Below, one piece after another: positions 1-64,000 of a stretch of DNA of 64,000 nt. A program made the translations under genes and the position numbers. The notes under the pieces were generated by a model. That model was not told where the DNA came from, did not search any database, and saw only the letters and a program-made list of their open reading frames with translations. Within the stretch, counting starts at the first letter, position 1, and each line of letters opens with the position of its first letter. This DNA is from Aurantibacter crassamenti (lineage in GTDB: Bacteria > Bacteroidota > Bacteroidia > Flavobacteriales > Flavobacteriaceae). Location: positions 1,864,126 to 1,928,125 of the forward strand of contig NZ_JAFBGM010000001.1 of NCBI RefSeq assembly GCF_016811105.1, written 5' to 3'.

Positions 1-1361
1 ACTTAAGTGATAATAAAGAAAGTGAGTATTTTGCAGAAGGTGTGGCACAATCCATACAAAGTCATTTAAACAAAATTACTGGACTAAAATTAATTTCAGA
101 AACTAGTACGGCTCAATATAGAGAAACAACGAAAACTAGTCCGCAAATTGCAACAGAACTTAATGTTTCACATTTATTGGTGGCTAGTGTTCAAGAATAC
201 GAAGATAAAGTTCGGGTCATTGTTTCATTAATTGATGCTAAAAAAGATGAACTTTTATGGTCAGATACTTATGACAGAGATCTAATAGATATTTTTAATA
301 TTCAATCAGAAATATCTAAACAAATTGCCACAGAATTAGAGGTGGTTCTTTCTCCAGCTCAAATAAGCCAAATTGAAAAGATACCTACAACCGACATCGA
401 GGCATACAACCTTTATCAAAAAGGGAAGCATTTTTTTAATATGAAGAATCACTTACATGGAAAAGGAGAAAAGAGTGTTCAGTACTTAAGAGAAGCAATT
501 GAAAAAGATCCGGAGTTTGCATTAGCACATGCAGCATTAGCAACGGTTTATTTATTCTCCGGTGAAAATTTGTATAAAGATAATTCTGTAGAACTTGTCG
601 AGAAATTAGCGTTAAGAGCATTAGCGCTAGATAGTACCATTTCTGAGGCTCATGTAGCTTTGGGCACCTTGGCTTGTATGTACGAATGGAACTGGGAAAA
701 AGCACAGAAGGAATTCCAGCATGCCATACGATTAAATCCAAATAATTCAGACGCATACATCCATTATTCACAATTTTTATATAGTGTAAAGGGTGAGCCT
801 GAAAAAGCTCGAAATTTTATAGAAAAGGCGCTACAACTAGATCCATTATCGTATGTGGGTGTTCTAAAAAGTGCTCAATATTATTTGAATGACGATAAAT
901 ATGAAAAGACCTTTGAGGAAACATCCAAATTGAAGGAAATAAACGAGCAGAATATGTATTCGTATTGGATTAATTTTCATGTCTACGACGCGCTGGGAAA
1001 TAAAAATAAAGCTATTAATGAACTAGTAACCTATTATAATTTAAATAACACAACTATTGATTCGCTGGAGTTAGCCTATGATATTAACGGATTGAAAGGG
1101 GTATATTCTTATTATACTGAAAATAACATTAAACGATATGGGCAGGTTTCGAATTTCAACGAATTTGTCTTATATGCGGATGCGCAAGCGCACGCTTACT
1201 TTGGTAATAATGAAAGAGCTTTTGAGTATCTTGAAGTTGCATTAGAAAGGCGATGCAGTTATTTATATGAAATAAAATATGATCCCAGTTTTATAAATCT
1301 TCGCTCCGAACCTCGATTTTTGAACATTCTCGATAAAATGAACTTGGGCCATTACAATTAA
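1..1361 (+). CDS. TPR protein with FlgO-like N-terminal region (5' partial)
   Basis: The reading frame is already open at base 3, so the gene begins before the window. The GTG at 42 is unlikely to be the true start, because the residues before it (SDNKESEYFAEG) match the usual beginning of this module. Roughly the first 110 visible residues resemble the FlgO/adenylate-cyclase-associated module found ahead of TPR arrays (LNVSHLLVASVQ, LLWSDTYDRDL). Several TPR units follow, including EAHVALGTLACMYEWNWEKA and DAYIHYSQFLYSVKGEPEKA. Homologues often carry an N-terminal DNA-binding or cyclase domain, which would lie outside the window. The exact role is unknown; a regulatory or scaffold function is an inference. 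Confidence 0.8.
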   Translation, partial: LSDNKESEYFAEGVAQSIQSHLNKITGLKLISETSTAQYRETTKTSPQIATELNVSHLLVASVQEYEDKVRVIVSLIDAKKDELLWSDTYDRDLIDIFNIQSEISKQIATELEVVLSPAQISQIEKIPTTDIEAYNLYQKGKHFFNMKNHLHGKGEKSVQYLREAIEKDPEFALAHAALATVYLFSGENLYKDNSVELVEKLALRALALDSTISEAHVALGTLACMYEWNWEKAQKEFQHAIRLNPNNSDAYIHYSQFLYSVKGEPEKARNFIEKALQLDPLSYVGVLKSAQYYLNDDKYEKTFEETSKLKEINEQNMYSYWINFHVYDALGNKNKAINELVTYYNLNNTTIDSLELAYDINGLKGVYSYYTENNIKRYGQVSNFNEFVLYADAQAHAYFGNNERAFEYLEVALERRCSYLYEIKYDPSFINLRSEPRFLNILDKMNLGHYN

Positions 1362-1451
1362 TTATTATTCTTATCTGATGGGTTTTTTGCGGTTGGATTA
1401 AAGCGAATAAATTATTTTTTCGATACCACCTGCCGACTTTTGTTACCATCC

Positions 1452-1508
1452 GTAAATACAACCTTTTAAAGGTAAATACAACATAATTTAAAGTCTTTAA
1501 ATTATGTT
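1452..1508. repeat. Palindrome cluster with an 11-bp direct repeat
   Basis: GTAAATACAAC occurs at 1452-1462 and again at 1472-1482, a 20-bp period. ACCTTTTAAAGGT (1461-1473) is a small palindrome between them. The second copy runs into a perfect palindrome with 14-bp arms (1480-1493 and 1495-1508) around the single base 1494. No convincing U-tract follows. It could be an operator or a weak terminator after the TPR gene. Confidence 0.7.
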
Positions 1509-1616
1509 TATTACACTTCTAAATAAACTTTAAAATAACTGCAACAGTGGTGTTATTTACTATCTAATGTTTTGAGGAATCTTTGCTGTATTATAAATCC
1601 TTAAAAGTATAACATC

Positions 1617-2138
1617 ATGAAAAAGTATTTTATTTACACATTTATTTTAAGTTTCACCGTGGCAATATATCCACAAGGTGACTTTAGTAGTTTAGAACAA
1701 AAAATAAAATTGGAGAACGTTATTTCTTCTACTTTAAATTCAACCTACCTGAATAAAATGCAGGTTGGTACAGTTTCACCAACAGTACTTAATTTACAAA
1801 ATACAGTAGCACTGTTTAATTTATCAAAATCATCAATTTTCAAAGGTAGCGGAAAAACGTATCGTGTTAATTTTAGGAAATCAAATGGAAAAATTTCAGC
1901 CATTTATGATGGTCAAGGAAAAATTTTGGAGTCTTACGGTCGATTTACAAACGTAATTTTTCCTATACCTGTTAGAAATACTATTTTTAATCAATATCCA
2001 GGTTGGTATGTATTGGGTAGTGTGTATAATGTTTTTTATACACAGGGTAATGACGTTAGAAAAGTATATAAAATTCAAATTGGTAATGGGGTTAGAAAAA
2101 AGAACCTTAAGATAAATCAGGAAGGTAACTTGCTTTAA
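1617..2138 (+). CDS. Small secreted protein, flavobacterial PepSY/BLIP-like type
   Basis: A 173-residue protein with a signal peptide at residues 1-20 (MKKYFIYTFILSFTVAIYPQ). The mature part contains SGKTYRVNFRKSNGKISAIYDGQGKILESY and then PVRNTIFNQYPGWYVLGSVY, a pattern of a beta strand followed by a helix and a YPGW turn. I recognise this from small flavobacterial secreted proteins with a PepSY-like or beta-lactamase-inhibitor-like fold. Some of these carry the misleading database label nicotinate-nucleotide adenylyltransferase; no nucleotide-binding motif is visible here. It stands alone, with gaps of more than 250 bases on both sides. Function unknown. Confidence 0.7.
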   Translation: MKKYFIYTFILSFTVAIYPQGDFSSLEQKIKLENVISSTLNSTYLNKMQVGTVSPTVLNLQNTVALFNLSKSSIFKGSGKTYRVNFRKSNGKISAIYDGQGKILESYGRFTNVIFPIPVRNTIFNQYPGWYVLGSVYNVFYTQGNDVRKVYKIQIGNGVRKKNLKINQEGNLL

Positions 2139-2326
2139 GACATATTTAGAAAGTGGTTTTAGCGTATTATTAAAAGCCAAAGAATATGGTGTGTCTATTT
2201 CTGAACCATTTGTTTCATCATTTGATTAAGAAAGTACATTCTTGGTTCATTTGTGCGAACCTTTGAATCAAAATTTACATTTCATTCAAAGTAGCTATTG
2301 TAGTTTTATAGTAGTAATTCATAGTT

Positions 2327-2344
2327 AGAATTCTTATGAATTCT
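2327..2344. promoter_or_regulatory. 18-bp inverted repeat, distal copy (possible operator)
   Basis: AGAATTC ttat GAATTCT has perfect 7-bp arms and a 4-bp spacer. It shares the core ATTCTTATG with the inverted repeat at 2382-2399. A role as a regulator-binding site for the sulfur genes is an inference from position and symmetry. Confidence 0.4.
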
Positions 2345-2381
2345 ACTTAATTAACTCCCCCATAAATTTTAAAATTAATGA

Positions 2382-2399
2382 TAGACATTCTTATGTCTA
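2382..2399. promoter_or_regulatory. 18-bp inverted repeat, proximal copy (possible operator)
   Basis: TAGACAT tctt ATGTCTA has perfect 7-bp arms and a 4-bp spacer. It ends 53 bp before the start codon at 2453. It has the same architecture and the same ATTCTTATG core as the site at 2327, which makes a paired operator plausible. Confidence 0.45.
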
Positions 2400-2452
2400 C
2401 AGGCATAATATTGCCCAAATTTTTGGAAGCATAATAGGTTTGATAAAAGATC

Positions 2453-3508
2453 ATGCGTATAAAAGTAGCCTTAAGAAAATATATATTCCGCAAGAATAAC
2501 AAACTCTATGTGGGTGGTTTGAATATGACTATTCTAACATTATTATTCGTTGCCTGCACTTTGCTTTGGTTCTGGTTTTATGACGTATTTAAGCATAACG
2601 AAAATGATACTTCTAACATGGGTATCTACGCTATGAATTATGATGTTACACGGCTAAATGATTCAGATGAAAATAAAATAATAAAAACAGGTTTTGAGGT
2701 GTTTAGAAATACTTCAAAATATATCGGTCCTGCAAGCACGAAAACTGAAAAGACATATGCTGGCAATAATTTGTCTTGTTCAAATTGCCACTTATGGTCA
2801 GGTACAAAACCATATGCCGCTCCATTAATTGGAATTAAACAGCGGTTTCCACAGTTTCGAGGAAGAGAAAATAAGATAGGTACGATAGTAGAGCGAATCA
2901 ATGGCTGTATGGAACGTAGCATGAATGGAATTGTTCTCCCCACTGAAAGTGAAGAAATGTTGGCTTTAATAGCGTACATGAATTGGTTAAGCAGATTCGC
3001 ACCAGCTGATGGTAAAATAAAAGGTCAGGGTTTTGTTAAAATTGATATACCAGATAGAGCAGTAAATCTTATCAAAGGCAAAAAAGTGTTTAATGCAAAT
3101 TGCATTGTGTGCCATGAAAAAAATGGTCAAGGCAAATGGTTAGCGAACGGTATGGCTTATGAATTTCCACCGCTTTGGGGGAATGATTCATACAATAATG
3201 GTGCAGGAATGACTAGAGTGATTACAGCCGCACAATTTATTAAGGCCAATATGCCTTATGGTGCAACCTATGAAAATCCGGTTTTGACAGATGAGGAGGC
3301 TTACGATGTTGCGGGGTTTATAAATCAACAATCACGACCAGAAAAAGTAAATCGAAATAAAGATTTTCCTGACCTAAAGAAAAAACCAGTATCAACGCCA
3401 TACCCTCCGTATGCCGATACTTTTTCAGTGTCACAACATCAATTAGGTCCGTTTAAGCCCATTATGGAATACTATAAAAGTGAATTCAATATAGTTAAAT
3501 CTAAATAG
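2453..3508 (+). CDS. TsdA-like diheme cytochrome c (thiosulfate dehydrogenase family)
   Basis: A 351-residue protein with a hydrophobic segment at about 24-46, so it is membrane-anchored or exported. There are two haem c sites, CSNCH (109-113) and CIVCH (217-221). The stretch RENKIGTIVERINGCMERSM places Cys152 where TsdA proteins carry the cysteine that ligates haem 1. PPLWGNDSYNNGAGM and NMP (Met267) fit the second haem domain of TsdA. Family members oxidise two thiosulfate to tetrathionate or run the reverse reaction, passing electrons to other cytochromes. The direction here cannot be read from sequence. ATG 2525 (Met25) is an alternative start, but 2453 keeps a positively charged n-region. 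DsrE and TauE genes downstream support a sulfur role. Confidence 0.87.
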   Translation: MRIKVALRKYIFRKNNKLYVGGLNMTILTLLFVACTLLWFWFYDVFKHNENDTSNMGIYAMNYDVTRLNDSDENKIIKTGFEVFRNTSKYIGPASTKTEKTYAGNNLSCSNCHLWSGTKPYAAPLIGIKQRFPQFRGRENKIGTIVERINGCMERSMNGIVLPTESEEMLALIAYMNWLSRFAPADGKIKGQGFVKIDIPDRAVNLIKGKKVFNANCIVCHEKNGQGKWLANGMAYEFPPLWGNDSYNNGAGMTRVITAAQFIKANMPYGATYENPVLTDEEAYDVAGFINQQSRPEKVNRNKDFPDLKKKPVSTPYPPYADTFSVSQHQLGPFKPIMEYYKSEFNIVKSK

Positions 3509-3518
3509 GGTCGAACGT

Positions 3519-3543
3519 GAAAAAATGTCTTGTAGACTTTTTT
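3519..3543 (+). terminator. Probable weak intrinsic terminator after the cytochrome gene
   Basis: GTCT (3527-3530), loop TGT and AGAC (3534-3537) are flanked by an A-run upstream and six T downstream. The A and T runs extend the stem with one bulge. It would partly separate the cytochrome gene from the Tat-protein gene. Confidence 0.5.
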
Positions 3544-3601
3544 AGTGAAGGAGCCAGCCGGCGCGTTGGCAATACAAGCAGGAATGTTTAATACGAAATA
3601 G
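3536..3601 (+). pseudogene. Possible short coding remnant
   Basis: After a TAG at 3533, the frame reads through VKEPAGALAIQAGMFNTK to a stop at 3599-3601. The composition is protein-like and GC-rich (3551-3570) compared with the surrounding AT-rich spacer. There is no ATG start, and the downstream gene begins 26 bp later. It may be the tail of a deleted gene or chance. I do not recognise the family. Confidence 0.2.
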
Positions 3602-3627
3602 AATATTAATTAATTAAATATATACAG

Positions 3628-4308
3628 ATGAAAACAGCAAATTTAAATTCTAGAAGAAAGTTTATGGGCGCAGTGCTCATGGGTGCTACAGCTAGTACGT
3701 TGTCAATGATTACAAACCCAATGCATGCAAGCATGTCATCTTTTGATGATAAAAAGTTTGCCGCTGCAGATGACTGGTTTAAAAATATTAAAGGAAAACA
3801 TAGAATAGTTTATGATGGATCTACACCACATAACGGTTTTCCTATTATTTGGAACTGGGCTTTCTATTTGTCAAACAATGAAACTGGGGCTAGCGATGCT
3901 GAAATAACAGCGATGACAGTGCTACGACATAATGCAATTCCTTTTGCATTGAAATCAGAAGTTTGGAAAAAGTACAAATTGGGTGAGGTTTTCGGCGTAA
4001 ATGATAATGCTACCCAAGCACCTTCTTTACGAAATCCGTACTATGAACCAAAAGAAGGCGATTTTCCGATGCCTGTTATTCAAGGTATAAAAGATATGCA
4101 ACAAAGAGGAGCATTATTCTGTGTATGCAATTTGGCATTATCAGTTTATAGCGGTGTAGTTGCACAAAAAATGGGACTTGATGCAAAAGAAGTATATCAA
4201 GAATGGCTCGATGCAGTGCAACCCGGAATTCAAGTAGTACCATCAGGAGTATGGGCATTGGGCAGAGCTCAAGAAAATGGCTGTGGATACATTTTTGCCA
4301 GCAATTAA
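3628..4308 (+). CDS. Tat-exported DsrE-like protein of the sulfur cluster
   Basis: A 226-residue protein that opens with a twin-arginine signal, SRRKFMG (Arg9, Arg10), followed by a hydrophobic stretch. Tat export suggests the protein folds, and perhaps binds a cofactor, in the cytoplasm. The mature part starts with KHRIVYDGSTPHNGFPIIWN. It contains GALFCVCNLAL with a Cys165-x-Cys167 pair. It ends with PGIQVVPSGVWALGRAQENG, followed by Cys219. The order strand, Cys-containing strand, VP-GV-helix, AQ--GCGY-F resembles the DsrE/DsrF fold, and I assign it to that fold by inference. The next gene starts 18 bp after the stop, so it is probably cotranscribed. It may bind or transfer sulfane sulfur made by the cytochrome; no function is proven. 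Confidence 0.65.
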   Translation: MKTANLNSRRKFMGAVLMGATASTLSMITNPMHASMSSFDDKKFAAADDWFKNIKGKHRIVYDGSTPHNGFPIIWNWAFYLSNNETGASDAEITAMTVLRHNAIPFALKSEVWKKYKLGEVFGVNDNATQAPSLRNPYYEPKEGDFPMPVIQGIKDMQQRGALFCVCNLALSVYSGVVAQKMGLDAKEVYQEWLDAVQPGIQVVPSGVWALGRAQENGCGYIFASN

Positions 4309-4326
4309 TAATCTGAAAACAATACG

Positions 4327-4740
4327 ATGATGAAATTTATAAAGTTAGCATTGGCCTTATTTATGTTGAATATCGGTTTCGCACAAGAAAAACCGATAAA
4401 GGTTGTTTTTGACGTCACTAGTGCAAACACGGATGTACATAAATCAGCAGCGCGTCATTTACGTTTAATGTCAGAGAGCTATCCGAATTCTGAATTTGAA
4501 ATGGTGATATATAGCAGTGCTTATAAGATGGTAGATAACAATTCTTCAGCTGCAGGTGAGACGCTTCGTGATATTATTAAAAATGACAATGTCTCAATTG
4601 TAGTTTGCGAGAATACTTTAAAAAGGAATAATAAAAATAAGGCTGATTTAATTCAGGGTGTTACTACAGTTCCTGATGGTATTTACGAGATTGTTGCAAA
4701 ACAACAGTTGGGTTGGGGTTATATAAAAGAGGGCAAATAA
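4327..4740 (+). CDS. Secreted DsrE family protein
   Basis: A 137-residue protein with an N-terminal signal peptide (MMKFIKLALALFMLNIGFAQ). The rest matches the small single-domain DsrE/DsrF family: KVVFDVTS first strand, EFEMVIYSSAYKMV, NVSIVVCENTL with Cys94 at the usual conserved position, and VTTVPDGIYEIVAKQQLGWG at the end. Family members carry or transfer sulfane sulfur on the conserved cysteine, or act in small oligomers. Here the protein is likely periplasmic. It lies between the Tat protein and the TauE exporter with 18-bp gaps on both sides. The first two codons are both ATG, so the start could be one residue later. Confidence 0.82.
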   Translation: MMKFIKLALALFMLNIGFAQEKPIKVVFDVTSANTDVHKSAARHLRLMSESYPNSEFEMVIYSSAYKMVDNNSSAAGETLRDIIKNDNVSIVVCENTLKRNNKNKADLIQGVTTVPDGIYEIVAKQQLGWGYIKEGK

Positions 4741-4758
4741 TATAGCAATCCACAGCGA

Positions 4759-5565
4759 ATGGAAATCGTTCATATTTTGGGATATTTTGGCGCATTAACT
4801 ATTGGTTTAGTTTTGGGTCTATTGGGCGGAGGGGGCTCAATAATGGCTATTCCAATTTTCACCTATTTATTTCAAATTAGTCCCATAACTACAACGGCAT
4901 ATTCACTATTTGTAGTAGGTACATCCGCATCGATTGGAGCATTAAAAAATTTTAAAAATGGATTAATTGATTTTAAAGTAGCACTTGTTTTTGCGATACC
5001 TGCTTTTATCACAGTATTTATTGCACGCAGATTTGTAGTGCCGATGATTCCTGAAAATTTAGCAATAATTGGTGAATTTGTTGTGACAAAGAACATGGGT
5101 GTTATGTTACTTTTTTCAGGGTTAATGCTGGTAGCATCGCTTACAATGATTCGTAAAAAAGAAAAATTGATTAATGAAAAAACAGCGGTAAGTTATAATT
5201 ATCCCTTGTTGATTTTAGGTGGAATAATCATTGGTTTTCTGACAGGTTTAGCGGGAATAGGTGGAGGCTTTTTAATTATTCCAGTACTTGTATTTATGGT
5301 AAAACTACCAATGAAAAATGCGGTTGCAACTTCCTTGTTTATTATTGCTTTAAAATCATTAATCGGATTTTTTAGTGGTATAGAGTATTTAGAAATCAAC
5401 TGGGTATTCCTTTTGATTTTTACTTTAATTTCAAGCGCAGGTATTTTTATAGGCGTTTATCTAGCGACTTTTATTAATAGTGAAAATCTTAAAAAAGGTT
5501 TTGGTTGGTTTGTTCTTTTAATGGCTATTTGTGTCTTTTTTAAGGAGATGATTGCTTCGCTTTAG
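4759..5565 (+). CDS. TauE/SafE family anion exporter (sulfite-export type)
   Basis: A 268-residue membrane protein. The family's two repeated glycine-rich motifs are visible: GLVLGLLGGGGSIMAIPIFT near the N-terminus and GFLTGLAGIGGGFLIIPVLV near residue 165. About eight transmembrane segments are apparent. Members move sulfite, sulfonates, sulfoacetate or related anions across the inner membrane. It is the last gene of the sulfur cluster, 18 bp after the DsrE gene, so export of an oxidised sulfur product is a reasonable inference. The actual substrate is not readable from the sequence. Confidence 0.85.
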   Translation: MEIVHILGYFGALTIGLVLGLLGGGGSIMAIPIFTYLFQISPITTTAYSLFVVGTSASIGALKNFKNGLIDFKVALVFAIPAFITVFIARRFVVPMIPENLAIIGEFVVTKNMGVMLLFSGLMLVASLTMIRKKEKLINEKTAVSYNYPLLILGGIIIGFLTGLAGIGGGFLIIPVLVFMVKLPMKNAVATSLFIIALKSLIGFFSGIEYLEINWVFLLIFTLISSAGIFIGVYLATFINSENLKKGFGWFVLLMAICVFFKEMIASL

Positions 5566-5871
5566 TTGTATTAGTCATCCGATTTATACCAATGATACAT
5601 ATGTTCTATCATTAGATACAAAATTTACATTAATACCGCTTTCTGATGAGTAACTTTATAGAAATCAAATGTTTGAGTTTTTGATTAATGTTGTAGCTCA
5701 AATTTCCCCCCTCTTTTATTGAAAAATTACAATTGAATTAGGCTTTAAGGTTAAAAATCTTAATCGCTTATTTCAAATATTGTTATACCTAAAAATTGAA
5801 ATAACGGTATACAGATTCTTTGACAGAAATTAAATATTGTTTGTTAAAACATAATTTTAAAAAGACACACG
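5566..5871. other. Gene-free stretch between the sulfur cluster and the flavoprotein gene
   Basis: No gene was seen in 306 bases. It contains AATGATA (5591-5597) paired with TATCATT (5607-5613), and TATACC (5784-5789) paired with GGTATA (5806-5811). The first could be a weak transcript end for the exporter. The second lies about 60 bp before the next start codon and could be an operator. Neither has a U-tract or a -7 box beside it. Confidence 0.4.
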
Positions 5872-7065
5872 ATGAACACAAAAAGTAAAGATAAAATAGA
5901 ACTCATAGAAAAATTCGAAACCATATTTGAAAACTGTGGTAAGCGAGCGGCACATTACGACGCCAATAATTTGTTTTTTCAAGAAGATTTTGATGAACTT
6001 AAAGATGCTGGGTATTTATTAATTGCGGTTCCCGAAGAATTTGGTGGCTATGGTATGTTGTTAGATGAGGTAGAACAAATCACTCGAAAATTAGCATATC
6101 ACGCAGCCCCTACAGCGCTTGCCTTAAATATGCATGTATATTGGACAGGTCTCGTTGCAGATTTATGGCGAGCTGGTGATACTTCAATTCAATGGTTATT
6201 AGAAGAAGCAGGAAAAGGTAAAGTGTTTGCTGCTGGTCATGGCGAATCTGGTAATGATTCCCCCGGAACCTATTCTACATGTAAAGCTGAAAAAGTAGAG
6301 GGCGGGTATAAATTTACAGGTCATAAAATGTTTGGTAGTTTGACTCCTGTTTGGGATTATTTAGGTTTTCATGGGCAAGATAATAGTGATCCAGAAAACC
6401 CCTTAGTTGTACATGCTTTTATGCCTAGGGATGCTAAAAATTATGAAATAAAAAAATCTTGGGATGATGTTTTAGGTATGCGCGCTACACGTTCTGATGA
6501 TACAATTTTGAATGGTGTATTTGTGCCAGATGCAATGATTGTTAGAAAACTTCCAACAGGTTTTAAAGGTATGGATGGTTTTGTGTTGGGTATATTCTGC
6601 TGGGCATTAATGGGTTTTGCAAATGTTTATTATGGTCTAGCGCAACGAGTCTTAAATATGGTTTTAGAGAAGCTTCCGCAGAAAAAATCAATTTCATTTG
6701 ATCGCCCTTCAATGGCCTATAATGGGGTGATTCAACATGATGTAGGTGAAATGGTTATGGAAATTGAGGGTATCGGTCCTCATTTAGATACTGTTGCACG
6801 TGAATGGAGTGAGGGTAAAGATTATGGTCCTGCTTGGGGCGTTAAAATAGTTGCAGCTAAATGTCGCTCTGTCGAAGGTTCTTGGAAAGTGGTAGATAAG
6901 GCAATGGATATTATGGGAGGATATGGTTTACTGCATAAAGCGGGTTTTGAGCGTATGTTCCGAGATGCACGATTGGGTAAGATTCATCCTGCGAATGCTT
7001 ATATCTCACGTGAGTTTCTAGCAAAAGCAATGTTAGGTATCGATCCAGACCTGCAGCCGAGGTAA
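5872..7065 (+). CDS. Acyl-CoA-dehydrogenase-fold flavoprotein lacking the catalytic Glu
   Basis: A 397-residue protein of the acyl-CoA dehydrogenase superfamily, with N-terminal helical domain (FDELKDAGYLLIAVPEEFGG), middle beta domain (GYKFTGHKMFGS, VLGMRATRSDD) and C-terminal helical domain (MDIMGGYGL, FERMFRDARLGKIHPANAY). In medium-chain dehydrogenases the segment after the RDA motif contains the catalytic base in a Y-E-G-T pattern. Here it reads IHPAN, so Glu is replaced by Pro373. Members with other residues here include flavin-dependent monooxygenases acting on sulfones, thiophenes or amines, as well as atypical dehydrogenases. A sulfur substrate is possible given the neighbours but is only an inference, since 306 bases separate them. 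Confidence 0.75.
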   Translation: MNTKSKDKIELIEKFETIFENCGKRAAHYDANNLFFQEDFDELKDAGYLLIAVPEEFGGYGMLLDEVEQITRKLAYHAAPTALALNMHVYWTGLVADLWRAGDTSIQWLLEEAGKGKVFAAGHGESGNDSPGTYSTCKAEKVEGGYKFTGHKMFGSLTPVWDYLGFHGQDNSDPENPLVVHAFMPRDAKNYEIKKSWDDVLGMRATRSDDTILNGVFVPDAMIVRKLPTGFKGMDGFVLGIFCWALMGFANVYYGLAQRVLNMVLEKLPQKKSISFDRPSMAYNGVIQHDVGEMVMEIEGIGPHLDTVAREWSEGKDYGPAWGVKIVAAKCRSVEGSWKVVDKAMDIMGGYGLLHKAGFERMFRDARLGKIHPANAYISREFLAKAMLGIDPDLQPR

Positions 7066-7121
7066 TATGAAATTAATATAACGGATTACTAAATCGAATT
7101 TTAATCTACAAGTTTTATAGA

Positions 7122-9545
7122 ATGAAAGAGTTTTTGCTAACGTTGATTTTCGGAGCAATTATAAATTATGGATTTAGTCAGGAAATAAAAGGAACTGTGC
7201 ACGATGAGATAGGTAATCCAATAGCATTTGCAAATGTATTACTACTTAAAACTTCAGATTCTACTTTGGTTATGGGTGCTATTACTGATGACAATGGTTC
7301 ATTTACCCTTAAAAATGTTGAAGGAGGGAAATACATTGTCACAACAAGTATGGTTGGATTTAAAACAAATACATCAGATGAAATTAATTTTGAAAGTATT
7401 TCGGAATTAGAACTACCACCTTTTGTGCTATTCGAAGGAGTTGAGTTAGATGAAGTTACTGTGACGTCTAAAAAAAATCTATATGACCAAAAAATTGATC
7501 GAATGGTCATAAATGTGTCCAGCAGTATTTTATCGGTTGGTTCTTCTGCTCTTGAAATTTTAGAACGTACACCAGGAGTTCTTATTGATCGACAAAACAA
7601 TGCTATTTCATTAGTGGGTAAGAGTGGCGTTGTAGTTATGATTAATGGTAAGCAAAGTTATATGCCAGCAACAAGTCTTGTACAGTTACTTCAAGGAATG
7701 AGCGCGAATAACATTGAAACTATTGAATTAATTACTACGCCACCAGCAAATTTTGATGCCGAAGGTAATGCCGGTTTTATAAATATTGTTCTTAAAGAAC
7801 AGACGGATGTTGGTCTTAACGGTTCCTATGCATTATCATATGGGATTGGTAATGGGTCAATTACTTCTGATAATATCAATTTTAATTACAGAAAAGGCAA
7901 AATCAATCTTTTTGGAAATTATTCTTTTTTAAGAGATTCTCAAGGTCAATTCTTTGATTTTTATAGAAGGTATATTCGAGAAGATGGTGTTATAGTAGAT
8001 ATTTCAACAACAACAGATCGAAAACCAGTACAACGAAATCACGCCATTCGTGCAGGTTTAGATTATCAAGCATCAGACAATACTGTATTGGGGGTATTAC
8101 TTTGGGCTAATGATAACAAATGGACAATGGAAGCCATTAACTTAAGTAATGAAGTAGAAAATGGCAGCCCCAGTTCATTTGTTGAGTTATTAAATACAGA
8201 GCGCAACCAGCTAGAACATTTTGGGTCGAGTTTTAATGTGAAACATAATTTTAATGATAATGAGAGTATCAATTTTGATTTTGATTATTTAAAATATCGA
8301 ATGGAGAACCCAACGTTTTATACAAATAGCTTTTTTGATGCTGATAACAATTTTTTAAGGGAAGAGCTTACTCAAAGTGATAAGTCAACTCCAATTAACA
8401 TAGTAGTAGGTAAATTGGATTATAATAATCAGCTTAGTGATAAGATAACACTTGATGCTGGAATGAAAGGGGCGTTTAACGATTTTGATAATGATGTATT
8501 GATTGGTACATTTCAAGGGCAGAATTTAGTTGAAGACCCCAGTCTTACTGATGTAAGTAATTTAGAAGAAAGAATACTTGCAGGATATGCTAATGTAGAT
8601 TATTCTATTAATGAAAAAACCAGTTTGCAACTGGGGCTTCGTTATGAACATACCGATTCTGAATTAATTTCGGCAAAGCAAGGGAAAGTGGTAGATAGGT
8701 CGTTTGGTGAATTATTTCCAACAGCCTATTTATCGCATAAGATAAGTGATACCTTAGGATTAAATATGTCGTATGCTAGGAGGATAACAAGACCAAAATT
8801 TAATGATATGGCTCCATTTGTTATTTTTATAGATCCTACCACTTTTTTTTCTGGAAACCCTGCAGTACAACCTGCAATTTCTAATGCGTTTAAATTTGAT
8901 GTCAACTATAAATCCATAATATTCTCAGCACAATATTCGATTGAAAAAGGAACTATTTCCAATTTTCAATCAAGGTTTGATGAAGAAAATCAGCGTTTAA
9001 TTTTTGGCGCAACGAATTTAGATAATTCCAAAATTTTTACGCTAACATTAGGGCTTCCTATTACGGTAACCAATTGGTGGAAAATACAGAATAATATATC
9101 TTTTTTTAATACCAATATTTCCAATACTGTTAATGCTGCCGTATTTAAATTTAATAGAAATACGTTTAATATAAATCATACACAGTCATTTAACATGGCA
9201 AAAAACCTAACTTCAGAAATTAATTTTAACTATAATAGTCCATCAATAATGAGTTTTACAGGTACATCAATTTTGGAAGAGTATTATAGTGTAAATGTTG
9301 GAATTCAAAAAACATTTGGAGAAAAAGGTGGTGCGTTAGCGTTTAAAATAAATGATTTGTTTGATGCGGTAGCATGGACAGTTACAACCAATATACCAGA
9401 ACAAAACCTAAATACAGTAAATACTTTTGATATTTTTAATCGCGTTTTTATGCTAACTTATACCAGAAGTTTTGGAAATAGTAAATTAAAATCTTCTAGA
9501 CAACGCGGTACTGGTTCAGAGGAAGAAAAGAATAGGGTGCAATAA
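7122..9545 (+). CDS. TonB-dependent-receptor-like outer-membrane beta-barrel protein
   Basis: An 807-residue protein with a signal peptide at 1-19. A carboxypeptidase-regulatory-like domain follows (EIKGTVHDEIGNPIAFANVL to about residue 95). Next comes a plug-like region (LEILERTPGVLIDRQNNAIS, GKSGVVVMINGKQSYM, ETIELITTPPANFDAEGNAG). The rest is a long barrel of alternating strands, with SYARRITRPKFNDMAPFVIF typical of the outer membrane beta-barrel family of Bacteroidota. There is no SusD partner, so it is not a polysaccharide-utilisation pair. The substrate is unknown. It begins 56 bp after the flavoprotein gene and may be coexpressed with it. Confidence 0.82.
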   Translation: MKEFLLTLIFGAIINYGFSQEIKGTVHDEIGNPIAFANVLLLKTSDSTLVMGAITDDNGSFTLKNVEGGKYIVTTSMVGFKTNTSDEINFESISELELPPFVLFEGVELDEVTVTSKKNLYDQKIDRMVINVSSSILSVGSSALEILERTPGVLIDRQNNAISLVGKSGVVVMINGKQSYMPATSLVQLLQGMSANNIETIELITTPPANFDAEGNAGFINIVLKEQTDVGLNGSYALSYGIGNGSITSDNINFNYRKGKINLFGNYSFLRDSQGQFFDFYRRYIREDGVIVDISTTTDRKPVQRNHAIRAGLDYQASDNTVLGVLLWANDNKWTMEAINLSNEVENGSPSSFVELLNTERNQLEHFGSSFNVKHNFNDNESINFDFDYLKYRMENPTFYTNSFFDADNNFLREELTQSDKSTPINIVVGKLDYNNQLSDKITLDAGMKGAFNDFDNDVLIGTFQGQNLVEDPSLTDVSNLEERILAGYANVDYSINEKTSLQLGLRYEHTDSELISAKQGKVVDRSFGELFPTAYLSHKISDTLGLNMSYARRITRPKFNDMAPFVIFIDPTTFFSGNPAVQPAISNAFKFDVNYKSIIFSAQYSIEKGTISNFQSRFDEENQRLIFGATNLDNSKIFTLTLGLPITVTNWWKIQNNISFFNTNISNTVNAAVFKFNRNTFNINHTQSFNMAKNLTSEINFNYNSPSIMSFTGTSILEEYYSVNVGIQKTFGEKGGALAFKINDLFDAVAWTVTTNIPEQNLNTVNTFDIFNRVFMLTYTRSFGNSKLKSSRQRGTGSEEEKNRVQ

Positions 9546-9565
9546 ATTGTTTTTATAGCTATACA

Positions 9566-10099
9566 ATGAAAAAAATCATTTACTACGTAGCAATTTCAAT
9601 AGATGGTTTTATTGCAGGTCCTAATGAAGATATCAGTGGTTTTACCGCTGCTGGTGAAGGTGTAAATAAATATTTAGAAGATTTAAAAGATTTTAAAACC
9701 GTAATCATGGGTCGTAAAACCTATGAATTTGGTTATAAATATGGTTTGGTGCCTGGCCAGCCGGCATATCCTCACATGCAACATTATATTTTTTCATTTG
9801 GGTTACAATTCGAAAACCAAAGCGACCAAGTTCATGTTTGTAAATTAGATATCGATATCATAAAAAATCTAAAGCAAAAGTCCGAGACCGATATTTATAT
9901 GTGTGGTGGTGGTAAGTTTGCGGGCTGGCTTTTAGAGAATGAACTGATAGATATCGTAAAAATAAAATTGAATCCACTTATTTTGGGTGATGGTATTCGA
10001 TTGTTTGGTTCTTCGAAAAAACAATATCAATTAAAGTTAGTTGAAAGTGAATCATTTAATGATGGGCTAACAATCAATACATATCAAGTTAATTATTAA
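9566..10099 (+). CDS. Dihydrofolate-reductase family protein (RibD C-terminal-like)
   Basis: A 177-residue protein with the RibD-C/DHFR-like fold: KIIYYVAISIDGFIAGPNED at the start, FKTVIMGRKTYEFG, then DIYMCGGGKFAGWLLENELI and KLNPLILGDGIRLFG. The family reduces pteridine-like or pyrimidine substrates with NAD(P)H, but stand-alone members of this type have no established substrate. It lies 20 bp after the outer-membrane receptor gene. It is unlikely to be the housekeeping folA, because the classical FolA active-site pattern is missing. Confidence 0.75.
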   Translation: MKKIIYYVAISIDGFIAGPNEDISGFTAAGEGVNKYLEDLKDFKTVIMGRKTYEFGYKYGLVPGQPAYPHMQHYIFSFGLQFENQSDQVHVCKLDIDIIKNLKQKSETDIYMCGGGKFAGWLLENELIDIVKIKLNPLILGDGIRLFGSSKKQYQLKLVESESFNDGLTINTYQVNY

Positions 10100-10111
10100 G
10101 CTAACCTCTTA

Positions 10112-10123
10112 TAACGTACGTTA
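10112..10123. repeat. 12-bp perfect palindrome before queG
   Basis: TAACGTACGTTA is fully self-complementary and lies 66 bp before the queG start. It may be a regulator site or chance. Confidence 0.3.
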
Positions 10124-10188
10124 GAATGATTTAATAAGTACATGTTCAAGTTGCCTGTGCTCAGTGATATTGTCTTATTTTTATCCTC

Positions 10189-11109
10189 GTGAATTCTAAA
10201 TTGAAATATTCTGAATTAATTAAAGCCGAAGCCAAGCGTCTCGGTTTTTTGTCATGTGGTATTTCCAAGGCAGAATTTTTAGAAGAAGAAGCCCCACGTT
10301 TAGAGAATTGGCTCAATAAGAATATGAATGGCGAAATGGGGTATATGCAAAACCATTTTGATAAAAGATTAGACCCTACCAAATTAGTAGATGGAGCAAA
10401 GTCTGTAGTTTCTTTGCTGCTCAATTATTATCCGGAAGAAGAGCAAACTGAAAACACCTTTAAAATTTCTAAGTACGCATATGGGCATGATTATCATCAT
10501 GTTATAAAATCAAAATTAAAAGAACTTCAAGAGTATATTTCTGAAGAAATAGGTGAAGTAGGGGGGCGCGCTTTTGTAGATTCTGCACCGGTTTTAGATA
10601 AGGCTTGGGCGGCAAAAAGCGGACTTGGTTGGATTGGTAAGCACAGTAATTTACTAACGCAACAAGTGGGTTCGTTTTATTTTATTGCAGAGTTAATAAT
10701 CGATTTAGAGTTAGACTATGATTCGCCGGTAACCGATCATTGTGGTAGCTGTACTGCGTGTATAGATTCTTGCCCAACTGAGGCAATTGTAGAGCCCTAT
10801 GTAGTAGATGGCAGTAAATGTATTTCGTATTTTACAATAGAGTTGAAAAATGAAATTCCTACTTCTGTAAAGGGTCAGTTTGATGACTGGGTTTTTGGTT
10901 GTGATGTTTGCCAAGATGTCTGCCCTTGGAATCGTTTTTCAAAACCGCACAAAGAGCCACTCTTTAATCCACATCCTGAATTATTATCCATGACAAAAAA
11001 AGATTGGGAAGAAATTACAGAAGATGTTTTTAGAAAAATATTTCAAAAATCAGCTGTAAAAAGAACGAAATATTCTGGATTAAAACGAAATATTAAATTT
11101 CTCGATTAA
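10189..11109 (+). CDS. queG: Epoxyqueuosine reductase
   Basis: A 306-residue protein beginning with GTG. QueG carries out the last step of queuosine synthesis in tRNA, reducing epoxyqueuosine with cobalamin and two [4Fe-4S] clusters. The N-terminal part has the QueG signature [20 protein letters not shown] and the segment [19 protein letters not shown]. Cluster ligands are visible: Cys185, Cys188, Cys191 and Cys195 in [12 protein letters not shown], plus Cys211, Cys238, Cys241 and Cys245 in [10 protein letters not shown]. The length fits the short form of the family. A sequence resembling a -33/-7 promoter (TTG 10151, TATTTTTA 10176) would put transcription start very near the GTG, so the leader may be very short. 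Confidence 0.93.
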
Positions 11110-11188
11110 GGTTTAGCTATCCTTTTAAAAATAGAAAATTCAGCACTTTTTTAGTCAAAATTCCAGATCTTAAAATTATTGATTAATA

Positions 11189-11267
11189 CTACAAGGTTGT
11201 AGTTGTTATTTTTCAAATTATTAGAAAAATAACCCCATTTTTTTTCATAATATAGGGGTTACAACTA
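11189..11267 (+). promoter_or_regulatory. Structured leader: possible three-way junction before sucrose phosphorylase
   Basis: TAGTTGT (11200-11206) pairs perfectly with ACAACTA (11261-11267). Inside it, TATTTTTC (11207-11214) pairs with GAAAAATA (11224-11231), and ACCCC (11232-11236) pairs with GGGGT (11255-11259). The three helices abut almost without unpaired junction bases. CTACAA (11189-11194) can instead pair with TTGTAG (11197-11202), which would break the outer helix. The structure ends 5 bases before the ATG at 11273. It could be an RNA switch or a set of DNA operators. Confidence 0.45.
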
Positions 11268-11272
11268 GTTTG

Positions 11273-12730
11273 ATGAAGAATAAAATACAACTAATAACCT
11301 ATGTAGATCGCCTAGGTTGTAAAAACATTGATGAGCTAAATTCATTAGTAGAAAATGAGTTTAAAGGATTATTTGGTGGCATTCACATACTACCATTTTT
11401 CAATCCTATTGACGGTGCAGATGCAGGCTTTGATCCTATCGATCATACGCAGGTTGATCCCAGAATTGGTGATTGGGAAAGTGTGAAAAAATTGACCCGA
11501 AATGTTGATGTGATGTCCGATTTAATCGTCAATCATATTTCTGCAAAATCAAAACAATTTCAAGACTACCTTTTAAATGGAAAGCAATCTGAATTTGCTG
11601 AGTTGATTTTAACCAAAGACAAGGTTTTTAAAACGGGAATCGACCCTGCTGATATTTTAAAAATATATAGACCTAGACCTGGTTCGCCATTTACTGATTT
11701 TGAATTAAGGGATGGTACTAAAGTTTCAGTTTGGACCACTTTTACAGCAAATCAAATAGATATTGATGTGCTTTCAAAAATGGGCGAGGCTTATTTAGAA
11801 AACATACTTGATACTTTTCATAAAGCTGGTATTACAATGATTCGTTTAGATGCTGCAGGTTATGCAATTAAAAAGCCAGGCACTTCATGTTTTATGATTG
11901 ATGAGACCTATGAGTTTATTGCGAATTTGACGCAAAAAGCCAAATCAAAAGGGATAGAAGTTTTAGTTGAAATTCATTCATTTTATAAAACTCAAATTGA
12001 AATAGCAAAGCGTGTAGATTTCGTTTATGATTTTGCACTTCCGGTTTTGGTTTTAGATTGTCTTTTTAATAAAAGATCAACTAACTTAAAGAAATGGTTA
12101 GCGGTTGCACCTAAAAATGTAATTACTGTATTAGATACGCATGATGGAATCGGTATAGTAGATGTAGCAGGTGAAGCTGATATTTCTGGTTTAATTGCTG
12201 ATGAAGATTTGGATCAAATTGTGGAACAAATTCATGTAAATAGTAAAGCTACAAGTAGAAAAGCTACTGGCGCAGCTGCTAGTAACTTAGATTTGTATCA
12301 GGTAAATTGTACGTATTTTGATGCTTTAGCGCAAGACGAGAAACAATATTTAATGGCACGTGCTATTCAGTTTTTTGTACCTGGTATTCCTCAAGTTTAT
12401 TATGTTGGTTTATTAGCAGGCGCAAACGATATGGAGTTGTTATCACAGACAAATGTTGGCCGCGATATTAATCGGCATTATTTTACTAAAAGTGAAATTG
12501 ACCAGATTCTAAAAACCGATATGTTTTTGAAAATGCAAAAATTAATGCAATTCAGAAATACGCATAATGCCTTTGATGGTGAATTTGAGATTATTGAAAC
12601 GACAAATGATGTTCTAAATTTAAAATGGACGAACAACAATAGCTGGGCTGAATTATACATTAAGCTAAATTCAGCTGAGATGAAAATTAATTTTTCAGAT
12701 GCAAGCGATAAAGTTTTGCAACTTTTTTAA
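11273..12730 (+). CDS. Sucrose phosphorylase (GH13 subfamily 18 type)
   Basis: A 485-residue cytoplasmic enzyme that converts sucrose and phosphate to glucose 1-phosphate and fructose. The GH13 barrel motifs fit sucrose phosphorylases closely: GIHILPFFNPIDGADAGFDP, DLIVNHIS, MIRLDAAGYA with nucleophile Asp193, LVEIHSFY with acid/base Glu233, and DTHDG with His290 and Asp291. These positions nearly equal those of the Bifidobacterium enzyme (Asp192, Glu232, Asp290). ATG 11273 is preferred over the TTG directly before it. The MFS transporter gene follows 108 bp downstream, giving an uptake-plus-phosphorolysis cassette. Related GH13_18 enzymes act on glucosylglycerate or sucrose 6-phosphate, so the acceptor is not fully certain. 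Confidence 0.88.
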   Translation: MKNKIQLITYVDRLGCKNIDELNSLVENEFKGLFGGIHILPFFNPIDGADAGFDPIDHTQVDPRIGDWESVKKLTRNVDVMSDLIVNHISAKSKQFQDYLLNGKQSEFAELILTKDKVFKTGIDPADILKIYRPRPGSPFTDFELRDGTKVSVWTTFTANQIDIDVLSKMGEAYLENILDTFHKAGITMIRLDAAGYAIKKPGTSCFMIDETYEFIANLTQKAKSKGIEVLVEIHSFYKTQIEIAKRVDFVYDFALPVLVLDCLFNKRSTNLKKWLAVAPKNVITVLDTHDGIGIVDVAGEADISGLIADEDLDQIVEQIHVNSKATSRKATGAAASNLDLYQVNCTYFDALAQDEKQYLMARAIQFFVPGIPQVYYVGLLAGANDMELLSQTNVGRDINRHYFTKSEIDQILKTDMFLKMQKLMQFRNTHNAFDGEFEIIETTNDVLNLKWTNNNSWAELYIKLNSAEMKINFSDASDKVLQLF

Positions 12731-12838
12731 AGCTAAAAGTCACTCGCAGTTATAACGATTCACAGTTTATTGAAAAATGAAGCTATTAAAAGTATTATCT
12801 TGTTAAGCACTATATAATTTAACCAAACCAATTACGTT

Positions 12839-14158
12839 ATGAATATCATCAAGAAACCCAACTTAAGTTTTTGGCAGATTTTCAATATGAACGTTGGTTT
12901 TCTTGGTATACAGTTCAGTTTTGGTTTGCAACAAAGTGCAATTAATCCCATCTTTTTATTTTTAGGTGCAGAAGAAGAAATGCTTCCTATTTTAAATATT
13001 GCCGGACCCGTAACGGGGTTGATTATTCAGCCAATTATAGGTGCGATTTCTGATAAAACATGGTCGCCAAAATGGGGTAGAAGAAAACCATTTTTCTTGA
13101 TTGGTGCCATTATCGGTAGTTTGTGTTTGTTTGCGTTTCCATTGAGTCCGGCCTTGTGGTTTGCAGTTGGTTTACTTTGGATATTAGATGTTGGTAACAA
13201 TATGGCTATGGAGCCCTATCGTGCTTTTGTTGGTGATAAGTTGCCTAAAAAGCAATTGAGCATGGGGTATCAAATGCAGAGTCTTTTTGTAGGTGCTGGT
13301 ATTGTTTTGGCAAATGCTTCAATTTTCTTATTTCAAGATTGGTTTGGTGGAGCGGTTGATGCTGTCGGAAGCATTCCGAAATGGTTGTATTATTCATTCT
13401 TTATAGGGTCCGTTTTATCGGTTGCTACAATTTTATGGTCTGTATTAAAGACGCCTGAAATTCCACCATCCGAAGAAGAAATGGAAGAAATTAATTCGCA
13501 CAAAGCTTTGTCTTTTTTAGAACGATTTAAAATGCCATTTGTTGAGATTTCTAGTGCAATAAAAGCGATGCCTCTTTTCATGTGGAAACTATCGGCTGTT
13601 TATCTATTTCAATGGTATGCTTTGTTTGTGTATTGGCAATATATAACGCCAATGATACAGAAAACAATGGGTTTTGACTTGTCATCTGCAGCGGCACAAG
13701 CGGCAAAAATGAGTACGACTTATAATATTGCAACTATTGTGGTAGCACTAGCTTTGGTTCCCTTGACATTAAAATATGGAGGTAAAAAAATCTACGCTGC
13801 AAGCTTATTCGGTTCAGGAATTGCCTTGTTGAGTATACCTTATATTTCAGACCCAATTTACGTGTTGTTTCCGATGGTACTTTTTGGTATAGGTTGGGCC
13901 GCAATGATGGGAATACCGTACACTATGGTTTCTAAAATTGTACCACAAGACAGGCGTGGTGTTTATATGGGTATTTTGAATATGATGATTGTAATACCTA
14001 TGGGAATTGAAACCTTAACCTTTGGTGCTATTTTTAAAAACTTCCTCGGTGGTGATGCTATTAATGCTATGCTTTTTGGTGGCGTATTTTTCGTAATCGC
14101 TGCAGTTTTATCATTCCGATTAAATATAAATGAAGCAGAACTTGATGCGCTACCCTAA
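12839..14158 (+). CDS. MFS sugar transporter (SLC45/GPH-like), probable sucrose importer
   Basis: A 439-residue membrane protein with about 12 transmembrane segments. It has the start FGLQQSAINPIFLFLGA and the loop motif SDKTWSPKWGRRKPFF between TM2 and TM3, typical of SLC45 and related sugar:cation symporters. The segment ILDVGNNMAMEPYRAFVGD is also characteristic of this group. It lies directly after the sucrose phosphorylase gene on the same strand, so import of sucrose or a related alpha-glucoside is inferred. No dedicated sugar regulator or fructokinase gene is next to it. Confidence 0.83.
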   Translation: MNIIKKPNLSFWQIFNMNVGFLGIQFSFGLQQSAINPIFLFLGAEEEMLPILNIAGPVTGLIIQPIIGAISDKTWSPKWGRRKPFFLIGAIIGSLCLFAFPLSPALWFAVGLLWILDVGNNMAMEPYRAFVGDKLPKKQLSMGYQMQSLFVGAGIVLANASIFLFQDWFGGAVDAVGSIPKWLYYSFFIGSVLSVATILWSVLKTPEIPPSEEEMEEINSHKALSFLERFKMPFVEISSAIKAMPLFMWKLSAVYLFQWYALFVYWQYITPMIQKTMGFDLSSAAAQAAKMSTTYNIATIVVALALVPLTLKYGGKKIYAASLFGSGIALLSIPYISDPIYVLFPMVLFGIGWAAMMGIPYTMVSKIVPQDRRGVYMGILNMMIVIPMGIETLTFGAIFKNFLGGDAINAMLFGGVFFVIAAVLSFRLNINEAELDALP

Positions 14159-14304
14159 ATAGAATTCTACAGTACGCAATTATCAAAATTGAAATTTAAG
14201 TGGATAAAAATTCTTTTTTTTAAAGAATTTCTTCATCAGGTTTAAGTGTTTATAAAGATTCATTTAAGATTGATTTGGCGTGCCTTATATTGAATGTATT
14301 GTTC

Positions 14305-14312
14305 TAACTTTG
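14305..14312 (+). promoter_or_regulatory. -7 promoter element of the malic enzyme gene
   Basis: TAACTTTG matches the Bacteroidota -7 consensus TAnnTTTG and lies 20 bp before the ATG at 14332. TTTG at 14274-14277 could be the -33 element, but its 27-bp spacing is longer than usual. Confidence 0.5.
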
Positions 14313-14331
14313 TCAATCTAAATCTAGAATT

Positions 14332-16626
14332 ATGGGTAATGAAAAGATGCGGCGTGAAGCGTTAATTTATCACGCAAAACCGCAACCGGGCAAAATTAAA
14401 ATAGTACCTACAAAACCCTATGCCACGCAAAGAGATCTTGCATTGGCTTATTCTCCTGGTGTTGCTGAACCATGTTTAGAGATTCAAAAAGATAAAGAAC
14501 TAGCTTATAGATATACCTCAAAAGGTAATATGGTTGCCATTATTTCTAATGGTACAGCGGTATTAGGTTTAGGTGATATTGGTCCTGAAGCTTCTAAGCC
14601 TGTAATGGAAGGTAAAGCTTTGTTGTTCAAGATTTTTTCTGATATAGATGGAATTGATATTGAAGTAGATACAAAAGACCCAGATAAATTTATAGAAACT
14701 GTAAAAATGATTGCACCAACTTTTGGTGGAATTAATTTGGAAGATATTAGTGCTCCTGCAGCATTTGAAATTGAAAGAAGGTTGAAAGCAGAACTAGATA
14801 TTCCGGTGATGCATGATGATCAACACGGAACTGCAATTATTTCTGCGGCAGCACTTTTAAATGCTTTAGAGATAGCCGGAAAGAAAATTGGTGAAGTAAG
14901 AATTGTTGTTAGCGGAGCAGGAGCAGCAGCCGTTTCATGTACAAGACTTTATAAAAGTTTTGGTGCAAGTGATGACAATATTGTAATGCTAGATAGTAAA
15001 GGCGTTATTCGTAACGATCGTGAAAGTCTTTCGGTAGAAAAAGCAGAATTCAGCACAGATAGAAAAATAGACACTTTGGAAGATGCGATGAAAGACGCCG
15101 ATGTTTTTATCGGACTTTCAATTGCTAATGTAGTTTCGCCAGCAATGTTATTGTCTATGGCTAAGAAGCCTATAGTTTTTGCAATGGCAAATCCGGATCC
15201 TGAAATTGAATATGAATTGGCTGTTACAACTAGGCCAGATGTTATTATGGCTACTGGTAGGTCAGATCATCCTAATCAAGTTAATAATGTTTTAGGTTTT
15301 CCATACATTTTTAGAGGAGCCCTAGATGTTAGAGCGACTTCAATTAATGAAGAAATGAAAAAAGCTGCAGTTGTGGCTTTAGCAAAATTGGCAAAAGAAT
15401 CTGTGCCAGAGCAAGTGAATATTGCGTATGGTGAAACACGTTTGTCATTCGGTCAAGAATATATAATACCTAAACCTTTTGATCCAAGATTAATTATTGA
15501 AATTCCACCAGCAGTTGCAAAAGCAGCCATGGAAAGTGGTGTAGCAAAAAATCCTATTGTAGATTGGGAGAAGTATAAAGAAGAGCTTTGGTTGCGCTCA
15601 GGTAACGATAATAAAGTTGTGCGCATGTTGCACAATCGGGCAAAATCTAATCCGAAGAAAATTGTTTTTGCTGAGGCAGATCAGATGGATGTTCTAAGAG
15701 CAGCGCAGATTGTACATGAAGAAGGAATAGCAATTCCTATTTTATTGGGTAATAGTGAAACCATTTTAGATTTAAAAGAAGATCTAGAATTTGATGCTGA
15801 TATTCAGATTATAGATTTGCAAATGAGTGAATCTTTAGCCAAGCGAAATGAATATGCTCAGAAACATTGGCAAGCAAGAAGGCGTCAGGGAATAACTTTA
15901 TATAGTGCCAAATCAAGAATGCGTGAGCGAAATTATTTTGGTGCAATGATGGTTGCTGAAGGAGATGCTGATGGAATGATTTCAGGATATTCTAAAGCAT
16001 ATCCTAAGGTTGTGACTCCTGTTTTTGAAGTAATAGGACGCGCAACCGGAGTGAAGAAAGTTGCCACTGTAAATATTATGAACACACAACGTGGTCCGTT
16101 ATTTTTAGCAGATACATCAATAAATATAGATCCAACAGCTGAAGAAATTGCTGAAATTGCGCAAATGACTGCTAACGTTGCTATCACATTTGGTTTTGAG
16201 CCAGTAATGGCTTTGGCATCGTATGCTAACTTCGGTTCATCTTCACACCCAAATGCCAAAAAGGTGCGTGAGGCAGTTCGTATTTTACATGAAAAGAATC
16301 CTGACTTAATTGTAGATGGTGAAGTGCAAATAGATTTTGCATTAAATCAAGAGTTGCATAAAAGTCGTTTCCCTTTTTCTAAGTTAGCAGGTAAAAGAGT
16401 AAATACATTAGTTTTTCCGAATTTAGAATCAGCGAATATTACTTATAAACTTTTAAAAGAGTTGAATGGTTCAGATTCTATTGGCCCAATAATGGTAGGT
16501 CTTAAAAAGGCGGTTCATGTAATGCAGTTAGGTGCTGGTGTTGATGAAATAGTTAACATGGCAGCAGTTGCAGTTATTGATTCGCAAGAAAGAGAAAAAC
16601 GTAAAAAAGCAAGAAGCAAAAAGTAA
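14332..16626 (+). CDS. maeB: NADP-dependent malic enzyme fused to a phosphotransacetylase-like domain
   Basis: A 764-residue fusion. Residues 1 to about 430 form the malic enzyme: YSPGVAEPC, ISNGTAVLGLGDIG, DIPVMHDDQHGTA and the Rossmann motif VVSGAGAAAVSC. The enzyme decarboxylates malate oxidatively to pyruvate. Residues from about 430 onward form a phosphotransacetylase-like domain (KIVFAEADQMDVLRAAQIV, GMISGYSKAYPKVVTP), which in MaeB-type enzymes is thought to be regulatory, responding to acetyl-CoA. The length matches the two-domain family. It has its own -7 promoter element; ruvA follows after 71 bp. Confidence 0.95.
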   Translation: MGNEKMRREALIYHAKPQPGKIKIVPTKPYATQRDLALAYSPGVAEPCLEIQKDKELAYRYTSKGNMVAIISNGTAVLGLGDIGPEASKPVMEGKALLFKIFSDIDGIDIEVDTKDPDKFIETVKMIAPTFGGINLEDISAPAAFEIERRLKAELDIPVMHDDQHGTAIISAAALLNALEIAGKKIGEVRIVVSGAGAAAVSCTRLYKSFGASDDNIVMLDSKGVIRNDRESLSVEKAEFSTDRKIDTLEDAMKDADVFIGLSIANVVSPAMLLSMAKKPIVFAMANPDPEIEYELAVTTRPDVIMATGRSDHPNQVNNVLGFPYIFRGALDVRATSINEEMKKAAVVALAKLAKESVPEQVNIAYGETRLSFGQEYIIPKPFDPRLIIEIPPAVAKAAMESGVAKNPIVDWEKYKEELWLRSGNDNKVVRMLHNRAKSNPKKIVFAEADQMDVLRAAQIVHEEGIAIPILLGNSETILDLKEDLEFDADIQIIDLQMSESLAKRNEYAQKHWQARRRQGITLYSAKSRMRERNYFGAMMVAEGDADGMISGYSKAYPKVVTPVFEVIGRATGVKKVATVNIMNTQRGPLFLADTSINIDPTAEEIAEIAQMTANVAITFGFEPVMALASYANFGSSSHPNAKKVREAVRILHEKNPDLIVDGEVQIDFALNQELHKSRFPFSKLAGKRVNTLVFPNLESANITYKLLKELNGSDSIGPIMVGLKKAVHVMQLGAGVDEIVNMAAVAVIDSQEREKRKKARSKK

Positions 16627-16697
16627 GAAAGTGATTTTTGAGTTTATTATTTAAATTTAATTTTTGAACTTGATTTTTTTTCAACCAACAACGTAGT

Positions 16698-17279
16698 ATG
16701 ATTCATCACCTCAAAGGAAAATTAATTGAGAAAAACCCAACGCATTTAATAGTTGAATGCGGTGGTGTAGGTTATTTCGTTAATATTTCTTTGAATACAT
16801 TTTCTAAAATACCTGATTCTGAAAGTGTTCAAGTTTATACACATTTACAAGTAAAAGAAGACTCGCATACGTTGTTTGGTTTTGCCGAAAAGAGTGAGCG
16901 AGAAATTTTTCGTTTACTATTATCGGTTTCAGGAATTGGGTCTAGTACAGCACGTACTATGTTGTCTTCATTGGCTCCTATTCAGATTCGTGATGCAATT
17001 GCAACAGGTGACGTGGCTACTATACAAAGTATTAAAGGTATAGGTGCAAAGACGGCGCAAAGGGTAATCTTGGATCTAAAAGACAAGATTTTAAAAATCT
17101 ACAACATCGATGAAGTTTCCCTTTCATCGAACAATACAAATAGAGATGAAGCGTTATCTGCTTTAGAGGTTCTCGGCTTTGTAAGAAAGCAGGCTGAAAA
17201 GGCTGTTGACAAAGTACTTGGTCAAGAACCAACGCTGAGTGTTGAAGAGACAATTAAACAGGCGCTCAAAAATTTGTAG
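16698..17279 (+). CDS. ruvA: Holliday junction branch migration protein RuvA
   Basis: A 193-residue DNA-binding subunit that grips four-way junctions and recruits the RuvB motor. Domain I (MIHHLKGKLIEKNPTHLIVE, QVYTHLQVKEDSHTLFGFAE) is followed by the helix-hairpin-helix domain II (LLLSVSGIGSSTARTML, IQSIKGIGAKTAQRVILDL). Domain III is at the C-terminus (DEALSALEVLGFVRKQAEKA), where RuvB is contacted. The length is normal. The sprA start follows 5 bp after the stop, so the two are almost certainly cotranscribed. Confidence 0.97.
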   Translation: MIHHLKGKLIEKNPTHLIVECGGVGYFVNISLNTFSKIPDSESVQVYTHLQVKEDSHTLFGFAEKSEREIFRLLLSVSGIGSSTARTMLSSLAPIQIRDAIATGDVATIQSIKGIGAKTAQRVILDLKDKILKIYNIDEVSLSSNNTNRDEALSALEVLGFVRKQAEKAVDKVLGQEPTLSVEETIKQALKNL

Positions 17280-17284
17280 CAAGT

Positions 17285-20200
17285 TTGAAAAAAGGGGCAA
17301 AAAACCAACTTAAATATCCATTTAAGCTTATCTTTCTATCCGCCATTTTCTTAATGGTGAACGGTATTTCTTATTCGCAAGAAACCGAAGATACAGATGA
17401 GGCTGAACAAGAAGTTGATTCCGTAAAAACGGGATTCGCGCTTGGGCGCTTGAAAATGGATAATCCGCAAAGCATAGTTTCTAAGTACAATTATGACCCA
17501 ACACTTGACGCTTATATTTATTCTGAAAAAGTAGGTGAATTTGATATTGGTTATCCTATTATATTAAGTCCTGAACAATATTTTGAATTAGTTCGTCAAG
17601 AAGGTATTAAAGATTATTTCAAGGAAAAATCTGATGCTTTTTCTGGTAAAAAAGAAGGAAGCGAAGAAGCAAGAAAAAACTTACTCCCTAACTTTTACAT
17701 CAACAATAACTTTTTTGAATCCGTTTTTGGTGGAAATACTATAGAAGTAATTCCACAAGGTTCTGTCGCCATGGATTTAGGTGTTATTTGGCAGAAAAAT
17801 GATAACCCTTCTTTATCTCCAAGAAACAGAACTAATCTTTCTTTTGATTTTGATCAGCGTATCAGTTTAAGTATGCTTGGTAAAATTGGAGAGCGCTTGC
17901 AAGTAACTGCTAATTATGATACTGAAGCAACTTTTGATTTTCAAAACATTGTAAAGTTAGATTATACGCCTACTGAAGATGATATTATTCAAAGTATTGA
18001 AGTTGGTAATGTAAATATGCCTTTGAATAGTTCATTAATTCAAGGAGCACAGAGCCTTTTTGGTGTAAAAACACAATTGCAATTTGGAAAAACGAAGGTA
18101 ACTGCAGTTTTCTCAGAGCAGCGTTCACAGAATAATACGGTTGTTGCCCAAGGCGGTGGTACATTAAATGATTTCGCTTTGTATGCTGCTGATTATGACG
18201 AGAATAAACACTTTTTCTTATCACAATATTTTCGAGATGCGTATGATGATGCTTTAGAAAGTTATCCTTTTATACGTAGTCAAGTTCAGATTACGCGTTT
18301 AGAAGTATGGGTAACCAATAGAAGACAGCAAACGTTGAATGTGCGTAATGTTGTTGCAATACAAGATTTAGGTGAACCGAATCCGGATAACACAAGAATT
18401 GGTATTGCTAATGGGGATCCAGCTGGTTTCTTTAATGATTTGCCTACTGAATTACCACGAAATAGTAGTAATGATTATGATCCAAGCAAAATTGGTGCTG
18501 GCGGTATCTTAAATGATAAAATTAGAGATATAGCAACTGTCGAAAGTGGTTTTAATTTTACAGGTGGTTTTGTTGCTAATCAAGGTTTTGATTATGCAAT
18601 TTTAGAGAATGCCCGAAAGTTAGAGCAGAATCGTGATTATACATTTAATACGCAATTGGGTTACATTTCATTGAATCAGCGTTTGAGTAATGATGAGGTT
18701 TTAGGTGTTGCATTTCAGTACACATACAATGGTCAAGTTTATCAAGTAGGTGAATTTGCGAATGGCGGAATTGACGCAACAACATTGTCGCAAGATGTTA
18801 ACCCGATAATTGAAAATAATACCTTGGTTTTGAAACTTCTTAAAAGTAACATTACCAATATATCAGATCCTATATGGGATTTGATGATGAAAAATATATA
18901 CGCAACCGGAGCTTTTCGTTTGAGCCAAGAAGATTTCAAATTGAATATTTTATATGAAGATCCAACGCCTAGAAATTATATTACTCCAGTTGACGATGCA
19001 TCATGGCCTGATGGTTTAGAAGAAGATATTCTTTTAGATGTATTTAATCTTGATAGGCTTAATATTTATAATGATATACAGCCAGGTGGTGATGGTTTCT
19101 TTGATTTTGTTGAAGGTTTAACCATAAATTCAGATGGCGGCGAAATAATATTTACAACTGTTGAACCATTTGGAGAATACCTATATGATAGACTTGGTGG
19201 CGGTGGTGATTATGATAATGAAACTACATATAATAGTAACCAAGCAAAATACGTATTTAGAGATATGTATGAGCTTACAAAGGCTGCTGCACAACAAGAG
19301 CAAGAAAAAAACAAATTTCAATTAAAGGGTAGGTATAAGTCTGAAGGAAATAACGGAATTCCGATTGGTGCCTTCAATGTGCCACGAGGATCAGTTAGAG
19401 TTACTGCTGGTGGTCGTCAATTACAAGAGGGTATTGATTATACGGTGAATTATCAAGCGGGTACAGTTCAGATTTTAGATCCTAGCTTAGAAGCTTCAAA
19501 TACACCTATTAATATTTCAGTTGAAAACAATGCTGTTTTTGGGCAACAAACACGCCGATTTACAGGAGTCAATGTTGAGCATCAATTCAATAAGAATTTT
19601 GTGATGGGTGCTACCTTGTTAAATTTAAATGAAAGACCACTTACACAAAAATCTAATTTTGGCGTAGAGCCTGTAAACAATACAATTTATGGTATGAACG
19701 GTAATTTCTCAACTGAGGTTCCGTTTTTAACGCGATTGGTGAATAAACTGCCAAATATTGATACAGATATTCCGTCAAATATTTCAATAAGAGGCGAGAT
19801 AGCTGCGCTTAAACCCAATTCACCTAAAAATGCAGATTTTCAAGGTGAAACAACAACATATCTTGATGACTTTGAGGGTGCGCAAGCCTTAATTGATATT
19901 CGTGCTTCTTTAGGGTGGAGTTTAGCAAGTACGCCATTAGAATTTGTTGATGGTAATTTAAAGGGTGATTCGCCAACTTCTGCTCAAAATCTTGAAAATG
20001 GATTTGGAAGAGCAAAAATGGCTTGGTATACTATTGATCCCATCTTCTATACCAATCAACGTCCTGATGAAATCAGCGATAATGATATTTCTACCAATGA
20101 GACGCGACGAATTTTTATTGATGAGGTTTTCCCAAATAATGATATTGCGCAAGGACAAACTACTGTTCAAAGTACTTTAGATTTAGCGTATTATCCAAAT

Positions 20201-23200
20201 GAAAGAGGGCCGTATAATGCATCGCCTATTGATAATACTATTGAAAGTTTTGAGTCAAGAACTGCAAATGATAAATGGGCCGGAATCATGCGTTCATTAA
20301 GTAGTACCGATTTTGAACAATCAAACGTTGAGTTTATTCAATTTTGGGTATTAGATCCTTATGTAGATGGTATCTCAAATAGCCCTGGTGAATTAGTACT
20401 TAATCTTGGTAATATCTCTGAAGATATTCTTAAAGATGGTAAAAAACAATATGAAAACGGATTGCCAGATGGTGATACTACTGAAACTCCAGCACCCACA
20501 TCTTGGGGGCAGGTACCGCAAACACAGGCATTAGTTTATGCATTTGATGCTAGTGAAGCAAATAGGGCTTTGCAAGATGTAGGTTATGACGGCTTGAGTG
20601 ATGCTGATGAAGCTGCTGTTTATAATAACCCAGGTGATGATCCAGCCTTAGATAATTTTCAATATTACCTGAATAGAACTGGTGGTATATTAGAACGATA
20701 TAAAGATTTTAATAATCCTGATGGTAACTCACCGGTAGCAGTTAGTAATACAAATCGTGGTTCAACAACATTGCCAGATGTTGAAGATTTAGATCGCGAT
20801 TTAACTATGAATACGGTGAATAGTTATTATGAATATCGCATTCCAATAAAACCAGGTGCTACTGAAAATGATAAGTATATAACCGATATTTTAGAGGAAA
20901 GAGAAACGCCTACATTGCCAAATGAAACAACAGTAAGACGTAGATGGATTCAGTATAAAATTCCGTTAAGTGATTTCTCAGATGCCGTAGGTGGTATCAC
21001 TGATTTTAGGTCAATGAGCTTTATGCGAATGTACTTAACTGGCTTTAATAGTGATGTAGTTTTACGTTTTGCAACACTTGATTTAGTACGTGGTGATTGG
21101 CGAACATATACTAAAAACTTGCAAGATGATACCATTGATACAGACCCCTCAGATGACGGTACTTTAGTTGATGTGAATACCGTTAATATTGAAGAAAATA
21201 GTAATCGAAGTCCAGTGCCTTATGTGCTTCCTCCCGGAGTGATACGTGAGCAGTTAAATAATAACAATACTATTATTCGTCAAAACGAACAATCGCTATC
21301 TTTTAATTTTAGCAATTTAGAATCTGAAGATTCAAGAGGTGTTTTCAAAAATTTGAACATAGATATACGTCAGTATAAAAAATTAAAAATGTTCATTCAT
21401 GCAGAGGAAATAGTTAGTACTGATTTTCCGGATGGCGAAAAACCAATTGTAGGTTTTCTTCGGATAGGAACTGACTTTTCTCAAAACTATTATCAAATAG
21501 AATTGCCGCTTGAATTCACTAATCCTGATGGCTCTTTGACTGATCGTGATATTTGGCCAGAAGCCAATGAATTAAATATAGAGTTAGCCCATCTGAATAA
21601 AGTAAAATCTTCAAGAATAAATAACAGACAGAATTCACCTTTGACTGAGGTTGAGTATTTTGATGTAGTAAATGGAGAAATCATTCCAGTAAATGAATTC
21701 GACCCAAGACCTGAAGGTAGTATACGTATCGGGTTAAAAGGTAATCCGTCTTTAGGAAGTATTCGTAGTATGATGGTGGGTGTCAAAAATACAGATGATT
21801 TACCGGCACGAGGTGAAGTGTGGTTTAATGAATTACGTTTAGCAGGTTTAGATAATGAAGGTGGTTGGGCGGCAATCCTAGCAGTAGATGGTAACATTGC
21901 CGATTTTGCAAATTTTTCAGCTACGGGGTCTACAAGTACTTCAGGTTTTGGTACTATAGATCAAATGCCAAACGAGCGTGCTAGAGAAGATGCAACCTCT
22001 TATGATTTGGTTACAAATGTGAATGTGGGACAATTGCTTCCGCCAAAATGGGGAGTACAATTACCTTTTAATTATGGTATATCCGAAGAAATTATTACTC
22101 CAGAATTTGATCCGGTTTATGATGATTTAAAATTAGATGACTTAATTGATACAGCTGAAACTCCCGAAGATGCCGCTAGAGTAAAAGAACAAGCTGAAGA
22201 GTATACCAAAAGAACAAGTATTAATTTAATTGGAGTTCGAAAAGATAGAGGTGAAGAAGCTGATGCTAATTTTTATGATATAGAGAATTTCACATTCAAC
22301 TATTCATATAATGAAACAGAACACCGTGATTTTGAAATAGCTAGTTTACGAGATCAAGATGTGGCTACTGGTTTTGTGTATAGTCATAATTTTAAACCAG
22401 TTGAGGTAGCGCCTTTTGCAAAAAAGGATTCCATGTTAACTGGTAAATACTGGCAATGGCTTAAAGAGATAAATCTTAGTTTATTACCTGCAAGTATTTC
22501 ACTGAATTCGAATATTAACCGACAGTTCAATCAGCAACGTTTTCGTGAGGTTTTTGAACCCGGTGTAGAGAAGTTAGAGCTTCCGTTTTTACAGCAACGT
22601 AATTACATGTTTGATTGGCAGTACAATGTCAATTATACGTTAACCAAGTCTATACGATTACAGCTTACGGGTTCAAACAATAATATCATTAGAAATTATT
22701 TTAATGAACCTGGTAATCCAGATTCAGATATTGATAAGACTTTAGGGCTATGGGATGGTTTCTTTGACATTGGTGAGCCTAACAGGCATGCCCAACAAAT
22801 GCAATTGAATTATGAGCTGCCGTTTGCAAAAATACCAGCACTAGACTTTATAAATGCACAGTATACCTATACCAGTAATTTTGACTGGCAACGTGGTGGT
22901 GATGCATTATTAGAAGTTGCAGGTGAGAATATTAATACCGTACAAAATGCAAGTACACATAACTTAACCGCAGCCTTAACCTTGCAAAAGTTCTATGATC
23001 TTTTAGGTTTGAAAAAAGAAAGTGGAAAGTCTACAACTAGAAAAGCACCGGTTCGTAAAAGTGATGATGAGTCAAAGGCGAATAAAACAAAAGATAAGAC
23101 AAGTGGCTTATTTAATACCGCTGTAGATATTGTGACGATGGTAAAGCGTTTGAATATTAATTACAATGAAAATAGTGGAAAAGTTTTACCGGGTTATACG

Positions 23201-24460
23201 CAATCTGTTGGTTTTATGGGTACGTTAAGACCATCAGTAGGTTTTGTTTTTGGTAGTCAGGCTGATGTTCGTTTTGAGGCAGCACGAAGAGGTTGGTTAA
23301 CTGGTTTTGGAGAATTCAATCAACAATATTTAGAGAACACCAACAAACAATTAGATATTACAGCAACGGCGCAGCCTATGAAAGATTTGACAATTGATCT
23401 TATGGCCAATCGTCAATACTCTAACAGCTATCAAGAAACGTATGATATTAATGCTTGGAGTAGGGGGCAAAATTCTCTAATTAATGAATTGGGTAATTTC
23501 AGTATTTCTACTATGATGATAGGTACGTTCTTTTCAAAGAGCGATGAATTTAGGTCTGAAAATTTTGAGAAATTTAAAGAAAATAGAATAATAATAGCAA
23601 ATAGGATAGAATCTGAAAGAGGTTTCCCTAGTGCTGGTGTAGGTGGTGATGGAGTAGATGATGATGGATATCCAGAACGTTTTGGTAAAACACAACAAGA
23701 GGTTTTATTACCAGCATTCTTTGCAGCATATTCTGGTCAAGACGCCGGTGATGTAAATATGGATTCTTTTAAGCAAATTCCGATTCCGAATTGGAATGTG
23801 AAGTATACCGGTCTGATGAAAAATAAATGGTTTAAAAAGAAATTCAAGCGTTTTTCTTTAAGTCATGGATATAAAGCTGTTTATAGTATTACATCATTTC
23901 AATCAAACCTAGAAAAGCAAAATGGTGATATAGATATTGAAACTCAAGATGTTTTGCCTGATAATATAATAGGTAACGTAACTATGATGGATATGTTTAA
24001 TCCATTGGTGCGACTTGATTTTGAAATGCAAAATTCTGTTAGTGTTTTAGCAGAAGTACGATCAGACAGAATGTTGTCTTTGAGTTTTGATAATAATTTA
24101 TTGACAGAGAACAATGGTAAAGAATATACACTTGGTCTTGGTTATCGCATAAAAGATGTACAAATGGTTACCAATATTGGTGGTAATAAAACACGTTTGA
24201 AAGGTGATTTAAACCTAAAGGCAGATATGACCATGCGAAATAATATTACCATCATTAGAAATTTTGATATTGATAATAATCAAATTACTTCTGGTCAAAA
24301 CCTCTTTTCAATTAAGTTTACTGCAGATTATGCCTTAAGTAAAAACTTAAATGCGTTGTTCTTCTATGATCATTCATTTTCAAAGTTCGCTGTATCTACG
24401 GCCTTTCCACAGACTACAATCAATACCGGTTTTACATTACGATATAACTTCGGAAATTAA
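17285..24460 (+). CDS. sprA: SprA, outer-membrane translocon of the type IX secretion system
   Basis: A 2391-residue protein, close to the length of Flavobacterium SprA. SprA forms the very large single-chain barrel through which T9SS cargo, including gliding adhesins, crosses the outer membrane. The signal peptide is at about 1-31 (KLIFLSAIFLMVNGISYSQ). Recognisable SprA segments are NLLPNFYINNNFFESVFGGN, TYLDDFEGAQALIDIRASLG, and the C-terminal FFYDHSFSKFAVSTAFPQTT. The only sensible start is TTG at 17285. It supplies the positive n-region of the signal peptide, and the first in-frame ATG (codon 24) would cut the signal peptide in half. The SprF and type B cargo genes elsewhere in the window belong to the same system. 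Confidence 0.97.
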   Translation: MKKGAKNQLKYPFKLIFLSAIFLMVNGISYSQETEDTDEAEQEVDSVKTGFALGRLKMDNPQSIVSKYNYDPTLDAYIYSEKVGEFDIGYPIILSPEQYFELVRQEGIKDYFKEKSDAFSGKKEGSEEARKNLLPNFYINNNFFESVFGGNTIEVIPQGSVAMDLGVIWQKNDNPSLSPRNRTNLSFDFDQRISLSMLGKIGERLQVTANYDTEATFDFQNIVKLDYTPTEDDIIQSIEVGNVNMPLNSSLIQGAQSLFGVKTQLQFGKTKVTAVFSEQRSQNNTVVAQGGGTLNDFALYAADYDENKHFFLSQYFRDAYDDALESYPFIRSQVQITRLEVWVTNRRQQTLNVRNVVAIQDLGEPNPDNTRIGIANGDPAGFFNDLPTELPRNSSNDYDPSKIGAGGILNDKIRDIATVESGFNFTGGFVANQGFDYAILENARKLEQNRDYTFNTQLGYISLNQRLSNDEVLGVAFQYTYNGQVYQVGEFANGGIDATTLSQDVNPIIENNTLVLKLLKSNITNISDPIWDLMMKNIYATGAFRLSQEDFKLNILYEDPTPRNYITPVDDASWPDGLEEDILLDVFNLDRLNIYNDIQPGGDGFFDFVEGLTINSDGGEIIFTTVEPFGEYLYDRLGGGGDYDNETTYNSNQAKYVFRDMYELTKAAAQQEQEKNKFQLKGRYKSEGNNGIPIGAFNVPRGSVRVTAGGRQLQEGIDYTVNYQAGTVQILDPSLEASNTPINISVENNAVFGQQTRRFTGVNVEHQFNKNFVMGATLLNLNERPLTQKSNFGVEPVNNTIYGMNGNFSTEVPFLTRLVNKLPNIDTDIPSNISIRGEIAALKPNSPKNADFQGETTTYLDDFEGAQALIDIRASLGWSLASTPLEFVDGNLKGDSPTSAQNLENGFGRAKMAWYTIDPIFYTNQRPDEISDNDISTNETRRIFIDEVFPNNDIAQGQTTVQSTLDLAYYPNERGPYNASPIDNTIESFESRTANDKWAGIMRSLSSTDFEQSNVEFIQFWVLDPYVDGISNSPGELVLNLGNISEDILKDGKKQYENGLPDGDTTETPAPTSWGQVPQTQALVYAFDASEANRALQDVGYDGLSDADEAAVYNNPGDDPALDNFQYYLNRTGGILERYKDFNNPDGNSPVAVSNTNRGSTTLPDVEDLDRDLTMNTVNSYYEYRIPIKPGATENDKYITDILEERETPTLPNETTVRRRWIQYKIPLSDFSDAVGGITDFRSMSFMRMYLTGFNSDVVLRFATLDLVRGDWRTYTKNLQDDTIDTDPSDDGTLVDVNTVNIEENSNRSPVPYVLPPGVIREQLNNNNTIIRQNEQSLSFNFSNLESEDSRGVFKNLNIDIRQYKKLKMFIHAEEIVSTDFPDGEKPIVGFLRIGTDFSQNYYQIELPLEFTNPDGSLTDRDIWPEANELNIELAHLNKVKSSRINNRQNSPLTEVEYFDVVNGEIIPVNEFDPRPEGSIRIGLKGNPSLGSIRSMMVGVKNTDDLPARGEVWFNELRLAGLDNEGGWAAILAVDGNIADFANFSATGSTSTSGFGTIDQMPNERAREDATSYDLVTNVNVGQLLPPKWGVQLPFNYGISEEIITPEFDPVYDDLKLDDLIDTAETPEDAARVKEQAEEYTKRTSINLIGVRKDRGEEADANFYDIENFTFNYSYNETEHRDFEIASLRDQDVATGFVYSHNFKPVEVAPFAKKDSMLTGKYWQWLKEINLSLLPASISLNSNINRQFNQQRFREVFEPGVEKLELPFLQQRNYMFDWQYNVNYTLTKSIRLQLTGSNNNIIRNYFNEPGNPDSDIDKTLGLWDGFFDIGEPNRHAQQMQLNYELPFAKIPALDFINAQYTYTSNFDWQRGGDALLEVAGENINTVQNASTHNLTAALTLQKFYDLLGLKKESGKSTTRKAPVRKSDDESKANKTKDKTSGLFNTAVDIVTMVKRLNINYNENSGKVLPGYTQSVGFMGTLRPSVGFVFGSQADVRFEAARRGWLTGFGEFNQQYLENTNKQLDITATAQPMKDLTIDLMANRQYSNSYQETYDINAWSRGQNSLINELGNFSISTMMIGTFFSKSDEFRSENFEKFKENRIIIANRIESERGFPSAGVGGDGVDDDGYPERFGKTQQEVLLPAFFAAYSGQDAGDVNMDSFKQIPIPNWNVKYTGLMKNKWFKKKFKRFSLSHGYKAVYSITSFQSNLEKQNGDIDIETQDVLPDNIIGNVTMMDMFNPLVRLDFEMQNSVSVLAEVRSDRMLSLSFDNNLLTENNGKEYTLGLGYRIKDVQMVTNIGGNKTRLKGDLNLKADMTMRNNITIIRNFDIDNNQITSGQNLFSIKFTADYALSKNLNALFFYDHSFSKFAVSTAFPQTTINTGFTLRYNFGN

Positions 24461-24540
24461 TTTTCAGCTTATCAAGTAAAAACTACTAAAAAGTGTTCAA
24501 ATAAAAATAATTGAATTAGTACTTCATACGCGATTATATT

Positions 24541-24573
24541 TTTTGAATACCTATTCATAATCCTTTACATTTG
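24541..24573 (+). promoter_or_regulatory. -33/-7 promoter of gcvH
   Basis: TTTTG (24541-24545), a 20-bp spacer and TACATTTG (24566-24573) fit the Bacteroidota TTG / TAnnTTTG promoter well. Transcription would start around 24580, which rules out the upstream in-frame TTG at 24571 as the gcvH start and favours ATG 24595. Confidence 0.7.
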
Positions 24574-24594
24574 CTTCAAACAAATAAACTTAGG

Positions 24595-24975
24595 ATGAAT
24601 ATACCCGCTGATTTAAAGTATACAAAGGATCATGAATGGATCAAAATAGAAGGTGATGTGGCTACAGTCGGTATTACTGATTTTGCGCAAAGTGAATTAG
24701 GTGATATTGTATATGTAGAAGTAGAAACTTTAGATGAGACTCTTAATCGTGAAGAAGTTTTTGGTACAGTAGAAGCTGTAAAAACAGTTTCTGACCTTTT
24801 TCAGCCTTTAAGCGGTGAGATTGTTGCTTTCAATGAAGCTTTAGAAGATGCTCCTGAAATAGTAAATTCAGATCCATACGGTGAAGGTTGGATGGTAAAA
24901 ATCAAATTTAATAACCCTTCAGAGGTTGAAGATTTAATGAGTGCAGATGCTTACAAAGAGCTTGTGGGTGCCTAA
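24595..24975 (+). CDS. gcvH: Glycine cleavage system H protein
   Basis: A 126-residue lipoyl carrier that shuttles the aminomethyl group between the P, T and L proteins of the glycine cleavage complex in the cytoplasm. Diagnostic motifs are [27 protein letters not shown] and [13 protein letters not shown], with Lys63 as the lipoylation site. The end, [13 protein letters not shown], is also typical. ATG 24595 is chosen because the promoter lies just upstream. It follows sprA, an order familiar from other flavobacteria, but has its own promoter. Confidence 0.97.
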
Positions 24976-25375
24976 AAAACCTTTTTTTACCATTGCTTTC
25001 TTTATTTGGTTAGTATTTGTTACTTATTCTAGTCTAGCTTCGTTTTCTGGTATTGATACAGATTCATATAGTTTTAATATACCCTATGCTGATAAAATAG
25101 TACATTTCATATTCTATTCTACAGCAGCGTTTTTGGGTGTTTTTAGTCTAAGAGAACAAAAAAAATGGTCAGTAAGTAAACGCAAGTCATTTGTGTTGTT
25201 GTTTGTTTTTACTGTAATATTTGGTATAATTATTGAGGTAATACAGTATAAATTTACAACGAATAGAGAAGGTGATATATTAGATGCTTTAGCCAATAGT
25301 TTAGGTGGTTTAATTGGTGTCTTAGTATGTAATTTCATATTTAGTAACAAGGGTTTATTAAAATGGGATACGTAA
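24947..25375 (+). CDS. VanZ-like small membrane protein
   Basis: A membrane protein of about 142 residues with four hydrophobic segments and the VanZ-like motifs [22 protein letters not shown] and [20 protein letters not shown]. VanZ-like proteins are widespread; the name comes from a teicoplanin resistance locus, but nothing here indicates resistance. The 5' end overlaps the gcvH 3' end. ATG 24947 and GTG 24968 are both possible starts, and the latter would give an 8-bp overlap with gcvH. Such overlap implies translational coupling. Confidence 0.82.
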
Positions 25376-25398
25376 CAATTTTAAATAGGGTGTTTAAA

Positions 25399-25430
25399 TT
25401 TTGCATAAATAGAATTATTAATTAAATTAG
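25399..25430 (+). promoter_or_regulatory. Possible -33/-7 promoter of the tonB gene
   Basis: TTTTG (25399-25403), a 19-bp spacer and TAAATTAG (25423-25430). The -7 element is 7 of 8 bases from the consensus. It lies just before the start at 25453. Confidence 0.35.
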
Positions 25431-25452
25431 CGAATACTAAATTCAATAGAAA

Positions 25453-26157
25453 ATGGAACCAAAAAAGAATCCGGAAGCAGACCTCTCAAATAATAGTGGA
25501 ATGTATTTTGTTATAGGCTTAGCCTTAGTAATGTTAATTACATGGCGTGCTTTGGAGTGGAAAACTTATGAAGATGATACGAATTATGACATTTCTATGA
25601 ATGTTGATGATGACTTAGATGAAGAGGTTCCGATGACTGAGCAGATTAAAACGCCACCACCTCCACCACCTCCAGCAGCTCCTGAGATAATTGAAGTTGT
25701 AGAAGATGAGGTAGAAGTAGAAGAAACAGTTATTGAATCTACTGAAACTAGTCAAGAAGAAGAGATTATTGAAGTTGAAGATGTTGCTGTTGAAGAAGTT
25801 GATGAAGATTTAGATGTGCCTTTCGCAGTTATTGAAGATGTACCTGTATTTCCAGGGTGTGAAGGTGAGTCTGATAAAAGAGCTTGTTTTCAAAAAATGA
25901 TGCAGAAGCATATTGGTAAAAACTTCCGTTATCCTGAAATTGCTCAAGAAATGGGTGTTCAAGGTAGAGTAAGTGTAATGTTTACTATTCAAAAGGATGG
26001 AAGTATTGGTAACGTTAGAATGCGTGGGCCAGATAAAAACTTAGAGAAAGAAGCAGCTAGAATTATTGGTAAGCTTCCAAAAATGACTCCGGGTAAACAA
26101 AGAGGACGTGCTGTACGTGTACCATTTAGTATTCCTATTACTTTTAAATTACAATAA
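25453..26157 (+). CDS. tonB: TonB family energy transducer
   Basis: A 234-residue inner-membrane protein that transmits proton-motive energy to outer-membrane receptors. A single transmembrane segment lies at about 17-33 (MYFVIGLALVMLITWRA). A proline run (PPPPPPP, near residue 75) and an acidic Glu/Val-rich linker across the periplasm follow. The C-terminal TonB domain is clear: YPEIAQEMGVQGRVSVMFTI, GSIGNVRMRG and a final PFSIPITFKL. No ExbB or ExbD gene is adjacent. The outer-membrane receptor at 7122 is one possible client among many in the genome. A strong terminator follows. Confidence 0.9.
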   Translation: MEPKKNPEADLSNNSGMYFVIGLALVMLITWRALEWKTYEDDTNYDISMNVDDDLDEEVPMTEQIKTPPPPPPPAAPEIIEVVEDEVEVEETVIESTETSQEEEIIEVEDVAVEEVDEDLDVPFAVIEDVPVFPGCEGESDKRACFQKMMQKHIGKNFRYPEIAQEMGVQGRVSVMFTIQKDGSIGNVRMRGPDKNLEKEAARIIGKLPKMTPGKQRGRAVRVPFSIPITFKLQ

Positions 26158-26194
26158 ACTACTAACTGTTTAATCAGTTTAATAGAAAATATTG

Positions 26195-26226
26195 AAACCC
26201 TGATGTGATACACATCAGGGTTTTTT
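26195..26226 (+). terminator. Strong intrinsic terminator after tonB
   Basis: A perfect 13-bp stem, AAACCCTGATGTG (26195-26207) and its complement (26211-26223), closes a 3-base loop and runs into a T-tract. Confidence 0.92.
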
Positions 26227-26313
26227 GTTTTTACTTCTTTTATTGGTACAAAGTGCATATTCTGACATTGTACGCTATAAATTAAATACTTAGGGATAAA
26301 CATGTGTAATTGG

Positions 26314-26344
26314 TTGCAGAAAATTCAATAGGGGCGTATCTTTG
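26314..26344 (+). promoter_or_regulatory. -33/-7 promoter of the cytochrome oxidase gene cluster
   Basis: TTG (26314-26316), a 20-bp spacer and TATCTTTG (26337-26344) match the Bacteroidota promoter consensus. It is the likely start of the operon that begins with heme O synthase. Confidence 0.72.
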
Positions 26345-26363
26345 CATTTACTAAAAAGTGAAG

Positions 26364-27275
26364 ATGAAGACTGCGGTCAATACGGCTAAAACGAATACCT
26401 TATCGTTGGTTTTTTCCGATTTTAAAGAAATCACCAAAGCGAGATTAGCAATTAGCGTTGTTTTTTCTTCTATTGCTGGCTATTTTTTAGGAGCTAACGA
26501 AATTGAACTAAATTCAATTTTACTATTAGCATTTGGCGGCTACTGCATGGTAGGGGCGTCAAATGCCTTTAATCAAATTATTGAAAAAGATTTGGATGCT
26601 TTGATGAGTCGAACTAAGAATCGACCTATCCCAGCAGGTAGAATGTCTGTCAATACTGCGCTGATAATTGCAGTAATCTTAACCATCATCGGAATCATAT
26701 CCTTATATATACTGAATCCGAAGACAGCAATGTTTGGGGCAATTTCAATTTTTCTTTATACTAGTGTTTATACCCCTTTAAAGACGAAAACGCCATTATC
26801 GGTTTTCGTTGGTGCTTTTCCGGGTGCAATTCCATTTATGTTGGGTTGGGTAGCGGCAACTAATGAATTCGGAATTGAGCCGGGTACCTTATTTATGATT
26901 CAATTCTTTTGGCAATTCCCGCATTTTTGGGCTTTAGGTTGGATGTTGGATGATGATTATAAAAAAGGAGGCTTTAAAATGTTGCCAACAGGTAAAAAAG
27001 ATACCGGTACTGCTTTGCAAATAGTAATGTATACAATTTGGATGATTATTATATCAATAGTACCTGTATTAGGTATTACCGGAAGATTGCAATTGTCAAT
27101 TACTGCCGCTGTGATAGTCTTTTTATTAGGCTTGGTGATGTTGTTCTTTGCATTTCAGTTGTATAATAAGCGCGATAATAAGACGGCGCGTAAGTTGATG
27201 TTAGCCAGTGTGAGTTATATTACCTTAATGCAATTGGTGTATGTGGCTGATAAATATATAAGTTCTTTAGTTTAA
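26364..27275 (+). CDS. ctaB: Heme O synthase (protoheme IX farnesyltransferase)
   Basis: A 303-residue inner-membrane UbiA-family prenyltransferase that adds a farnesyl group to heme B, giving heme O for haem-copper oxidases. The key aspartate-rich motif is NAFNQIIEKDLDALMSRTKN followed by RPIPAGR. The second loop has DDDYKKGGFKML. About nine transmembrane segments are visible. ATG 26364 is preferred over GTG 26358 because the promoter ends only 20 bp before it. The following gene, for oxidase subunit III, starts 10 bp after the stop. Confidence 0.95.
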   Translation: MKTAVNTAKTNTLSLVFSDFKEITKARLAISVVFSSIAGYFLGANEIELNSILLLAFGGYCMVGASNAFNQIIEKDLDALMSRTKNRPIPAGRMSVNTALIIAVILTIIGIISLYILNPKTAMFGAISIFLYTSVYTPLKTKTPLSVFVGAFPGAIPFMLGWVAATNEFGIEPGTLFMIQFFWQFPHFWALGWMLDDDYKKGGFKMLPTGKKDTGTALQIVMYTIWMIIISIVPVLGITGRLQLSITAAVIVFLLGLVMLFFAFQLYNKRDNKTARKLMLASVSYITLMQLVYVADKYISSLV

Positions 27276-27285
27276 AATAGGTGAA

Positions 27286-27873
27286 GTGAGAAAAGATGTA
27301 ACACATTTAAGTTTAGAAGAAAAAAATAGCAGAGCAAAGAAAATGATGCTCTGGTTTGGTCTCGCTAGCCTGCTAATGGTTTTCGCGGGCCTCACAAGTG
27401 CCTATATTGTAAGTAGTTCACGTGATGATTGGTCGGCAGAGTTGCAATTGCCGGTTATGTTTTATATCAGTACCGCGGTTATTATTTTAAGTAGTTTTAC
27501 TTATATAATGGCCAAAAAGGCAATTGAAGCTGACAAGACAAAAGCATGTCTTAATTGGTTGCTTCTTACATTGGCTTTAGGTGTGTTATTTATTGTATTA
27601 CAATTCAATGGGTTTTCACAACTAGTCGCGCAAGGTGATTATTTTACGGGTCCATCGAGTACTATAAAATCATCATATATATATGTGCTTGCAGGGGCAC
27701 ATATTGTTCATGTTTTAGCAGGTATTATATCATTATTGGTTGTGTTGTATAATCAATTTAAAGGTAAATACGCCTCATCTGAATATTTAGGATTGTCATT
27801 AGGTGCCACTTTTTGGCATTTTCTTGACTTACTATGGCTTTATTTGGTGATGTTTATGACATTTGTTAAGTAA
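27286..27873 (+). CDS. Cytochrome c oxidase subunit III family protein (short form)
   Basis: A 195-residue protein with five transmembrane helices, like the short bacterial subunit III. Conserved parts are MMLWFGLASLLMVFAGLTSA, GAHIVHVLAGIISLL and GATFWHFLDLLWLYLVMFM, where the two histidine segments are typical of the family. It begins with GTG, 10 bp after ctaB. The catalytic subunits I and II are not in this window. A second, longer subunit III gene follows, which is the usual flavobacterial arrangement. Confidence 0.9.
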   Translation: MRKDVTHLSLEEKNSRAKKMMLWFGLASLLMVFAGLTSAYIVSSSRDDWSAELQLPVMFYISTAVIILSSFTYIMAKKAIEADKTKACLNWLLLTLALGVLFIVLQFNGFSQLVAQGDYFTGPSSTIKSSYIYVLAGAHIVHVLAGIISLLVVLYNQFKGKYASSEYLGLSLGATFWHFLDLLWLYLVMFMTFVK

Positions 27874-28111
27874 AATATCAGCTTTTAGTTAAAATCTACG
27901 GGGTGTTTTAGTAATAAATAATATAATTGACAGTTTGCATTTAGAGCTTTAATAATGTCTAAAAGTTAATAAGTCAGATTATTAATAAGAATAAATGGCA
28001 ATTATTTTCATTAAATCAGTAATTATTTGAAGTTATAAGGGAAATAAAAATTTCAAATAAATGAATAAAGATGTAAATTTGCCAACAATTAATTGACCAG
28101 ATACTTTTTAT

Positions 28112-29098
28112 ATGAATTCTACGGTAACAACGGGTACGAATGAAAAAGTTTGGGAGGGTGGAAACCAACCTCTAAATGCCAGCTACGGAAAATTGATGAT
28201 GTGGTTTTTTCTAGTTTCCGATGCATTAACTTTTTCGGGTTTTTTAGCAGCCTATGGTTTTTCAAGGTTTAAGTTTATTGAAACTTGGCCAATAGCGGAT
28301 GAGGTGTTCACACACGTTCCATTTTTTCATGGTAATTTTCCAATGTACTATGTAGCTTTTATGACCTTTATACTGATTATGTCATCGGTAACAATGGTAT
28401 TAGCTGTTGACGCTGGTCATAAGATGAAGAAAAACGCCGTTATATGGTATTTGTTATTGACCATTATCGGTGGTGCTATTTTCGTTGGATCTCAAGCATG
28501 GGAATGGGCTACTTTCATTAATGGTGATCATGGTGCTGTAGAAACAAGAGGTGGTCGTATTTTACAATTTGTAAAAGCTGATACAGGTGAAAGAGCTTCA
28601 TTATCTGATTTTGCTAAAACTATTCCGACTTCAAGAACGCAACATGAAAATAAAAACGGAATTTGGTTTTTTGATGAAGGATATCAACCAAGTTATAATT
28701 TAGAAGAAGTAGTTGCAGGTCTAAAGGCTAATCCGAATATCGTAATTCGTACCGAGTCGATTCATCAAGAAGGTGAACATATGGGTCACAAAACCGTTCT
28801 TAATCGCGAAGAATCTCTAAATAAAATAAAGGAAGGAAGATTAGTAGTAGAAGGCGCTAACTTAATTCACAATGAATACGGAAGCAGATTGTTTGCTGAT
28901 TTCTTTTTCTTCATAACAGGTTTTCATGGTTTTCACGTATTCTCTGGGGTAATTTTTAATCTAATCATATTCTTTAATGTGATTTTAGGAACCTATGAGC
29001 GCAGAGGACATTATGAGATGGTAGAAAAAGTAGGTCTCTACTGGCACTTTGTAGATTTAGTGTGGGTATTTGTATTTACATTCTTTTATCTAGTATAA
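28112..29098 (+). CDS. Cytochrome c oxidase subunit III (long form with internal insertion)
   Basis: A 328-residue protein. The N-terminal half has YGKLMMWFFLVSDALTFSGF and FPMYYVAFMTFILIMSSVTM. The C-terminal half has FFFFITGFHGFHVFSGVIFN and VGLYWHFVDLVWVFVFTFFY, both standard for subunit III. Between them lies a polar insertion of about 110 residues (roughly 135-245) that is absent from short subunit III proteins and probably faces one side of the membrane. It lies 238 bp after the short paralogue. That gap holds a TAAATTTG box at 28074, so it may have its own promoter. Confidence 0.92.
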   Translation: MNSTVTTGTNEKVWEGGNQPLNASYGKLMMWFFLVSDALTFSGFLAAYGFSRFKFIETWPIADEVFTHVPFFHGNFPMYYVAFMTFILIMSSVTMVLAVDAGHKMKKNAVIWYLLLTIIGGAIFVGSQAWEWATFINGDHGAVETRGGRILQFVKADTGERASLSDFAKTIPTSRTQHENKNGIWFFDEGYQPSYNLEEVVAGLKANPNIVIRTESIHQEGEHMGHKTVLNREESLNKIKEGRLVVEGANLIHNEYGSRLFADFFFFITGFHGFHVFSGVIFNLIIFFNVILGTYERRGHYEMVEKVGLYWHFVDLVWVFVFTFFYLV

Positions 29099-29146
29099 GT
29101 TTATTATTATTTCCACGAGAGTAGAAATTATTTAATATTATTAAGC

Positions 29147-29530
29147 ATGGCGCAAGCACACAATTTAGCAATTTTTAGAGGTCTAATTAAGTTCAAGTCT
29201 AATACACAAAAGATTTGGGGTGTACTTATATTTCTAACAATTATTACTGCAATAGAAGTTGCATTAGGTATAATTAAACCACAAGCCTTAACGCATACAT
29301 ACTTTTTAGGTATGAAGGTTTTAAATTGGATTTTCATCATATTAACATTAGTAAAAGCATATTATATTACATGGGATTTCATGCATATGCGTGATGAAAA
29401 GAGCTCATTGAGAAGATCAGTAGTTTGGACACCAATATTCTTGGTTTTTTATCTATTGCTTATTCTTTTGTTAGAAGCTGACTATATATATGAAGTTTTT
29501 AAAAATGGTTTTGTTACTTGGAATTTCTAA
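29147..29530 (+). CDS. Cytochrome c oxidase subunit IV, prokaryotic type
   Basis: A 127-residue membrane protein with three hydrophobic helices: IWGVLIFLTIITAIEVALGI, VLNWIFIILTLVKAYYITWD and SVVWTPIFLVFYLLLILLLE. The EVALG and KAYYITWDFMHMRDE motifs match the COX4_pro family. It is a small accessory subunit of the haem-copper oxidase. It ends the subunit part of the cluster and is followed by an intrinsic terminator. Confidence 0.88.
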   Translation: MAQAHNLAIFRGLIKFKSNTQKIWGVLIFLTIITAIEVALGIIKPQALTHTYFLGMKVLNWIFIILTLVKAYYITWDFMHMRDEKSSLRRSVVWTPIFLVFYLLLILLLEADYIYEVFKNGFVTWNF

Positions 29531-29559
29531 GCAAACCATTTGTTAAATTATAATATTTT

Positions 29560-29587
29560 AAGACGGCACTAAGCCGTCTTTTTTTTG
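29560..29587 (+). terminator. Intrinsic terminator after oxidase subunit IV
   Basis: AAGACGGC (29560-29567), loop ACTAA and GCCGTCTT (29573-29580) form a perfect 8-bp stem followed by six T. Confidence 0.9.
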
Positions 29588-29595
29588 CGATGTTG

Positions 29596-29603
29596 TATCT
29601 TTG
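29596..29603 (+). promoter_or_regulatory. -7 promoter element after the terminator
   Basis: TATCTTTG matches the -7 consensus and lies 15 bp before the ATG at 29619. No good -33 element is visible, since the terminator occupies that place. It suggests the SCO-containing genes form a separate transcript. Confidence 0.5.
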
Positions 29604-29618
29604 AATAGCCTTATAATT

Positions 29619-30251
29619 ATGAAAAAAGCCTTTGTTTTAATAGCATTGTTCGTTCTACCCGTGGTTATATATTTATTCTTCGCTTCAGGGGTATATAACT
29701 TTGGAAAACTACCGGTACTGACTCAAAATATTTCAAGTATTAATAAGATAGATCCAACTATTGGATTCAATGATAAAATTACGATACTCGGTTTTCTGGG
29801 TAATACTATTGAAAATAAGAAGGGTAATGCCTTTAATTTGAACCAAAAAATTTACAAAAGGTTTTATAAATTCAAAGACTTTCAATTTGTAATGATAGTG
29901 CCAGAAGGTGCTGAAGAAAAAATTACAGCCTTAAAAAAAGAATTAGGTCATCTTGTTGATATTCAAAAATGGCATTTTGTTTTTTCTAATGAAGATCAGA
30001 TTAATGATGTTTTTAGCAGCCTAGAAACTAATTTAAGCTTAGATGATGATTTAGGTACACCATATGTGTTTATTATTGATAAGGACGGTAATCTACGCGG
30101 AAGAGATGATGATGAAGATGATGGAACTAAATTTGGTTTTAATACAACTTCAGTTGCTGATTTGAATAATAAGATGGAAGATGATGTAAAAATCATTTTG
30201 GCTGAATATAGGCTCGCTTTGAAAAAGAATAATGCCGATAGAAACAAATAA
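29619..30251 (+). CDS. Membrane-anchored thioredoxin-fold-like protein of the oxidase cluster, without Cys pair
   Basis: A 210-residue protein with one N-terminal membrane segment (KKAFVLIALFVLPVVIYLFF). The rest reads like a thioredoxin-like fold: KITILGFLGNTIENKKGNAF, FVMIVPEGAEEKI, WHFVFSNEDQIN and TPYVFIIDKDGNLRGR. There is no cysteine, so it is not a redox enzyme or a CxxxC copper chaperone. An acidic stretch DDDEDDG follows. It overlaps the SCO gene by one base (TAATG), so the two are translationally coupled. ATG 29619 is preferred over the in-frame TTG 29601, which lies in the -7 element. A role in oxidase assembly is inferred from context only. Confidence 0.7.
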   Translation: MKKAFVLIALFVLPVVIYLFFASGVYNFGKLPVLTQNISSINKIDPTIGFNDKITILGFLGNTIENKKGNAFNLNQKIYKRFYKFKDFQFVMIVPEGAEEKITALKKELGHLVDIQKWHFVFSNEDQINDVFSSLETNLSLDDDLGTPYVFIIDKDGNLRGRDDDEDDGTKFGFNTTSVADLNNKMEDDVKIILAEYRLALKKNNADRNK

Positions 30252-30976
30252 TGAAGAATAAGTATAGTTATGTTTGGGTTTCATTAGTCGTATTGGTTTT
30301 TGGTATAATTTTTATACCAAAAATTGTGGATCGTATTAAAGATGGTACTGTTGTTCAGAACGATCGAATGAATGTTAAAAATGGTGATGAGCAACTATCG
30401 TTTGTAACCTTAAATGGTAAAAAAAGACGAGTGCCAGAATTTAGTTTTATTAATCAGGATAGCTTATTAGTAACTGATAAAGATTATTTAGGTAAAGTAT
30501 ACTTGGTTGAGTTTTTCTTTACTACATGTCCTTCTATTTGTCCTGTGATGACTGAAAACCTAGTTGCCTTACAAGAAGAGTTTAAGGATGAAGAAAATTT
30601 TGGTGTTGCATCATTTAGTATCAATCCAAGGTATGACCGTCCGCATGTATTAAAAGAATATGCAGAAAAATACGGAATCGTTGATTTAGATTGGAATTTA
30701 ATGACCGGTGAACAAGACGCTATTTATGTATTGGCAAATTCAGGTTTTAATATTTTTGCTGCTGAAGCAACAAATGCACCTGGAGGTTTTGAACATTCTG
30801 GTTTATTTGCTTTAGTTGATAAAAGAGGTTTTATACGTTCTAGAATGGATAAGTTTGGTAATCCTATTATCTATTATAGAGGAATGATTACCGAAGAACA
30901 AGGAGAAAATGCATCTGGTGAAACAGAACAAATCTCCATTTTAAAAGAAGATATTAAAAAATTATTTGCGGAGTAA
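30251..30976 (+). CDS. SCO1/SenC family copper chaperone
   Basis: A 241-residue protein anchored by an N-terminal helix (YVWVSLVVLVFGIIFIPKIV). It has the SCO thioredoxin fold with the copper-binding CxxxC at Cys93 and Cys97 in FFTTCPSICPVMTENL. The third ligand, His182, is in GGFEHSGLFALVD. SCO proteins deliver copper to the CuA site of oxidase subunit II. Its place directly among cytochrome oxidase genes supports that role. The DUF420 gene starts one base after its stop codon. Confidence 0.94.
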   Translation: MKNKYSYVWVSLVVLVFGIIFIPKIVDRIKDGTVVQNDRMNVKNGDEQLSFVTLNGKKRRVPEFSFINQDSLLVTDKDYLGKVYLVEFFFTTCPSICPVMTENLVALQEEFKDEENFGVASFSINPRYDRPHVLKEYAEKYGIVDLDWNLMTGEQDAIYVLANSGFNIFAAEATNAPGGFEHSGLFALVDKRGFIRSRMDKFGNPIIYYRGMITEEQGENASGETEQISILKEDIKKLFAE

Positions 30977-30977
30977 G

Positions 30978-31511
30978 ATGGATAATGAAACTTTAATTAA
31001 GGAGAAAAGATTCAATAGATACATCACTATTGTATCAATTGTGATTCCTGCTGTTGTTGTATTATTGTTTAAAGTAAAGCTTCCTAATGTAGAGCCATTA
31101 CGATTTCTTCCTCCAATATATGCATCAATAAATGGTATTACCGCTGTATTATTAATCGTTGCTGTTTGGGCCATTAAAAATGGCAAACGAGAATTGCATC
31201 AAAAATTAATGACTACTTGTATTGCTTTGTCATTGGCGTTTTTGGTAATGTATGTGGCGTATCATATGACCTCTGAATCTACTGCCTTTGGTGGTACTGG
31301 TACAATTAAATATATTTATTATTTTATTTTAATTTCGCATATTTTTCTTTCTATAGTTATTATTCCTTTAGTATTAAAAACATATGCTAGAGCCTATTTA
31401 AAGAAGTTTGAACAACATAGAAAACTGGCAAGAATTACTTTTCCAATCTGGTTATATGTTGCTGTTACCGGTGTTATAGTGTACTTAATGATATCTCCTT
31501 ATTATGTTTAA
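30978..31511 (+). CDS. DUF420 family membrane protein of the oxidase cluster
   Basis: A 177-residue membrane protein with about five helices. FLPPIYASINGITAVLLIVA, HQKLMTTCIALSLAFLVMYV, HLMT-like histidine positions such as YHMTSEST and HIFLSIVIIPLVLKTYARAY fit DUF420, which is usually found beside SCO genes and may help copper or haem insertion. ATG 30978 is chosen because it lies one base after the SCO stop, whereas TTG 30966 would overlap it. The next gene overlaps its last eight bases. Confidence 0.85.
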   Translation: MDNETLIKEKRFNRYITIVSIVIPAVVVLLFKVKLPNVEPLRFLPPIYASINGITAVLLIVAVWAIKNGKRELHQKLMTTCIALSLAFLVMYVAYHMTSESTAFGGTGTIKYIYYFILISHIFLSIVIIPLVLKTYARAYLKKFEQHRKLARITFPIWLYVAVTGVIVYLMISPYYV

Positions 31512-31800
31512 TTCTGAATTAAATCGCACTAAATTACTGTCAATGGATAAAGAAATTAATCCAAATAACTTAGCGCGTAAAAAACGAAGAAATAAGCAGA
31601 GTATTTTGGCTTTCACTTTTCTGCTGTCTTTTTCGCAATTGACTCAGGCACAATGCGCTATGTGTAGGGCGGTTTTAGATAGTGAAGAGAATGTTGCCAT
31701 TGCTGAAAGTGTAAATAATGGTATAGTTTATCTTATGGCTATCCCTTATATTTTAGTAGGTGTTCTTTTTTATTTTGTGTACAAGAAGATGTCTTCGTAA
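31504..31800 (+). CDS. Small membrane protein with CAMC motif
   Basis: A 98-residue protein. A hydrophobic signal or anchor (SILAFTFLLSFSQLTQAQ) is followed at once by CAMC (Cys51, Cys54). A second helix (GIVYLMAIPYILVGVLFYFV) follows. The Cys pair would sit just outside the membrane, suitable for binding copper or for thiol exchange. It overlaps DUF420 by 8 bp, so it belongs to the same transcript. ATG 31543 is an alternative start. I know similar small proteins after DUF420 in flavobacteria but no proven function. Confidence 0.75.
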   Translation: MFNSELNRTKLLSMDKEINPNNLARKKRRNKQSILAFTFLLSFSQLTQAQCAMCRAVLDSEENVAIAESVNNGIVYLMAIPYILVGVLFYFVYKKMSS

Positions 31801-31841
31801 TTGTCCTTTTTTCTACTTTAACATTATTTTATATTTCAAAC

Positions 31842-31868
31842 TGTAACAAAGTTCTCTTGTGGTAGTCT
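31842..31868 (+). promoter_or_regulatory. ECF-sigma-like promoter, first exporter half
   Basis: TGTAAC (31842-31847), a 17-bp spacer and GTCT (31865-31868). The AAC-containing -35 and GTC-containing -10 look like an ECF sigma promoter. The same pattern with the same spacing occurs at 35704. The start codon is 77 bp after the first base. Confidence 0.5.
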
Positions 31869-31918
31869 TAATGTTATACAAAAGTATTTTTATAACAGCC
31901 ACAACCTAAAACCAACTT

Positions 31919-33166
31919 ATGTTCGATATCGAACGCTGGCAAGAGATTTTTGATACCATCCGTAAGAACAAATTACGTACGTTCTTGACGGGTCTTTCTG
32001 TTGCCTCCGGAATTTTTATTCTCGTTATTTTATTGGGATTTGGACAAGGCATGCAAAATGGTATCGCTAACGAATTTGAGGGCGATGCTAATAACTTACT
32101 TGGCGTTTGGACCCAAGTAACAACCAAAGAATATAAAGGTTTAAATCCGGGGCGGCCTATTATACTTAGTAATAGAGACTACGATTATATTGAGAGCAAA
32201 TACAGTGATATACTAGAGTTTAAATCACCGAACCTAAGAATATTTAATGCTAGTATAAATTACAAGAATGAATCTGGTGCATATCAAGTTCAGGCAGTGG
32301 CGCCAAATTACCAACAAATAGAGAATGCTGAAATGCTTCAAGGGCGATTTCTTAATTATAAAGACGATGCTTCAGTCGCTAAAGTTGCTATTATCAGTAA
32401 GAAGATAAGAGAAGAGTTAATGCCTAATGAGAAAAATCCGGTCGGAAAAGAGCTAAAAATTTCTGATTTAGTTTTTCAGATAGTTGGTGTTTTTAGTGAT
32501 AAAGGCGGGGATTTTGACGAGAGCAGATTATATATACCCCAAAGCACTGGGCAACGTGTTTTTAATAGAGGTGATAGTCTGAGTATGATGTATTTTACGC
32601 TTAAACCACAAGCTACTTTTGAGAAAACACTAGCTGCCTCTAATAAATTTAATTCAGAGATTGAAACCTATTTAAAGCAGGTACATACTGTAGCTCCTGA
32701 TGATGGTAGCGCTATAAATACTTTTAATACCCTAGAAAATGTAAAACGATTTATGGGGATGATGAAAGGGATAAAATTATTCTTTTGGTTTGTAGGCATC
32801 TGTACCATTATTGCTGGTATTGTTGGTGTAAGTAATATTATGCTAATTATAGTGAAAGAAAGAACACGAGAAATAGGTGTACGCAAGGCATTGGGAGCAA
32901 AACCTTGGTCTATTGTTTGGATGATTTTACACGAGGCTGTTTTTGTTACTGCAGTTTCTGGTTTTGGTGGATTGATTTTTAGCATGGGCTTGTTAGAGTT
33001 TATTGGGCCAAAGGTTGAAGTCGATTATGTGCTCAACCCTTCAATTGATTTTAATGTCGCAGTTACTACTGTGTTATTATTAATTTTTGCCGGAGCTGTA
33101 GCAGGATTTTTTCCGGCATGGAGAGCAGCTAGTATAAAACCAATTGAAGCCTTAAGAGACGAATAA
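31919..33166 (+). CDS. MacB-like ABC transporter permease (copy 1)
   Basis: A 415-residue permease without an ATPase domain. The first membrane helix (TFLTGLSVASGIFILVILLG) is preceded by the amphipathic WQEIFDTIRKNKLRT. A periplasmic MacB-type domain spans roughly 45-275. The C-terminal FtsX domain has three helices and the coupling motif VKERTREIGVRKALGAKPWS. It would form a heterodimer with the next gene's product. No ATPase gene lies in this half of the cluster, so it probably shares the one at 35772. Confidence 0.9.
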   Translation: MFDIERWQEIFDTIRKNKLRTFLTGLSVASGIFILVILLGFGQGMQNGIANEFEGDANNLLGVWTQVTTKEYKGLNPGRPIILSNRDYDYIESKYSDILEFKSPNLRIFNASINYKNESGAYQVQAVAPNYQQIENAEMLQGRFLNYKDDASVAKVAIISKKIREELMPNEKNPVGKELKISDLVFQIVGVFSDKGGDFDESRLYIPQSTGQRVFNRGDSLSMMYFTLKPQATFEKTLAASNKFNSEIETYLKQVHTVAPDDGSAINTFNTLENVKRFMGMMKGIKLFFWFVGICTIIAGIVGVSNIMLIIVKERTREIGVRKALGAKPWSIVWMILHEAVFVTAVSGFGGLIFSMGLLEFIGPKVEVDYVLNPSIDFNVAVTTVLLLIFAGAVAGFFPAWRAASIKPIEALRDE

Positions 33167-33180
33167 AAGAAATTAAAACC

Positions 33181-34440
33181 ATGTTTAGTAAAGATCGTTG
33201 GAAAGAAATACTGCAGGTGCTAACTACTAATATGTTTAGAACTGCACTTACTGCCTTTGGTGTGTTTTGGGGTATTTTTATTCTCATTATTCTACTAGCA
33301 GCTGGTAAGGGTTTTGAAAATGGCATAAGAGCAGATTTTGGCAATATTGCTACCAATACACTTTTTATGTGGACACAAAAAGTTACCAAAGCATATAAAG
33401 GCTTGCCAAAAGACCGTATGTTTTATTATAAAACAGGTGATGTTGCTGATATTTGGGAAAATGTAGATGGCTTACGCTTTGTGTCTCCGCGCAATCAACT
33501 TGGTAGTTTTAACGGAACCAATAATGTAATACGCGGCCTTAAAAGCGGTGCATTTACCGTTTATGGTGATTATCCAGAGATCATCAAGCAGGATCCAATG
33601 GACATCATTTCTGGACGTTTTATTAATCAATCAGATATTAATGAAAGACGTAAAGTTGCTGTGATTGGTGTTGATGTTAGACGTAGTTTGTATGAGAAGG
33701 ATGAAGATTATCTAGGAACCTATATTAAGATAAACAACGTCAATTTTATGGTTATAGGTACCTATAAAAAATCAAATAATAATGGCAATGGCGATCAAGC
33801 GCAAAGAGAAATATATATTCCATTTACTTCTTTCTCTCAAGCCTTTAATAGAGGTGATAACGTAGGTTGGATGGCAATCACTGCTCAAGATAATGTGCCA
33901 ATAACCAATATTAAAGAACAAATTTTTGAAGTAGTTAAAGAAAATCATTTTATACATCCTGATGATAAAAGAGCCGTTGGCCATTTCGATTTAAATGAAC
34001 GTTTTCAAAGAGTAAGTGGATTGTTTATGGCAATCCAATTTATCGCATATTTCGTTGGTGTTTTGGTCTTGCTATCTGGTATTATTGGTGTGAGTAATAT
34101 CATGCTAATAGTAGTTAAAGAGCGAACAAAAGAAATAGGAGTTCGCAGAGCGTTAGGCGAAGGGCCTTGGTCTATTAAAAAGCAAATTTTAATGGAGTCC
34201 GTTTTCTTAACTATAATCTCAGGAATGGCGGGTATTGTTTTTGGAACCCTCGTGATTTTTGGAGTAAATTATTTGTTAGATATGAACGGGCCAGTGATGA
34301 TGTTCATTAACCCAAGTGTAAATCTTGGTGTAATAACAATCGCATTAATCATTTTAATGGTATCTGGCTTATTAGCTGGTTTTATACCTGCCAATAGTGC
34401 GATAAAAGTCCGCCCAATTGAAGCGTTGCGTTCAGAATAA
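33181..34440 (+). CDS. MacB-like ABC transporter permease (copy 2)
   Basis: A 419-residue permease of the same type as its neighbour. It begins SKDRWKEILQVLTTNMFRTA and has the helix LTAFGVFWGIFILIILLAAG. A periplasmic MacB domain is followed by an FtsX domain with VVKERTKEIGVRRALGEGPW. It starts 14 bp after the previous permease. It resembles the permease at 37697 more in its opening than the one directly upstream, fitting duplication of a two-permease block. Confidence 0.9.
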   Translation: MFSKDRWKEILQVLTTNMFRTALTAFGVFWGIFILIILLAAGKGFENGIRADFGNIATNTLFMWTQKVTKAYKGLPKDRMFYYKTGDVADIWENVDGLRFVSPRNQLGSFNGTNNVIRGLKSGAFTVYGDYPEIIKQDPMDIISGRFINQSDINERRKVAVIGVDVRRSLYEKDEDYLGTYIKINNVNFMVIGTYKKSNNNGNGDQAQREIYIPFTSFSQAFNRGDNVGWMAITAQDNVPITNIKEQIFEVVKENHFIHPDDKRAVGHFDLNERFQRVSGLFMAIQFIAYFVGVLVLLSGIIGVSNIMLIVVKERTKEIGVRRALGEGPWSIKKQILMESVFLTIISGMAGIVFGTLVIFGVNYLLDMNGPVMMFINPSVNLGVITIALIILMVSGLLAGFIPANSAIKVRPIEALRSE

Positions 34441-34478
34441 TGAGAATCGGTAAATGAGAAAAAACATTATAAAATTTA

Positions 34479-34493
34479 TTGACTAGAAGTCAA
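34479..34493. repeat. Short inverted repeat before the first adaptor gene
   Basis: TTGACT aga AGTCAA, with 6-bp arms, lies in the 86-bp gap between permease copy 2 and the adaptor. It may be a weak hairpin between cotranscribed genes. Confidence 0.3.
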
Positions 34494-34526
34494 CTTAAAA
34501 GAATTTAACATCAATCAACTAATCAA

Positions 34527-35639
34527 ATGAAAAAAAGTGTCGTAATTATCATATTGTTAACCATAGTCCTTGCCTTCGGTGGCGCTATGTATTACTTATA
34601 TCAGAAAAATAGTGAAGACCCTGTGGTTTATGAAACCGAGGCAGCTTCAAAGCAAACTATCATTAAAAAGACGGTAGCAACGGGTAGTATTTTGCCATTA
34701 GAAGAAGTTTTGATAAAACCCAATATTTCAGGTGTTATTGAAGAAATATTTGTTGAAGGTGGAGATTATGTAAAGTCGGGAGACTTGCTTTGTCGAATTA
34801 AAGTTGTTCCGAATTTGGATGCATTAAATAACGCTAAAAATGGAATAGACGAAGCGAAAATTTCATTGAATGATCAAAAAAGAAACCTAGATCGTCAAAA
34901 ATCATTATTTGATAAAGGTGTAATTTCTAAAGTAGATTTAGAACGCGCCCAATTGGCTTTTGATCAAGCGCAACAGTCTTTTAGAGCAGCCAATAATAGG
35001 TATGATATTGTAAAAACGGGAACTACCAAAAGTTTGGGTAGTTCTGCAAATACCTTAATAAGATCTACCGTTAGTGGTATGGTTTTAGACGTTCCGGTTG
35101 AAGTGGGTAACCAAGTAATAGAAAGTAACACTTTTAATGAAGGTACTACTATAGCAGCGATTGCAGATATAGAGAAAATGATTTTTGAAGGCAAGGTTGA
35201 TGAATCTGAAGTTGGTAAGTTAAAAGAAAATTTGCCTTTAGAAATTACAGTTGGGGCTATTGAGAATATAGTTTTTGATGCGGTGCTAGATTATATAGCG
35301 CCCAAGGGTGTAGCCGAAAATGGTGCGATACAATTTGAAATAAAAGGAACGCTTAATAAGAAAGACTCCACATTTATTAGAGCTGGTTTAAGCGCAAATG
35401 CTTCTATTATTTTGGCGAAAGCAGATAGTGTTTTAGCGGTTAAAGAAGCTTTAGTGCAGTTCGATCCAAAAACAAAATTGCCTTTTGTAGAAGTGGAGAA
35501 TGGTGATCAAAAGTTTGAGCGAAAAGATGTTGAGCTCGGTGTTAGTGACGGAATTTTTGTTGAAGTAAAGTCTGGTGTTGAGGTAGATGACAAAATAAAA
35601 GTATGGAATATTCTAAAGACCGAAGAAGTGTCGAGTTAA
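34527..35639 (+). CDS. MacA-like periplasmic adaptor subunit (copy 1)
   Basis: A 370-residue membrane-fusion protein. An N-terminal anchor (VVIIILLTIVLAFGGAMYYL) is followed by a lipoyl-like half-motif (LIKPNISGVIEEIFVEGGDY VKSGD). A helical hairpin (about 110-165, KNGIDEAKISLNDQKRNLDR) would reach towards TolC. The second lipoyl half (STVSGMVLDVPVEVGNQVIE) and beta-barrel and membrane-proximal domains follow. It would bridge the permease pair upstream and an outer-membrane channel. The copy at 38975 shares the same layout, including NEGTTIA after the second lipoyl half. Confidence 0.9.
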   Translation: MKKSVVIIILLTIVLAFGGAMYYLYQKNSEDPVVYETEAASKQTIIKKTVATGSILPLEEVLIKPNISGVIEEIFVEGGDYVKSGDLLCRIKVVPNLDALNNAKNGIDEAKISLNDQKRNLDRQKSLFDKGVISKVDLERAQLAFDQAQQSFRAANNRYDIVKTGTTKSLGSSANTLIRSTVSGMVLDVPVEVGNQVIESNTFNEGTTIAAIADIEKMIFEGKVDESEVGKLKENLPLEITVGAIENIVFDAVLDYIAPKGVAENGAIQFEIKGTLNKKDSTFIRAGLSANASIILAKADSVLAVKEALVQFDPKTKLPFVEVENGDQKFERKDVELGVSDGIFVEVKSGVEVDDKIKVWNILKTEEVSS

Positions 35640-35703
35640 CTATGTTTAGAATTGCACAAACCTAACTAAAGCATTTTTTTAACAAAATTTAAATACCCTT
35701 TCT

Positions 35704-35730
35704 TGTAACAAAATTGGAACTTAACTGTCT
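35704..35730 (+). promoter_or_regulatory. ECF-sigma-like promoter, second exporter half
   Basis: TGTAAC (35704-35709), a 17-bp spacer and GTCT (35727-35730). The pattern and spacing equal those at 31842, and both copies continue as TGTAACAAAnTT. The start codon of the ATPase gene is 68 bp after the first base. Confidence 0.5.
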
Positions 35731-35771
35731 AATTAACAGATTCATTTCCAAAACAGCTAACACCACCAAAA

Positions 35772-36473
35772 ATGATTGAAATAAAAGATCTTCATAAGTC
35801 ATATAAAATGGGAAGCAATTCTCTACATGTTTTAAAAGGCTTAAATTTTAATATCAAAGAAGGCGAACTTGTAGCTATTATGGGCTCTTCAGGATCTGGA
35901 AAGTCTACTTTGTTAAATATTTTAGGCATGTTAGATGAGCTAGATGAAGGTAGTTATACCTTAGATGGTGTTCCTATAAAAAACCTTAACGAGACCAAGG
36001 CAGCCCAGTATCGAAATAAATTTTTAGGGTTTATTTTTCAATCCTTTAACCTGATAAATTATAAAACTGCCGTTGAGAACGTGGCGCTTCCATTGTATTA
36101 TCAAGGTGTAAATAGAAAAGAGCGACAAGAAAAAGCTTTAAAATATCTTGAGCAAGTTGGTTTAAAAGAATGGGCAGGTCATTTGCCAAGTGAGCTTTCA
36201 GGTGGGCAAAAACAGCGAGTCGCAATTGCACGTGCTTTAGCTGCTGAACCAAAAGTATTAATGGCTGATGAACCTACCGGGGCATTAGATAGTCAAACTT
36301 CATATGAAGTAATGGATTTAATACAGAAAATTAACGATGATGGCAATACAATATTAGTAGTAACACACGAACCTGACATTGCTGATATGTGTAAGCGCAT
36401 TGTTCATTTAAAAGATGGTGTTATCGTTGAAGATAAAAAAGTAGATCAGGTAAGAGCTTCGCAGTATGTTTGA
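35772..36473 (+). CDS. ABC transporter ATPase, MacB/LolD type
   Basis: A 233-residue stand-alone ATPase. It has Walker A ([16 protein letters not shown], near residues 37-46), a Q-loop (FIFQSFNLI), the signature [15 protein letters not shown], Walker B ([12 protein letters not shown]) and a switch histidine (VVTHEP). It matches the MacB/LolD group of mechanotransmission exporters. It is the only ATPase for four permeases in this region. The next permease gene overlaps its end by 8 bp. Confidence 0.95.
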
Positions 36474-37695
36474 TCGCGATATTTGGCAAGAAATTTTTCA
36501 TAGTATTCGAAGCAATAAGCTGAGAACTTTTCTCACCGGTTTTTCGGTCGCTTGGGGTATATTCATATTGGTATTATTATTGGCTTCCGTAAACGGAATG
36601 CAGAATGGTTTTTATGACCAGTTCAATGATAATGCAAGCAATGCCGTTTACATACATTCACGTACAACATCAAAAGCATATGCTGGTTTTGAGAAAGGTA
36701 GAAGAATTCAATTTACAAATGATGACGTTGATTATATAAAGGGAAGTTTTAAAGGTGATTTCGAGTTTATTACGCCAGTTTTTGAAAGAAGTACAAGTGC
36801 ACGCTATAAAGAAGAAACGGGATCTTACCGTGTTATGGCAATTAACAACGAGCACATATTTATTCAAAAAGTCAACATTTCACAAGGTCGATATATCAAT
36901 AAAAGTGATGTAGTAGGAGGGGCTAAAGTTGCAGTTATAGGAAAAAAAGTTGCCACAGATTTATATAAAAAAGAAGACCCACTTGGTAAGTTTATAGAGA
37001 TAAATGGTCTTCCATTTATGATTGTGGGGGTATTCACTGATGATAAAGATGAAGGTGCAGAAAGTATGATTTATGCGCCTATTACAACCTATCAAAGAAT
37101 ATACAGTAATACCAGTGATATAGATCAAATTATGCTGACGTATAATCCTGATTTTAATCTTGATGAGGCAATGGATTTCTCAAATAAGATTACGGTGTTG
37201 TTAAAACGTAGGCATAAAATTTCACCAGATGATCAAGCAGGTCTTCGTATTTGGAATACAGCTGAAGCCTTTAATGATATTGGTCAATTTACTGGAATAT
37301 TACAGATAATGAGCGTTGTTATTGGCCTACTTATATTAATTGCAGGTATTGTGGGTATTGGTAACATCATGGTTTTTATTATTAAGGAAAGAACAAAAGA
37401 AATAGGCATTAGAAAAGCATTGGGTGCAAAGCCAAAGCAAATAATAATGTTGGTTTTGTTAGAGTCTGTTTTTATTACCGCCTTATCCGGATTAATCGGA
37501 TTGCTATTCGCCACCGGATTATTGTCTCTTGTAGGGCCTTTGATGGATGCGCCGGCATTTAAAGATCCATCAGTAGATATGTCAACCATTATAATAGCAA
37601 CTATTGTATTAGTAGTTGCGGGTATGTTAGCAGGACTAATTCCAGCAATAAAAGCTGCCAGAGTTAAACCAATTGTAGCTTTAAGCGATAAATAA
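36466..37695 (+). CDS. MacB-like ABC transporter permease (copy 3)
   Basis: A 409-residue permease with WQEIFHSIRSNKLRTFLTGF at the start, nearly the same as copy 1. It has a periplasmic MacB domain and an FtsX domain with IIKERTKEIGIRKALGAKPK. The overlap with the ATPase gene suggests tight translational coupling and so a direct complex. Copy 4 begins one base after its stop codon. Confidence 0.92.
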   Translation: MFDRDIWQEIFHSIRSNKLRTFLTGFSVAWGIFILVLLLASVNGMQNGFYDQFNDNASNAVYIHSRTTSKAYAGFEKGRRIQFTNDDVDYIKGSFKGDFEFITPVFERSTSARYKEETGSYRVMAINNEHIFIQKVNISQGRYINKSDVVGGAKVAVIGKKVATDLYKKEDPLGKFIEINGLPFMIVGVFTDDKDEGAESMIYAPITTYQRIYSNTSDIDQIMLTYNPDFNLDEAMDFSNKITVLLKRRHKISPDDQAGLRIWNTAEAFNDIGQFTGILQIMSVVIGLLILIAGIVGIGNIMVFIIKERTKEIGIRKALGAKPKQIIMLVLLESVFITALSGLIGLLFATGLLSLVGPLMDAPAFKDPSVDMSTIIIATIVLVVAGMLAGLIPAIKAARVKPIVALSDK

Positions 37696-37696
37696 T

Positions 37697-38953
37697 ATGT
37701 GGTTATTAGATAGAGATTTATGGACAGAGATTCTCAATACGTTGAGCAAGAATATGTTTCGCACATTCTTGACCATGTTGGGCGTTTTCTTTGCTATGAT
37801 TATTCTCTTGTTATTACTCGGTGCTACGAACGGAATGAGTAATAGCTTTGATAAAATATTTGAGGGTACTTCTAGTAATAGTTTGTTTATGTGGAGCCAA
37901 CAGACTTCAGAGCCGTATAAAGGTTTTGAACGCGGAAGACGCATAAGGTTCACCACGGATGATGTTGAGTTGCTAAAAAAACAAATTCCTGAAATTGATA
38001 TTATTTCACCAAGAATTCAACTAGGTGGGTATAATACGCCAGTTTCTGTTTATAGAAATGGGCGCACAAGTGGTTCTTCGGTTTTGGGCGATTATCCTTT
38101 AATTGATGAGGTAACAAAAAAGAATATTGTTGAAGGCAGATTTTTAAATAATAAGGATATAGAATACAGTAAAAAGGTATGTGTTATTGGACAAGAGGCC
38201 TACGAACAACTTTTTGATAAAGGTGAAGAAGCAATAGGTCATAGTATTCGTGTGAATGGCGTTTTCTTTACCGTGATTGGTATTTATAAGAAAAATGAGA
38301 ATATTGATATTGACGGAGATAATGCCGTGTTTATTCCTTTTACAACCTGTAAGAAGACTTTTGGTGGTGGAAATCAAGTAGGTTTTATGGCAATGACAAT
38401 TTACCCTGAATACACCGTGCCACCAATAGAAGCTAAAATAAAAAAACTTTTGAAGAATAAATATAGTATTCACCCAGATGATGAAAGAGCAATTGGGTCT
38501 TTTGATATGTCTAGAATATTTAATAGTGTTTCTGCCTTTACCGGAGTGCTTAATGGATTTTCGTTTTTTGTTGGCATATTTACCTTGTTGGCGGGTATAA
38601 TCGCAGTGAGCAACATATTATTAATTACGGTAAAAGAGCGTACTAAAGAAATAGGTATAAGAAGAGCTTTAGGTGCTACACCTAGGGTGGTAAAAAGACA
38701 AATTGTTTTGGAGGCTATTTTAATAACAGTCTTTGCAGGTTTGCTAGGTTTTACATTGTCAACAGCGATTTTAGCTGGGGCTAATGTCATTTTTGAAGGT
38801 ATGGAAAATGTGCCAATAACAAATGCGATTTTTTCAATTCCACAATTTTTAATATCGTTTTTTCTGTTGGTCGTGCTGAGTGTTTTAATTGGTTTAATAC
38901 CAGCGAATAGAGCCGTAAAGGTAAAACCAATAGACGCTTTAAGAGAAGAATAA
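37697..38953 (+). CDS. MacB-like ABC transporter permease (copy 4)
   Basis: A 418-residue permease that starts MWLLDRDLWTEILNTLSKNM. It has a first helix at about 21-43, a periplasmic domain, and an FtsX domain with TVKERTKEIGIRRALGATPR. It is the likely partner of copy 3 in a heterodimer. The ending GLIPANRAVKVKPIDALREE is the conserved tail seen in all four copies in variant form. Confidence 0.92.
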   Translation: MWLLDRDLWTEILNTLSKNMFRTFLTMLGVFFAMIILLLLLGATNGMSNSFDKIFEGTSSNSLFMWSQQTSEPYKGFERGRRIRFTTDDVELLKKQIPEIDIISPRIQLGGYNTPVSVYRNGRTSGSSVLGDYPLIDEVTKKNIVEGRFLNNKDIEYSKKVCVIGQEAYEQLFDKGEEAIGHSIRVNGVFFTVIGIYKKNENIDIDGDNAVFIPFTTCKKTFGGGNQVGFMAMTIYPEYTVPPIEAKIKKLLKNKYSIHPDDERAIGSFDMSRIFNSVSAFTGVLNGFSFFVGIFTLLAGIIAVSNILLITVKERTKEIGIRRALGATPRVVKRQIVLEAILITVFAGLLGFTLSTAILAGANVIFEGMENVPITNAIFSIPQFLISFFLLVVLSVLIGLIPANRAVKVKPIDALREE

Positions 38954-38974
38954 TAAATATATAATTACTGACCA

Positions 38975-40093
38975 ATGAACAAATATGTAAAGTACACGTT
39001 AATCGGCCTTTTGGTGCTAGCAGTTTTGTGGGCTACGGCTTATTTCATTAAAAAGAATAGTACCCCAGCACAGTTATTTGAAACCTCGACTTTAACTAAA
39101 GAGAATATCGTCAATAAGGTTGTGGTGACAGGTAAAGTAGTACCTGAGGATGAAATAAATATTAAACCTCAAATCTCCGGTATTATTGAAAAAATATATT
39201 TGGAAGAAGGTGTTCATGTAAAAGCTGGTGACCTAATTGCGAAAATTAAAGTCGTGCCAAATGAACAGTCTTTAAACCAAGCTAGAGGGCGAGTTAAAAA
39301 TGCTGAAATTAATTTAAAGAATATAACTACAGAGTATAATAGAAATAAGACCTTGTTTGATAAGGGTGTAATATCTAGTCAAGATTTTAATGGCTTGCAA
39401 TTACAATTTGATCAGGCAAATCAAGAATTGCAAAATTCACAGGCAGATTATCAAATTATTCGCAAAGGTTCTGCAGGCGGTGCTGCATCTGCAAATACAA
39501 ATATTAGGGCTACGGTTACAGGTACAATTTTAGAAATTCCCGTTGAAGAGGGTTATCAAGTAATTGAAACTAATAATTTCAATGAGGGTACAACAATTGC
39601 TACAATTGCCGATATGTCTAAAATGATTTTTGAAGGAGAAGTAGACGAAGCAGAAGTAGACAAATTGAAAGTAGGTATGCCACTAAAAATTGCTTTAGGT
39701 GCAATGGAAGACTCAAATTTTGATGCTGATTTACGTTTTGTGGCCCCCAAAGGAACTGAAGTTGACGGAGCCGTTCAGTTTAAAATTGAAGGCGATTTAA
39801 AGGTAAGTGAAGACACTTATATAAGAGCAGGTTATAGTGCTAATGCGTCAATAGTAATTGAACAGAAAGATAGTGTTTTGGCAATCAAAGAAGCATTATT
39901 ACAGTTTGAAAAAGATTCAGAGCAGCCTTATGTAGAAATAGAAATTGGCGAAAATGAATATGAAAAAAGAGAGCTTGAATTAGGAGTGAGTGACGGAATT
40001 AATGTTGAGGTACTTTCAGGTGTTACAGATAAAGACAAAATTAAAATTTGGAATGAGGTCGCTAAAGTTGAAAAAGGACCGAAACGTAATTAA
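38975..40093 (+). CDS. MacA-like periplasmic adaptor subunit (copy 2)
   Basis: A 372-residue membrane-fusion protein with an N-terminal anchor (YTLIGLLVLAVLWATAYFI). The first lipoyl half is INIKPQISGIIEKIYLEEGV and the second is IRATVTGTILEIPVEEGYQV. A helical hairpin lies between them (NQARGRVKNAEINLKNITTE onward). It starts 21 bp after permease copy 4 and is followed by the TolC gene, completing a full exporter. It is a clear paralogue of the adaptor at 34527. Confidence 0.92.
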   Translation: MNKYVKYTLIGLLVLAVLWATAYFIKKNSTPAQLFETSTLTKENIVNKVVVTGKVVPEDEINIKPQISGIIEKIYLEEGVHVKAGDLIAKIKVVPNEQSLNQARGRVKNAEINLKNITTEYNRNKTLFDKGVISSQDFNGLQLQFDQANQELQNSQADYQIIRKGSAGGAASANTNIRATVTGTILEIPVEEGYQVIETNNFNEGTTIATIADMSKMIFEGEVDEAEVDKLKVGMPLKIALGAMEDSNFDADLRFVAPKGTEVDGAVQFKIEGDLKVSEDTYIRAGYSANASIVIEQKDSVLAIKEALLQFEKDSEQPYVEIEIGENEYEKRELELGVSDGINVEVLSGVTDKDKIKIWNEVAKVEKGPKRN

Positions 40094-40125
40094 TATCATC
40101 AATCAAGAATATAAAATCAAAAAAA

Positions 40126-41475
40126 ATGAAACTTAAACTAACAGCCATATTTTTGGTGTTGTTTGCGTACGCAACTTCAGCCCAAGAAAAGAAGTGGACG
40201 CTCGCGGAGTGTATACAATACGCCGAGGAAAACAACCTTACAATTGCACAATATGAATTGGATTTAGAAAGTGTCTATATAGACGAATCTGATGCTTTTG
40301 GTAATTTTCTACCAGATGCAAATGCGCAACTTAGTTCTTCGGCAAATACAGGTCTATCATTTGACCCAACAAATAATCAGCCAGTAACTACAACAATATT
40401 AACGGCTAGCGGAGGTGTAACTTCTACCGTTAGTATTTTTAACGGATTAAGAAATATCAATAGACTTCGAAGAGCTAAAATGAATTCGTTAGCAAATCAA
40501 TATCGTTTAGACGATTTAAAAGATGACATACGTTTGGCAGTGGCTAATGCTTATCTCAATATTATTTCAAATAAAGAGGTTCTTATTACTCAAAAAGGAC
40601 AATATGCTGTTACCGAGCAAGATTTAAAAAGGATTACGGAACTTGTAGAAGCAGGAGTTGTACCAAGAGGTGATTTGTTAGAAATTGAAGCTACAGCTGC
40701 CGGACTAGAGCAACAAATTGTAAATACTGAAAACTTAGTTCTAATTTCTCGCATAAATTTGGCGCAATTATTACAAATAACAGATTATGAAAATTTTGAT
40801 GTTGCCGAGATTGAAATAGAAGTACCACCTTCAGAAGTATTAAATAAAACTCCAAAAGAGATTTTTGCAACCGCACTAACTTTTCGAAATGATATAAAAT
40901 TTTCTGAAAGTGGTGTGACACTTGCAGAACAAGATTTAAAAATATCTAAAGGGGCATTACTGCCAACTTTAGGAGCATTTTTTAACTATAATACTCGTTA
41001 TTCGGATCAAGAAAATTTTAATAATATAACGGGCTTGCTAGAAAGAGATAGTTTTAAAGATCAGTTGTGGTTAAATGATGGTATTTCTTATGGTGTGCAA
41101 TTAAACGTACCTATTTTTAATCGGTTTATTAATAAGAATAATATTAGACGTTCTGAAATTAATGTGCAAAGGGCGCAATTACAATTAGAGCAAGACAAAT
41201 TGGTGCTTGAAACAAGTATTAATCAGGCTTATGTTGATGTTAAAAGTTTTGCTAAAGCTTATGAAGCAGCACAGAAAACTTTAGATGCAACTCGATTGGC
41301 ATATAATTATTCAAAAGAAAAATTTGATGTTGGTTTAATGAACGCATTCGATTTTAGCCAAGCCCAATCACGAGTTGATAATGCTGAAGCGGATGTAGTT
41401 CGTACAAAGTATGATTATATATTTAGACTTAAAGTCTTAGAATTCTACTTTGGTATTCCCATTGATTTAAACTAA
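40126..41475 (+). CDS. TolC family outer-membrane efflux protein
   Basis: A 449-residue protein with a signal peptide (LTAIFLVLFAYATSAQ). It shows the two-fold TolC repeat: WTLAECIQYAEENNLTIAQY at the start of repeat 1 and PKEIFATALTFRNDIKFSES at the start of repeat 2. Long helices such as RSEINVQRAQLQLEQDKLVL form the periplasmic tunnel. It is the outer-membrane exit for the adaptor-permease systems upstream; as the only one here, it may serve both halves. An intrinsic terminator follows. Confidence 0.92.
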   Translation: MKLKLTAIFLVLFAYATSAQEKKWTLAECIQYAEENNLTIAQYELDLESVYIDESDAFGNFLPDANAQLSSSANTGLSFDPTNNQPVTTTILTASGGVTSTVSIFNGLRNINRLRRAKMNSLANQYRLDDLKDDIRLAVANAYLNIISNKEVLITQKGQYAVTEQDLKRITELVEAGVVPRGDLLEIEATAAGLEQQIVNTENLVLISRINLAQLLQITDYENFDVAEIEIEVPPSEVLNKTPKEIFATALTFRNDIKFSESGVTLAEQDLKISKGALLPTLGAFFNYNTRYSDQENFNNITGLLERDSFKDQLWLNDGISYGVQLNVPIFNRFINKNNIRRSEINVQRAQLQLEQDKLVLETSINQAYVDVKSFAKAYEAAQKTLDATRLAYNYSKEKFDVGLMNAFDFSQAQSRVDNAEADVVRTKYDYIFRLKVLEFYFGIPIDLN

Positions 41476-41494
41476 GAGCATTAAGAAATAATTT

Positions 41495-41533
41495 AACCTG
41501 CTAGTCTCATTTTTGATTCTAGCAGGTTTTTAT
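41495..41533 (+). terminator. Intrinsic terminator after the TolC gene
   Basis: AACCTGCTAG (41495-41504) pairs perfectly with CTAGCAGGTT (41519-41528) around a 14-base loop, followed by a short T-run. Confidence 0.82.
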
Positions 41534-41542
41534 ATTTGGCAG

Positions 41543-41550
41543 TATCTTTG
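41543..41550 (+). promoter_or_regulatory. -7 promoter element of tsaB
   Basis: TATCTTTG, a perfect TAnnTTTG match, lies 7 bp before ATG 41557, so the transcript may have almost no leader. The nearest TTG with a proper context (41513-41515) lies in the terminator loop, 27 bp upstream. Confidence 0.5.
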
Positions 41551-41556
41551 TCTATT

Positions 41557-42231
41557 ATGGCTACAATTTTAAATATAGAAACAGCAACAACGAACTGTTC
41601 AGTTAGTATTGCTAAAGATGGAAAACTGCTTTCAATAAAAGAGCAGAATACGCCCAATTATTCGCATTCAGAACAACTGCATGTATTTATTGATACTGTG
41701 ATTAAAGAAGCTAAACTTTCATTTGACGATGTTGATGCCATTGCAGTCAGCAAAGGGCCTGGGTCTTACACAGGGCTTCGTATTGGTGTTTCTGCGGCCA
41801 AAGGTTTATGTTTTTCTTTAGATATTCCGTTAATTAGTATTCCAACCTTAGAAAGTATGGCTCATCAATGTAAAATTGATGATTATGACTTCATTATTCC
41901 GTTATTAGATGCACGGCGAATGGAAGTTTATGCTGAAGTATATGACAACAATTTGAAATTGCTACGCGAAACAAAAGCTGAGATTATTGATGTCGACAGT
42001 TTCAATTCATATGCAGCACAAGGCAAAGTTTTATTAGCCGGAAGCGGGGCTCAAAAATGTCAAGATATATTGACAAATTCTAATTTTGAATATAAATTAG
42101 ATGCTGTGCCTTCTGCAAAACATATGTGCCCGCTTTCACATTTAAAGTTTGTTAATTCTGAATTTGAAGACGTAGCTTATTTTGAGCCTTTTTATCTAAA
42201 GGATTTCATTGTAATGAAACCAAAATCTTAG
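41557..42231 (+). CDS. tsaB: tRNA threonylcarbamoyladenosine biosynthesis protein TsaB
   Basis: A 224-residue ASKHA-fold protein that, with TsaD and TsaE, makes the t6A modification at position 37 of ANN-decoding tRNAs. Motifs are ILNIETATTNCSVSIAKDGK, SEQLHVFIDTVIKEA and AVSKGPGSYTGLRIGVSAAK. The end RRMEVYAEVYD fits TsaB. ATG 41557 is chosen over the TTG at 41536, which lies upstream of the -7 element. Its stop is 2 bp from the end of the convergent MscS gene. Confidence 0.93.
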   Translation: MATILNIETATTNCSVSIAKDGKLLSIKEQNTPNYSHSEQLHVFIDTVIKEAKLSFDDVDAIAVSKGPGSYTGLRIGVSAAKGLCFSLDIPLISIPTLESMAHQCKIDDYDFIIPLLDARRMEVYAEVYDNNLKLLRETKAEIIDVDSFNSYAAQGKVLLAGSGAQKCQDILTNSNFEYKLDAVPSAKHMCPLSHLKFVNSEFEDVAYFEPFYLKDFIVMKPKS

Positions 42232-42233
42232 GG

Positions 42234-43055
42234 CTAGTTGTTTGTATGAACAACACGCTGTGGAAATGGTATTTCAATTTCTTCTGCGTCAAAACGATAT
42301 TTCAGTTCTTCAATTACATGAAAATGTGCCGCCCAAAATAAATCATTTCTGGCCCAAAAACGCAATGTAAGATTTACTGAACTATCACCTAATTCACCTA
42401 CATAAACTTCAGGCATAGGTTCTTTTAAAATATTCTCGTTTTCAGCGCATATTTGTAACAAGATATCTTTTGCTTTTTTAATGTTGGAACTGTAGCCAAT
42501 GCCCACGTCTATCTTATCTCTTCGGGTACTTTCAGTATTGTAATTTATAATGTTGTTATTACTCAATTGACCGTTGGGTAAAATTGCTACCTGATTTCCA
42601 AAGGTGTTTAATTTGGTTGTAAAAATTGTAATCTCCTTTACCGTTCCATCTACTCCTTGGGCAGAAATAAAATCGCCTATTTTAAAGGGTTTAAAGAGTA
42701 GTATAAGTACACCTCCAGCAAAGTTGGCTAATGAACCTTGTAAGGCCAAACCAATGGCCAAACCTGCTGCACCAAGAATTGCAACCAAAGAAGTTGATTG
42801 TACACCAAGTTGAGTAATTACCAATACGAAAATTACGGCTTTTAAAGCAATGCGAATAAAGCTCTGTAAAAAGGTTTCCAGGGTTTGATCATAATCTTTT
42901 TTATCAAAAAACTTTGTAACCATCCGGTTAATTAACCGCGTAACCCATATTCCAACAAATAAAATTATACAAGCGACTATTAGGTTCGGTAGTGCTTCCC
43001 ATAGCCATTTGATTGCATAGTCAATATGTTTTTGATAGTCTACTAATTCTTCCAT
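42234..43055 (-). CDS. Small-conductance mechanosensitive channel (MscS family)
   Basis: A 273-residue inner-membrane channel, close to the length of E. coli MscS. Three N-terminal helices are visible (PNLIVACIILFVGIWVTRLI; FIRIALKAVIFVLVITQLGV; the pore helix VAILGAAGLAIGLALQGSLA followed by NFAGGVLIL). The glycine/alanine-rich pore helix is diagnostic. The soluble part has FKIGDFISAQGVDGTVKEIT and ends near IPFPQRVVH, the typical MscS C-terminal motif. It opens when membrane tension rises, protecting against hypo-osmotic shock. Confidence 0.95.
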   Translation of the reverse strand: MEELVDYQKHIDYAIKWLWEALPNLIVACIILFVGIWVTRLINRMVTKFFDKKDYDQTLETFLQSFIRIALKAVIFVLVITQLGVQSTSLVAILGAAGLAIGLALQGSLANFAGGVLILLFKPFKIGDFISAQGVDGTVKEITIFTTKLNTFGNQVAILPNGQLSNNNIINYNTESTRRDKIDVGIGYSSNIKKAKDILLQICAENENILKEPMPEVYVGELGDSSVNLTLRFWARNDLFWAAHFHVIEELKYRFDAEEIEIPFPQRVVHTNN

Positions 43056-43197
43056 AAAAGGGTATTATTTTTTAAAGCTTAAATAAAATTTATTATAATG
43101 ATTAGGCAAAGAAAGTGAAACTACATGTAAGATTAGGTGTAATTCGCTATGTGCGTCAAAACTTCATTGGTTAGAGTTAAAACTGATCTTGTGAAAA

Positions 43198-43224
43198 CAA
43201 AAAAGGCGCCAAATAGGCGCCTTT
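43198..43224 (-). terminator. Intrinsic terminator after the dodecin gene
   Basis: GGCGCC (43204-43209) and GGCGCC (43215-43220) form a strong stem, extended by A/T pairs, around loop AAATA. The A-run on the + side gives a U-tract on the minus strand, in the right place for dodecin. Confidence 0.88.
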
Positions 43225-43243
43225 TCTAATCTAAAAAATTTAT

Positions 43244-43444
43244 TTAATTAACCTCAAAGGTAATCTTTACGTTTACTCGAAAATTGTCCATTTTACCATC
43301 TTTAACCGTAGCACTTTGCTCATTGATGTATACAGATCGTATGTTTTTTACAGATTTGGAAGCTTGTGCAACAGCATTGTTTGCAGCATCTTCCCAACTT
43401 TTATCTGAATTCGCTAATATTTCAATTACTTTTAATATAGACAT
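43244..43444 (-). CDS. Dodecin family flavin-binding protein
   Basis: A 66-residue protein, the normal dodecin size. The sequence VIEILANSDKSWEDAANNAV, the segment VKNIRSVYI and the last strand NFRVNVKITFEV fit the dodecin strand-helix-strand-strand fold. Dodecins assemble as hollow dodecamers that store and buffer riboflavin or FMN. Which flavin this one prefers cannot be read. It is a monocistronic gene with its own terminator. Confidence 0.93.
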   Translation of the reverse strand: MSILKVIEILANSDKSWEDAANNAVAQASKSVKNIRSVYINEQSATVKDGKMDNFRVNVKITFEVN

Positions 43445-43511
43445 GTCTAGTGTTTTATGTGAATACGTAAGTTACTAAAATATCGGCAAATTGGGCAATG
43501 TTAACTATTCA

Positions 43512-44414
43512 TTAACCATTGAGAGCCACTACTTCATTAACTTTATCACCCATCATATTTTTCAACATGGTTTCAATGCCATTTTTAAGCGTAAAGGTTG
43601 AAGATGGGCAACCACTGCACGCACCTTGTAAAATTACATTTACTGTTTTTGTATCCTCTTCATAAGATTGAAAAAGAATGTTACCACCATCACTAGCTAC
43701 TGCTGGTTTTACATATTCATCTAAAATAGCCACAATTTGTAAAGAGGTGTCGTCTAATTCAGGTAATGTTGATTGTACTTCTTCTGTTTCGTCTTTCTTA
43801 ATAGCTTTTGCTTCAGTTGAAACTACAGCATTGCCTTCTGATAAATAGTTACGTATAAATTCACGCAATTCCATATTAATTTCTTCCCACTCAGCAACGT
43901 CATATTTGGTTACCGAAACGTAGTTTTCATCAAAAAAGACTTGCTTTACATACGGAAAATGGAAAAGCTTTTTAGCCAGTTCAGAATCTTTAGCCTCATC
44001 AATATTTTTGAATTCGAAAGTTTGAGCAACTATTTTTCGATTGCAAACAAACTTCATAACTGCAGGGTTGGGCGTAACTTCAGCATAAACAGTAGCTGCT
44101 ATATTCTCAGTATCTTCTGCTTCATTAACAATAGGTTCGCCTTCATTTAAATAATCAACCAATTGTTGAGCAACTTCATCTTTAACATCACTCCATTCAA
44201 CAATGTCATAGCGTTCCAATCCGATGAAATTACCTGAAATATATACGGTTTTGATAAAAGGAAGGTAAAACAACTGCTGCGCTAAAGGTGAATTTTGAGC
44301 GTCGTCAATGTTTTTAAACTCATAGTTTTTGCCATTCGTGAGCATATGATTGGTCTCAAACTTGAGTATTGCAGGATTATTTGTTTCTGATACGGTTATA
44401 TTGAACTCCGTCAT
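43512..44414 (-). CDS. Nfu-type Fe-S scaffold protein with two N-terminal domains
   Basis: A 300-residue protein. Residues 1-90 and about 108-195 are two copies of the Nfu N-terminal domain; compare AILKFETNHMLTNGKNYEFK with AVMKFVCNRKIVAQTFEFK, and the IDDAQNSPLAQQLF/IDEAKDSELAKKLF segments. The C-terminal NifU-like domain (about 218-300) has the cluster-binding pair Cys266 and Cys269 in GACSGCPSSTFTL. Nfu proteins carry [4Fe-4S] clusters to target apoproteins. A single N domain is the rule outside Bacteroidota, so the tandem is notable. A -7 box lies upstream. Confidence 0.92.
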   Translation of the reverse strand: MTEFNITVSETNNPAILKFETNHMLTNGKNYEFKNIDDAQNSPLAQQLFYLPFIKTVYISGNFIGLERYDIVEWSDVKDEVAQQLVDYLNEGEPIVNEAEDTENIAATVYAEVTPNPAVMKFVCNRKIVAQTFEFKNIDEAKDSELAKKLFHFPYVKQVFFDENYVSVTKYDVAEWEEINMELREFIRNYLSEGNAVVSTEAKAIKKDETEEVQSTLPELDDTSLQIVAILDEYVKPAVASDGGNILFQSYEEDTKTVNVILQGACSGCPSSTFTLKNGIETMLKNMMGDKVNEVVALNG

Positions 44415-44430
44415 AAGGCTTAATTTTTCA

Positions 44431-44438
44431 CAAAAATA
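44431..44438 (-). promoter_or_regulatory. -7 promoter element of the nfu gene
   Basis: On the minus strand this reads TATTTTTG, a full match to TAnnTTTG, 17 bp before the start codon. A TTG at 44463-44465 on the minus strand is 24 bp upstream, at the long end of acceptable spacing. Confidence 0.5.
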
Positions 44439-44519
44439 CGTTATTCCACTTAGTTAGTATTGCAACTACCCGTTACTTTTAATGCTACAGTGAAAAAGCA
44501 AAATACTACTGTAGAAATT

Positions 44520-44566
44520 ATCGATTTTTAGTCGAATTTATATGCAAAGCCTTACTAAAAGTCGAT
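44520..44566. repeat. Long imperfect hairpin in the nfu/porP divergent region
   Basis: ATCGATTTTTAGT (44520-44532) pairs with ACTAAAAGTCGAT (44554-44566), with 12 Watson-Crick pairs and one G-U pair around a 21-base loop. A smaller CTACAGT/ACTGTAG repeat lies at 44485-44514. Confidence 0.45.
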
Positions 44567-44650
44567 GAAATTAGTATTGTAATTGAAATTGTGTTCTAAA
44601 TGAAGAATGTGAAGGTGTAGAAACAAATACTAATATTATATTTCAACCGT

Positions 44651-44658
44651 TATATTTG
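44651..44658 (+). promoter_or_regulatory. -7 promoter element of the PorP/SprF gene
   Basis: TATATTTG matches the consensus, 39 bp before the ATG at 44698. No clear -33 element was found. Confidence 0.45.
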
Positions 44659-44697
44659 TAGATTCAACCAGCTTTAATATTCCCACATCTTCATTGT

Positions 44698-45708
44698 ATG
44701 AGACAGCGTTTATTGCTATTATTCACATTGTTAGCTTTTGTTTTTACCTCAAAAGCCCAAGAAGGTATTCCTGTTTATTTCGATTATTTAGCAGATAACT
44801 ATTATTTGGTGTACCCGTCAATGGCTGGTATTGGTCAAGGAGGTAAAATACGTGGTACAGTACGTAAACAGTGGTTTAGTGTTGAAGAAGCTCCGAATTT
44901 ACAGACTTTAAATGCCCATTTTAGAATAGGGGAGACCAGTAGCGGTGTTGGTGCTACATTTTATAATGATGCAAATGGCTATCACGCTCAAACAGGATTT
45001 AAACTTACCTATGCCCACCACTTGAAACTTGGAGGTGATGCACGTTATTTAGATCAATTGTCTTTTGGACTAAGTCCAACGTATTTACAAAGTAGCCTAG
45101 ATGAGAGTGAATTTCGTTCGGTGGATTATGATCCAGCGATAATTGGCACTAAAATTAGCCAAGGATATTTTAACTTAGATTTAGGTATTTCATATAGTAA
45201 GATGGAATTTTACGCCCATTTTGCAGTTTTGAACCTTTTGGCTTCAGAACGAAGTTTGTATCGTTTTGGTAGATTGGGTGATGTGCCTGTAATCGATAAT
45301 TTAAGAAGATACCTAGTTTCTGCCGGATATATTTTCGGAAAGAGTGAATGGCAACTTGAACCCTCAGTATTGTTTCAAATGACTGATTTCACCAAAGAGA
45401 AATCCATAGATATTAACGCTAAAGTTTACAGAGATGTAGATTTTGGAAGAGTTTGGGGTGGACTTTCTTACAGACGAAGTTTTGATGGAGCTCAATTTCA
45501 AAATGGAGCTGATTTTGGTGAGCAAAGATTACAGTTGGTTACACCAATAGTAGGTGCTAACATCAAAAATTTCATGGTTTCGTATAACTATTCATACCAA
45601 ATGGGAAGTATACGTTTAGACAATGGCGGTTTTCATCAAATAACTTTGGGTTATGACTTTGGTCAGAGTGAAAGAAAATACGATTGTTATTGCCCTGCTG
45701 CAAACTAA
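44698..45708 (+). CDS. PorP/SprF family membrane protein (lone copy)
   Basis: A 336-residue outer-membrane protein with signal peptide (LLLLFTLLAFVFTSKAQ). It starts IPVYFDYLADNYYLVYPSMA, the common beginning of PorP/SprF proteins, where cargo-linked barrels show a Q-Y-x-F-N-P-A pattern. Further barrel-like strands follow, such as YGVGATF-type turns and a C-terminal ITLGYDFG. SprF proteins help secrete or anchor type B T9SS cargo. Unlike the copy at 55486, no cargo gene is next to it, so it is an orphan whose client lies elsewhere or it has another role. Confidence 0.85.
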   Translation: MRQRLLLLFTLLAFVFTSKAQEGIPVYFDYLADNYYLVYPSMAGIGQGGKIRGTVRKQWFSVEEAPNLQTLNAHFRIGETSSGVGATFYNDANGYHAQTGFKLTYAHHLKLGGDARYLDQLSFGLSPTYLQSSLDESEFRSVDYDPAIIGTKISQGYFNLDLGISYSKMEFYAHFAVLNLLASERSLYRFGRLGDVPVIDNLRRYLVSAGYIFGKSEWQLEPSVLFQMTDFTKEKSIDINAKVYRDVDFGRVWGGLSYRRSFDGAQFQNGADFGEQRLQLVTPIVGANIKNFMVSYNYSYQMGSIRLDNGGFHQITLGYDFGQSERKYDCYCPAAN

Positions 45709-45717
45709 TAGTAAAAT

Positions 45718-45745
45718 GAGCCCGCTGTATGTTCATAACGGGCCC
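45718..45745 (-). terminator. Probable intrinsic terminator after the VWA gene
   Basis: On the minus strand GGGCCCG pairs with CGGGCTC (seven pairs including one G-U) around a 14-base loop and is followed by ATTTTACT. On the plus strand the same stem has a mismatch and no T-run, so it fits the minus-strand gene better. Confidence 0.55.
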
Positions 45746-45801
45746 AAACTACACTACACCAATCTACTATTTTAAATAATTTTATTGAATTTGATTATAG
45801 T

Positions 45802-46980
45802 TTAGTCGAACTTATAATCTTTTTTCGCTGCTTGTTTTTTAATTGCACCTAGCATAGCATTTTCTAATGCTCCTTTTGAATCTTCTTTTTGATTTGTAGC
45901 GATATAGGCTTCACGCTTTTTATTAAGCTCTTGAATTTCATTTTGAATTTGAGTACGCTCTTCTTTTTTGTCTTTTAAATAACTTTCAATTGCTTTAGGT
46001 GATTTACCTTTTAAATCACTTGGTAATTCGTCATCATTGATTTCTGAAATATCTATTTTATTGTTTTCAACCGCATCAACCATATCCCAGCTTGAATTTG
46101 AATATAGTCGCGAGCTTTTACTAACTGCTCGTTTAATAGCTACAGCTTCTTCCATTTCAGCCGCATTAGCGTCTTGCGTACGTTGCATTTGGCTTTTTGA
46201 AGCACCTAAAGAACCATACGAAATATATGTTTTATTCAACTTTGAATTTAGTTTGATAATGATGTCATCATAAGGGGTGTCAATATGTACTACTTTTTGG
46301 TTATGGTCAATAGCCATGTATTCGCCTCCGGTGAGTGAGGCGCCCTGTTTCCAATCAGTATTGATGCCCTGCTGATAATTTCCGCAGAAAATTGTGTTTA
46401 CTACAATGTCTTTTTCTTTAGCGTTGGTAACCGCATCTTTATAGTTTAATTTTCCCTGTGTAAAAGGTTCGTTGCCCGCAATAAAGATCATTTTTAAGTT
46501 GTCGGCATTTTTACCCCATTGTAATTGTTTTAGAGAAGTATTAATTACAGCACCACAATACTCTTCACCGCCATTGGTGGTAAGTGAAAACAGCTTTTCT
46601 GAAATTTCGTCTAAATCGCTGCTAAAGTTCAATACCTGTTGAATATATCCTTCTTGAGAAGATAAATTGTCATTTCCATATTGGTAAAGCGCTATTTGAA
46701 GGTTTGGTCTTTTTTCATTTCCGCACTTAGCATGTGTAAATTCATTTACAATATCCCAAAGTTGTGCTTTTGCTTGATTGATAAGTCCATCCATACTATT
46801 GCTAGTATCTAATAGTAAAGCAATTTTTACGGTATTGTTGGGTTCTTCTTTCTCATTGATAACTGCCTGAGCTATTAAGGGTTCTGAAGTAGCTTTTTTA
46901 GATGCAAATTCGCAACTATAAGCTGTTGTCATTGAGATTGCCATGAGGCCAAGAGCTACTAAACGTTTTGTATTTTTCAT
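45802..46980 (-). CDS. VWA-domain protein, probable lipoprotein
   Basis: A 392-residue protein. The signal peptide (LVALGLMAISMTTAYSC) ends in a cysteine that may be lipidated. A von Willebrand A domain spans about 55-255, with the metal site DTSNS and the later TTNGGEEYCGAV and IFIAGNEPF segments. The C-terminal part is a charged coiled coil (SYLKDKKEERTQIQNEIQEL). VWA domains bind protein partners through a metal ion; the partner is unknown. ATG 46980 gives a cleaner signal peptide than ATG 46992, four codons earlier. It is divergent from the histidine kinase operon. Confidence 0.83.
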   Translation of the reverse strand: MKNTKRLVALGLMAISMTTAYSCEFASKKATSEPLIAQAVINEKEEPNNTVKIALLLDTSNSMDGLINQAKAQLWDIVNEFTHAKCGNEKRPNLQIALYQYGNDNLSSQEGYIQQVLNFSSDLDEISEKLFSLTTNGGEEYCGAVINTSLKQLQWGKNADNLKMIFIAGNEPFTQGKLNYKDAVTNAKEKDIVVNTIFCGNYQQGINTDWKQGASLTGGEYMAIDHNQKVVHIDTPYDDIIIKLNSKLNKTYISYGSLGASKSQMQRTQDANAAEMEEAVAIKRAVSKSSRLYSNSSWDMVDAVENNKIDISEINDDELPSDLKGKSPKAIESYLKDKKEERTQIQNEIQELNKKREAYIATNQKEDSKGALENAMLGAIKKQAAKKDYKFD

Positions 46981-47040
46981 AATATCTATCATTATTAATT
47001 TAAGGCTAAACTAAAGGCATACTTTTTCATAAAAAATGAA

Positions 47041-47114
47041 GAATGAGTAAAACGACCTTTTGAATGAGTAAACAATAACTTCTAATGTGTGAGCTGTAAT
47101 TTTAGGTGTGTAAA
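47041..47114. promoter_or_regulatory. Four direct repeats with a 21-bp period
   Basis: GAATGAGTAAA occurs at 47041 and 47062, TAATGTGTGAG at 47083 and AGGTGTGTAAA at 47104. The common core is TG(A/T)GT(A/G)A(A/G), with starts exactly 21 bp apart, about two helical turns. The array lies between the VWA gene and the kinase/LytTR operon, 75 bp before the kinase start. Binding by the LytTR regulator encoded downstream is inferred. Confidence 0.55.
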
Positions 47115-47188
47115 ACCCTTGTTTTTGGGAAGTAATCATTTTTTATAATCGCATAAATCGTCTAAGTTTACGTTGTAGTACTAGTCAA

Positions 47189-49396
47189 ATGAAAAAATAT
47201 TTCTTCATATTATTTATGCTCTTTTTGGGCACTAATCTTGTTTTTGCGCAGCAATCTGAGCGTGGTGCTCGCATTGAAGTTAAAGGGTCTGTTTTGGCTA
47301 AAGAAAGTTATGCACCTATATCTAATGTTGAAGTATCTACAGATAAGGGAGCTTATACTGAAACCAATAAACAGGGTGAGTTTAGCATCATCGTCTCAGT
47401 AGGTGATGAGCTGATTTTTAGAAAATCTGATATTGAAACCTTACGTTACATCATTAAAAATGATGAAGATATTAAGGTGTTGGTCAGCGATTATGATAGT
47501 GATTCTAACGCTGGTTTATATAAAAGGACAGCCACTAAATCAGTGGTGACAAAGCACAAATCTTTTATTGATTCTGCAAACCATTATAAAAGAATTGATA
47601 TTGAAAAAAGTATCGACTTTATCTCACAGTCCATTTCTGAACTTGGTGCATCGGCTAACAAAAAGGAATTAGCCTTATCGTTAACTACTCTGGGTGAGGT
47701 TTATCAGTATTATCAGCAATACGATTTAGCAATTGAAAATTTTAAGGATGCTCAAATAGCCAATAAAACTACACGAACGGCCTTACTGCTTGGTAGAATT
47801 TATATATTAAATAATGAATTAGATAATGCCAGAAATACGCTAGAGCCGCTTTTAGACGTAAAGAATATGATTCCGTATCAGCGCACAGAACTCTATGAAG
47901 GCTTGGGTGATGTTTTTAAGATGCAGAATTCTATAGACAAAGCTGTGGCCTATTATGAAGAGGGTTTAAAAGTTGCAAATAAAAACCAAATTACACCTAA
48001 AGTAACTGATTTGAATTCAAAAATAGCTGATGCATATGCCAAAGAAGGCAGATCAGTTGAAGCGGAAGGGTATTACAATAATTCACTGAAATTGGCCCGT
48101 AAAGAAGCACCACAGCGCGCAATACAAGAAAAAGAAAAGGTAGCTGATTTTTATAATAATAAGAATCGATATGATGAGGAGATAAAGCTGCGGAAGAATA
48201 CACTAAATGAGTTGAACAGTCTTCCTGCTCCGGTGGTTGCACAAAAATCTACAATAGTGGGGTTTGATTCTATTACTTCGCAACGTATTAATTATAAAAT
48301 AGGAAGAGCTTACATTGCGCAAGATAAATATGAAGAAGCAATTCCATATTTAGAGAAAAGTATAGTTGAGGCAGATCGTGAAGATGACTTAATTGTTCAG
48401 AAAGATGCTACAAGAAAGCTATCTGAATTGTATGAGTCTAAAGGTGATTTTTTCAAAGCATATAAAACATATCAAGAATATGTAGCCGTGGTTGATACTT
48501 TATATCGGCGAAAAGAGCAGGAAATTTCAAGAGCTGCAAGGTTTAATAGGGAAATTTCTTCGCGCCAAAGTAGAATTAGTGGTTTAGAACAAGAACGCGA
48601 ACTTTCGCAAAGTAAATATGCCTTAGCGGTTACTGAACAGCAACTTGTGCAAGAAAGTTTTAAACGACAACAATGGGTAATTTATTCATTAATTGCGGGG
48701 TTGGTTCTTATGGGGCTTGCAGCATTTTTTTTCTACAGAAGTAATCAGCAGCAAAAATTAGCAAATAATCTCTTGGCATTGAAATCATTGCGTTCTCAAA
48801 TGAATCCACATTTTATTTTTAATGCACTTAATTCTGTAAATAATTATATCGCCAAAAGCGATGAGCGTAGTGCAAATAGGTTTTTAAGTGAATTTTCAAC
48901 CCTAATGCGTTCGGTTTTAGAAAATTCAGAAGAAGATTTTATTCCGCTTTCTAAAGAATTAGAATTGTTAGAGCTTTATGTGAAATTAGAGCACTCACGG
49001 TTTCCTGATAAGTTTGATTATGCATTAGAGATTGATGAAAATATTGATGTTTCTGAATTTGAGATTCCACCTATGTTACTGCAGCCCTATATCGAAAATG
49101 CTATTTGGCATGGCCTTCGTTATAAAGAGGACAAAGGATATTTGAAGATTGGTTTAGCCAAAATTAATAAAGATTGTATTCAAATTATCATATCAGATAA
49201 TGGAATAGGGCGAAAAGAATCTGCAAAGCTGAAAACTCAGAATCAAAAAAAGCAAAAATCAAAAGGCATGGGTAATATTAAAAAACGTGTTGCTATTTTG
49301 AATGATATGTATAAAGATCGAATTGATGTGTCAATTGGTGATTTAGAAACTACAGGTAGCGGAACCAAGGTGATTCTTACCCTTAAAAAAGACTAA
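47189..49396 (+). CDS. TPR-containing LytS-type sensor histidine kinase
   Basis: A 735-residue membrane sensor. The signal peptide (1-21) is followed by a carboxypeptidase-regulatory-like domain (about 28-95; VKGSVLAKESYAPISNVEVS). Six or so TPR units (about 125-430) and a coiled coil precede the transmembrane segment at about 496-516. The cytoplasmic His_kinase domain has LRSQMNPHFIFNALNSVNNY, with phospho-acceptor His541. The ATPase part has LQPYIENAIWHGLRYKE and IIISDNGIGRKESA. The sensing part is extracytoplasmic and probably binds proteins. The regulator gene overlaps its stop codon by one base. Confidence 0.94.
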   Translation: MKKYFFILFMLFLGTNLVFAQQSERGARIEVKGSVLAKESYAPISNVEVSTDKGAYTETNKQGEFSIIVSVGDELIFRKSDIETLRYIIKNDEDIKVLVSDYDSDSNAGLYKRTATKSVVTKHKSFIDSANHYKRIDIEKSIDFISQSISELGASANKKELALSLTTLGEVYQYYQQYDLAIENFKDAQIANKTTRTALLLGRIYILNNELDNARNTLEPLLDVKNMIPYQRTELYEGLGDVFKMQNSIDKAVAYYEEGLKVANKNQITPKVTDLNSKIADAYAKEGRSVEAEGYYNNSLKLARKEAPQRAIQEKEKVADFYNNKNRYDEEIKLRKNTLNELNSLPAPVVAQKSTIVGFDSITSQRINYKIGRAYIAQDKYEEAIPYLEKSIVEADREDDLIVQKDATRKLSELYESKGDFFKAYKTYQEYVAVVDTLYRRKEQEISRAARFNREISSRQSRISGLEQERELSQSKYALAVTEQQLVQESFKRQQWVIYSLIAGLVLMGLAAFFFYRSNQQQKLANNLLALKSLRSQMNPHFIFNALNSVNNYIAKSDERSANRFLSEFSTLMRSVLENSEEDFIPLSKELELLELYVKLEHSRFPDKFDYALEIDENIDVSEFEIPPMLLQPYIENAIWHGLRYKEDKGYLKIGLAKINKDCIQIIISDNGIGRKESAKLKTQNQKKQKSKGMGNIKKRVAILNDMYKDRIDVSIGDLETTGSGTKVILTLKKD

Positions 49397-50124
49397 TGAA
49401 TTTAAAAGCAATTATAATAGAAGATGAGGCCAATAGCCGCGAAATATTGAGAACGTATTTGACTAAATATTGTCCGAATATATCATTAATAGGTGAGGCT
49501 GCAAGTATTCAAGAAGGACTAAGTTTAATTAAAGAAAAAACAATTGATTTAGTTTTTTTAGATGTTGAAATGCCTTTTGGCAATGCGTTTGATTTATTGG
49601 ATCAAGTGCCTGACAGAACATTTGAAACAGTCTTTGTAACGGCGTACAATCAATATGCAGTTGATGCGCTTAATAATCACGCAGCTTACTATTTAATGAA
49701 GCCTATTAATATTGATGAGCTTATAAAGGCGGTTGATTATGTAGCAGAAATTATTTCAAAAGAAAATGCATTAGAAGATACAGTGCTGAAGCCAAAGTTG
49801 AAAAATGTAGAAGGCAAAATTACGATTCCGCAACAAGACGGCTTTCAAGTACTCAATGTCAAAGATATTTTATATTGTAAGGCAGACGATAATTACACAG
49901 AAATATACCTAGAAAACAAGAAGATTTTGGTTAGTAAAACCCTTAAATATTTTGAGGAGGCATTGATAGAATTTGCTTTTGCACGCATTCATAAATCGTA
50001 TTTGGTAAATGTAAATGAGGTTACGAAATATAAAAAAGGTAAAGGAGGTAGTGTTGTGGTTTCAAACGGAAAAGAACTTCTAGTATCGGCATCTAAAAAG
50101 AAAGAATTTTTAGCCTATTTTTAG
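49396..50124 (+). CDS. LytTR-type response regulator
   Basis: A 242-residue transcription regulator. The receiver domain (1 to about 120) has acidic residues EDEAN near the start, phospho-acceptor Asp56 in LVFLDVEMP, and the switch region VFVTAYNQYAVDAL followed by YYLMKPI. The LytTR DNA-binding domain (about 140-242) has ILYCKADDNYTEIYL, KTLKYFEEAL and FARIHKSYLVNVNEV. It overlaps the kinase stop (TAATG), so they are a coupled two-component system. LytTR proteins usually bind direct repeats spaced about two helical turns, like those at 47041-47114. Confidence 0.95.
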   Translation: MNLKAIIIEDEANSREILRTYLTKYCPNISLIGEAASIQEGLSLIKEKTIDLVFLDVEMPFGNAFDLLDQVPDRTFETVFVTAYNQYAVDALNNHAAYYLMKPINIDELIKAVDYVAEIISKENALEDTVLKPKLKNVEGKITIPQQDGFQVLNVKDILYCKADDNYTEIYLENKKILVSKTLKYFEEALIEFAFARIHKSYLVNVNEVTKYKKGKGGSVVVSNGKELLVSASKKKEFLAYF

Positions 50125-50142
50125 TTTTCAATAGTTAAAATT

Positions 50143-50652
50143 ATGATAGTAAAGACGGTACGAGGAAAAACACCTGAAATAGGTGAAGATTGCTTTATTG
50201 CAGAAAATGCGACCATTGTAGGTGAAGTTTCTATGGGCAAACAATGTAGTGTGTGGTATAATGCCGTGCTTCGGGGTGATGTTCATTATATAAAAATGGG
50301 CAATAAGGTGAATGTTCAAGATGGTGCAGTTGTACATTGTACCTATCAAAAATCGCCAACAACCATAGGTGATAATGTTTCAATTGGTCATAATGCAATA
50401 GTGCATGGCTGTACAATTAATGATAATGTTTTAGTGGGAATGGGTAGTATTATAATGGATGACTGTGTAGTCGAAAGTAATAGTATTATTGCGGCTGGTG
50501 CTGTACTTACTAAAGGAACACATGTACCTTCAGGAAGTATTTTTGCAGGTATGCCTGCTAAGAAGATTAAAGATATTAGTCCGGAATTGAGTTCAGGTGA
50601 AATAGATCGCATAGCAAATAATTATGTAACATATTCTAGTTGGTTTAAATAG
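50143..50652 (+). CDS. Gamma carbonic anhydrase family protein
   Basis: A 169-residue left-handed beta-helix protein of the YrdA/CaiE type. Hexapeptide repeats are seen throughout (ATIVGEVSMGKQCSVWYNAV, TTIGDNVSIGHNAIVHGCTI). Metal ligands are likely the histidines in VVHCTY and IGHNAIVHG. The motif LRGDVHYIKMGNKVNVQDG is typical of the family. Many members bind zinc or iron, but carbonic anhydrase activity is shown for only some. It lies 18 bp after the regulator and may simply be cotranscribed. Confidence 0.9.
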   Translation: MIVKTVRGKTPEIGEDCFIAENATIVGEVSMGKQCSVWYNAVLRGDVHYIKMGNKVNVQDGAVVHCTYQKSPTTIGDNVSIGHNAIVHGCTINDNVLVGMGSIIMDDCVVESNSIIAAGAVLTKGTHVPSGSIFAGMPAKKIKDISPELSSGEIDRIANNYVTYSSWFK

Positions 50653-50672
50653 AGATAATTGTAGAGATTGTC

Positions 50673-50680
50673 TATTTTTG
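50673..50680 (+). promoter_or_regulatory. -7 promoter element of fabD
   Basis: TATTTTTG, a full consensus match, lies 19 bp before the ATG at 50700. The nearest TTG (50659-50661) is too close to serve as a normal -33 element. Confidence 0.45.
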
Positions 50681-50699
50681 CGCCAGAAAATTTAAGAAA

Positions 50700-51584
50700 A
50701 TGAATGCATACATCTTTCCAGGACAAGGAGCTCAGTTTGTGGGTATGGGTCTTGATTTATTTGAAGAATATCCGTTAGCAAAAGAGCTTTTTAATAGCGC
50801 AAATGATATTTTAGGTTTTTCAATTACCGATATTATGTTTAGCGGTACTACCGAAGAATTAAAGCAAACCAATGTAACCCAACCGGCTATCTTTTTACAC
50901 TCCGTTATTTTAGGTAAAGTATGTGGTGATAATTTCAAACCAGATATGGTAGCAGGGCATTCATTGGGTGAATTTTCAGCGCTTGTGGCAAATGGTAGTT
51001 TGAGTTTTGAAGATGGCTTAACCTTAGTTGCGAAGCGAGCGGAAGCAATGCAAAAAGCATGTGAAATTCAGCCGAGCACTATGGCCGCAGTATTAGGATT
51101 AGAAGATTCAATAGTTGAAAAAATATGTCAAGAAATTGATGGAGTTGTAGTTGCAGCTAACTATAATTGCCCAGGTCAATTAGTAATTTCAGGAGAGATT
51201 GAAGCAATAAATACAGCTTGCGAAAAAATGAAAGAAGCTGGTGCTCGTAGAGCATTGGTATTACCTGTGGGTGGTGCATTTCATTCCCCATTAATGGAGC
51301 CAGCACGAGAAGAGTTAGCGTCAGCAATTGAAATGACCCAATTTAAGAAACCAAGTTGTCCTATTTATCAAAATGTTCCTACAACATCGGTTAATGATTC
51401 TGACGAAATAAAGAAGAATCTTATTTCGCAATTAACGGCGCCAGTAAAATGGACACAAAGTGTTCAAAATATGATAAAGGATGGGGCGACCCTGTTTACA
51501 GAGGTTGGTCCGGGTAAGGTACTTCAGGGTCTTGTAAGAAAGATTGATTCAAATCCAGAAACTACATCAATTTCCAAACCATAA
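50700..51584 (+). CDS. fabD: Malonyl-CoA:ACP transacylase
   Basis: A 294-residue enzyme that transfers malonyl from CoA to acyl carrier protein at the start of fatty acid synthesis. It starts AYIFPGQGAQFVGMGLDLFE. The active-site Ser88 is in AGHSLGEF, and His195 in GGAFHSPLM completes the catalytic pair. Further conserved parts are LVISGEIEAI and LFTEVGPGKVLQGLV. The length is normal. It probably has its own promoter. Confidence 0.96.
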   Translation: MNAYIFPGQGAQFVGMGLDLFEEYPLAKELFNSANDILGFSITDIMFSGTTEELKQTNVTQPAIFLHSVILGKVCGDNFKPDMVAGHSLGEFSALVANGSLSFEDGLTLVAKRAEAMQKACEIQPSTMAAVLGLEDSIVEKICQEIDGVVVAANYNCPGQLVISGEIEAINTACEKMKEAGARRALVLPVGGAFHSPLMEPAREELASAIEMTQFKKPSCPIYQNVPTTSVNDSDEIKKNLISQLTAPVKWTQSVQNMIKDGATLFTEVGPGKVLQGLVRKIDSNPETTSISKP

Positions 51585-51621
51585 CAGCCTTTCGTCCGTA
51601 TATAAGGTAGTTTAACTTTAA

Positions 51622-51639
51622 AAGGTTGATTTCAACCTT
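51622..51639 (+). terminator. Possible weak terminator after fabD
   Basis: AAGGTTG and CAACCTT form a 7-bp stem around ATTT, 37 bp after the fabD stop. The T-run follows only about 19 bp later (51658 onward), so termination here is doubtful. Confidence 0.3.
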
Positions 51640-51824
51640 AAAATAAGGAGTTAGACTATTTTTTTAGTAATATTGATACCAAATTTTGCTTAAACCAACC
51701 TAAACGCTGTGAATTGAATTGAGAACGTTCAAAGAACAGTCTATGAAATGAACTTTAATTGTATAGTTGATATATAATTTAAGCGCATTACATCTGACCT
51801 ATTTTTAATAATAGAATTGCACAG

Positions 51825-54800
51825 ATGAAATTGAAAAAGAAAAAAAATTGCTTGCCTTTGGTATACTCAAACCATATTGGGTATTTGTTTTTGTTGATTA
51901 TGTTGTTTTTATCTTTAAAAGCAGAGGCGCAAGCAATCGCAAGTATAGAAGTTGTTAATGGTCCGGCTAGTGAAGTGGGAAGTGTAGGAGGACAATTTCG
52001 GGTAAATTTAGGTGGATTTTATTTAGCTGGTGATAGGACAATAAATTACACTGTAACAGGAACTGCAAATCCGGTTGCTGGACCTTCAAACGGAAGTGAT
52101 TATACAGCCTTGTCTGGTTCAGTATTTATACCTGCAGGTCAACAAGTGGGATTAATCAATCTTACGGGAATTGTTGATGATAATTTAGTTGAAGGTGATG
52201 AAACGGTTACCGTTACTTTAGTCAACGGTTCGAATTATATAGTAGATAATTTTAACAATATAGCTACGATAAGCATCACTGATAATGATTCTGCTGTAGT
52301 CTCCATGGATTTAGTTGCCAGTCAATACGTGCCAACAACTATAGAAGGTAGTGGTCCTAATGGTCAATTTAGGGTGACTATGACCAAGCCAAAGGGAAGA
52401 GATGTTCTCTTTAATATAACTGTTTCATTAACGGGAACAGCAAGTGGTCCTGGAACAGGTTCTGATTATAATCTAACTGGAGGTGCTATAAATGGAGCGG
52501 GTAACGCTGTTACTTTTCAAGATTTGCTTGAAACTCAATTTCGTAACATTAATGTAGTTCCATTAGACGATAATAATCCGGAGGGCGATGAAACTGTTAT
52601 CATGACACTTGTAAGCATTGATAACCCACCAATGAGCAATGGTGTGCCATTAATAACAATAGATCAAAGCAATAAAACAGCTACAGTTACCATTATAGAT
52701 GATGATTGTACAGCAGGCGCCACTGCGCCAACAAGAAATACGGCTTCTTCTGATTTGTGTGATGCCGCAAGCTTGAATTTAAATACATTAATTACAAGCA
52801 CCCCTCCAGGAACTTCAGCTTTGCGTTGGAGTACCGTTGCTGCACCAACTGCTGCCAATCAACTTTTATCGAATTCAACGGTTACAGCAAATGGCACCTA
52901 TTATGCCGTTTATTGGGATAATGGAAATACTTGTGCAAGTCCTTCAACGGCGGTCACGGTTACATTTAATGATTCACCAGAGGCAGGTACAGCAACCGCG
53001 GGTCTTAGTAGATGTAATAGCAATGCCTTCGGTACCACCGCCATTAATTTAGCGAATGCAATAACCGGTGAAGATGCAGGTGGTTCTTGGGTACAGACTG
53101 CAGGCGCTACAACTGTTAACATAAATGGAAGTAATGTTGTTAATTTTAATAATGCTGATGCTGATACTTATAAGTTTAGATATACGGTAACCGGTGCAGG
53201 TTCTTGTGCTAATGATTCGGTAGAAGCAACAATACTAGTCGAAGATTGTAATCCTTGCGCGGGTGTAGCTCAACCCACACTTAATACAGCAACAGAAACA
53301 ACATTTTGTGATGATGTAACTGTCAGTTTAAATGATTTTGTTACCAATCCACAACCTAATCTAAGGTGGAGTAAAAATTCAGATACTTCAGTTGAAACTA
53401 GTCATTTGTCCGCTGCAGATATTGCTAATCCTAATGGAGGTGTGTATTATGGTTTCTATTGGAATGCCACAGATAATTGTGCAGGGCCAACCTTAACAAT
53501 TAATATTAAAGAATTTAATACGCCTGTAATCACACAACCTGAAGATCAGGAACGTTGCGGCGCAGGTCCGGTTACTTTCACAACTACAATTACAAGTGGT
53601 AATCCAGTAATCAATTGGTATACTTCTGCTACCAGTTCAGGTGTTTTAGACACTGGGGCTAGTTTCACCCCTAATGTAACAACATCTCGATCTTTTTGGG
53701 TTGAGGCAACCGAAAATGGTTGTAAAACTGAACGTGTTGAGGTAAATGCCGTAGTAATTACACAACCTTCCGCGGGTACACCTTCTGACGCTTCTTCTTG
53801 TAATGATGCTACCTTTGGGGTAACCACCTTAAATCTTGATGGTCAATTAGTTGGTGCAGATGCTGGGCAGTGGGCCGTAACTGCACAACCAGGTGGAGGT
53901 AGTTTGACAAGTGGAAATAGTCAAATAGATTTTGCTGGGCAACCTGATGGTACTTACGTATTTACTTATACAACAACTGGTGCAGTTGCGCCATGTGAAG
54001 CTGAATCTTCGGTAGTGACTATTTCTGTAAGTAGTTGTGATACTGATGATGATGGCGATGGTCTATTTGGAGGTACAGAAGCTATCTTAGGTACGGATCC
54101 AAATAAGATAGATTCAGATGATGACGGTATCAATGATAATGTTGAAGTAGGTGATGATATTCAAAATCCGTTAGATGAAGATTCAGATGGAATAATTGAT
54201 GCTTTAGATTCAAATATTGCTGATTCTGATAATGATGGTATTGTAGATCAAAAGGATCCAGCAAATTTAAATCCTTGTTTACCGAATAGGTTTAATGGTG
54301 TTTGTGATACCGACGGTGATGGTATTTCAGATTTAGATGAGCAGACCAATGGGTCAGACCCAGATGATGCCTGTGATCCAAATGAAACACCTAATTGTGG
54401 TGACCCTATTGATTTAGAAATTCTTAAAACAGTAGACAATGAGAATGCAGTTTTAGGCGAAAATGTTGTTTTTACGGTTACTGTAACCAACTTGTCAGAT
54501 AGAAAAGCAAGATCAATTAAAATAGGAGATTTCATTGAATTGGGTTTTCAATTAAATGAAGATGAAATAATAGCATCTACAGGTGCTTATGATTTAACCA
54601 CTTCAGAGTGGGATATTCCAGAACTAGACGCTGGGGAAAGTGCCACCTTATCAATGGAGGTTTTGATTATAGAAGGTGGGCCATACACAAACACGGCAAC
54701 CTTATTAGCGTCAATACCTTTTGATGAAACAGAAGGTAATAATTCGGCTACTGCACAGGTAAATATTGATTTGCCAGAAGGGGTTGATTTAATATTAGAA

Positions 54801-55475
54801 AAGACCGCACTAAGTCAAAATCCACTGATAAATGAAATGGTGGTTTTCACCATTAAGGTGACAAATCAGTCTGCCAATGGTGATACGGTCAATAATATTC
54901 AAGTTGAAGATATTATTCCGAGTGGAGTAGATAGTCATTTTGAATATGTATCCCATGAAGCAGCAGGATCTGAATACGATGTTAATACAGGTATTTGGAC
55001 GATTGAATCTTTAACAATAGGTCAGTCTATTGAATTAACAATTACAGTAAATGTTCCAATAGAAGGTACATTTACGAATATGGCAAGAATATTGCGTTCA
55101 ACACCAACAGACGCCAATCCTGATAACAATTCAATGACGGTTACTGTAAATGTAAGTTTGCCAACCCCAGCCGAAGTAGGATTTTTATACAATCAATTTT
55201 CACCTAATGGTGATGGTACCAATGATTTTCTTGAAATCAACTTAGTCAATTTTGAAACACAACTACCGCAAACAGTAGGTTATAATATTCAAATATTTAA
55301 TAGGTACGGTAATTTGGTTTTTGAAGGAAACAATATGACCACGGCAGAGGTTTGGGATGGATCTTGGAAAGGTAAAGATTCACCAGAGGGCACTTATTTT
55401 TATATTATGAATGTAGATGTAAGTGATGGAAATGGTTCACAAACCAAAAAGGGCTGGATACAGCTCATAAGATGA
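51825..55475 (+). CDS. Large T9SS type B surface protein (Calx-beta, DUF11, gliding-type C-terminus)
   Basis: A 1216-residue secreted protein with a signal peptide to about residue 37 (LFLLIMLFLSLKAEAQA). Two Calx-beta-like units come first (to about 290; VVPLDDNNPEGDETVIMTL). Ig/PKD-like segments follow. An Asp-rich calcium-binding stretch lies at about 735-830 (DTDDDGDGLFGG, DSDDDGINDN). Two DUF11 repeats are at about 861-980 and 986-1110. The last ~95 residues (NQFSPNGDGTNDFLEINLVN to the final KGWIQLIR) are the gliding-motility-associated type B T9SS sorting domain. SprA would export it. Its SprF and OmpA-like partners follow directly. A role in adhesion is inferred. Confidence 0.93.
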   Translation: MKLKKKKNCLPLVYSNHIGYLFLLIMLFLSLKAEAQAIASIEVVNGPASEVGSVGGQFRVNLGGFYLAGDRTINYTVTGTANPVAGPSNGSDYTALSGSVFIPAGQQVGLINLTGIVDDNLVEGDETVTVTLVNGSNYIVDNFNNIATISITDNDSAVVSMDLVASQYVPTTIEGSGPNGQFRVTMTKPKGRDVLFNITVSLTGTASGPGTGSDYNLTGGAINGAGNAVTFQDLLETQFRNINVVPLDDNNPEGDETVIMTLVSIDNPPMSNGVPLITIDQSNKTATVTIIDDDCTAGATAPTRNTASSDLCDAASLNLNTLITSTPPGTSALRWSTVAAPTAANQLLSNSTVTANGTYYAVYWDNGNTCASPSTAVTVTFNDSPEAGTATAGLSRCNSNAFGTTAINLANAITGEDAGGSWVQTAGATTVNINGSNVVNFNNADADTYKFRYTVTGAGSCANDSVEATILVEDCNPCAGVAQPTLNTATETTFCDDVTVSLNDFVTNPQPNLRWSKNSDTSVETSHLSAADIANPNGGVYYGFYWNATDNCAGPTLTINIKEFNTPVITQPEDQERCGAGPVTFTTTITSGNPVINWYTSATSSGVLDTGASFTPNVTTSRSFWVEATENGCKTERVEVNAVVITQPSAGTPSDASSCNDATFGVTTLNLDGQLVGADAGQWAVTAQPGGGSLTSGNSQIDFAGQPDGTYVFTYTTTGAVAPCEAESSVVTISVSSCDTDDDGDGLFGGTEAILGTDPNKIDSDDDGINDNVEVGDDIQNPLDEDSDGIIDALDSNIADSDNDGIVDQKDPANLNPCLPNRFNGVCDTDGDGISDLDEQTNGSDPDDACDPNETPNCGDPIDLEILKTVDNENAVLGENVVFTVTVTNLSDRKARSIKIGDFIELGFQLNEDEIIASTGAYDLTTSEWDIPELDAGESATLSMEVLIIEGGPYTNTATLLASIPFDETEGNNSATAQVNIDLPEGVDLILEKTALSQNPLINEMVVFTIKVTNQSANGDTVNNIQVEDIIPSGVDSHFEYVSHEAAGSEYDVNTGIWTIESLTIGQSIELTITVNVPIEGTFTNMARILRSTPTDANPDNNSMTVTVNVSLPTPAEVGFLYNQFSPNGDGTNDFLEINLVNFETQLPQTVGYNIQIFNRYGNLVFEGNNMTTAEVWDGSWKGKDSPEGTYFYIMNVDVSDGNGSQTKKGWIQLIR

Positions 55476-55485
55476 TACGACACTA

Positions 55486-56481
55486 ATGACTTATAGCAAA
55501 GAGCAAAAGTTTAGTTATAAATATATTTTTTTGGCTGTGGTAATGGCAATTGGTGCTATACATAGTACCCATGCCCAAAAAGAACCACAGTACACCCAAT
55601 ATATGTATAATGTAGGAAGTTTTAACCCGGCGTATATGGGTACTACTGAAACACCTGAAATTTCAGGGTTGTATCGTGCACAATGGTTAGATATACCAGG
55701 TGCGCCAAGAACAATGCGTTTTGGTGTTAATGTTCCTTTGTCTAATGAGAAAATGGGTGTCGGTTTTAATGTGATAAGTGATCAATTAGGGCCTGCCACA
55801 CAAACCTATGTTGAGGCTGCTTATTCATACCAATTAAACGTTACAGATAATGTAAAGTTGTCTTTTGGTATGGACGTTGGTGGCTCTTTTTTGGGTGTAG
55901 ATTTTAATAAGGGTACTTTTAAAAACCCGGGAGAACCTATATTAGGGGGAGAAGAAATAAATAAGTTTTATGCTACTATTGGTGCTGGTTTATTTTTGTA
56001 TGAAGATGACCTTTGGTACTTCGGAGTTTCAATACCTAATTTTTTAACGGATGGTATTTACAATGATGAGGTAGCTACTATTATTGAGGATAAAAAACAA
56101 TTTAATTTTATTGGGGGTTACGTATTTGATCTTTCAGAATCGTTGAAATTCAAGCCTGCGCTTTTGGCTAATGTGATAGCTGGTGCACCTGTAAACTTAA
56201 ATATTTCTGGAAACTTCTTAATTAATGAGCGTTTTACTGCCGGGGCTTCCTATAGAATAGATAATGCAGTAAGTGCCTTGGCTGGTTTTCAAATAAATAG
56301 TAGTTTGTTTTTAGGCTATTCGTATGACTATAATACCAATCCTTTAGGACAGTTTAATAGCGGTTCTCACGAAGTGATTTTGAAGTTTTATCTAGGTAAA
56401 GGTTCAGGTGGCAATGGTACTAGTAAAGATCCAAAATTAAAGGGTAAACCTAAACAAATAGATACACCGAGATTTTTCTAA
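55486..56481 (+). CDS. PorP/SprF family protein, partner of the type B cargo
   Basis: A 331-residue outer-membrane protein with a signal peptide (YIFLAVVMAIGAIHSTHAQ). It begins KEPQYTQYMYNVGSFNPAYM, the classic PorP/SprF opening. Strands typical of the family are AGLFLYEDDLWYFGVSIPNF and a C-terminal SHEVILKFYLGKG. It lies 10 bp after the type B cargo gene, matching the F. johnsoniae SprB-SprF arrangement in which SprF is needed to deliver or anchor the cargo at the surface. Confidence 0.94.
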   Translation: MTYSKEQKFSYKYIFLAVVMAIGAIHSTHAQKEPQYTQYMYNVGSFNPAYMGTTETPEISGLYRAQWLDIPGAPRTMRFGVNVPLSNEKMGVGFNVISDQLGPATQTYVEAAYSYQLNVTDNVKLSFGMDVGGSFLGVDFNKGTFKNPGEPILGGEEINKFYATIGAGLFLYEDDLWYFGVSIPNFLTDGIYNDEVATIIEDKKQFNFIGGYVFDLSESLKFKPALLANVIAGAPVNLNISGNFLINERFTAGASYRIDNAVSALAGFQINSSLFLGYSYDYNTNPLGQFNSGSHEVILKFYLGKGSGGNGTSKDPKLKGKPKQIDTPRFF

Positions 56482-56495
56482 ATTGAATTAACGTT

Positions 56496-58436
56496 ATGCA
56501 TAAGTTAGGTGTTTTTTTAGTGTTAATATTGATGGCTTTTTCTTCCTTTGGTCAAGAAAAGAAGATGTCAAGAGGTGATGCTTATTTCTATAGTTATGAT
56601 TATGAAGCAGCCATTAGAGCCTATAAAAAGCAAATGGTTGATGGTGAATTGATAAGTAATTCGCAACTCTTAAATTTAGCGGATTCTTATTTTAGAACTT
56701 CAGATTATCTGAATGCAACAAAGCTGTATTTAGACATTCATAAGAACGATACGATAATGTCTAATAGTCGTTTTAATAGTATGTTGCAGAGTATGGCAAA
56801 GACTTCTGAACGTGAAAAAGTACGAGCTTTTTTAGAAACAAAACGTACATCATATTCAAGTGAGTGGATAGAAAATGCAGACTTTAATTATGAGCTTTTA
56901 GATTCAAATTTAGGGCAAGGATCCGGTTTTTTCATTTTTAATTTAGATGCAAATAGTCCGCAGGCAGATTTTTCACCCACATTCTATAAAGATAAATTAC
57001 TTTTTAGTTCAAGTCGAAGTGCTAAGTCGAAAAAGGTATATGAACCTTCAGGTGAATCGTATTTAGATATTTTCGTGGCAAACATTGCAAAGAATGGAAA
57101 TATTCAAAATCCGAATCAGTTTGATGGTTTGCCAGAAACTAAATTTCATAAGTCTACACCCTATTATTCTGAAGAATTAAAACGAATATTTTATGTGTTA
57201 TCCAATGCTGAGGGTGATAATCTTTCTTTTGACGATAAAGGCAAAAATTCATTGGCAATAGGTATGGTATATGATAACGGGTTTTTCAGATATTTACTGA
57301 AAGATATGAGCATCTCCTTTTATTATCCGTTTTATGATTCAGCTGCAGAGAAGCTTTATTTTTCAGCAAATTTTGAAGATGGTTACGGTGGTACAGATAT
57401 TTATGTGGTGAATACTAATAACGGACAAATTATGTCAGAGCCTATTAATTTGGGCCCGCGCGTAAATTCTCCAGGTAATGAGATTGCGCCTTATATCTAT
57501 GATGGAAATTTATATTTTTCTTCAGATGTCTTTTATGGTTTAGGCGGAATGGATATTTATAAATCCAGTATAAATTCAGATAACACCTATGGAGTTCCAG
57601 TAAATTTGGGTGCTGGTATCAATTCAAAATCAGATGAATTTGGTTTTATTATTAAAGAAAATGGAGACGAGGGTCTTATCGGATATTTTGCTTCAAACAA
57701 GTCTGGTGGTAAAGGTAATGATGACATATACGGTTTCAAGGTTACGGGTACACCTGGTCTTAAGACATTATCATACCATGGGCGAGTAGTACGCGCTAAA
57801 AATGAGGATTACTTAGCTGAAGCAATTGTAAGTTTAATTGACGAACAAGGTAAGTTGATACGTGAGGTGAAAACTAAAGCGAATGGAACCTATCAATTAG
57901 AAGTGCCTTGGCGTGCAAATACATCTTTAAAAGTTCATAAAGAGAAATATGGAACTTTTTATCAGAAATTCGGTAAAGCAGAAACAGATGAATTAGGTAA
58001 AAAACCATTGAACATTAAGTTAGCCCATGTTGATGACGTTGTTGAACAAAAAGAAGACAAAGCTGTTGTTAAGATGAAAGACTTCTACTTTGCTACAGGA
58101 AAGAGTTTAGTGACTTCTGATATTGCTTTAGAGTTAGATAAAGCAGTAGCAGCTTCAAAGTATTTTCCTGAAATGCAATTTCGAATTGAAACACATACAG
58201 ATAGTAAAGGGAGTACCAGTGCAAATAAAAAGCTGTCACAAAGTCGTGCAGATGCAATTAGAGGTTATTTAGCTGCAAATGGAGTGCCAACAGCAAACAT
58301 TATTAGTGCATCGGGCTATGGAGAATCACAATTGGTAAACAACTGTAAAAACGGTGTTTATTGTCTTGACTTTTTGCACAAGCAAAATGATCGAACCCTT
58401 ATTGTTGTTGCGAATATTGATGCAATTTCTAAATAA
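56496..58436 (+). CDS. OmpA/PorE-like peptidoglycan-linked protein of the T9SS cargo cluster
   Basis: A 646-residue envelope protein with signal peptide (LGVFLVLILMAFSSFGQ). TPR-like helices at about 25-115 (DAYFYSYDYEAAIRAYKKQM) are followed by a PD40 beta-propeller (about 150-415; DFSPTFYKDKLLFSSSRSAK, GGTDIYVVN). A carboxypeptidase-regulatory-like domain (about 425-510) comes next. The C-terminal OmpA domain (about 525-646) has FRIETHTDSKGSTSANKKLS and SRADAIRGYLAANGV, which bind peptidoglycan. PorE-type proteins with this layout anchor T9SS parts to the cell wall. It starts 14 bp after the SprF gene. Confidence 0.93.
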   Translation: MHKLGVFLVLILMAFSSFGQEKKMSRGDAYFYSYDYEAAIRAYKKQMVDGELISNSQLLNLADSYFRTSDYLNATKLYLDIHKNDTIMSNSRFNSMLQSMAKTSEREKVRAFLETKRTSYSSEWIENADFNYELLDSNLGQGSGFFIFNLDANSPQADFSPTFYKDKLLFSSSRSAKSKKVYEPSGESYLDIFVANIAKNGNIQNPNQFDGLPETKFHKSTPYYSEELKRIFYVLSNAEGDNLSFDDKGKNSLAIGMVYDNGFFRYLLKDMSISFYYPFYDSAAEKLYFSANFEDGYGGTDIYVVNTNNGQIMSEPINLGPRVNSPGNEIAPYIYDGNLYFSSDVFYGLGGMDIYKSSINSDNTYGVPVNLGAGINSKSDEFGFIIKENGDEGLIGYFASNKSGGKGNDDIYGFKVTGTPGLKTLSYHGRVVRAKNEDYLAEAIVSLIDEQGKLIREVKTKANGTYQLEVPWRANTSLKVHKEKYGTFYQKFGKAETDELGKKPLNIKLAHVDDVVEQKEDKAVVKMKDFYFATGKSLVTSDIALELDKAVAASKYFPEMQFRIETHTDSKGSTSANKKLSQSRADAIRGYLAANGVPTANIISASGYGESQLVNNCKNGVYCLDFLHKQNDRTLIVVANIDAISK

Positions 58437-58441
58437 AAATA

Positions 58442-58479
58442 TTGTGTCAACTTTTAATAGTTTTTAAAAGTTGACACAA
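58442..58479. terminator. Bidirectional terminator between convergent genes
   Basis: A perfect 16-bp stem (58442-58457 with 58464-58479) closes a 6-base loop, between the ends of the OmpA-like gene (+) and the lipoprotein gene (-). The U-rich tail is better on the minus strand, from the complement of TAAAAATA just before the stem. Confidence 0.82.
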
Positions 58480-58508
58480 CAAGTACTTCAGTATTATTTT
58501 GCAAGTAA

Positions 58509-59867
58509 TTATTTGAAGCTAGGTAATTCTACCACATACGTATCTACTGATTTTCCGTCGTCAGATCCGCTCCAATCAGAACCAAAAATTACGCGAGTAC
58601 CAGTCGGACTAATAACAGCATGAGGTTCGCCCCAATAATCAAATTCATCTTCATCTGCACGGTGATGGCCAATTCTATAGACTTTCACATTGCCTTTTTC
58701 AACTCTGGCAATTACCAGCTCTTGATCTAATAAAGATTGGCCATCTTGATCATACCCCATTAATGAAGCAGCCACCCAACCTGGATTTTTATGAGAGACA
58801 GCTGAAATATGAGTGCCGCTAAGTGGGTAGGGGTATCCTTGGCTTTCACTAATCACGGGGAAACATTCGCCAGTTGCGATATCATGGGCAATTATATTAC
58901 CTAAGCAGCCGCCTTGTGGCCCCTCAGAAAAAGCAATAGCAAAATGTGCATCATTACCGTTAATCAATTTTCCCAAACAAGAGTGTTCAGTTTTGTTTTC
59001 ATTCAAGGTTTTATCTAAAGTTCCCGTAGTATTATAAATATTAGTACTATGATAAAAACCGTTGCCACTAGCAAGTGGCATTGGGGCAGTATATTCTACA
59101 TCATTTAGGTTAAAAGTAGTAAGCTCTTTTGTGGAAATACGATAATAATATGCTGCTGTGTTATCACATCTAAATCCAATTACATCAGAATCCCATGACA
59201 TCATTTGCACGTCATTACCTGAACCAATATTACCTGAACAGCCTGAAAGTTCACCTAGATTTACAAGAATAGCTTTTGTTTTTTGACTAATACTATATTG
59301 TATAAAGTCACTACTTTGTCGATCTACGTAATAGAAGGTGTCTGGGTCATTAAAATCCCAATAAATTTGTTCTAAATCATCAGGGTAAATATCATCAAGA
59401 TTGCGGATAAAAGTATAGTCCATTCCATTTAGTAATTGATGTACACCGTTGTTTTTGTCATACAAAATCATGTAAGATTCATCAGCATTCCACGCTTGAA
59501 TAGTGCTGTACATCGGTTTTATTACTTGGCCGTCAGCTGCATTGCTAATACGTCTTATTGTTGTGCCAAATGAAGGGTCAATAATAGTCTGTAAATAGTT
59601 TGGTTTAGCTATGTCTTGCATCGGATGATTTTCCAAATCATTTTCAGGTAAACCTTCACTAATGTCTATATTTTCAATAGTTTGAGTTTCTGAATTATCA
59701 GTTTGTACGTCGTCAGATGAATCATTATGGTCATCAGATTGTTCTTGTTCAGTAATAGTGTACGTTTGTTCTTGACTGTCAGGTGGTGTAGTAATTACTT
59801 CATCATTCGAACAGTTAAAGCAGAAAAGTAAGATTAGTAAAAGTGTAAGCATTTTTAAGGATTTCAT
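58509..59867 (-). CDS. Lipoprotein with a probable beta-propeller domain, function unknown
   Basis: A 452-residue protein whose signal peptide ends in a lipobox-like LLLILLFCFNC, so it is probably lipid-anchored at Cys19. A low-complexity Asp/Ser/Gln linker (about 20-75) follows. The remaining part has repeated strand patterns such as YSTIQAWNADESYMILYDKN, QIYWDFNDPDTFYYVD and HAVISPTGTRVIFGSDW. These resemble PD40-like or oligogalacturonate-lyase-like propellers, but I see no set of catalytic residues that would prove lyase activity. It has no polysaccharide-utilisation neighbours. Confidence 0.65.
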   Translation of the reverse strand: MKSLKMLTLLLILLFCFNCSNDEVITTPPDSQEQTYTITEQEQSDDHNDSSDDVQTDNSETQTIENIDISEGLPENDLENHPMQDIAKPNYLQTIIDPSFGTTIRRISNAADGQVIKPMYSTIQAWNADESYMILYDKNNGVHQLLNGMDYTFIRNLDDIYPDDLEQIYWDFNDPDTFYYVDRQSSDFIQYSISQKTKAILVNLGELSGCSGNIGSGNDVQMMSWDSDVIGFRCDNTAAYYYRISTKELTTFNLNDVEYTAPMPLASGNGFYHSTNIYNTTGTLDKTLNENKTEHSCLGKLINGNDAHFAIAFSEGPQGGCLGNIIAHDIATGECFPVISESQGYPYPLSGTHISAVSHKNPGWVAASLMGYDQDGQSLLDQELVIARVEKGNVKVYRIGHHRADEDEFDYWGEPHAVISPTGTRVIFGSDWSGSDDGKSVDTYVVELPSFK

Positions 59868-59895
59868 AGCAAATAAATTTTGGGGTACTAATTAG

Positions 59896-59909
59896 GTACG
59901 ATAACGTAC
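59896..59909. repeat. Short inverted repeat upstream of the lipoprotein gene
   Basis: GTACG ataa CGTAC, 29 bp upstream of the lipoprotein start on the minus strand. A GTAC also occurs at 59885. It could be an operator. Confidence 0.3.
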
Positions 59910-60058
59910 TCTTAAAAAGTCCACCCTAAAAATTTATTTAACTAATCATTAACAAATTGATTGATTGTCAAGATGCTGCGTAAAAAAATAAACTAGAAGA
60001 TTGTGATATTGTGGAATTTGTATTGATTTCGCTGCAATTAAACAGCGGTGATTATTCT

Positions 60059-61312
60059 TTAAAAAAGAACGACAATAAAATAATAAATAGAGAAAAATGC
60101 TAAAAATAAGATGCCAGAATAAGCTAAGCTAAGCAACCATTTTTTTGGTTTTTTACTATCAGGTAAATCAGCGCTCATCACATTTTTTAAGTTCATATAG
60201 CCAATAATAGGAGCGACAACAAATGAGACAAAAGTTGCTAAAGCAACCAATTGTAACATGTTTGCGCCAAATGCTGCGGCTACAATAAAATTGACAACTG
60301 CCAGAATGATTACTGCTAATGCAAAATTTGTTTTACCTTTTAATTCTTTAGGTTTTTTGTGAAGTAACCCCAGTATATCAAGGGATACTCTAGCGGTTGC
60401 ATCATGAGCAGTCATACAGGTGCTGAACATTGTTGCAAAGGCTGAAACTGCAATAAAAACGTAGGCCCAAGATCCAATGTGCGTTGTGAATAACTCTACA
60501 ATTTGATTCGCAAAAGCCACTGATTTATCACTAAGTACAGTATTAGAGCCATAAAGCGTCATACAGCCAATGGTTAAGAAAAAAATTGCTAAAACCGCCG
60601 TTAGCAGATAGCCAATATTAAATTCTTGAAGTGACTCTTTGAGTGATGGTTTTTGTTTTTGAGTTTTCCATTTTTCAATGCTCCATAAGCTTACCCAACT
60701 TGATGCTTCTACAGTGGTTGGCATCCATCCCATTAATCCTATTAAAAATAAAATTCCTGCTTCATTAAAAATGGGGGTGGGTGTAAATCCTTCTACTTCG
60801 GCAACTTGTCCTCTGAAAATAACAAGTGCGGTTGTAACTATTAAGGCGACGAATAAGATTCCCACAATATATTTTAGAGAGGTTTCTAAGAAACGATACT
60901 TGCCCACTATTAATAGTGCACTTATAAATATGAAGAGGCCCAATGCGACTGTCGTTAATGAGACATCCGAAATTTTAAAAAGGTTGATAAATAAACCGGC
61001 AGTAACCGTATAGAGTGCGGCTAAAATTGTAAAAGTTGTAACTAAAGTAATTGCCGCGTAGAACCATAAATACCCTTTGCCTCGGTTGAGGTAACCTTCA
61101 ATGAGCGTTTTATTGGTAACGTTAGTGTATCGAACTCCAAATTCAAAAAAAGGATACTTAAAAATGTTAGCTAGCACAATTGGTATAATCATAATCCAAC
61201 CGTATTGGGCACCTGCCTTAGTTGAAAGAACTAGATGTGAGGTGCCTATTGCCATACATGCAAATAAAAGTCCTGGTCCTAAGTTTTTAAGAAGTGTTTT
61301 AATATTTGGCAT
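60059..61312 (-). CDS. Nramp-related transporter without the canonical metal site
   Basis: A 417-residue membrane protein with about eleven helices and the Nramp/LeuT layout. The first helix reads NLGPGLLFACMAIGTSHLVL, where true Nramp proteins have DPGN as metal ligands after the GPG; here it is replaced by IGTS. In helix 6, the family's MPHN becomes MPTT (GLMGWMPTTVEASSWVSLW), so the metal-binding Met is kept but its surroundings differ. Classical Mn/Fe uptake is therefore unlikely; other ions or small solutes are possible. ATG 61312 is preferred over the preceding TTG. Confidence 0.8.
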   Translation of the reverse strand: MPNIKTLLKNLGPGLLFACMAIGTSHLVLSTKAGAQYGWIMIIPIVLANIFKYPFFEFGVRYTNVTNKTLIEGYLNRGKGYLWFYAAITLVTTFTILAALYTVTAGLFINLFKISDVSLTTVALGLFIFISALLIVGKYRFLETSLKYIVGILFVALIVTTALVIFRGQVAEVEGFTPTPIFNEAGILFLIGLMGWMPTTVEASSWVSLWSIEKWKTQKQKPSLKESLQEFNIGYLLTAVLAIFFLTIGCMTLYGSNTVLSDKSVAFANQIVELFTTHIGSWAYVFIAVSAFATMFSTCMTAHDATARVSLDILGLLHKKPKELKGKTNFALAVIILAVVNFIVAAAFGANMLQLVALATFVSFVVAPIIGYMNLKNVMSADLPDSKKPKKWLLSLAYSGILFLAFFSIYYFIVVLF

Positions 61313-61363
61313 CAAAGTTTTTATCGGCTCTTAAATTATAAAAATATGTTGTTATCAACATTA

Positions 61364-61999
61364 CTATTTAATTTCAATTTTATCACCAAAGAATTTTGGT
61401 TGCGTATTAATAAGCATGTCTAAAAATGCTTTAACTCTTGCAAAGTACTCTCTAACATGTACTTTAAGTCCATTTTGACCAGACACATCTTTTGCATTAT
61501 ATCCAATTGCTTTAAGTCCTTTTCGTTCCGCAAGATAAATTGCACGTTCATTATGGAATTTTTGCGAGATAACAGTGACTTTATCTAATCCAAAAACAAC
61601 TTTTGCTCTAACCATTGAATCTAAAGTTCGAAAGCCGGCATAATCTAAGAATATTTTATCTGCAGGAATTCCAGCTTTTACAAGATCTTTTTTAAAAGTA
61701 GTTGGTTCATTATAATATCGACTACCATTATCACCACTTACTAAAACGAATTGAATTTTATTAGCCTTAAATAATTGAACCGTAGCTAGAATTCTGTATT
61801 CATAATAGGGGTTTAGGTCTCCAGAACTTAACTTCTTAGAGGTGCCTAAAACCAACCCAACTTTATTTGTGGGTATAACGGTTATTTCATCATAAGTTTT
61901 GCCATAGGCAGAACTTGTAATGGTATGGTGGCAAATCAGAAATATTAGAATAGGCACTATAATTAAAGCAACTATTACTTTAAGAAGTTTTTTCTTCAT
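61364..61999 (-). CDS. SanA/YdcF-like DUF218 membrane protein
   Basis: A 211-residue protein with one N-terminal membrane helix (LLKVIVALIIVPILIFLICH). The DUF218 domain follows: KVGLVLGTSKKLSSGDLNPY, YEYRILATVQLFKANKIQFV, LVSGDNGSRYYNEPTTFKKD and VISQKFHNERAIYLAERKGL. SanA of enterobacteria affects envelope permeability to vancomycin, probably through peptidoglycan or lipid-carrier metabolism. The homologue here probably acts at the outer face of the inner membrane. The stop is 51 bp from the start of the Nramp-like gene. Confidence 0.88.
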   Translation of the reverse strand: MKKKLLKVIVALIIVPILIFLICHHTITSSAYGKTYDEITVIPTNKVGLVLGTSKKLSSGDLNPYYEYRILATVQLFKANKIQFVLVSGDNGSRYYNEPTTFKKDLVKAGIPADKIFLDYAGFRTLDSMVRAKVVFGLDKVTVISQKFHNERAIYLAERKGLKAIGYNAKDVSGQNGLKVHVREYFARVKAFLDMLINTQPKFFGDKIEIK

Positions 62000-62313
62000 T
62001 TATAATTGTCTGAATATTAAAGATAGTAAATACAAACAAGGGAGTGATTTGCGTTGGTTAGAAATTATTCATTGCTAAACATGATTTTAATAATAAAACG
62101 AAATTTAAACTACTTGTGTTGAATCGCATCGGCCTTTTTTGTTAGCGAATGTTTTAATTCAATTTAAATAAAGCCGAGTTCTTTGTTGTATTTCTGCAAA
62201 CAAACGACAGTATAGTGATTTAGTTTTAACTTGCTAATTATTATTATGCGAGGTCCTGATATTTTAAATTAAAAATTCATTTATCAAGTTCGCTGACCAT
62301 AAAACAAAGCGAT
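62000..62313. other. Gene-free divergent spacer between the SanA-like and EamA genes
   Basis: I see no gene in 314 bases. It must hold promoters for both directions. TCGGC near 62130 and GCCGA near 62175 are complementary but far apart. No full TAnnTTTG box was identified for the EamA gene. Confidence 0.4.
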
Positions 62314-63183
62314 TTGTCAAATAGTATACTAGCTAAACAATCAAGTAGAGATGTAAAAAAGGCAATACTTTTTATGATTGTAAGTACCTTTTCATTTGCA
62401 TTAATGAATGTTTCAGTGAAGTATTTGGATCGTATTCCTTCGTTTCAAATTGTATTATTTAGATGTTTAGGTTCTTTCGTTTTAGCAACAACTTTTATAA
62501 TAATTAAAGGAATTCCGATATTAGGAAATAAACGTAGATTAATGATGTTAAGAGCTGTTGTTGGTTTGATAGCAATGACACTTTATTTTCTTTCATTAAA
62601 ACATTTGCCAGTCGGTACTGCTGTTTCCTTACGCTATATTGCACCTATTTTTGCAGCCATATTTGCCGTTTTTATTTTAAAAGAAAAATTAAAAAAAGTT
62701 CAATGGTTATTTTTTTTAGTTGCATTTGCTGGTGTGTTGGTGTTGAAAGGATTTGATTCGAATATCAACTCAACAGGTTTAGGTTTAATACTAACAGCTT
62801 CTGTGTTTAGCGGCATGGTCTATGTTATCTTAAGAAAAATTGGAAAAGCAGATCACCCGTTAGTGGTAGTTAATTATTTTATGTTTGTGGGTACGCTTGT
62901 AGGTGGAATTTTGGCTATTTCAGTTTGGATTCAACCCGAAGGAATTGAATGGTTATTCCTATTGCTTTTAGGCGTTTTTGGCTTTATGGGCCAGTTATAT
63001 ATGACTCGCGCATTTCAAATTGCGCAAACTAATCTAGTTGCTCCTTTAAAATATATTGAAGTTGTTTTTACTATTTCAATAGGAGTATTGTGGTTTAATG
63101 AAGTGTATACTTTCTATAGTTTTATCGGCTTAATCATGATTATCTCAGCACTTATTTTGAATACTATGGTTAAGAAATCTTGA
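62314..63183 (+). CDS. EamA/DMT family transporter
   Basis: A 289-residue membrane protein with ten helices in two EamA halves. Half 1 has AILFMIVSTFSFALMNVSVK and ALNV-like motifs; GTAVSLRYIAPIFAAIFAVF and LKEKLKKVQWLFFLVAFAGV are typical. Half 2 starts at STGLGLILTASVFSGMVYVI and has AFQIAQTNLVAPLKYIEVVF. Substrates of this family range from amino acids to nucleotide metabolites and cannot be told here. The likely start is TTG 62314, because the next ATG lies within the first helix. The last 14 bp overlap the convergent gene. Confidence 0.85.
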   Translation: MSNSILAKQSSRDVKKAILFMIVSTFSFALMNVSVKYLDRIPSFQIVLFRCLGSFVLATTFIIIKGIPILGNKRRLMMLRAVVGLIAMTLYFLSLKHLPVGTAVSLRYIAPIFAAIFAVFILKEKLKKVQWLFFLVAFAGVLVLKGFDSNINSTGLGLILTASVFSGMVYVILRKIGKADHPLVVVNYFMFVGTLVGGILAISVWIQPEGIEWLFLLLLGVFGFMGQLYMTRAFQIAQTNLVAPLKYIEVVFTISIGVLWFNEVYTFYSFIGLIMIISALILNTMVKKS

Positions 63184-63523
63184 GCGTTTTAAACTCTTGG
63201 TAGAGCCATTTTTTTTCTTCTAAGCTAAACTCTTTGTTTTCAAACCAATCATGTGCCTCAATTTTTTCGTTTTCCAATTGAGCATTGCGAATGGCTTGCA
63301 AAGATGCTATATGCCAATGAACACCTTTTTGTCTAGAAACAGAATAACCAATATCCTCAGCTATGTAAGAAATTTTGGGTTGATTGATGAGCTTCACACC
63401 GTTTTTAAGTACTGCAAGGGTTTTAGTTAAGGCAACCACCTCTGAAAAGGAATACCGAACAAAATCCATAAAACCATTTTGTTTTATGTTATAAACTTTA
63501 TCTCCTATTTCTAACTTTCTCAT
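63170..63523 (-). CDS. Hypothetical 117-residue protein
   Basis: I do not recognise this family. The protein has no signal peptide or membrane segment. It starts RKLEIGDKVYNIKQNGFMDF, suggesting a small beta-barrel-like N-terminal part (about 1-60). The rest is rich in charged residues and probably helical (EEKKWLYQEFKTLKIS). It overlaps the end of the EamA gene tail to tail by 14 bp, which supports the stop positions of both. Codon use looks normal for the region. Confidence 0.6.
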   Translation of the reverse strand: MRKLEIGDKVYNIKQNGFMDFVRYSFSEVVALTKTLAVLKNGVKLINQPKISYIAEDIGYSVSRQKGVHWHIASLQAIRNAQLENEKIEAHDWFENKEFSLEEKKWLYQEFKTLKIS

Positions 63524-63613
63524 AGTATAATAAAGTCTGTAAAAATAAAACTAGGGGTACTTTGCCACCAAGTCAAACTGCCAATTCTTATTAACAATTA
63601 TAGTGATAATGAA

Positions 63614-63637
63614 CAAAAAGTTGTAATCAACTTTTTG
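63614..63637. promoter_or_regulatory. 10-bp inverted repeat before the peroxiredoxin-like gene
   Basis: CAAAAAGTTG taat CAACTTTTTG, perfect over 10-bp arms with a 4-base spacer. It lies between two divergent genes, where a terminator is not needed, so an operator is more likely. It ends 88 bp before the ATG at 63726. Confidence 0.45.
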
Positions 63638-63701
63638 AAATATATTCAATTTGTTGTCAAATTTTTAGTAACTAAAATTAATTCACATAAAGCTATTTAT
63701 A

Positions 63702-63709
63702 TACCTTTG
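63702..63709 (+). promoter_or_regulatory. -7 promoter element of the peroxiredoxin-like gene
   Basis: TACCTTTG matches TAnnTTTG, 16 bp before the ATG. No TTG lies at the expected -33 position. Confidence 0.45.
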
Positions 63710-63725
63710 AATTTAACATTACAAT

Positions 63726-64000
63726 ATGGGTGATTTACAAGAGTTTCAAAAATTAGTTATAGCAAATGCAGCTAACGCTAAAGGTTTATCAGTAGGTGAG
63801 AAAGCGCCAGATTTTACCTTATTAAATGCAATAGGTAAAGAGGTTTCACTTTCTGAAATGCTAAAAACTAGTACGGTAATCATTAAGTTCTATCGTGGTG
63901 AATGGTGCCCTATTTGTAATTTAGATTTAAGAGAAGTACAGAATAAATTACCTCAAATTAAATCTTTAGGCGCTACTTTGTTGGCAATAAGTCCGCAGAA
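63726..64000 (+). CDS. Peroxiredoxin-like AhpC/TSA family protein (3' partial)
   Basis: The gene runs off the window; 91 residues are visible. LSVGEKAPDFTLLNAIGKEV is the typical N-terminal strand region. The active-site segment VIIKFYRGEWCPICNLDLRE has Cys61 and Cys64; Cys61 would be the peroxidatic cysteine, as in the peroxiredoxin-like (PRX-like2) group. Such proteins reduce peroxides with thiols. A -7 element and an inverted repeat upstream suggest its own regulated promoter. It is not a classical 2-Cys AhpC, whose active site reads V-C-P/T rather than W-C-P-x-C. Confidence 0.88.
   Translation, partial: MGDLQEFQKLVIANAANAKGLSVGEKAPDFTLLNAIGKEVSLSEMLKTSTVIIKFYRGEWCPICNLDLREVQNKLPQIKSLGATLLAISPQ

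Follow-up and report, generated by a model that had tools for sequence, protein, structure and literature searches.

A TsdA-type cytochrome encoded beside two exported DsrE-fold proteins in Aurantibacter crassamenti, and their candidate role as cysteine carriers of sulfur

In a 64,000-nucleotide stretch of the genome of the marine flavobacterium Aurantibacter crassamenti (the window), four plus-strand open reading frames lie head to tail at positions 2453-5565 and encode a TsdA-type cytochrome, two exported DsrE-fold proteins and a TauE family protein (Table 1). The question raised by this locus is what two exported DsrE-fold proteins would do for a TsdA. The question has a bearing on how thiosulfate and tetrathionate are turned over in the marine sediment, and it touches on two enzymes, TsdA and the cofactor-free thiosulfate dehydrogenase (TSD) of Acidithiobacillus ferrooxidans, which have been treated as unrelated catalysts of the same reaction and which, in person or through homologues, are found here as gene neighbours in two phyla.

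Protein families encoded at the locus

All four genes proposed by an earlier, sequence-only reading were found on one strand. The short gaps that it described hold for tat-dsrE and dsrE-tauE (18 bp each), and not for tsdA-tat, where the gap is 119 bp here and 6 bp in the nearest relative. The AraC-type protein encoded upstream could possibly regulate the tsdA cluster.

Table 1. Features at the tsdA locus of the window
Feature	Positions	Strand	Description
AraC-type HTH + TPR protein, 3' part	1-1361	+	frame opens before window start
tsdA	2453-3508	+	351 aa; N-terminally anchored dihaem c-type cytochrome, TsdA family
Tat-exported DsrE-fold protein gene (tat)	3628-4308	+	226 aa; distant homologue of the A. 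ferrooxidans-type cofactor-free TSD
dsrE	4327-4740	+	137 aa; Sec-type signal and DsrE domain
tauE	4759-5565	+	268 aa; TauE/SafE family membrane exporter, optional member

The cytochrome matched PDB structures of TsdA (4wqc, E=3e-45; 4wq7, 2e-44) and TsdBA (5lo9, 3e-37) and contains the domains PF21342 (SoxA/TsdA) and PF00034. The motif C109xxCH113 of haem 1 with its distal ligand Cys152, the motif C217xxCH221 of haem 2 with its distal ligand Met267, and the residues R138, R148, S156 and R255 were invariant among 56 relatives. The latter four were equated with the catalytic residues of A. vinosum TsdA (R109, R119, S127 and R224 in precursor numbering; PMC4423706) by reading the alignment to 4wqc. 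Judged by its sequence, the protein qualifies as a TsdA in every respect; the earlier reading too had described a TsdA-type dihaem cytochrome with the haem-ligating Cys. An identity as SoxA was rejected, with only 24 bits to SoxA in the PDB and 49 bits on TIGR04484 against a cut-off of 110. The dihaem architecture, the Cys-ligated haem 1, the His/Met coordination of haem 2 and the four catalytic residues are common to the TsdAs of A. vinosum and C. jejuni and the TsdBA of Marichromatium. Asn266, which precedes Met267 (N-M), is a feature of C. jejuni TsdA, and N-M was found in 90/90 haem-2 motifs read across loci. In contrast to known TsdAs, the protein has a conserved C-terminal extension (about residues 298-351), and it is paired with two exported DsrE-fold proteins where TsdBA has the TsdB cytochrome.

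The Tat signal of the 226-aa protein reads S-R-R-K-F-M, with R9, R10 and F12 present in at least 90% of its 81 relatives, 51 of which matched TIGR01409. The Pfam DsrE domain was not matched by this protein, and a PDB search with its profile yielded only chance matches to YoeB. Its AlphaFold model (pLDDT 86) was superimposed on 2pd2 with a Z of 13.3 and an rmsd of 1.6 over 107 residues, and on 1l1s with a Z of 12.2; Foldseek gave a probability of 1.00 for both, and structure matches to chains of other types, at a Z of about 4.5, were disregarded. By this model the protein has a DsrE fold.

NF052225, the NCBIfam model of the A. ferrooxidans-type TSD, was matched by all 81 relatives (best E 9.7e-11), with scores far under the curated cut-off of 300 bits (15.8 bits for the protein of the window, about 41 bits for one relative). 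As these scores lie below 300 bits, the protein is classed by sequence as a distant homologue, not a member, of this family. The earlier label 'Tat-DsrE-like' held for the modelled fold, and the protein is not an anonymous DsrE. Three cysteines are conserved (C165, C167 and C219). In a sequence alignment with four members, C167 coincided with the one Cys conserved in proteobacterial TSDs; away from it, residues were largely not common to the two groups. From the fold of the Tat protein and the invariant Cys167, the TSD family is itself judged to be DsrE-like. A. ferrooxidans TSD (AFE_0042) and the Bacteroidota proteins are both Tat-exported, of about 25 kDa and homologous in their C-terminal halves, and both have this one invariant Cys, whereas the latter carry the additional Cys165 and Cys219 and were not seen with DoxDA or substrate-binding-protein neighbours.

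The 137-aa DsrE reached 22.7 bits on PF02635, exactly the gathering cut-off (22.7), and matched 2pd2 with E=9e-11. Its AlphaFold model (pLDDT 95) gave a Z of 19 to both 1l1s and 2pd2 and of 13.9 to DsrEFH (2hy5_C). Its single Cys94 was invariant in 62/62 sequences, and the active Cys occupies the same aligned place in both DsrE-fold partners, C167 being the equivalent in the Tat protein. The prediction of two exported DsrE-like proteins is borne out, since both have a DsrE fold by model and both have export signals. Fold and active Cys are shared with DsrE/TusBCD, DsrE3A of M. cuprina and ST0148/MTH1491; these well-studied relatives reside in the cytoplasm and go with TusA, Hdr or Dsr, while the proteins described here are exported and linked to TsdA. 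The fourth protein belongs to the TauE family (PF01925, 132.7 bits against a cut-off of 32.6, E=2.3e-38).

Genetic association across genomes

The tsdA-tat-dsrE trio was intact in all six Tat-gene-bearing genomes of a first search for relatives (47-89% protein identity), as it was in the majority of 80 additional loci, a grouping beyond chance. tauE adjoined the trio in 19 of these 80 loci, and the conserved unit is therefore tsdA-tat-dsrE rather than the four-gene module proposed at the outset, of which the TauE family and its adjacency in the window stand.

In a survey of 395 Bacteroidia genomes, 92 of them with TsdA, the Tat gene was present in 15, all with TsdA (p=1.3e-10), and the exported DsrE in 47, of which 44 had TsdA (p=7e-29). 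DsrE lay within 6 kb of TsdA in 34 genomes, always on the same strand, and where the Tat gene was unlinked, TsdA was present elsewhere in the genome in 18/18 genomes tested. Since 77 of the TsdA genomes had no Tat gene and 48 no DsrE, neither is needed by every TsdA.

With the Tat protein of the window as the query, tblastn against plasmids gave no match; proteobacterial matches were obtained with the Tat protein of a relative that is closer to the TSD family. True TSD genes on alpha- and betaproteobacterial plasmids, whose products scored 371-421 bits on NF052225, adjoin TsdA or DoxD, the family being near TsdA in 8/14 loci and beside DoxD in 3/14. Over 99 genomes of the phylum, NF052225 gave one weak partial match, this single model being too distant from the Bacteroidota proteins. 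The co-occurrence beyond the lineage that had been anticipated was thus observed, both as an excess in Bacteroidia and as linkage in Proteobacteria.

It could be supposed that the trio reflects lineage-specific inheritance only, of proteins in no common pathway, and in the window's own clade it was indeed inherited as a block. This is very improbable overall: adjacency of Tat and TsdA requires about six changes on the TsdA tree, at least three of these changes being forced by well-supported branches (labels partly loose), three different gene orders were found, adjacency extends to Proteobacteria, and the remaining neighbours of the trio were not conserved.

A putative carrier route and its alternatives

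SoxY was found in none of 42 TsdA-bearing Bacteroidota genomes, including that of the window, with the positive control detected. In the window's genome no SoxB-like gene was matched at 1e-60, and the best score on TIGR04486 (SoxB) was 85 bits, for a 307-aa frame, against a cut-off of 550; the arrangement is not that of Sox and probably not that of Dsr, as the sequence-only reading had held. Elsewhere in Bacteroidota, the TsdA-DsrE pair is part of a larger cluster with SoxB-like, YeeE-type transporter and dioxygenase-type (MBL + rhodanese) genes, and a Bosea cluster contains oxidative genes including an annotated sulfur dioxygenase. Among TsdA genomes, SoxB-like genes were present in 4/15 with and 47/77 without the Tat gene (p=0.02, kinship ignored). 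Strict exclusion of one by the other was rejected on account of the four genomes with both, leaving a tendency only.

At about even odds (roughly 0.5), and by analogy to SoxYZ and SoxAX, we consider the two exported proteins to be single-Cys carriers of thiosulfonate or sulfane sulfur exchanging with TsdA. The carrier chemistry, partner contacts, direction and TauE substrate we infer as follows. TsdA would interconvert two thiosulfates and tetrathionate via a thiosulfonate on the haem-ligating Cys152, as shown in homologues; such a Cys-S-thiosulfonate has a precedent in TsdA (PMC4423706). Cys167 of the Tat protein and Cys94 of DsrE would take up the -S-SO3 group in one of two ways, through resolution of the Cys-thiosulfonate on TsdA or through reaction with tetrathionate, the latter known for DsrE3A, which yields Cys-S-thiosulfonate (PMC4175335). 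The carriers would hand on thiosulfonate or sulfane sulfur in the role that SoxYZ has for SoxAX. Where clustered with TsdA, the SoxB-like protein may free the carrier of its sulfone by hydrolysis. In the lineage of the window, which is without SoxB, the Tat protein may be used instead, or the route may end at tetrathionate. TauE may export sulfite or a related anion.

Compared with Sox (SoxAX-SoxYZ-SoxB), such a route would have in common a SoxA-family Cys-ligated cytochrome and a putative periplasmic Cys carrier; many of the Bacteroidota clusters, though not the window's genome, also contain a SoxB-like gene. It would differ in that SoxY is missing and the carrier would have a DsrE fold. TsdA with a SoxB-like protein is also common to the TsdA-SoxB route of Erythrobacter flavus 21-3, in the report of which DsrE is unmentioned and tsdA with soxB is noted in Bacteroidetes too (PMC7608252). 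The recurrence of the pairing suggests a little-noticed periplasmic route across bacteria, with single-Cys proteins in place of the Sox carrier, and offers a candidate sulfur carrier for TsdA-bearing heterotrophs without SoxYZ.

The haem-2 pocket is of the type of C. jejuni TsdA, which leans to tetrathionate reduction (PMC5146829) and acts as a tetrathionate reductase in vivo (PMC5146829, PMC6879331); this was counted against the carrier route, and TsdA may here run physiologically either way because of it. The same N-M motif underlies a reductive or detoxifying alternative, in which TsdA reduces tetrathionate or other S-thiosulfonates, the exported DsrEs bind or reduce the products and TauE removes sulfite. 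We regard this as rather unlikely, as the Bacteroidota and Bosea clusters hold the oxidative genes named above, and SoxB-like genes adjoin the same TsdA type, which is thus not tied to reductive contexts.

Slightly less probable still is a reading in which TsdA and the Tat protein work side by side as separate thiosulfate dehydrogenases, each making tetrathionate from thiosulfate on its own, with DsrE only scavenging sulfane sulfur. A. ferrooxidans TSD, to which the Tat protein is homologous, is indeed described in a review as a self-standing enzyme that forms tetrathionate (PMC6335251); yet horse cytochrome c and ubiquinone do not serve as its electron acceptors (PMC6335251), so that it needs some partner, a single conserved Cys on a DsrE fold provides no obvious redox cofactor, and a Tat gene that never occurred without TsdA (15/15 in the survey; 18/18 unlinked) fits a dependent partner better.

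A wider form of the carrier reading, which we hold tentatively and at somewhat less than even odds, is that exported DsrE-fold proteins, the A. ferrooxidans-type TSD included, are substrate carriers with a single Cys, serving a redox partner that would be TsdA or, in acidophiles, DoxDA, and not independent enzymes, in a SoxYZ-like system of another fold that would extend over Bacteroidota and Pseudomonadota. If true, it would explain thiosulfate oxidation by a TSD with no reported cofactor, a question that becomes testable with a DsrE-like family and one invariant Cys. As a minor observation, other regulator-like genes were seen upstream of the cluster in relatives.

The sulfur genes and their products

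The genome holding the window (4.52 Mb, 99.7% complete; near kin Kriegella, Pricia and Maribacter) carries the compact one-strand sulfur gene set described by the sequence-only reading, and each of the encoded proteins is a member or a distant relative of a known family.

Sulfur gene set (2453-5565) and neighbouring features in the window
Feature	Positions	Strand	Gap to preceding gene (bp)
AraC-type HTH (3' portion) plus TPR protein gene	1-1361, with L007:9400-10000		
tsdA	2453-3508	+	
tsdA-tat gap	3509-3627		
Tat gene	3628-4308	+	119
dsrE	4327-4740	+	18
tauE	4759-5565	+	18
Acyl-CoA dehydrogenase-like gene	5872-7065		
ORFs resembling cytochrome oxidase/haem biosynthesis block	25453-31511		

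In the PDB, the 351-aa cytochrome matched TsdA (E=3e-45) and, at 3e-37, the fusion protein TsdBA (5lo9); a SoxA identity was rejected, the SoxA match reaching only 24 bits. The two CxxCH motifs, Cys152 as ligand of haem 1, and R138, R148, S156, R255, G252, N266 and M267 were invariant in 56 relatives, which bears out a TsdA-type dihaem cytochrome with the haem-ligand Cys. Upon alignment to A. vinosum TsdA, these positions cover the haem ligands and four catalytic residues described previously (PMC4423706).

For the Tat protein, no Pfam domain was found beyond the Tat signal. Its predicted structure (pLDDT 86) adopts a DsrE fold, with Z-scores of 13.3 to ST0148, 12.2 to MTH1491 and 10.2 to DsrEFH, in agreement with its earlier description as an exported DsrE-like protein. 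The second such protein, DsrE, likewise agreed: its N-terminus bears a hydrophobic signal, it scores exactly at the Pfam cut-off and has relatives in the PDB, and its model (pLDDT 95) reaches Z 19 against ST0148/MTH1491. TauE clearly belongs to PF01925, as had been assigned. Cys94 of DsrE is kept in 62/62 relatives; Cys167 of the Tat protein, invariant in 81 relatives (Cys165 and Cys219 each in 80/81), aligns on it (profile alignment, hhalign E=1.2e-5), and the same column holds Cys in four proteobacterial TSDs.

All 81 Tat-protein relatives matched NF052225 'thiosulfate dehydrogenase', the cofactor-free TSD family (best E 9.7e-11). Because those scored singly reach only 16-41 bits against a cut-off of 300, the relatives are, judged by sequence similarity, distant homologues outside its membership. 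We infer that NF052225 is the family of A. ferrooxidans AFE_0042, since the latter is a Tat-signal protein (PMC2754497) of ~25 kDa, encoded together with sbp and doxDA (PMC6335251), and an Acetobacter member (371 bits) and close homologues in Kozakia and Gluconobacter adjoin a substrate-binding protein and DoxD.

Co-occurrence across phyla

A search with the Tat family yielded 80 genome loci, and in their fetched neighbourhoods TsdA was encoded in 57 (nearly always adjoining), DsrE in 61, and any other neighbour family except TauE in at most 12. Among 395 genomes of the window's class, 15 carried the Tat gene, 92 TsdA and 47 exported DsrE; TsdA was present in 15/15 Tat genomes (p=1.3e-10) and 44/47 DsrE genomes (p=7e-29), these p-values being uncorrected for kinship. 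Of the four families checked for co-occurrence, Tat protein and DsrE thus track TsdA, while TauE was near just 19/80 Tat loci. Tat adjoins TsdA in 7/15 Tat genomes, in three distinct arrangements, and for unlinked Tat genes TsdA was encoded elsewhere in the genome in 18/18 cases. The Tat-linked label requires 6 changes on the TsdA tree, at least 3 of them forced by well-supported branches, with labels from a loose Tat threshold and single rows, e.g. locus L150, unsure. DsrE lay ≤6 kb from TsdA in 34 of the 395 genomes, always on the same strand and mostly without Tat. That the conserved module is real we regard as practically certain. A MAG named Chlorobiota (L044, contig JAADHG010000203.1) holds a trio of flavobacterial type in which DsrE is present twice, pointing to transfer or a binning error.

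Many Bacteroidota without Tat have TsdA and DsrE paired inside a larger cluster, together with a SoxB-like metallophosphatase (245-273 bits on TIGR04486, cut-off 550), OprD-like porin, rhodaneses, YeeE/YedE half-transporters, MBL-rhodanese protein and TauE. Of 54 genomes with a SoxB-like gene, 51 also encoded TsdA (p=7e-35); TsdA plus SoxB in Bacteroidetes was reported earlier, DsrE unmentioned (PMC7608252). No SoxB-like gene was found in the window's genome, and SoxY was found in 0/42 TsdA-bearing genomes searched, this one included; the same search detects SoxY in Paracoccus versutus. This larger cluster, seen at loci L156-L175 (e.g. L160, L164, L171) with rhodanese, two YeeE/YedE halves and in some cases TauE, Crp and Usp, may deserve separate study.

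A plasmid search with L072, a relative nearer to the TSD family, yielded TSDs in Bradyrhizobium, Bosea and Acetobacter (371-421 bits on NF052225). TsdA lay within ~4 kb of TSD in 8/14 non-identical loci (Bradyrhizobium x2, Bosea, Methylobacterium, Caballeronia, Paraburkholderia fungorum x2, Burkholderia stagnalis), DoxD adjoined it in 3/14, and neither was seen in 3/14. TsdA was found in 53/72,556 plasmid records vs 15/24 TSD records (7/12 genera; records redundant). The P. fungorum order is TauE-DsbC-DsrE-TlpA-SBP-TSD-SBP-cytochrome-TsdA. TSD-type genes on Bradyrhizobium, Bosea and Paraburkholderia plasmids (L198, L199, L205), which accompany TsdA, SoxB-like or TauE, are misleadingly annotated 'transcriptional initiation protein Tat' or 'hypothetical protein'.

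Proposed chemistry

A thiosulfate/tetrathionate role of the module is very likely (probability about 0.85). TsdA homologues act via a Cys-S-thiosulfonate, SoxAX is thought to form one too and to hand the group to SoxYZ (PMC4423706), and a Cys of M. cuprina DsrE3A takes thiosulfonate from tetrathionate (PMC4175335). By analogy, Tat Cys167 and DsrE Cys94 may accept the group from TsdA or from tetrathionate, a carrier mechanism to which we give even odds. A SoxB-like protein, where encoded, would then hydrolyse the sulfone, and the sulfane sulfur left would pass to rhodanese, be imported by YeeE-type transporters and be oxidised. For the window's lineage, the Tat protein may stand in for the SoxB-like step, or the chain may stop at tetrathionate.

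Two main rivals compete with this carrier scheme. The module may comprise two parallel dehydrogenases, or TsdA may run in the reductive direction: N266-M267 matches the haem-2 Asn-Met arrangement of C. jejuni TsdA, as do 90/90 motifs read across fetched loci, and since that enzyme is a tetrathionate reductase (PMC6879331, PMC5146829), direction is unreadable from sequence.

Three points are new here, searches of the open-access literature having turned up no description of them: TSD-type proteins are linked with TsdA across phyla, the TSD family has a predicted DsrE fold, and the exported DsrE is a partner of TsdA throughout Bacteroidota in genomes that lack SoxY.

Surroundings of the gene set

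The tsdA-tat gap, 6 bp in Kriegella sp. EG-1, has a sequence occurring once in the genome. The gene for the AraC-type HTH plus TPR protein lies immediately upstream of the cluster; other genomes have, upstream of it, either an HTCS (hybrid two-component) or an SCO4226-like plus AraC regulator. The acyl-CoA dehydrogenase-like gene after the cluster is kept at five loci of relatives (among them Kriegella, Pricia and Ulvibacterium), not elsewhere. The cytochrome oxidase/haem biosynthesis-like block, judged by eye only, lies ~20 kb downstream.
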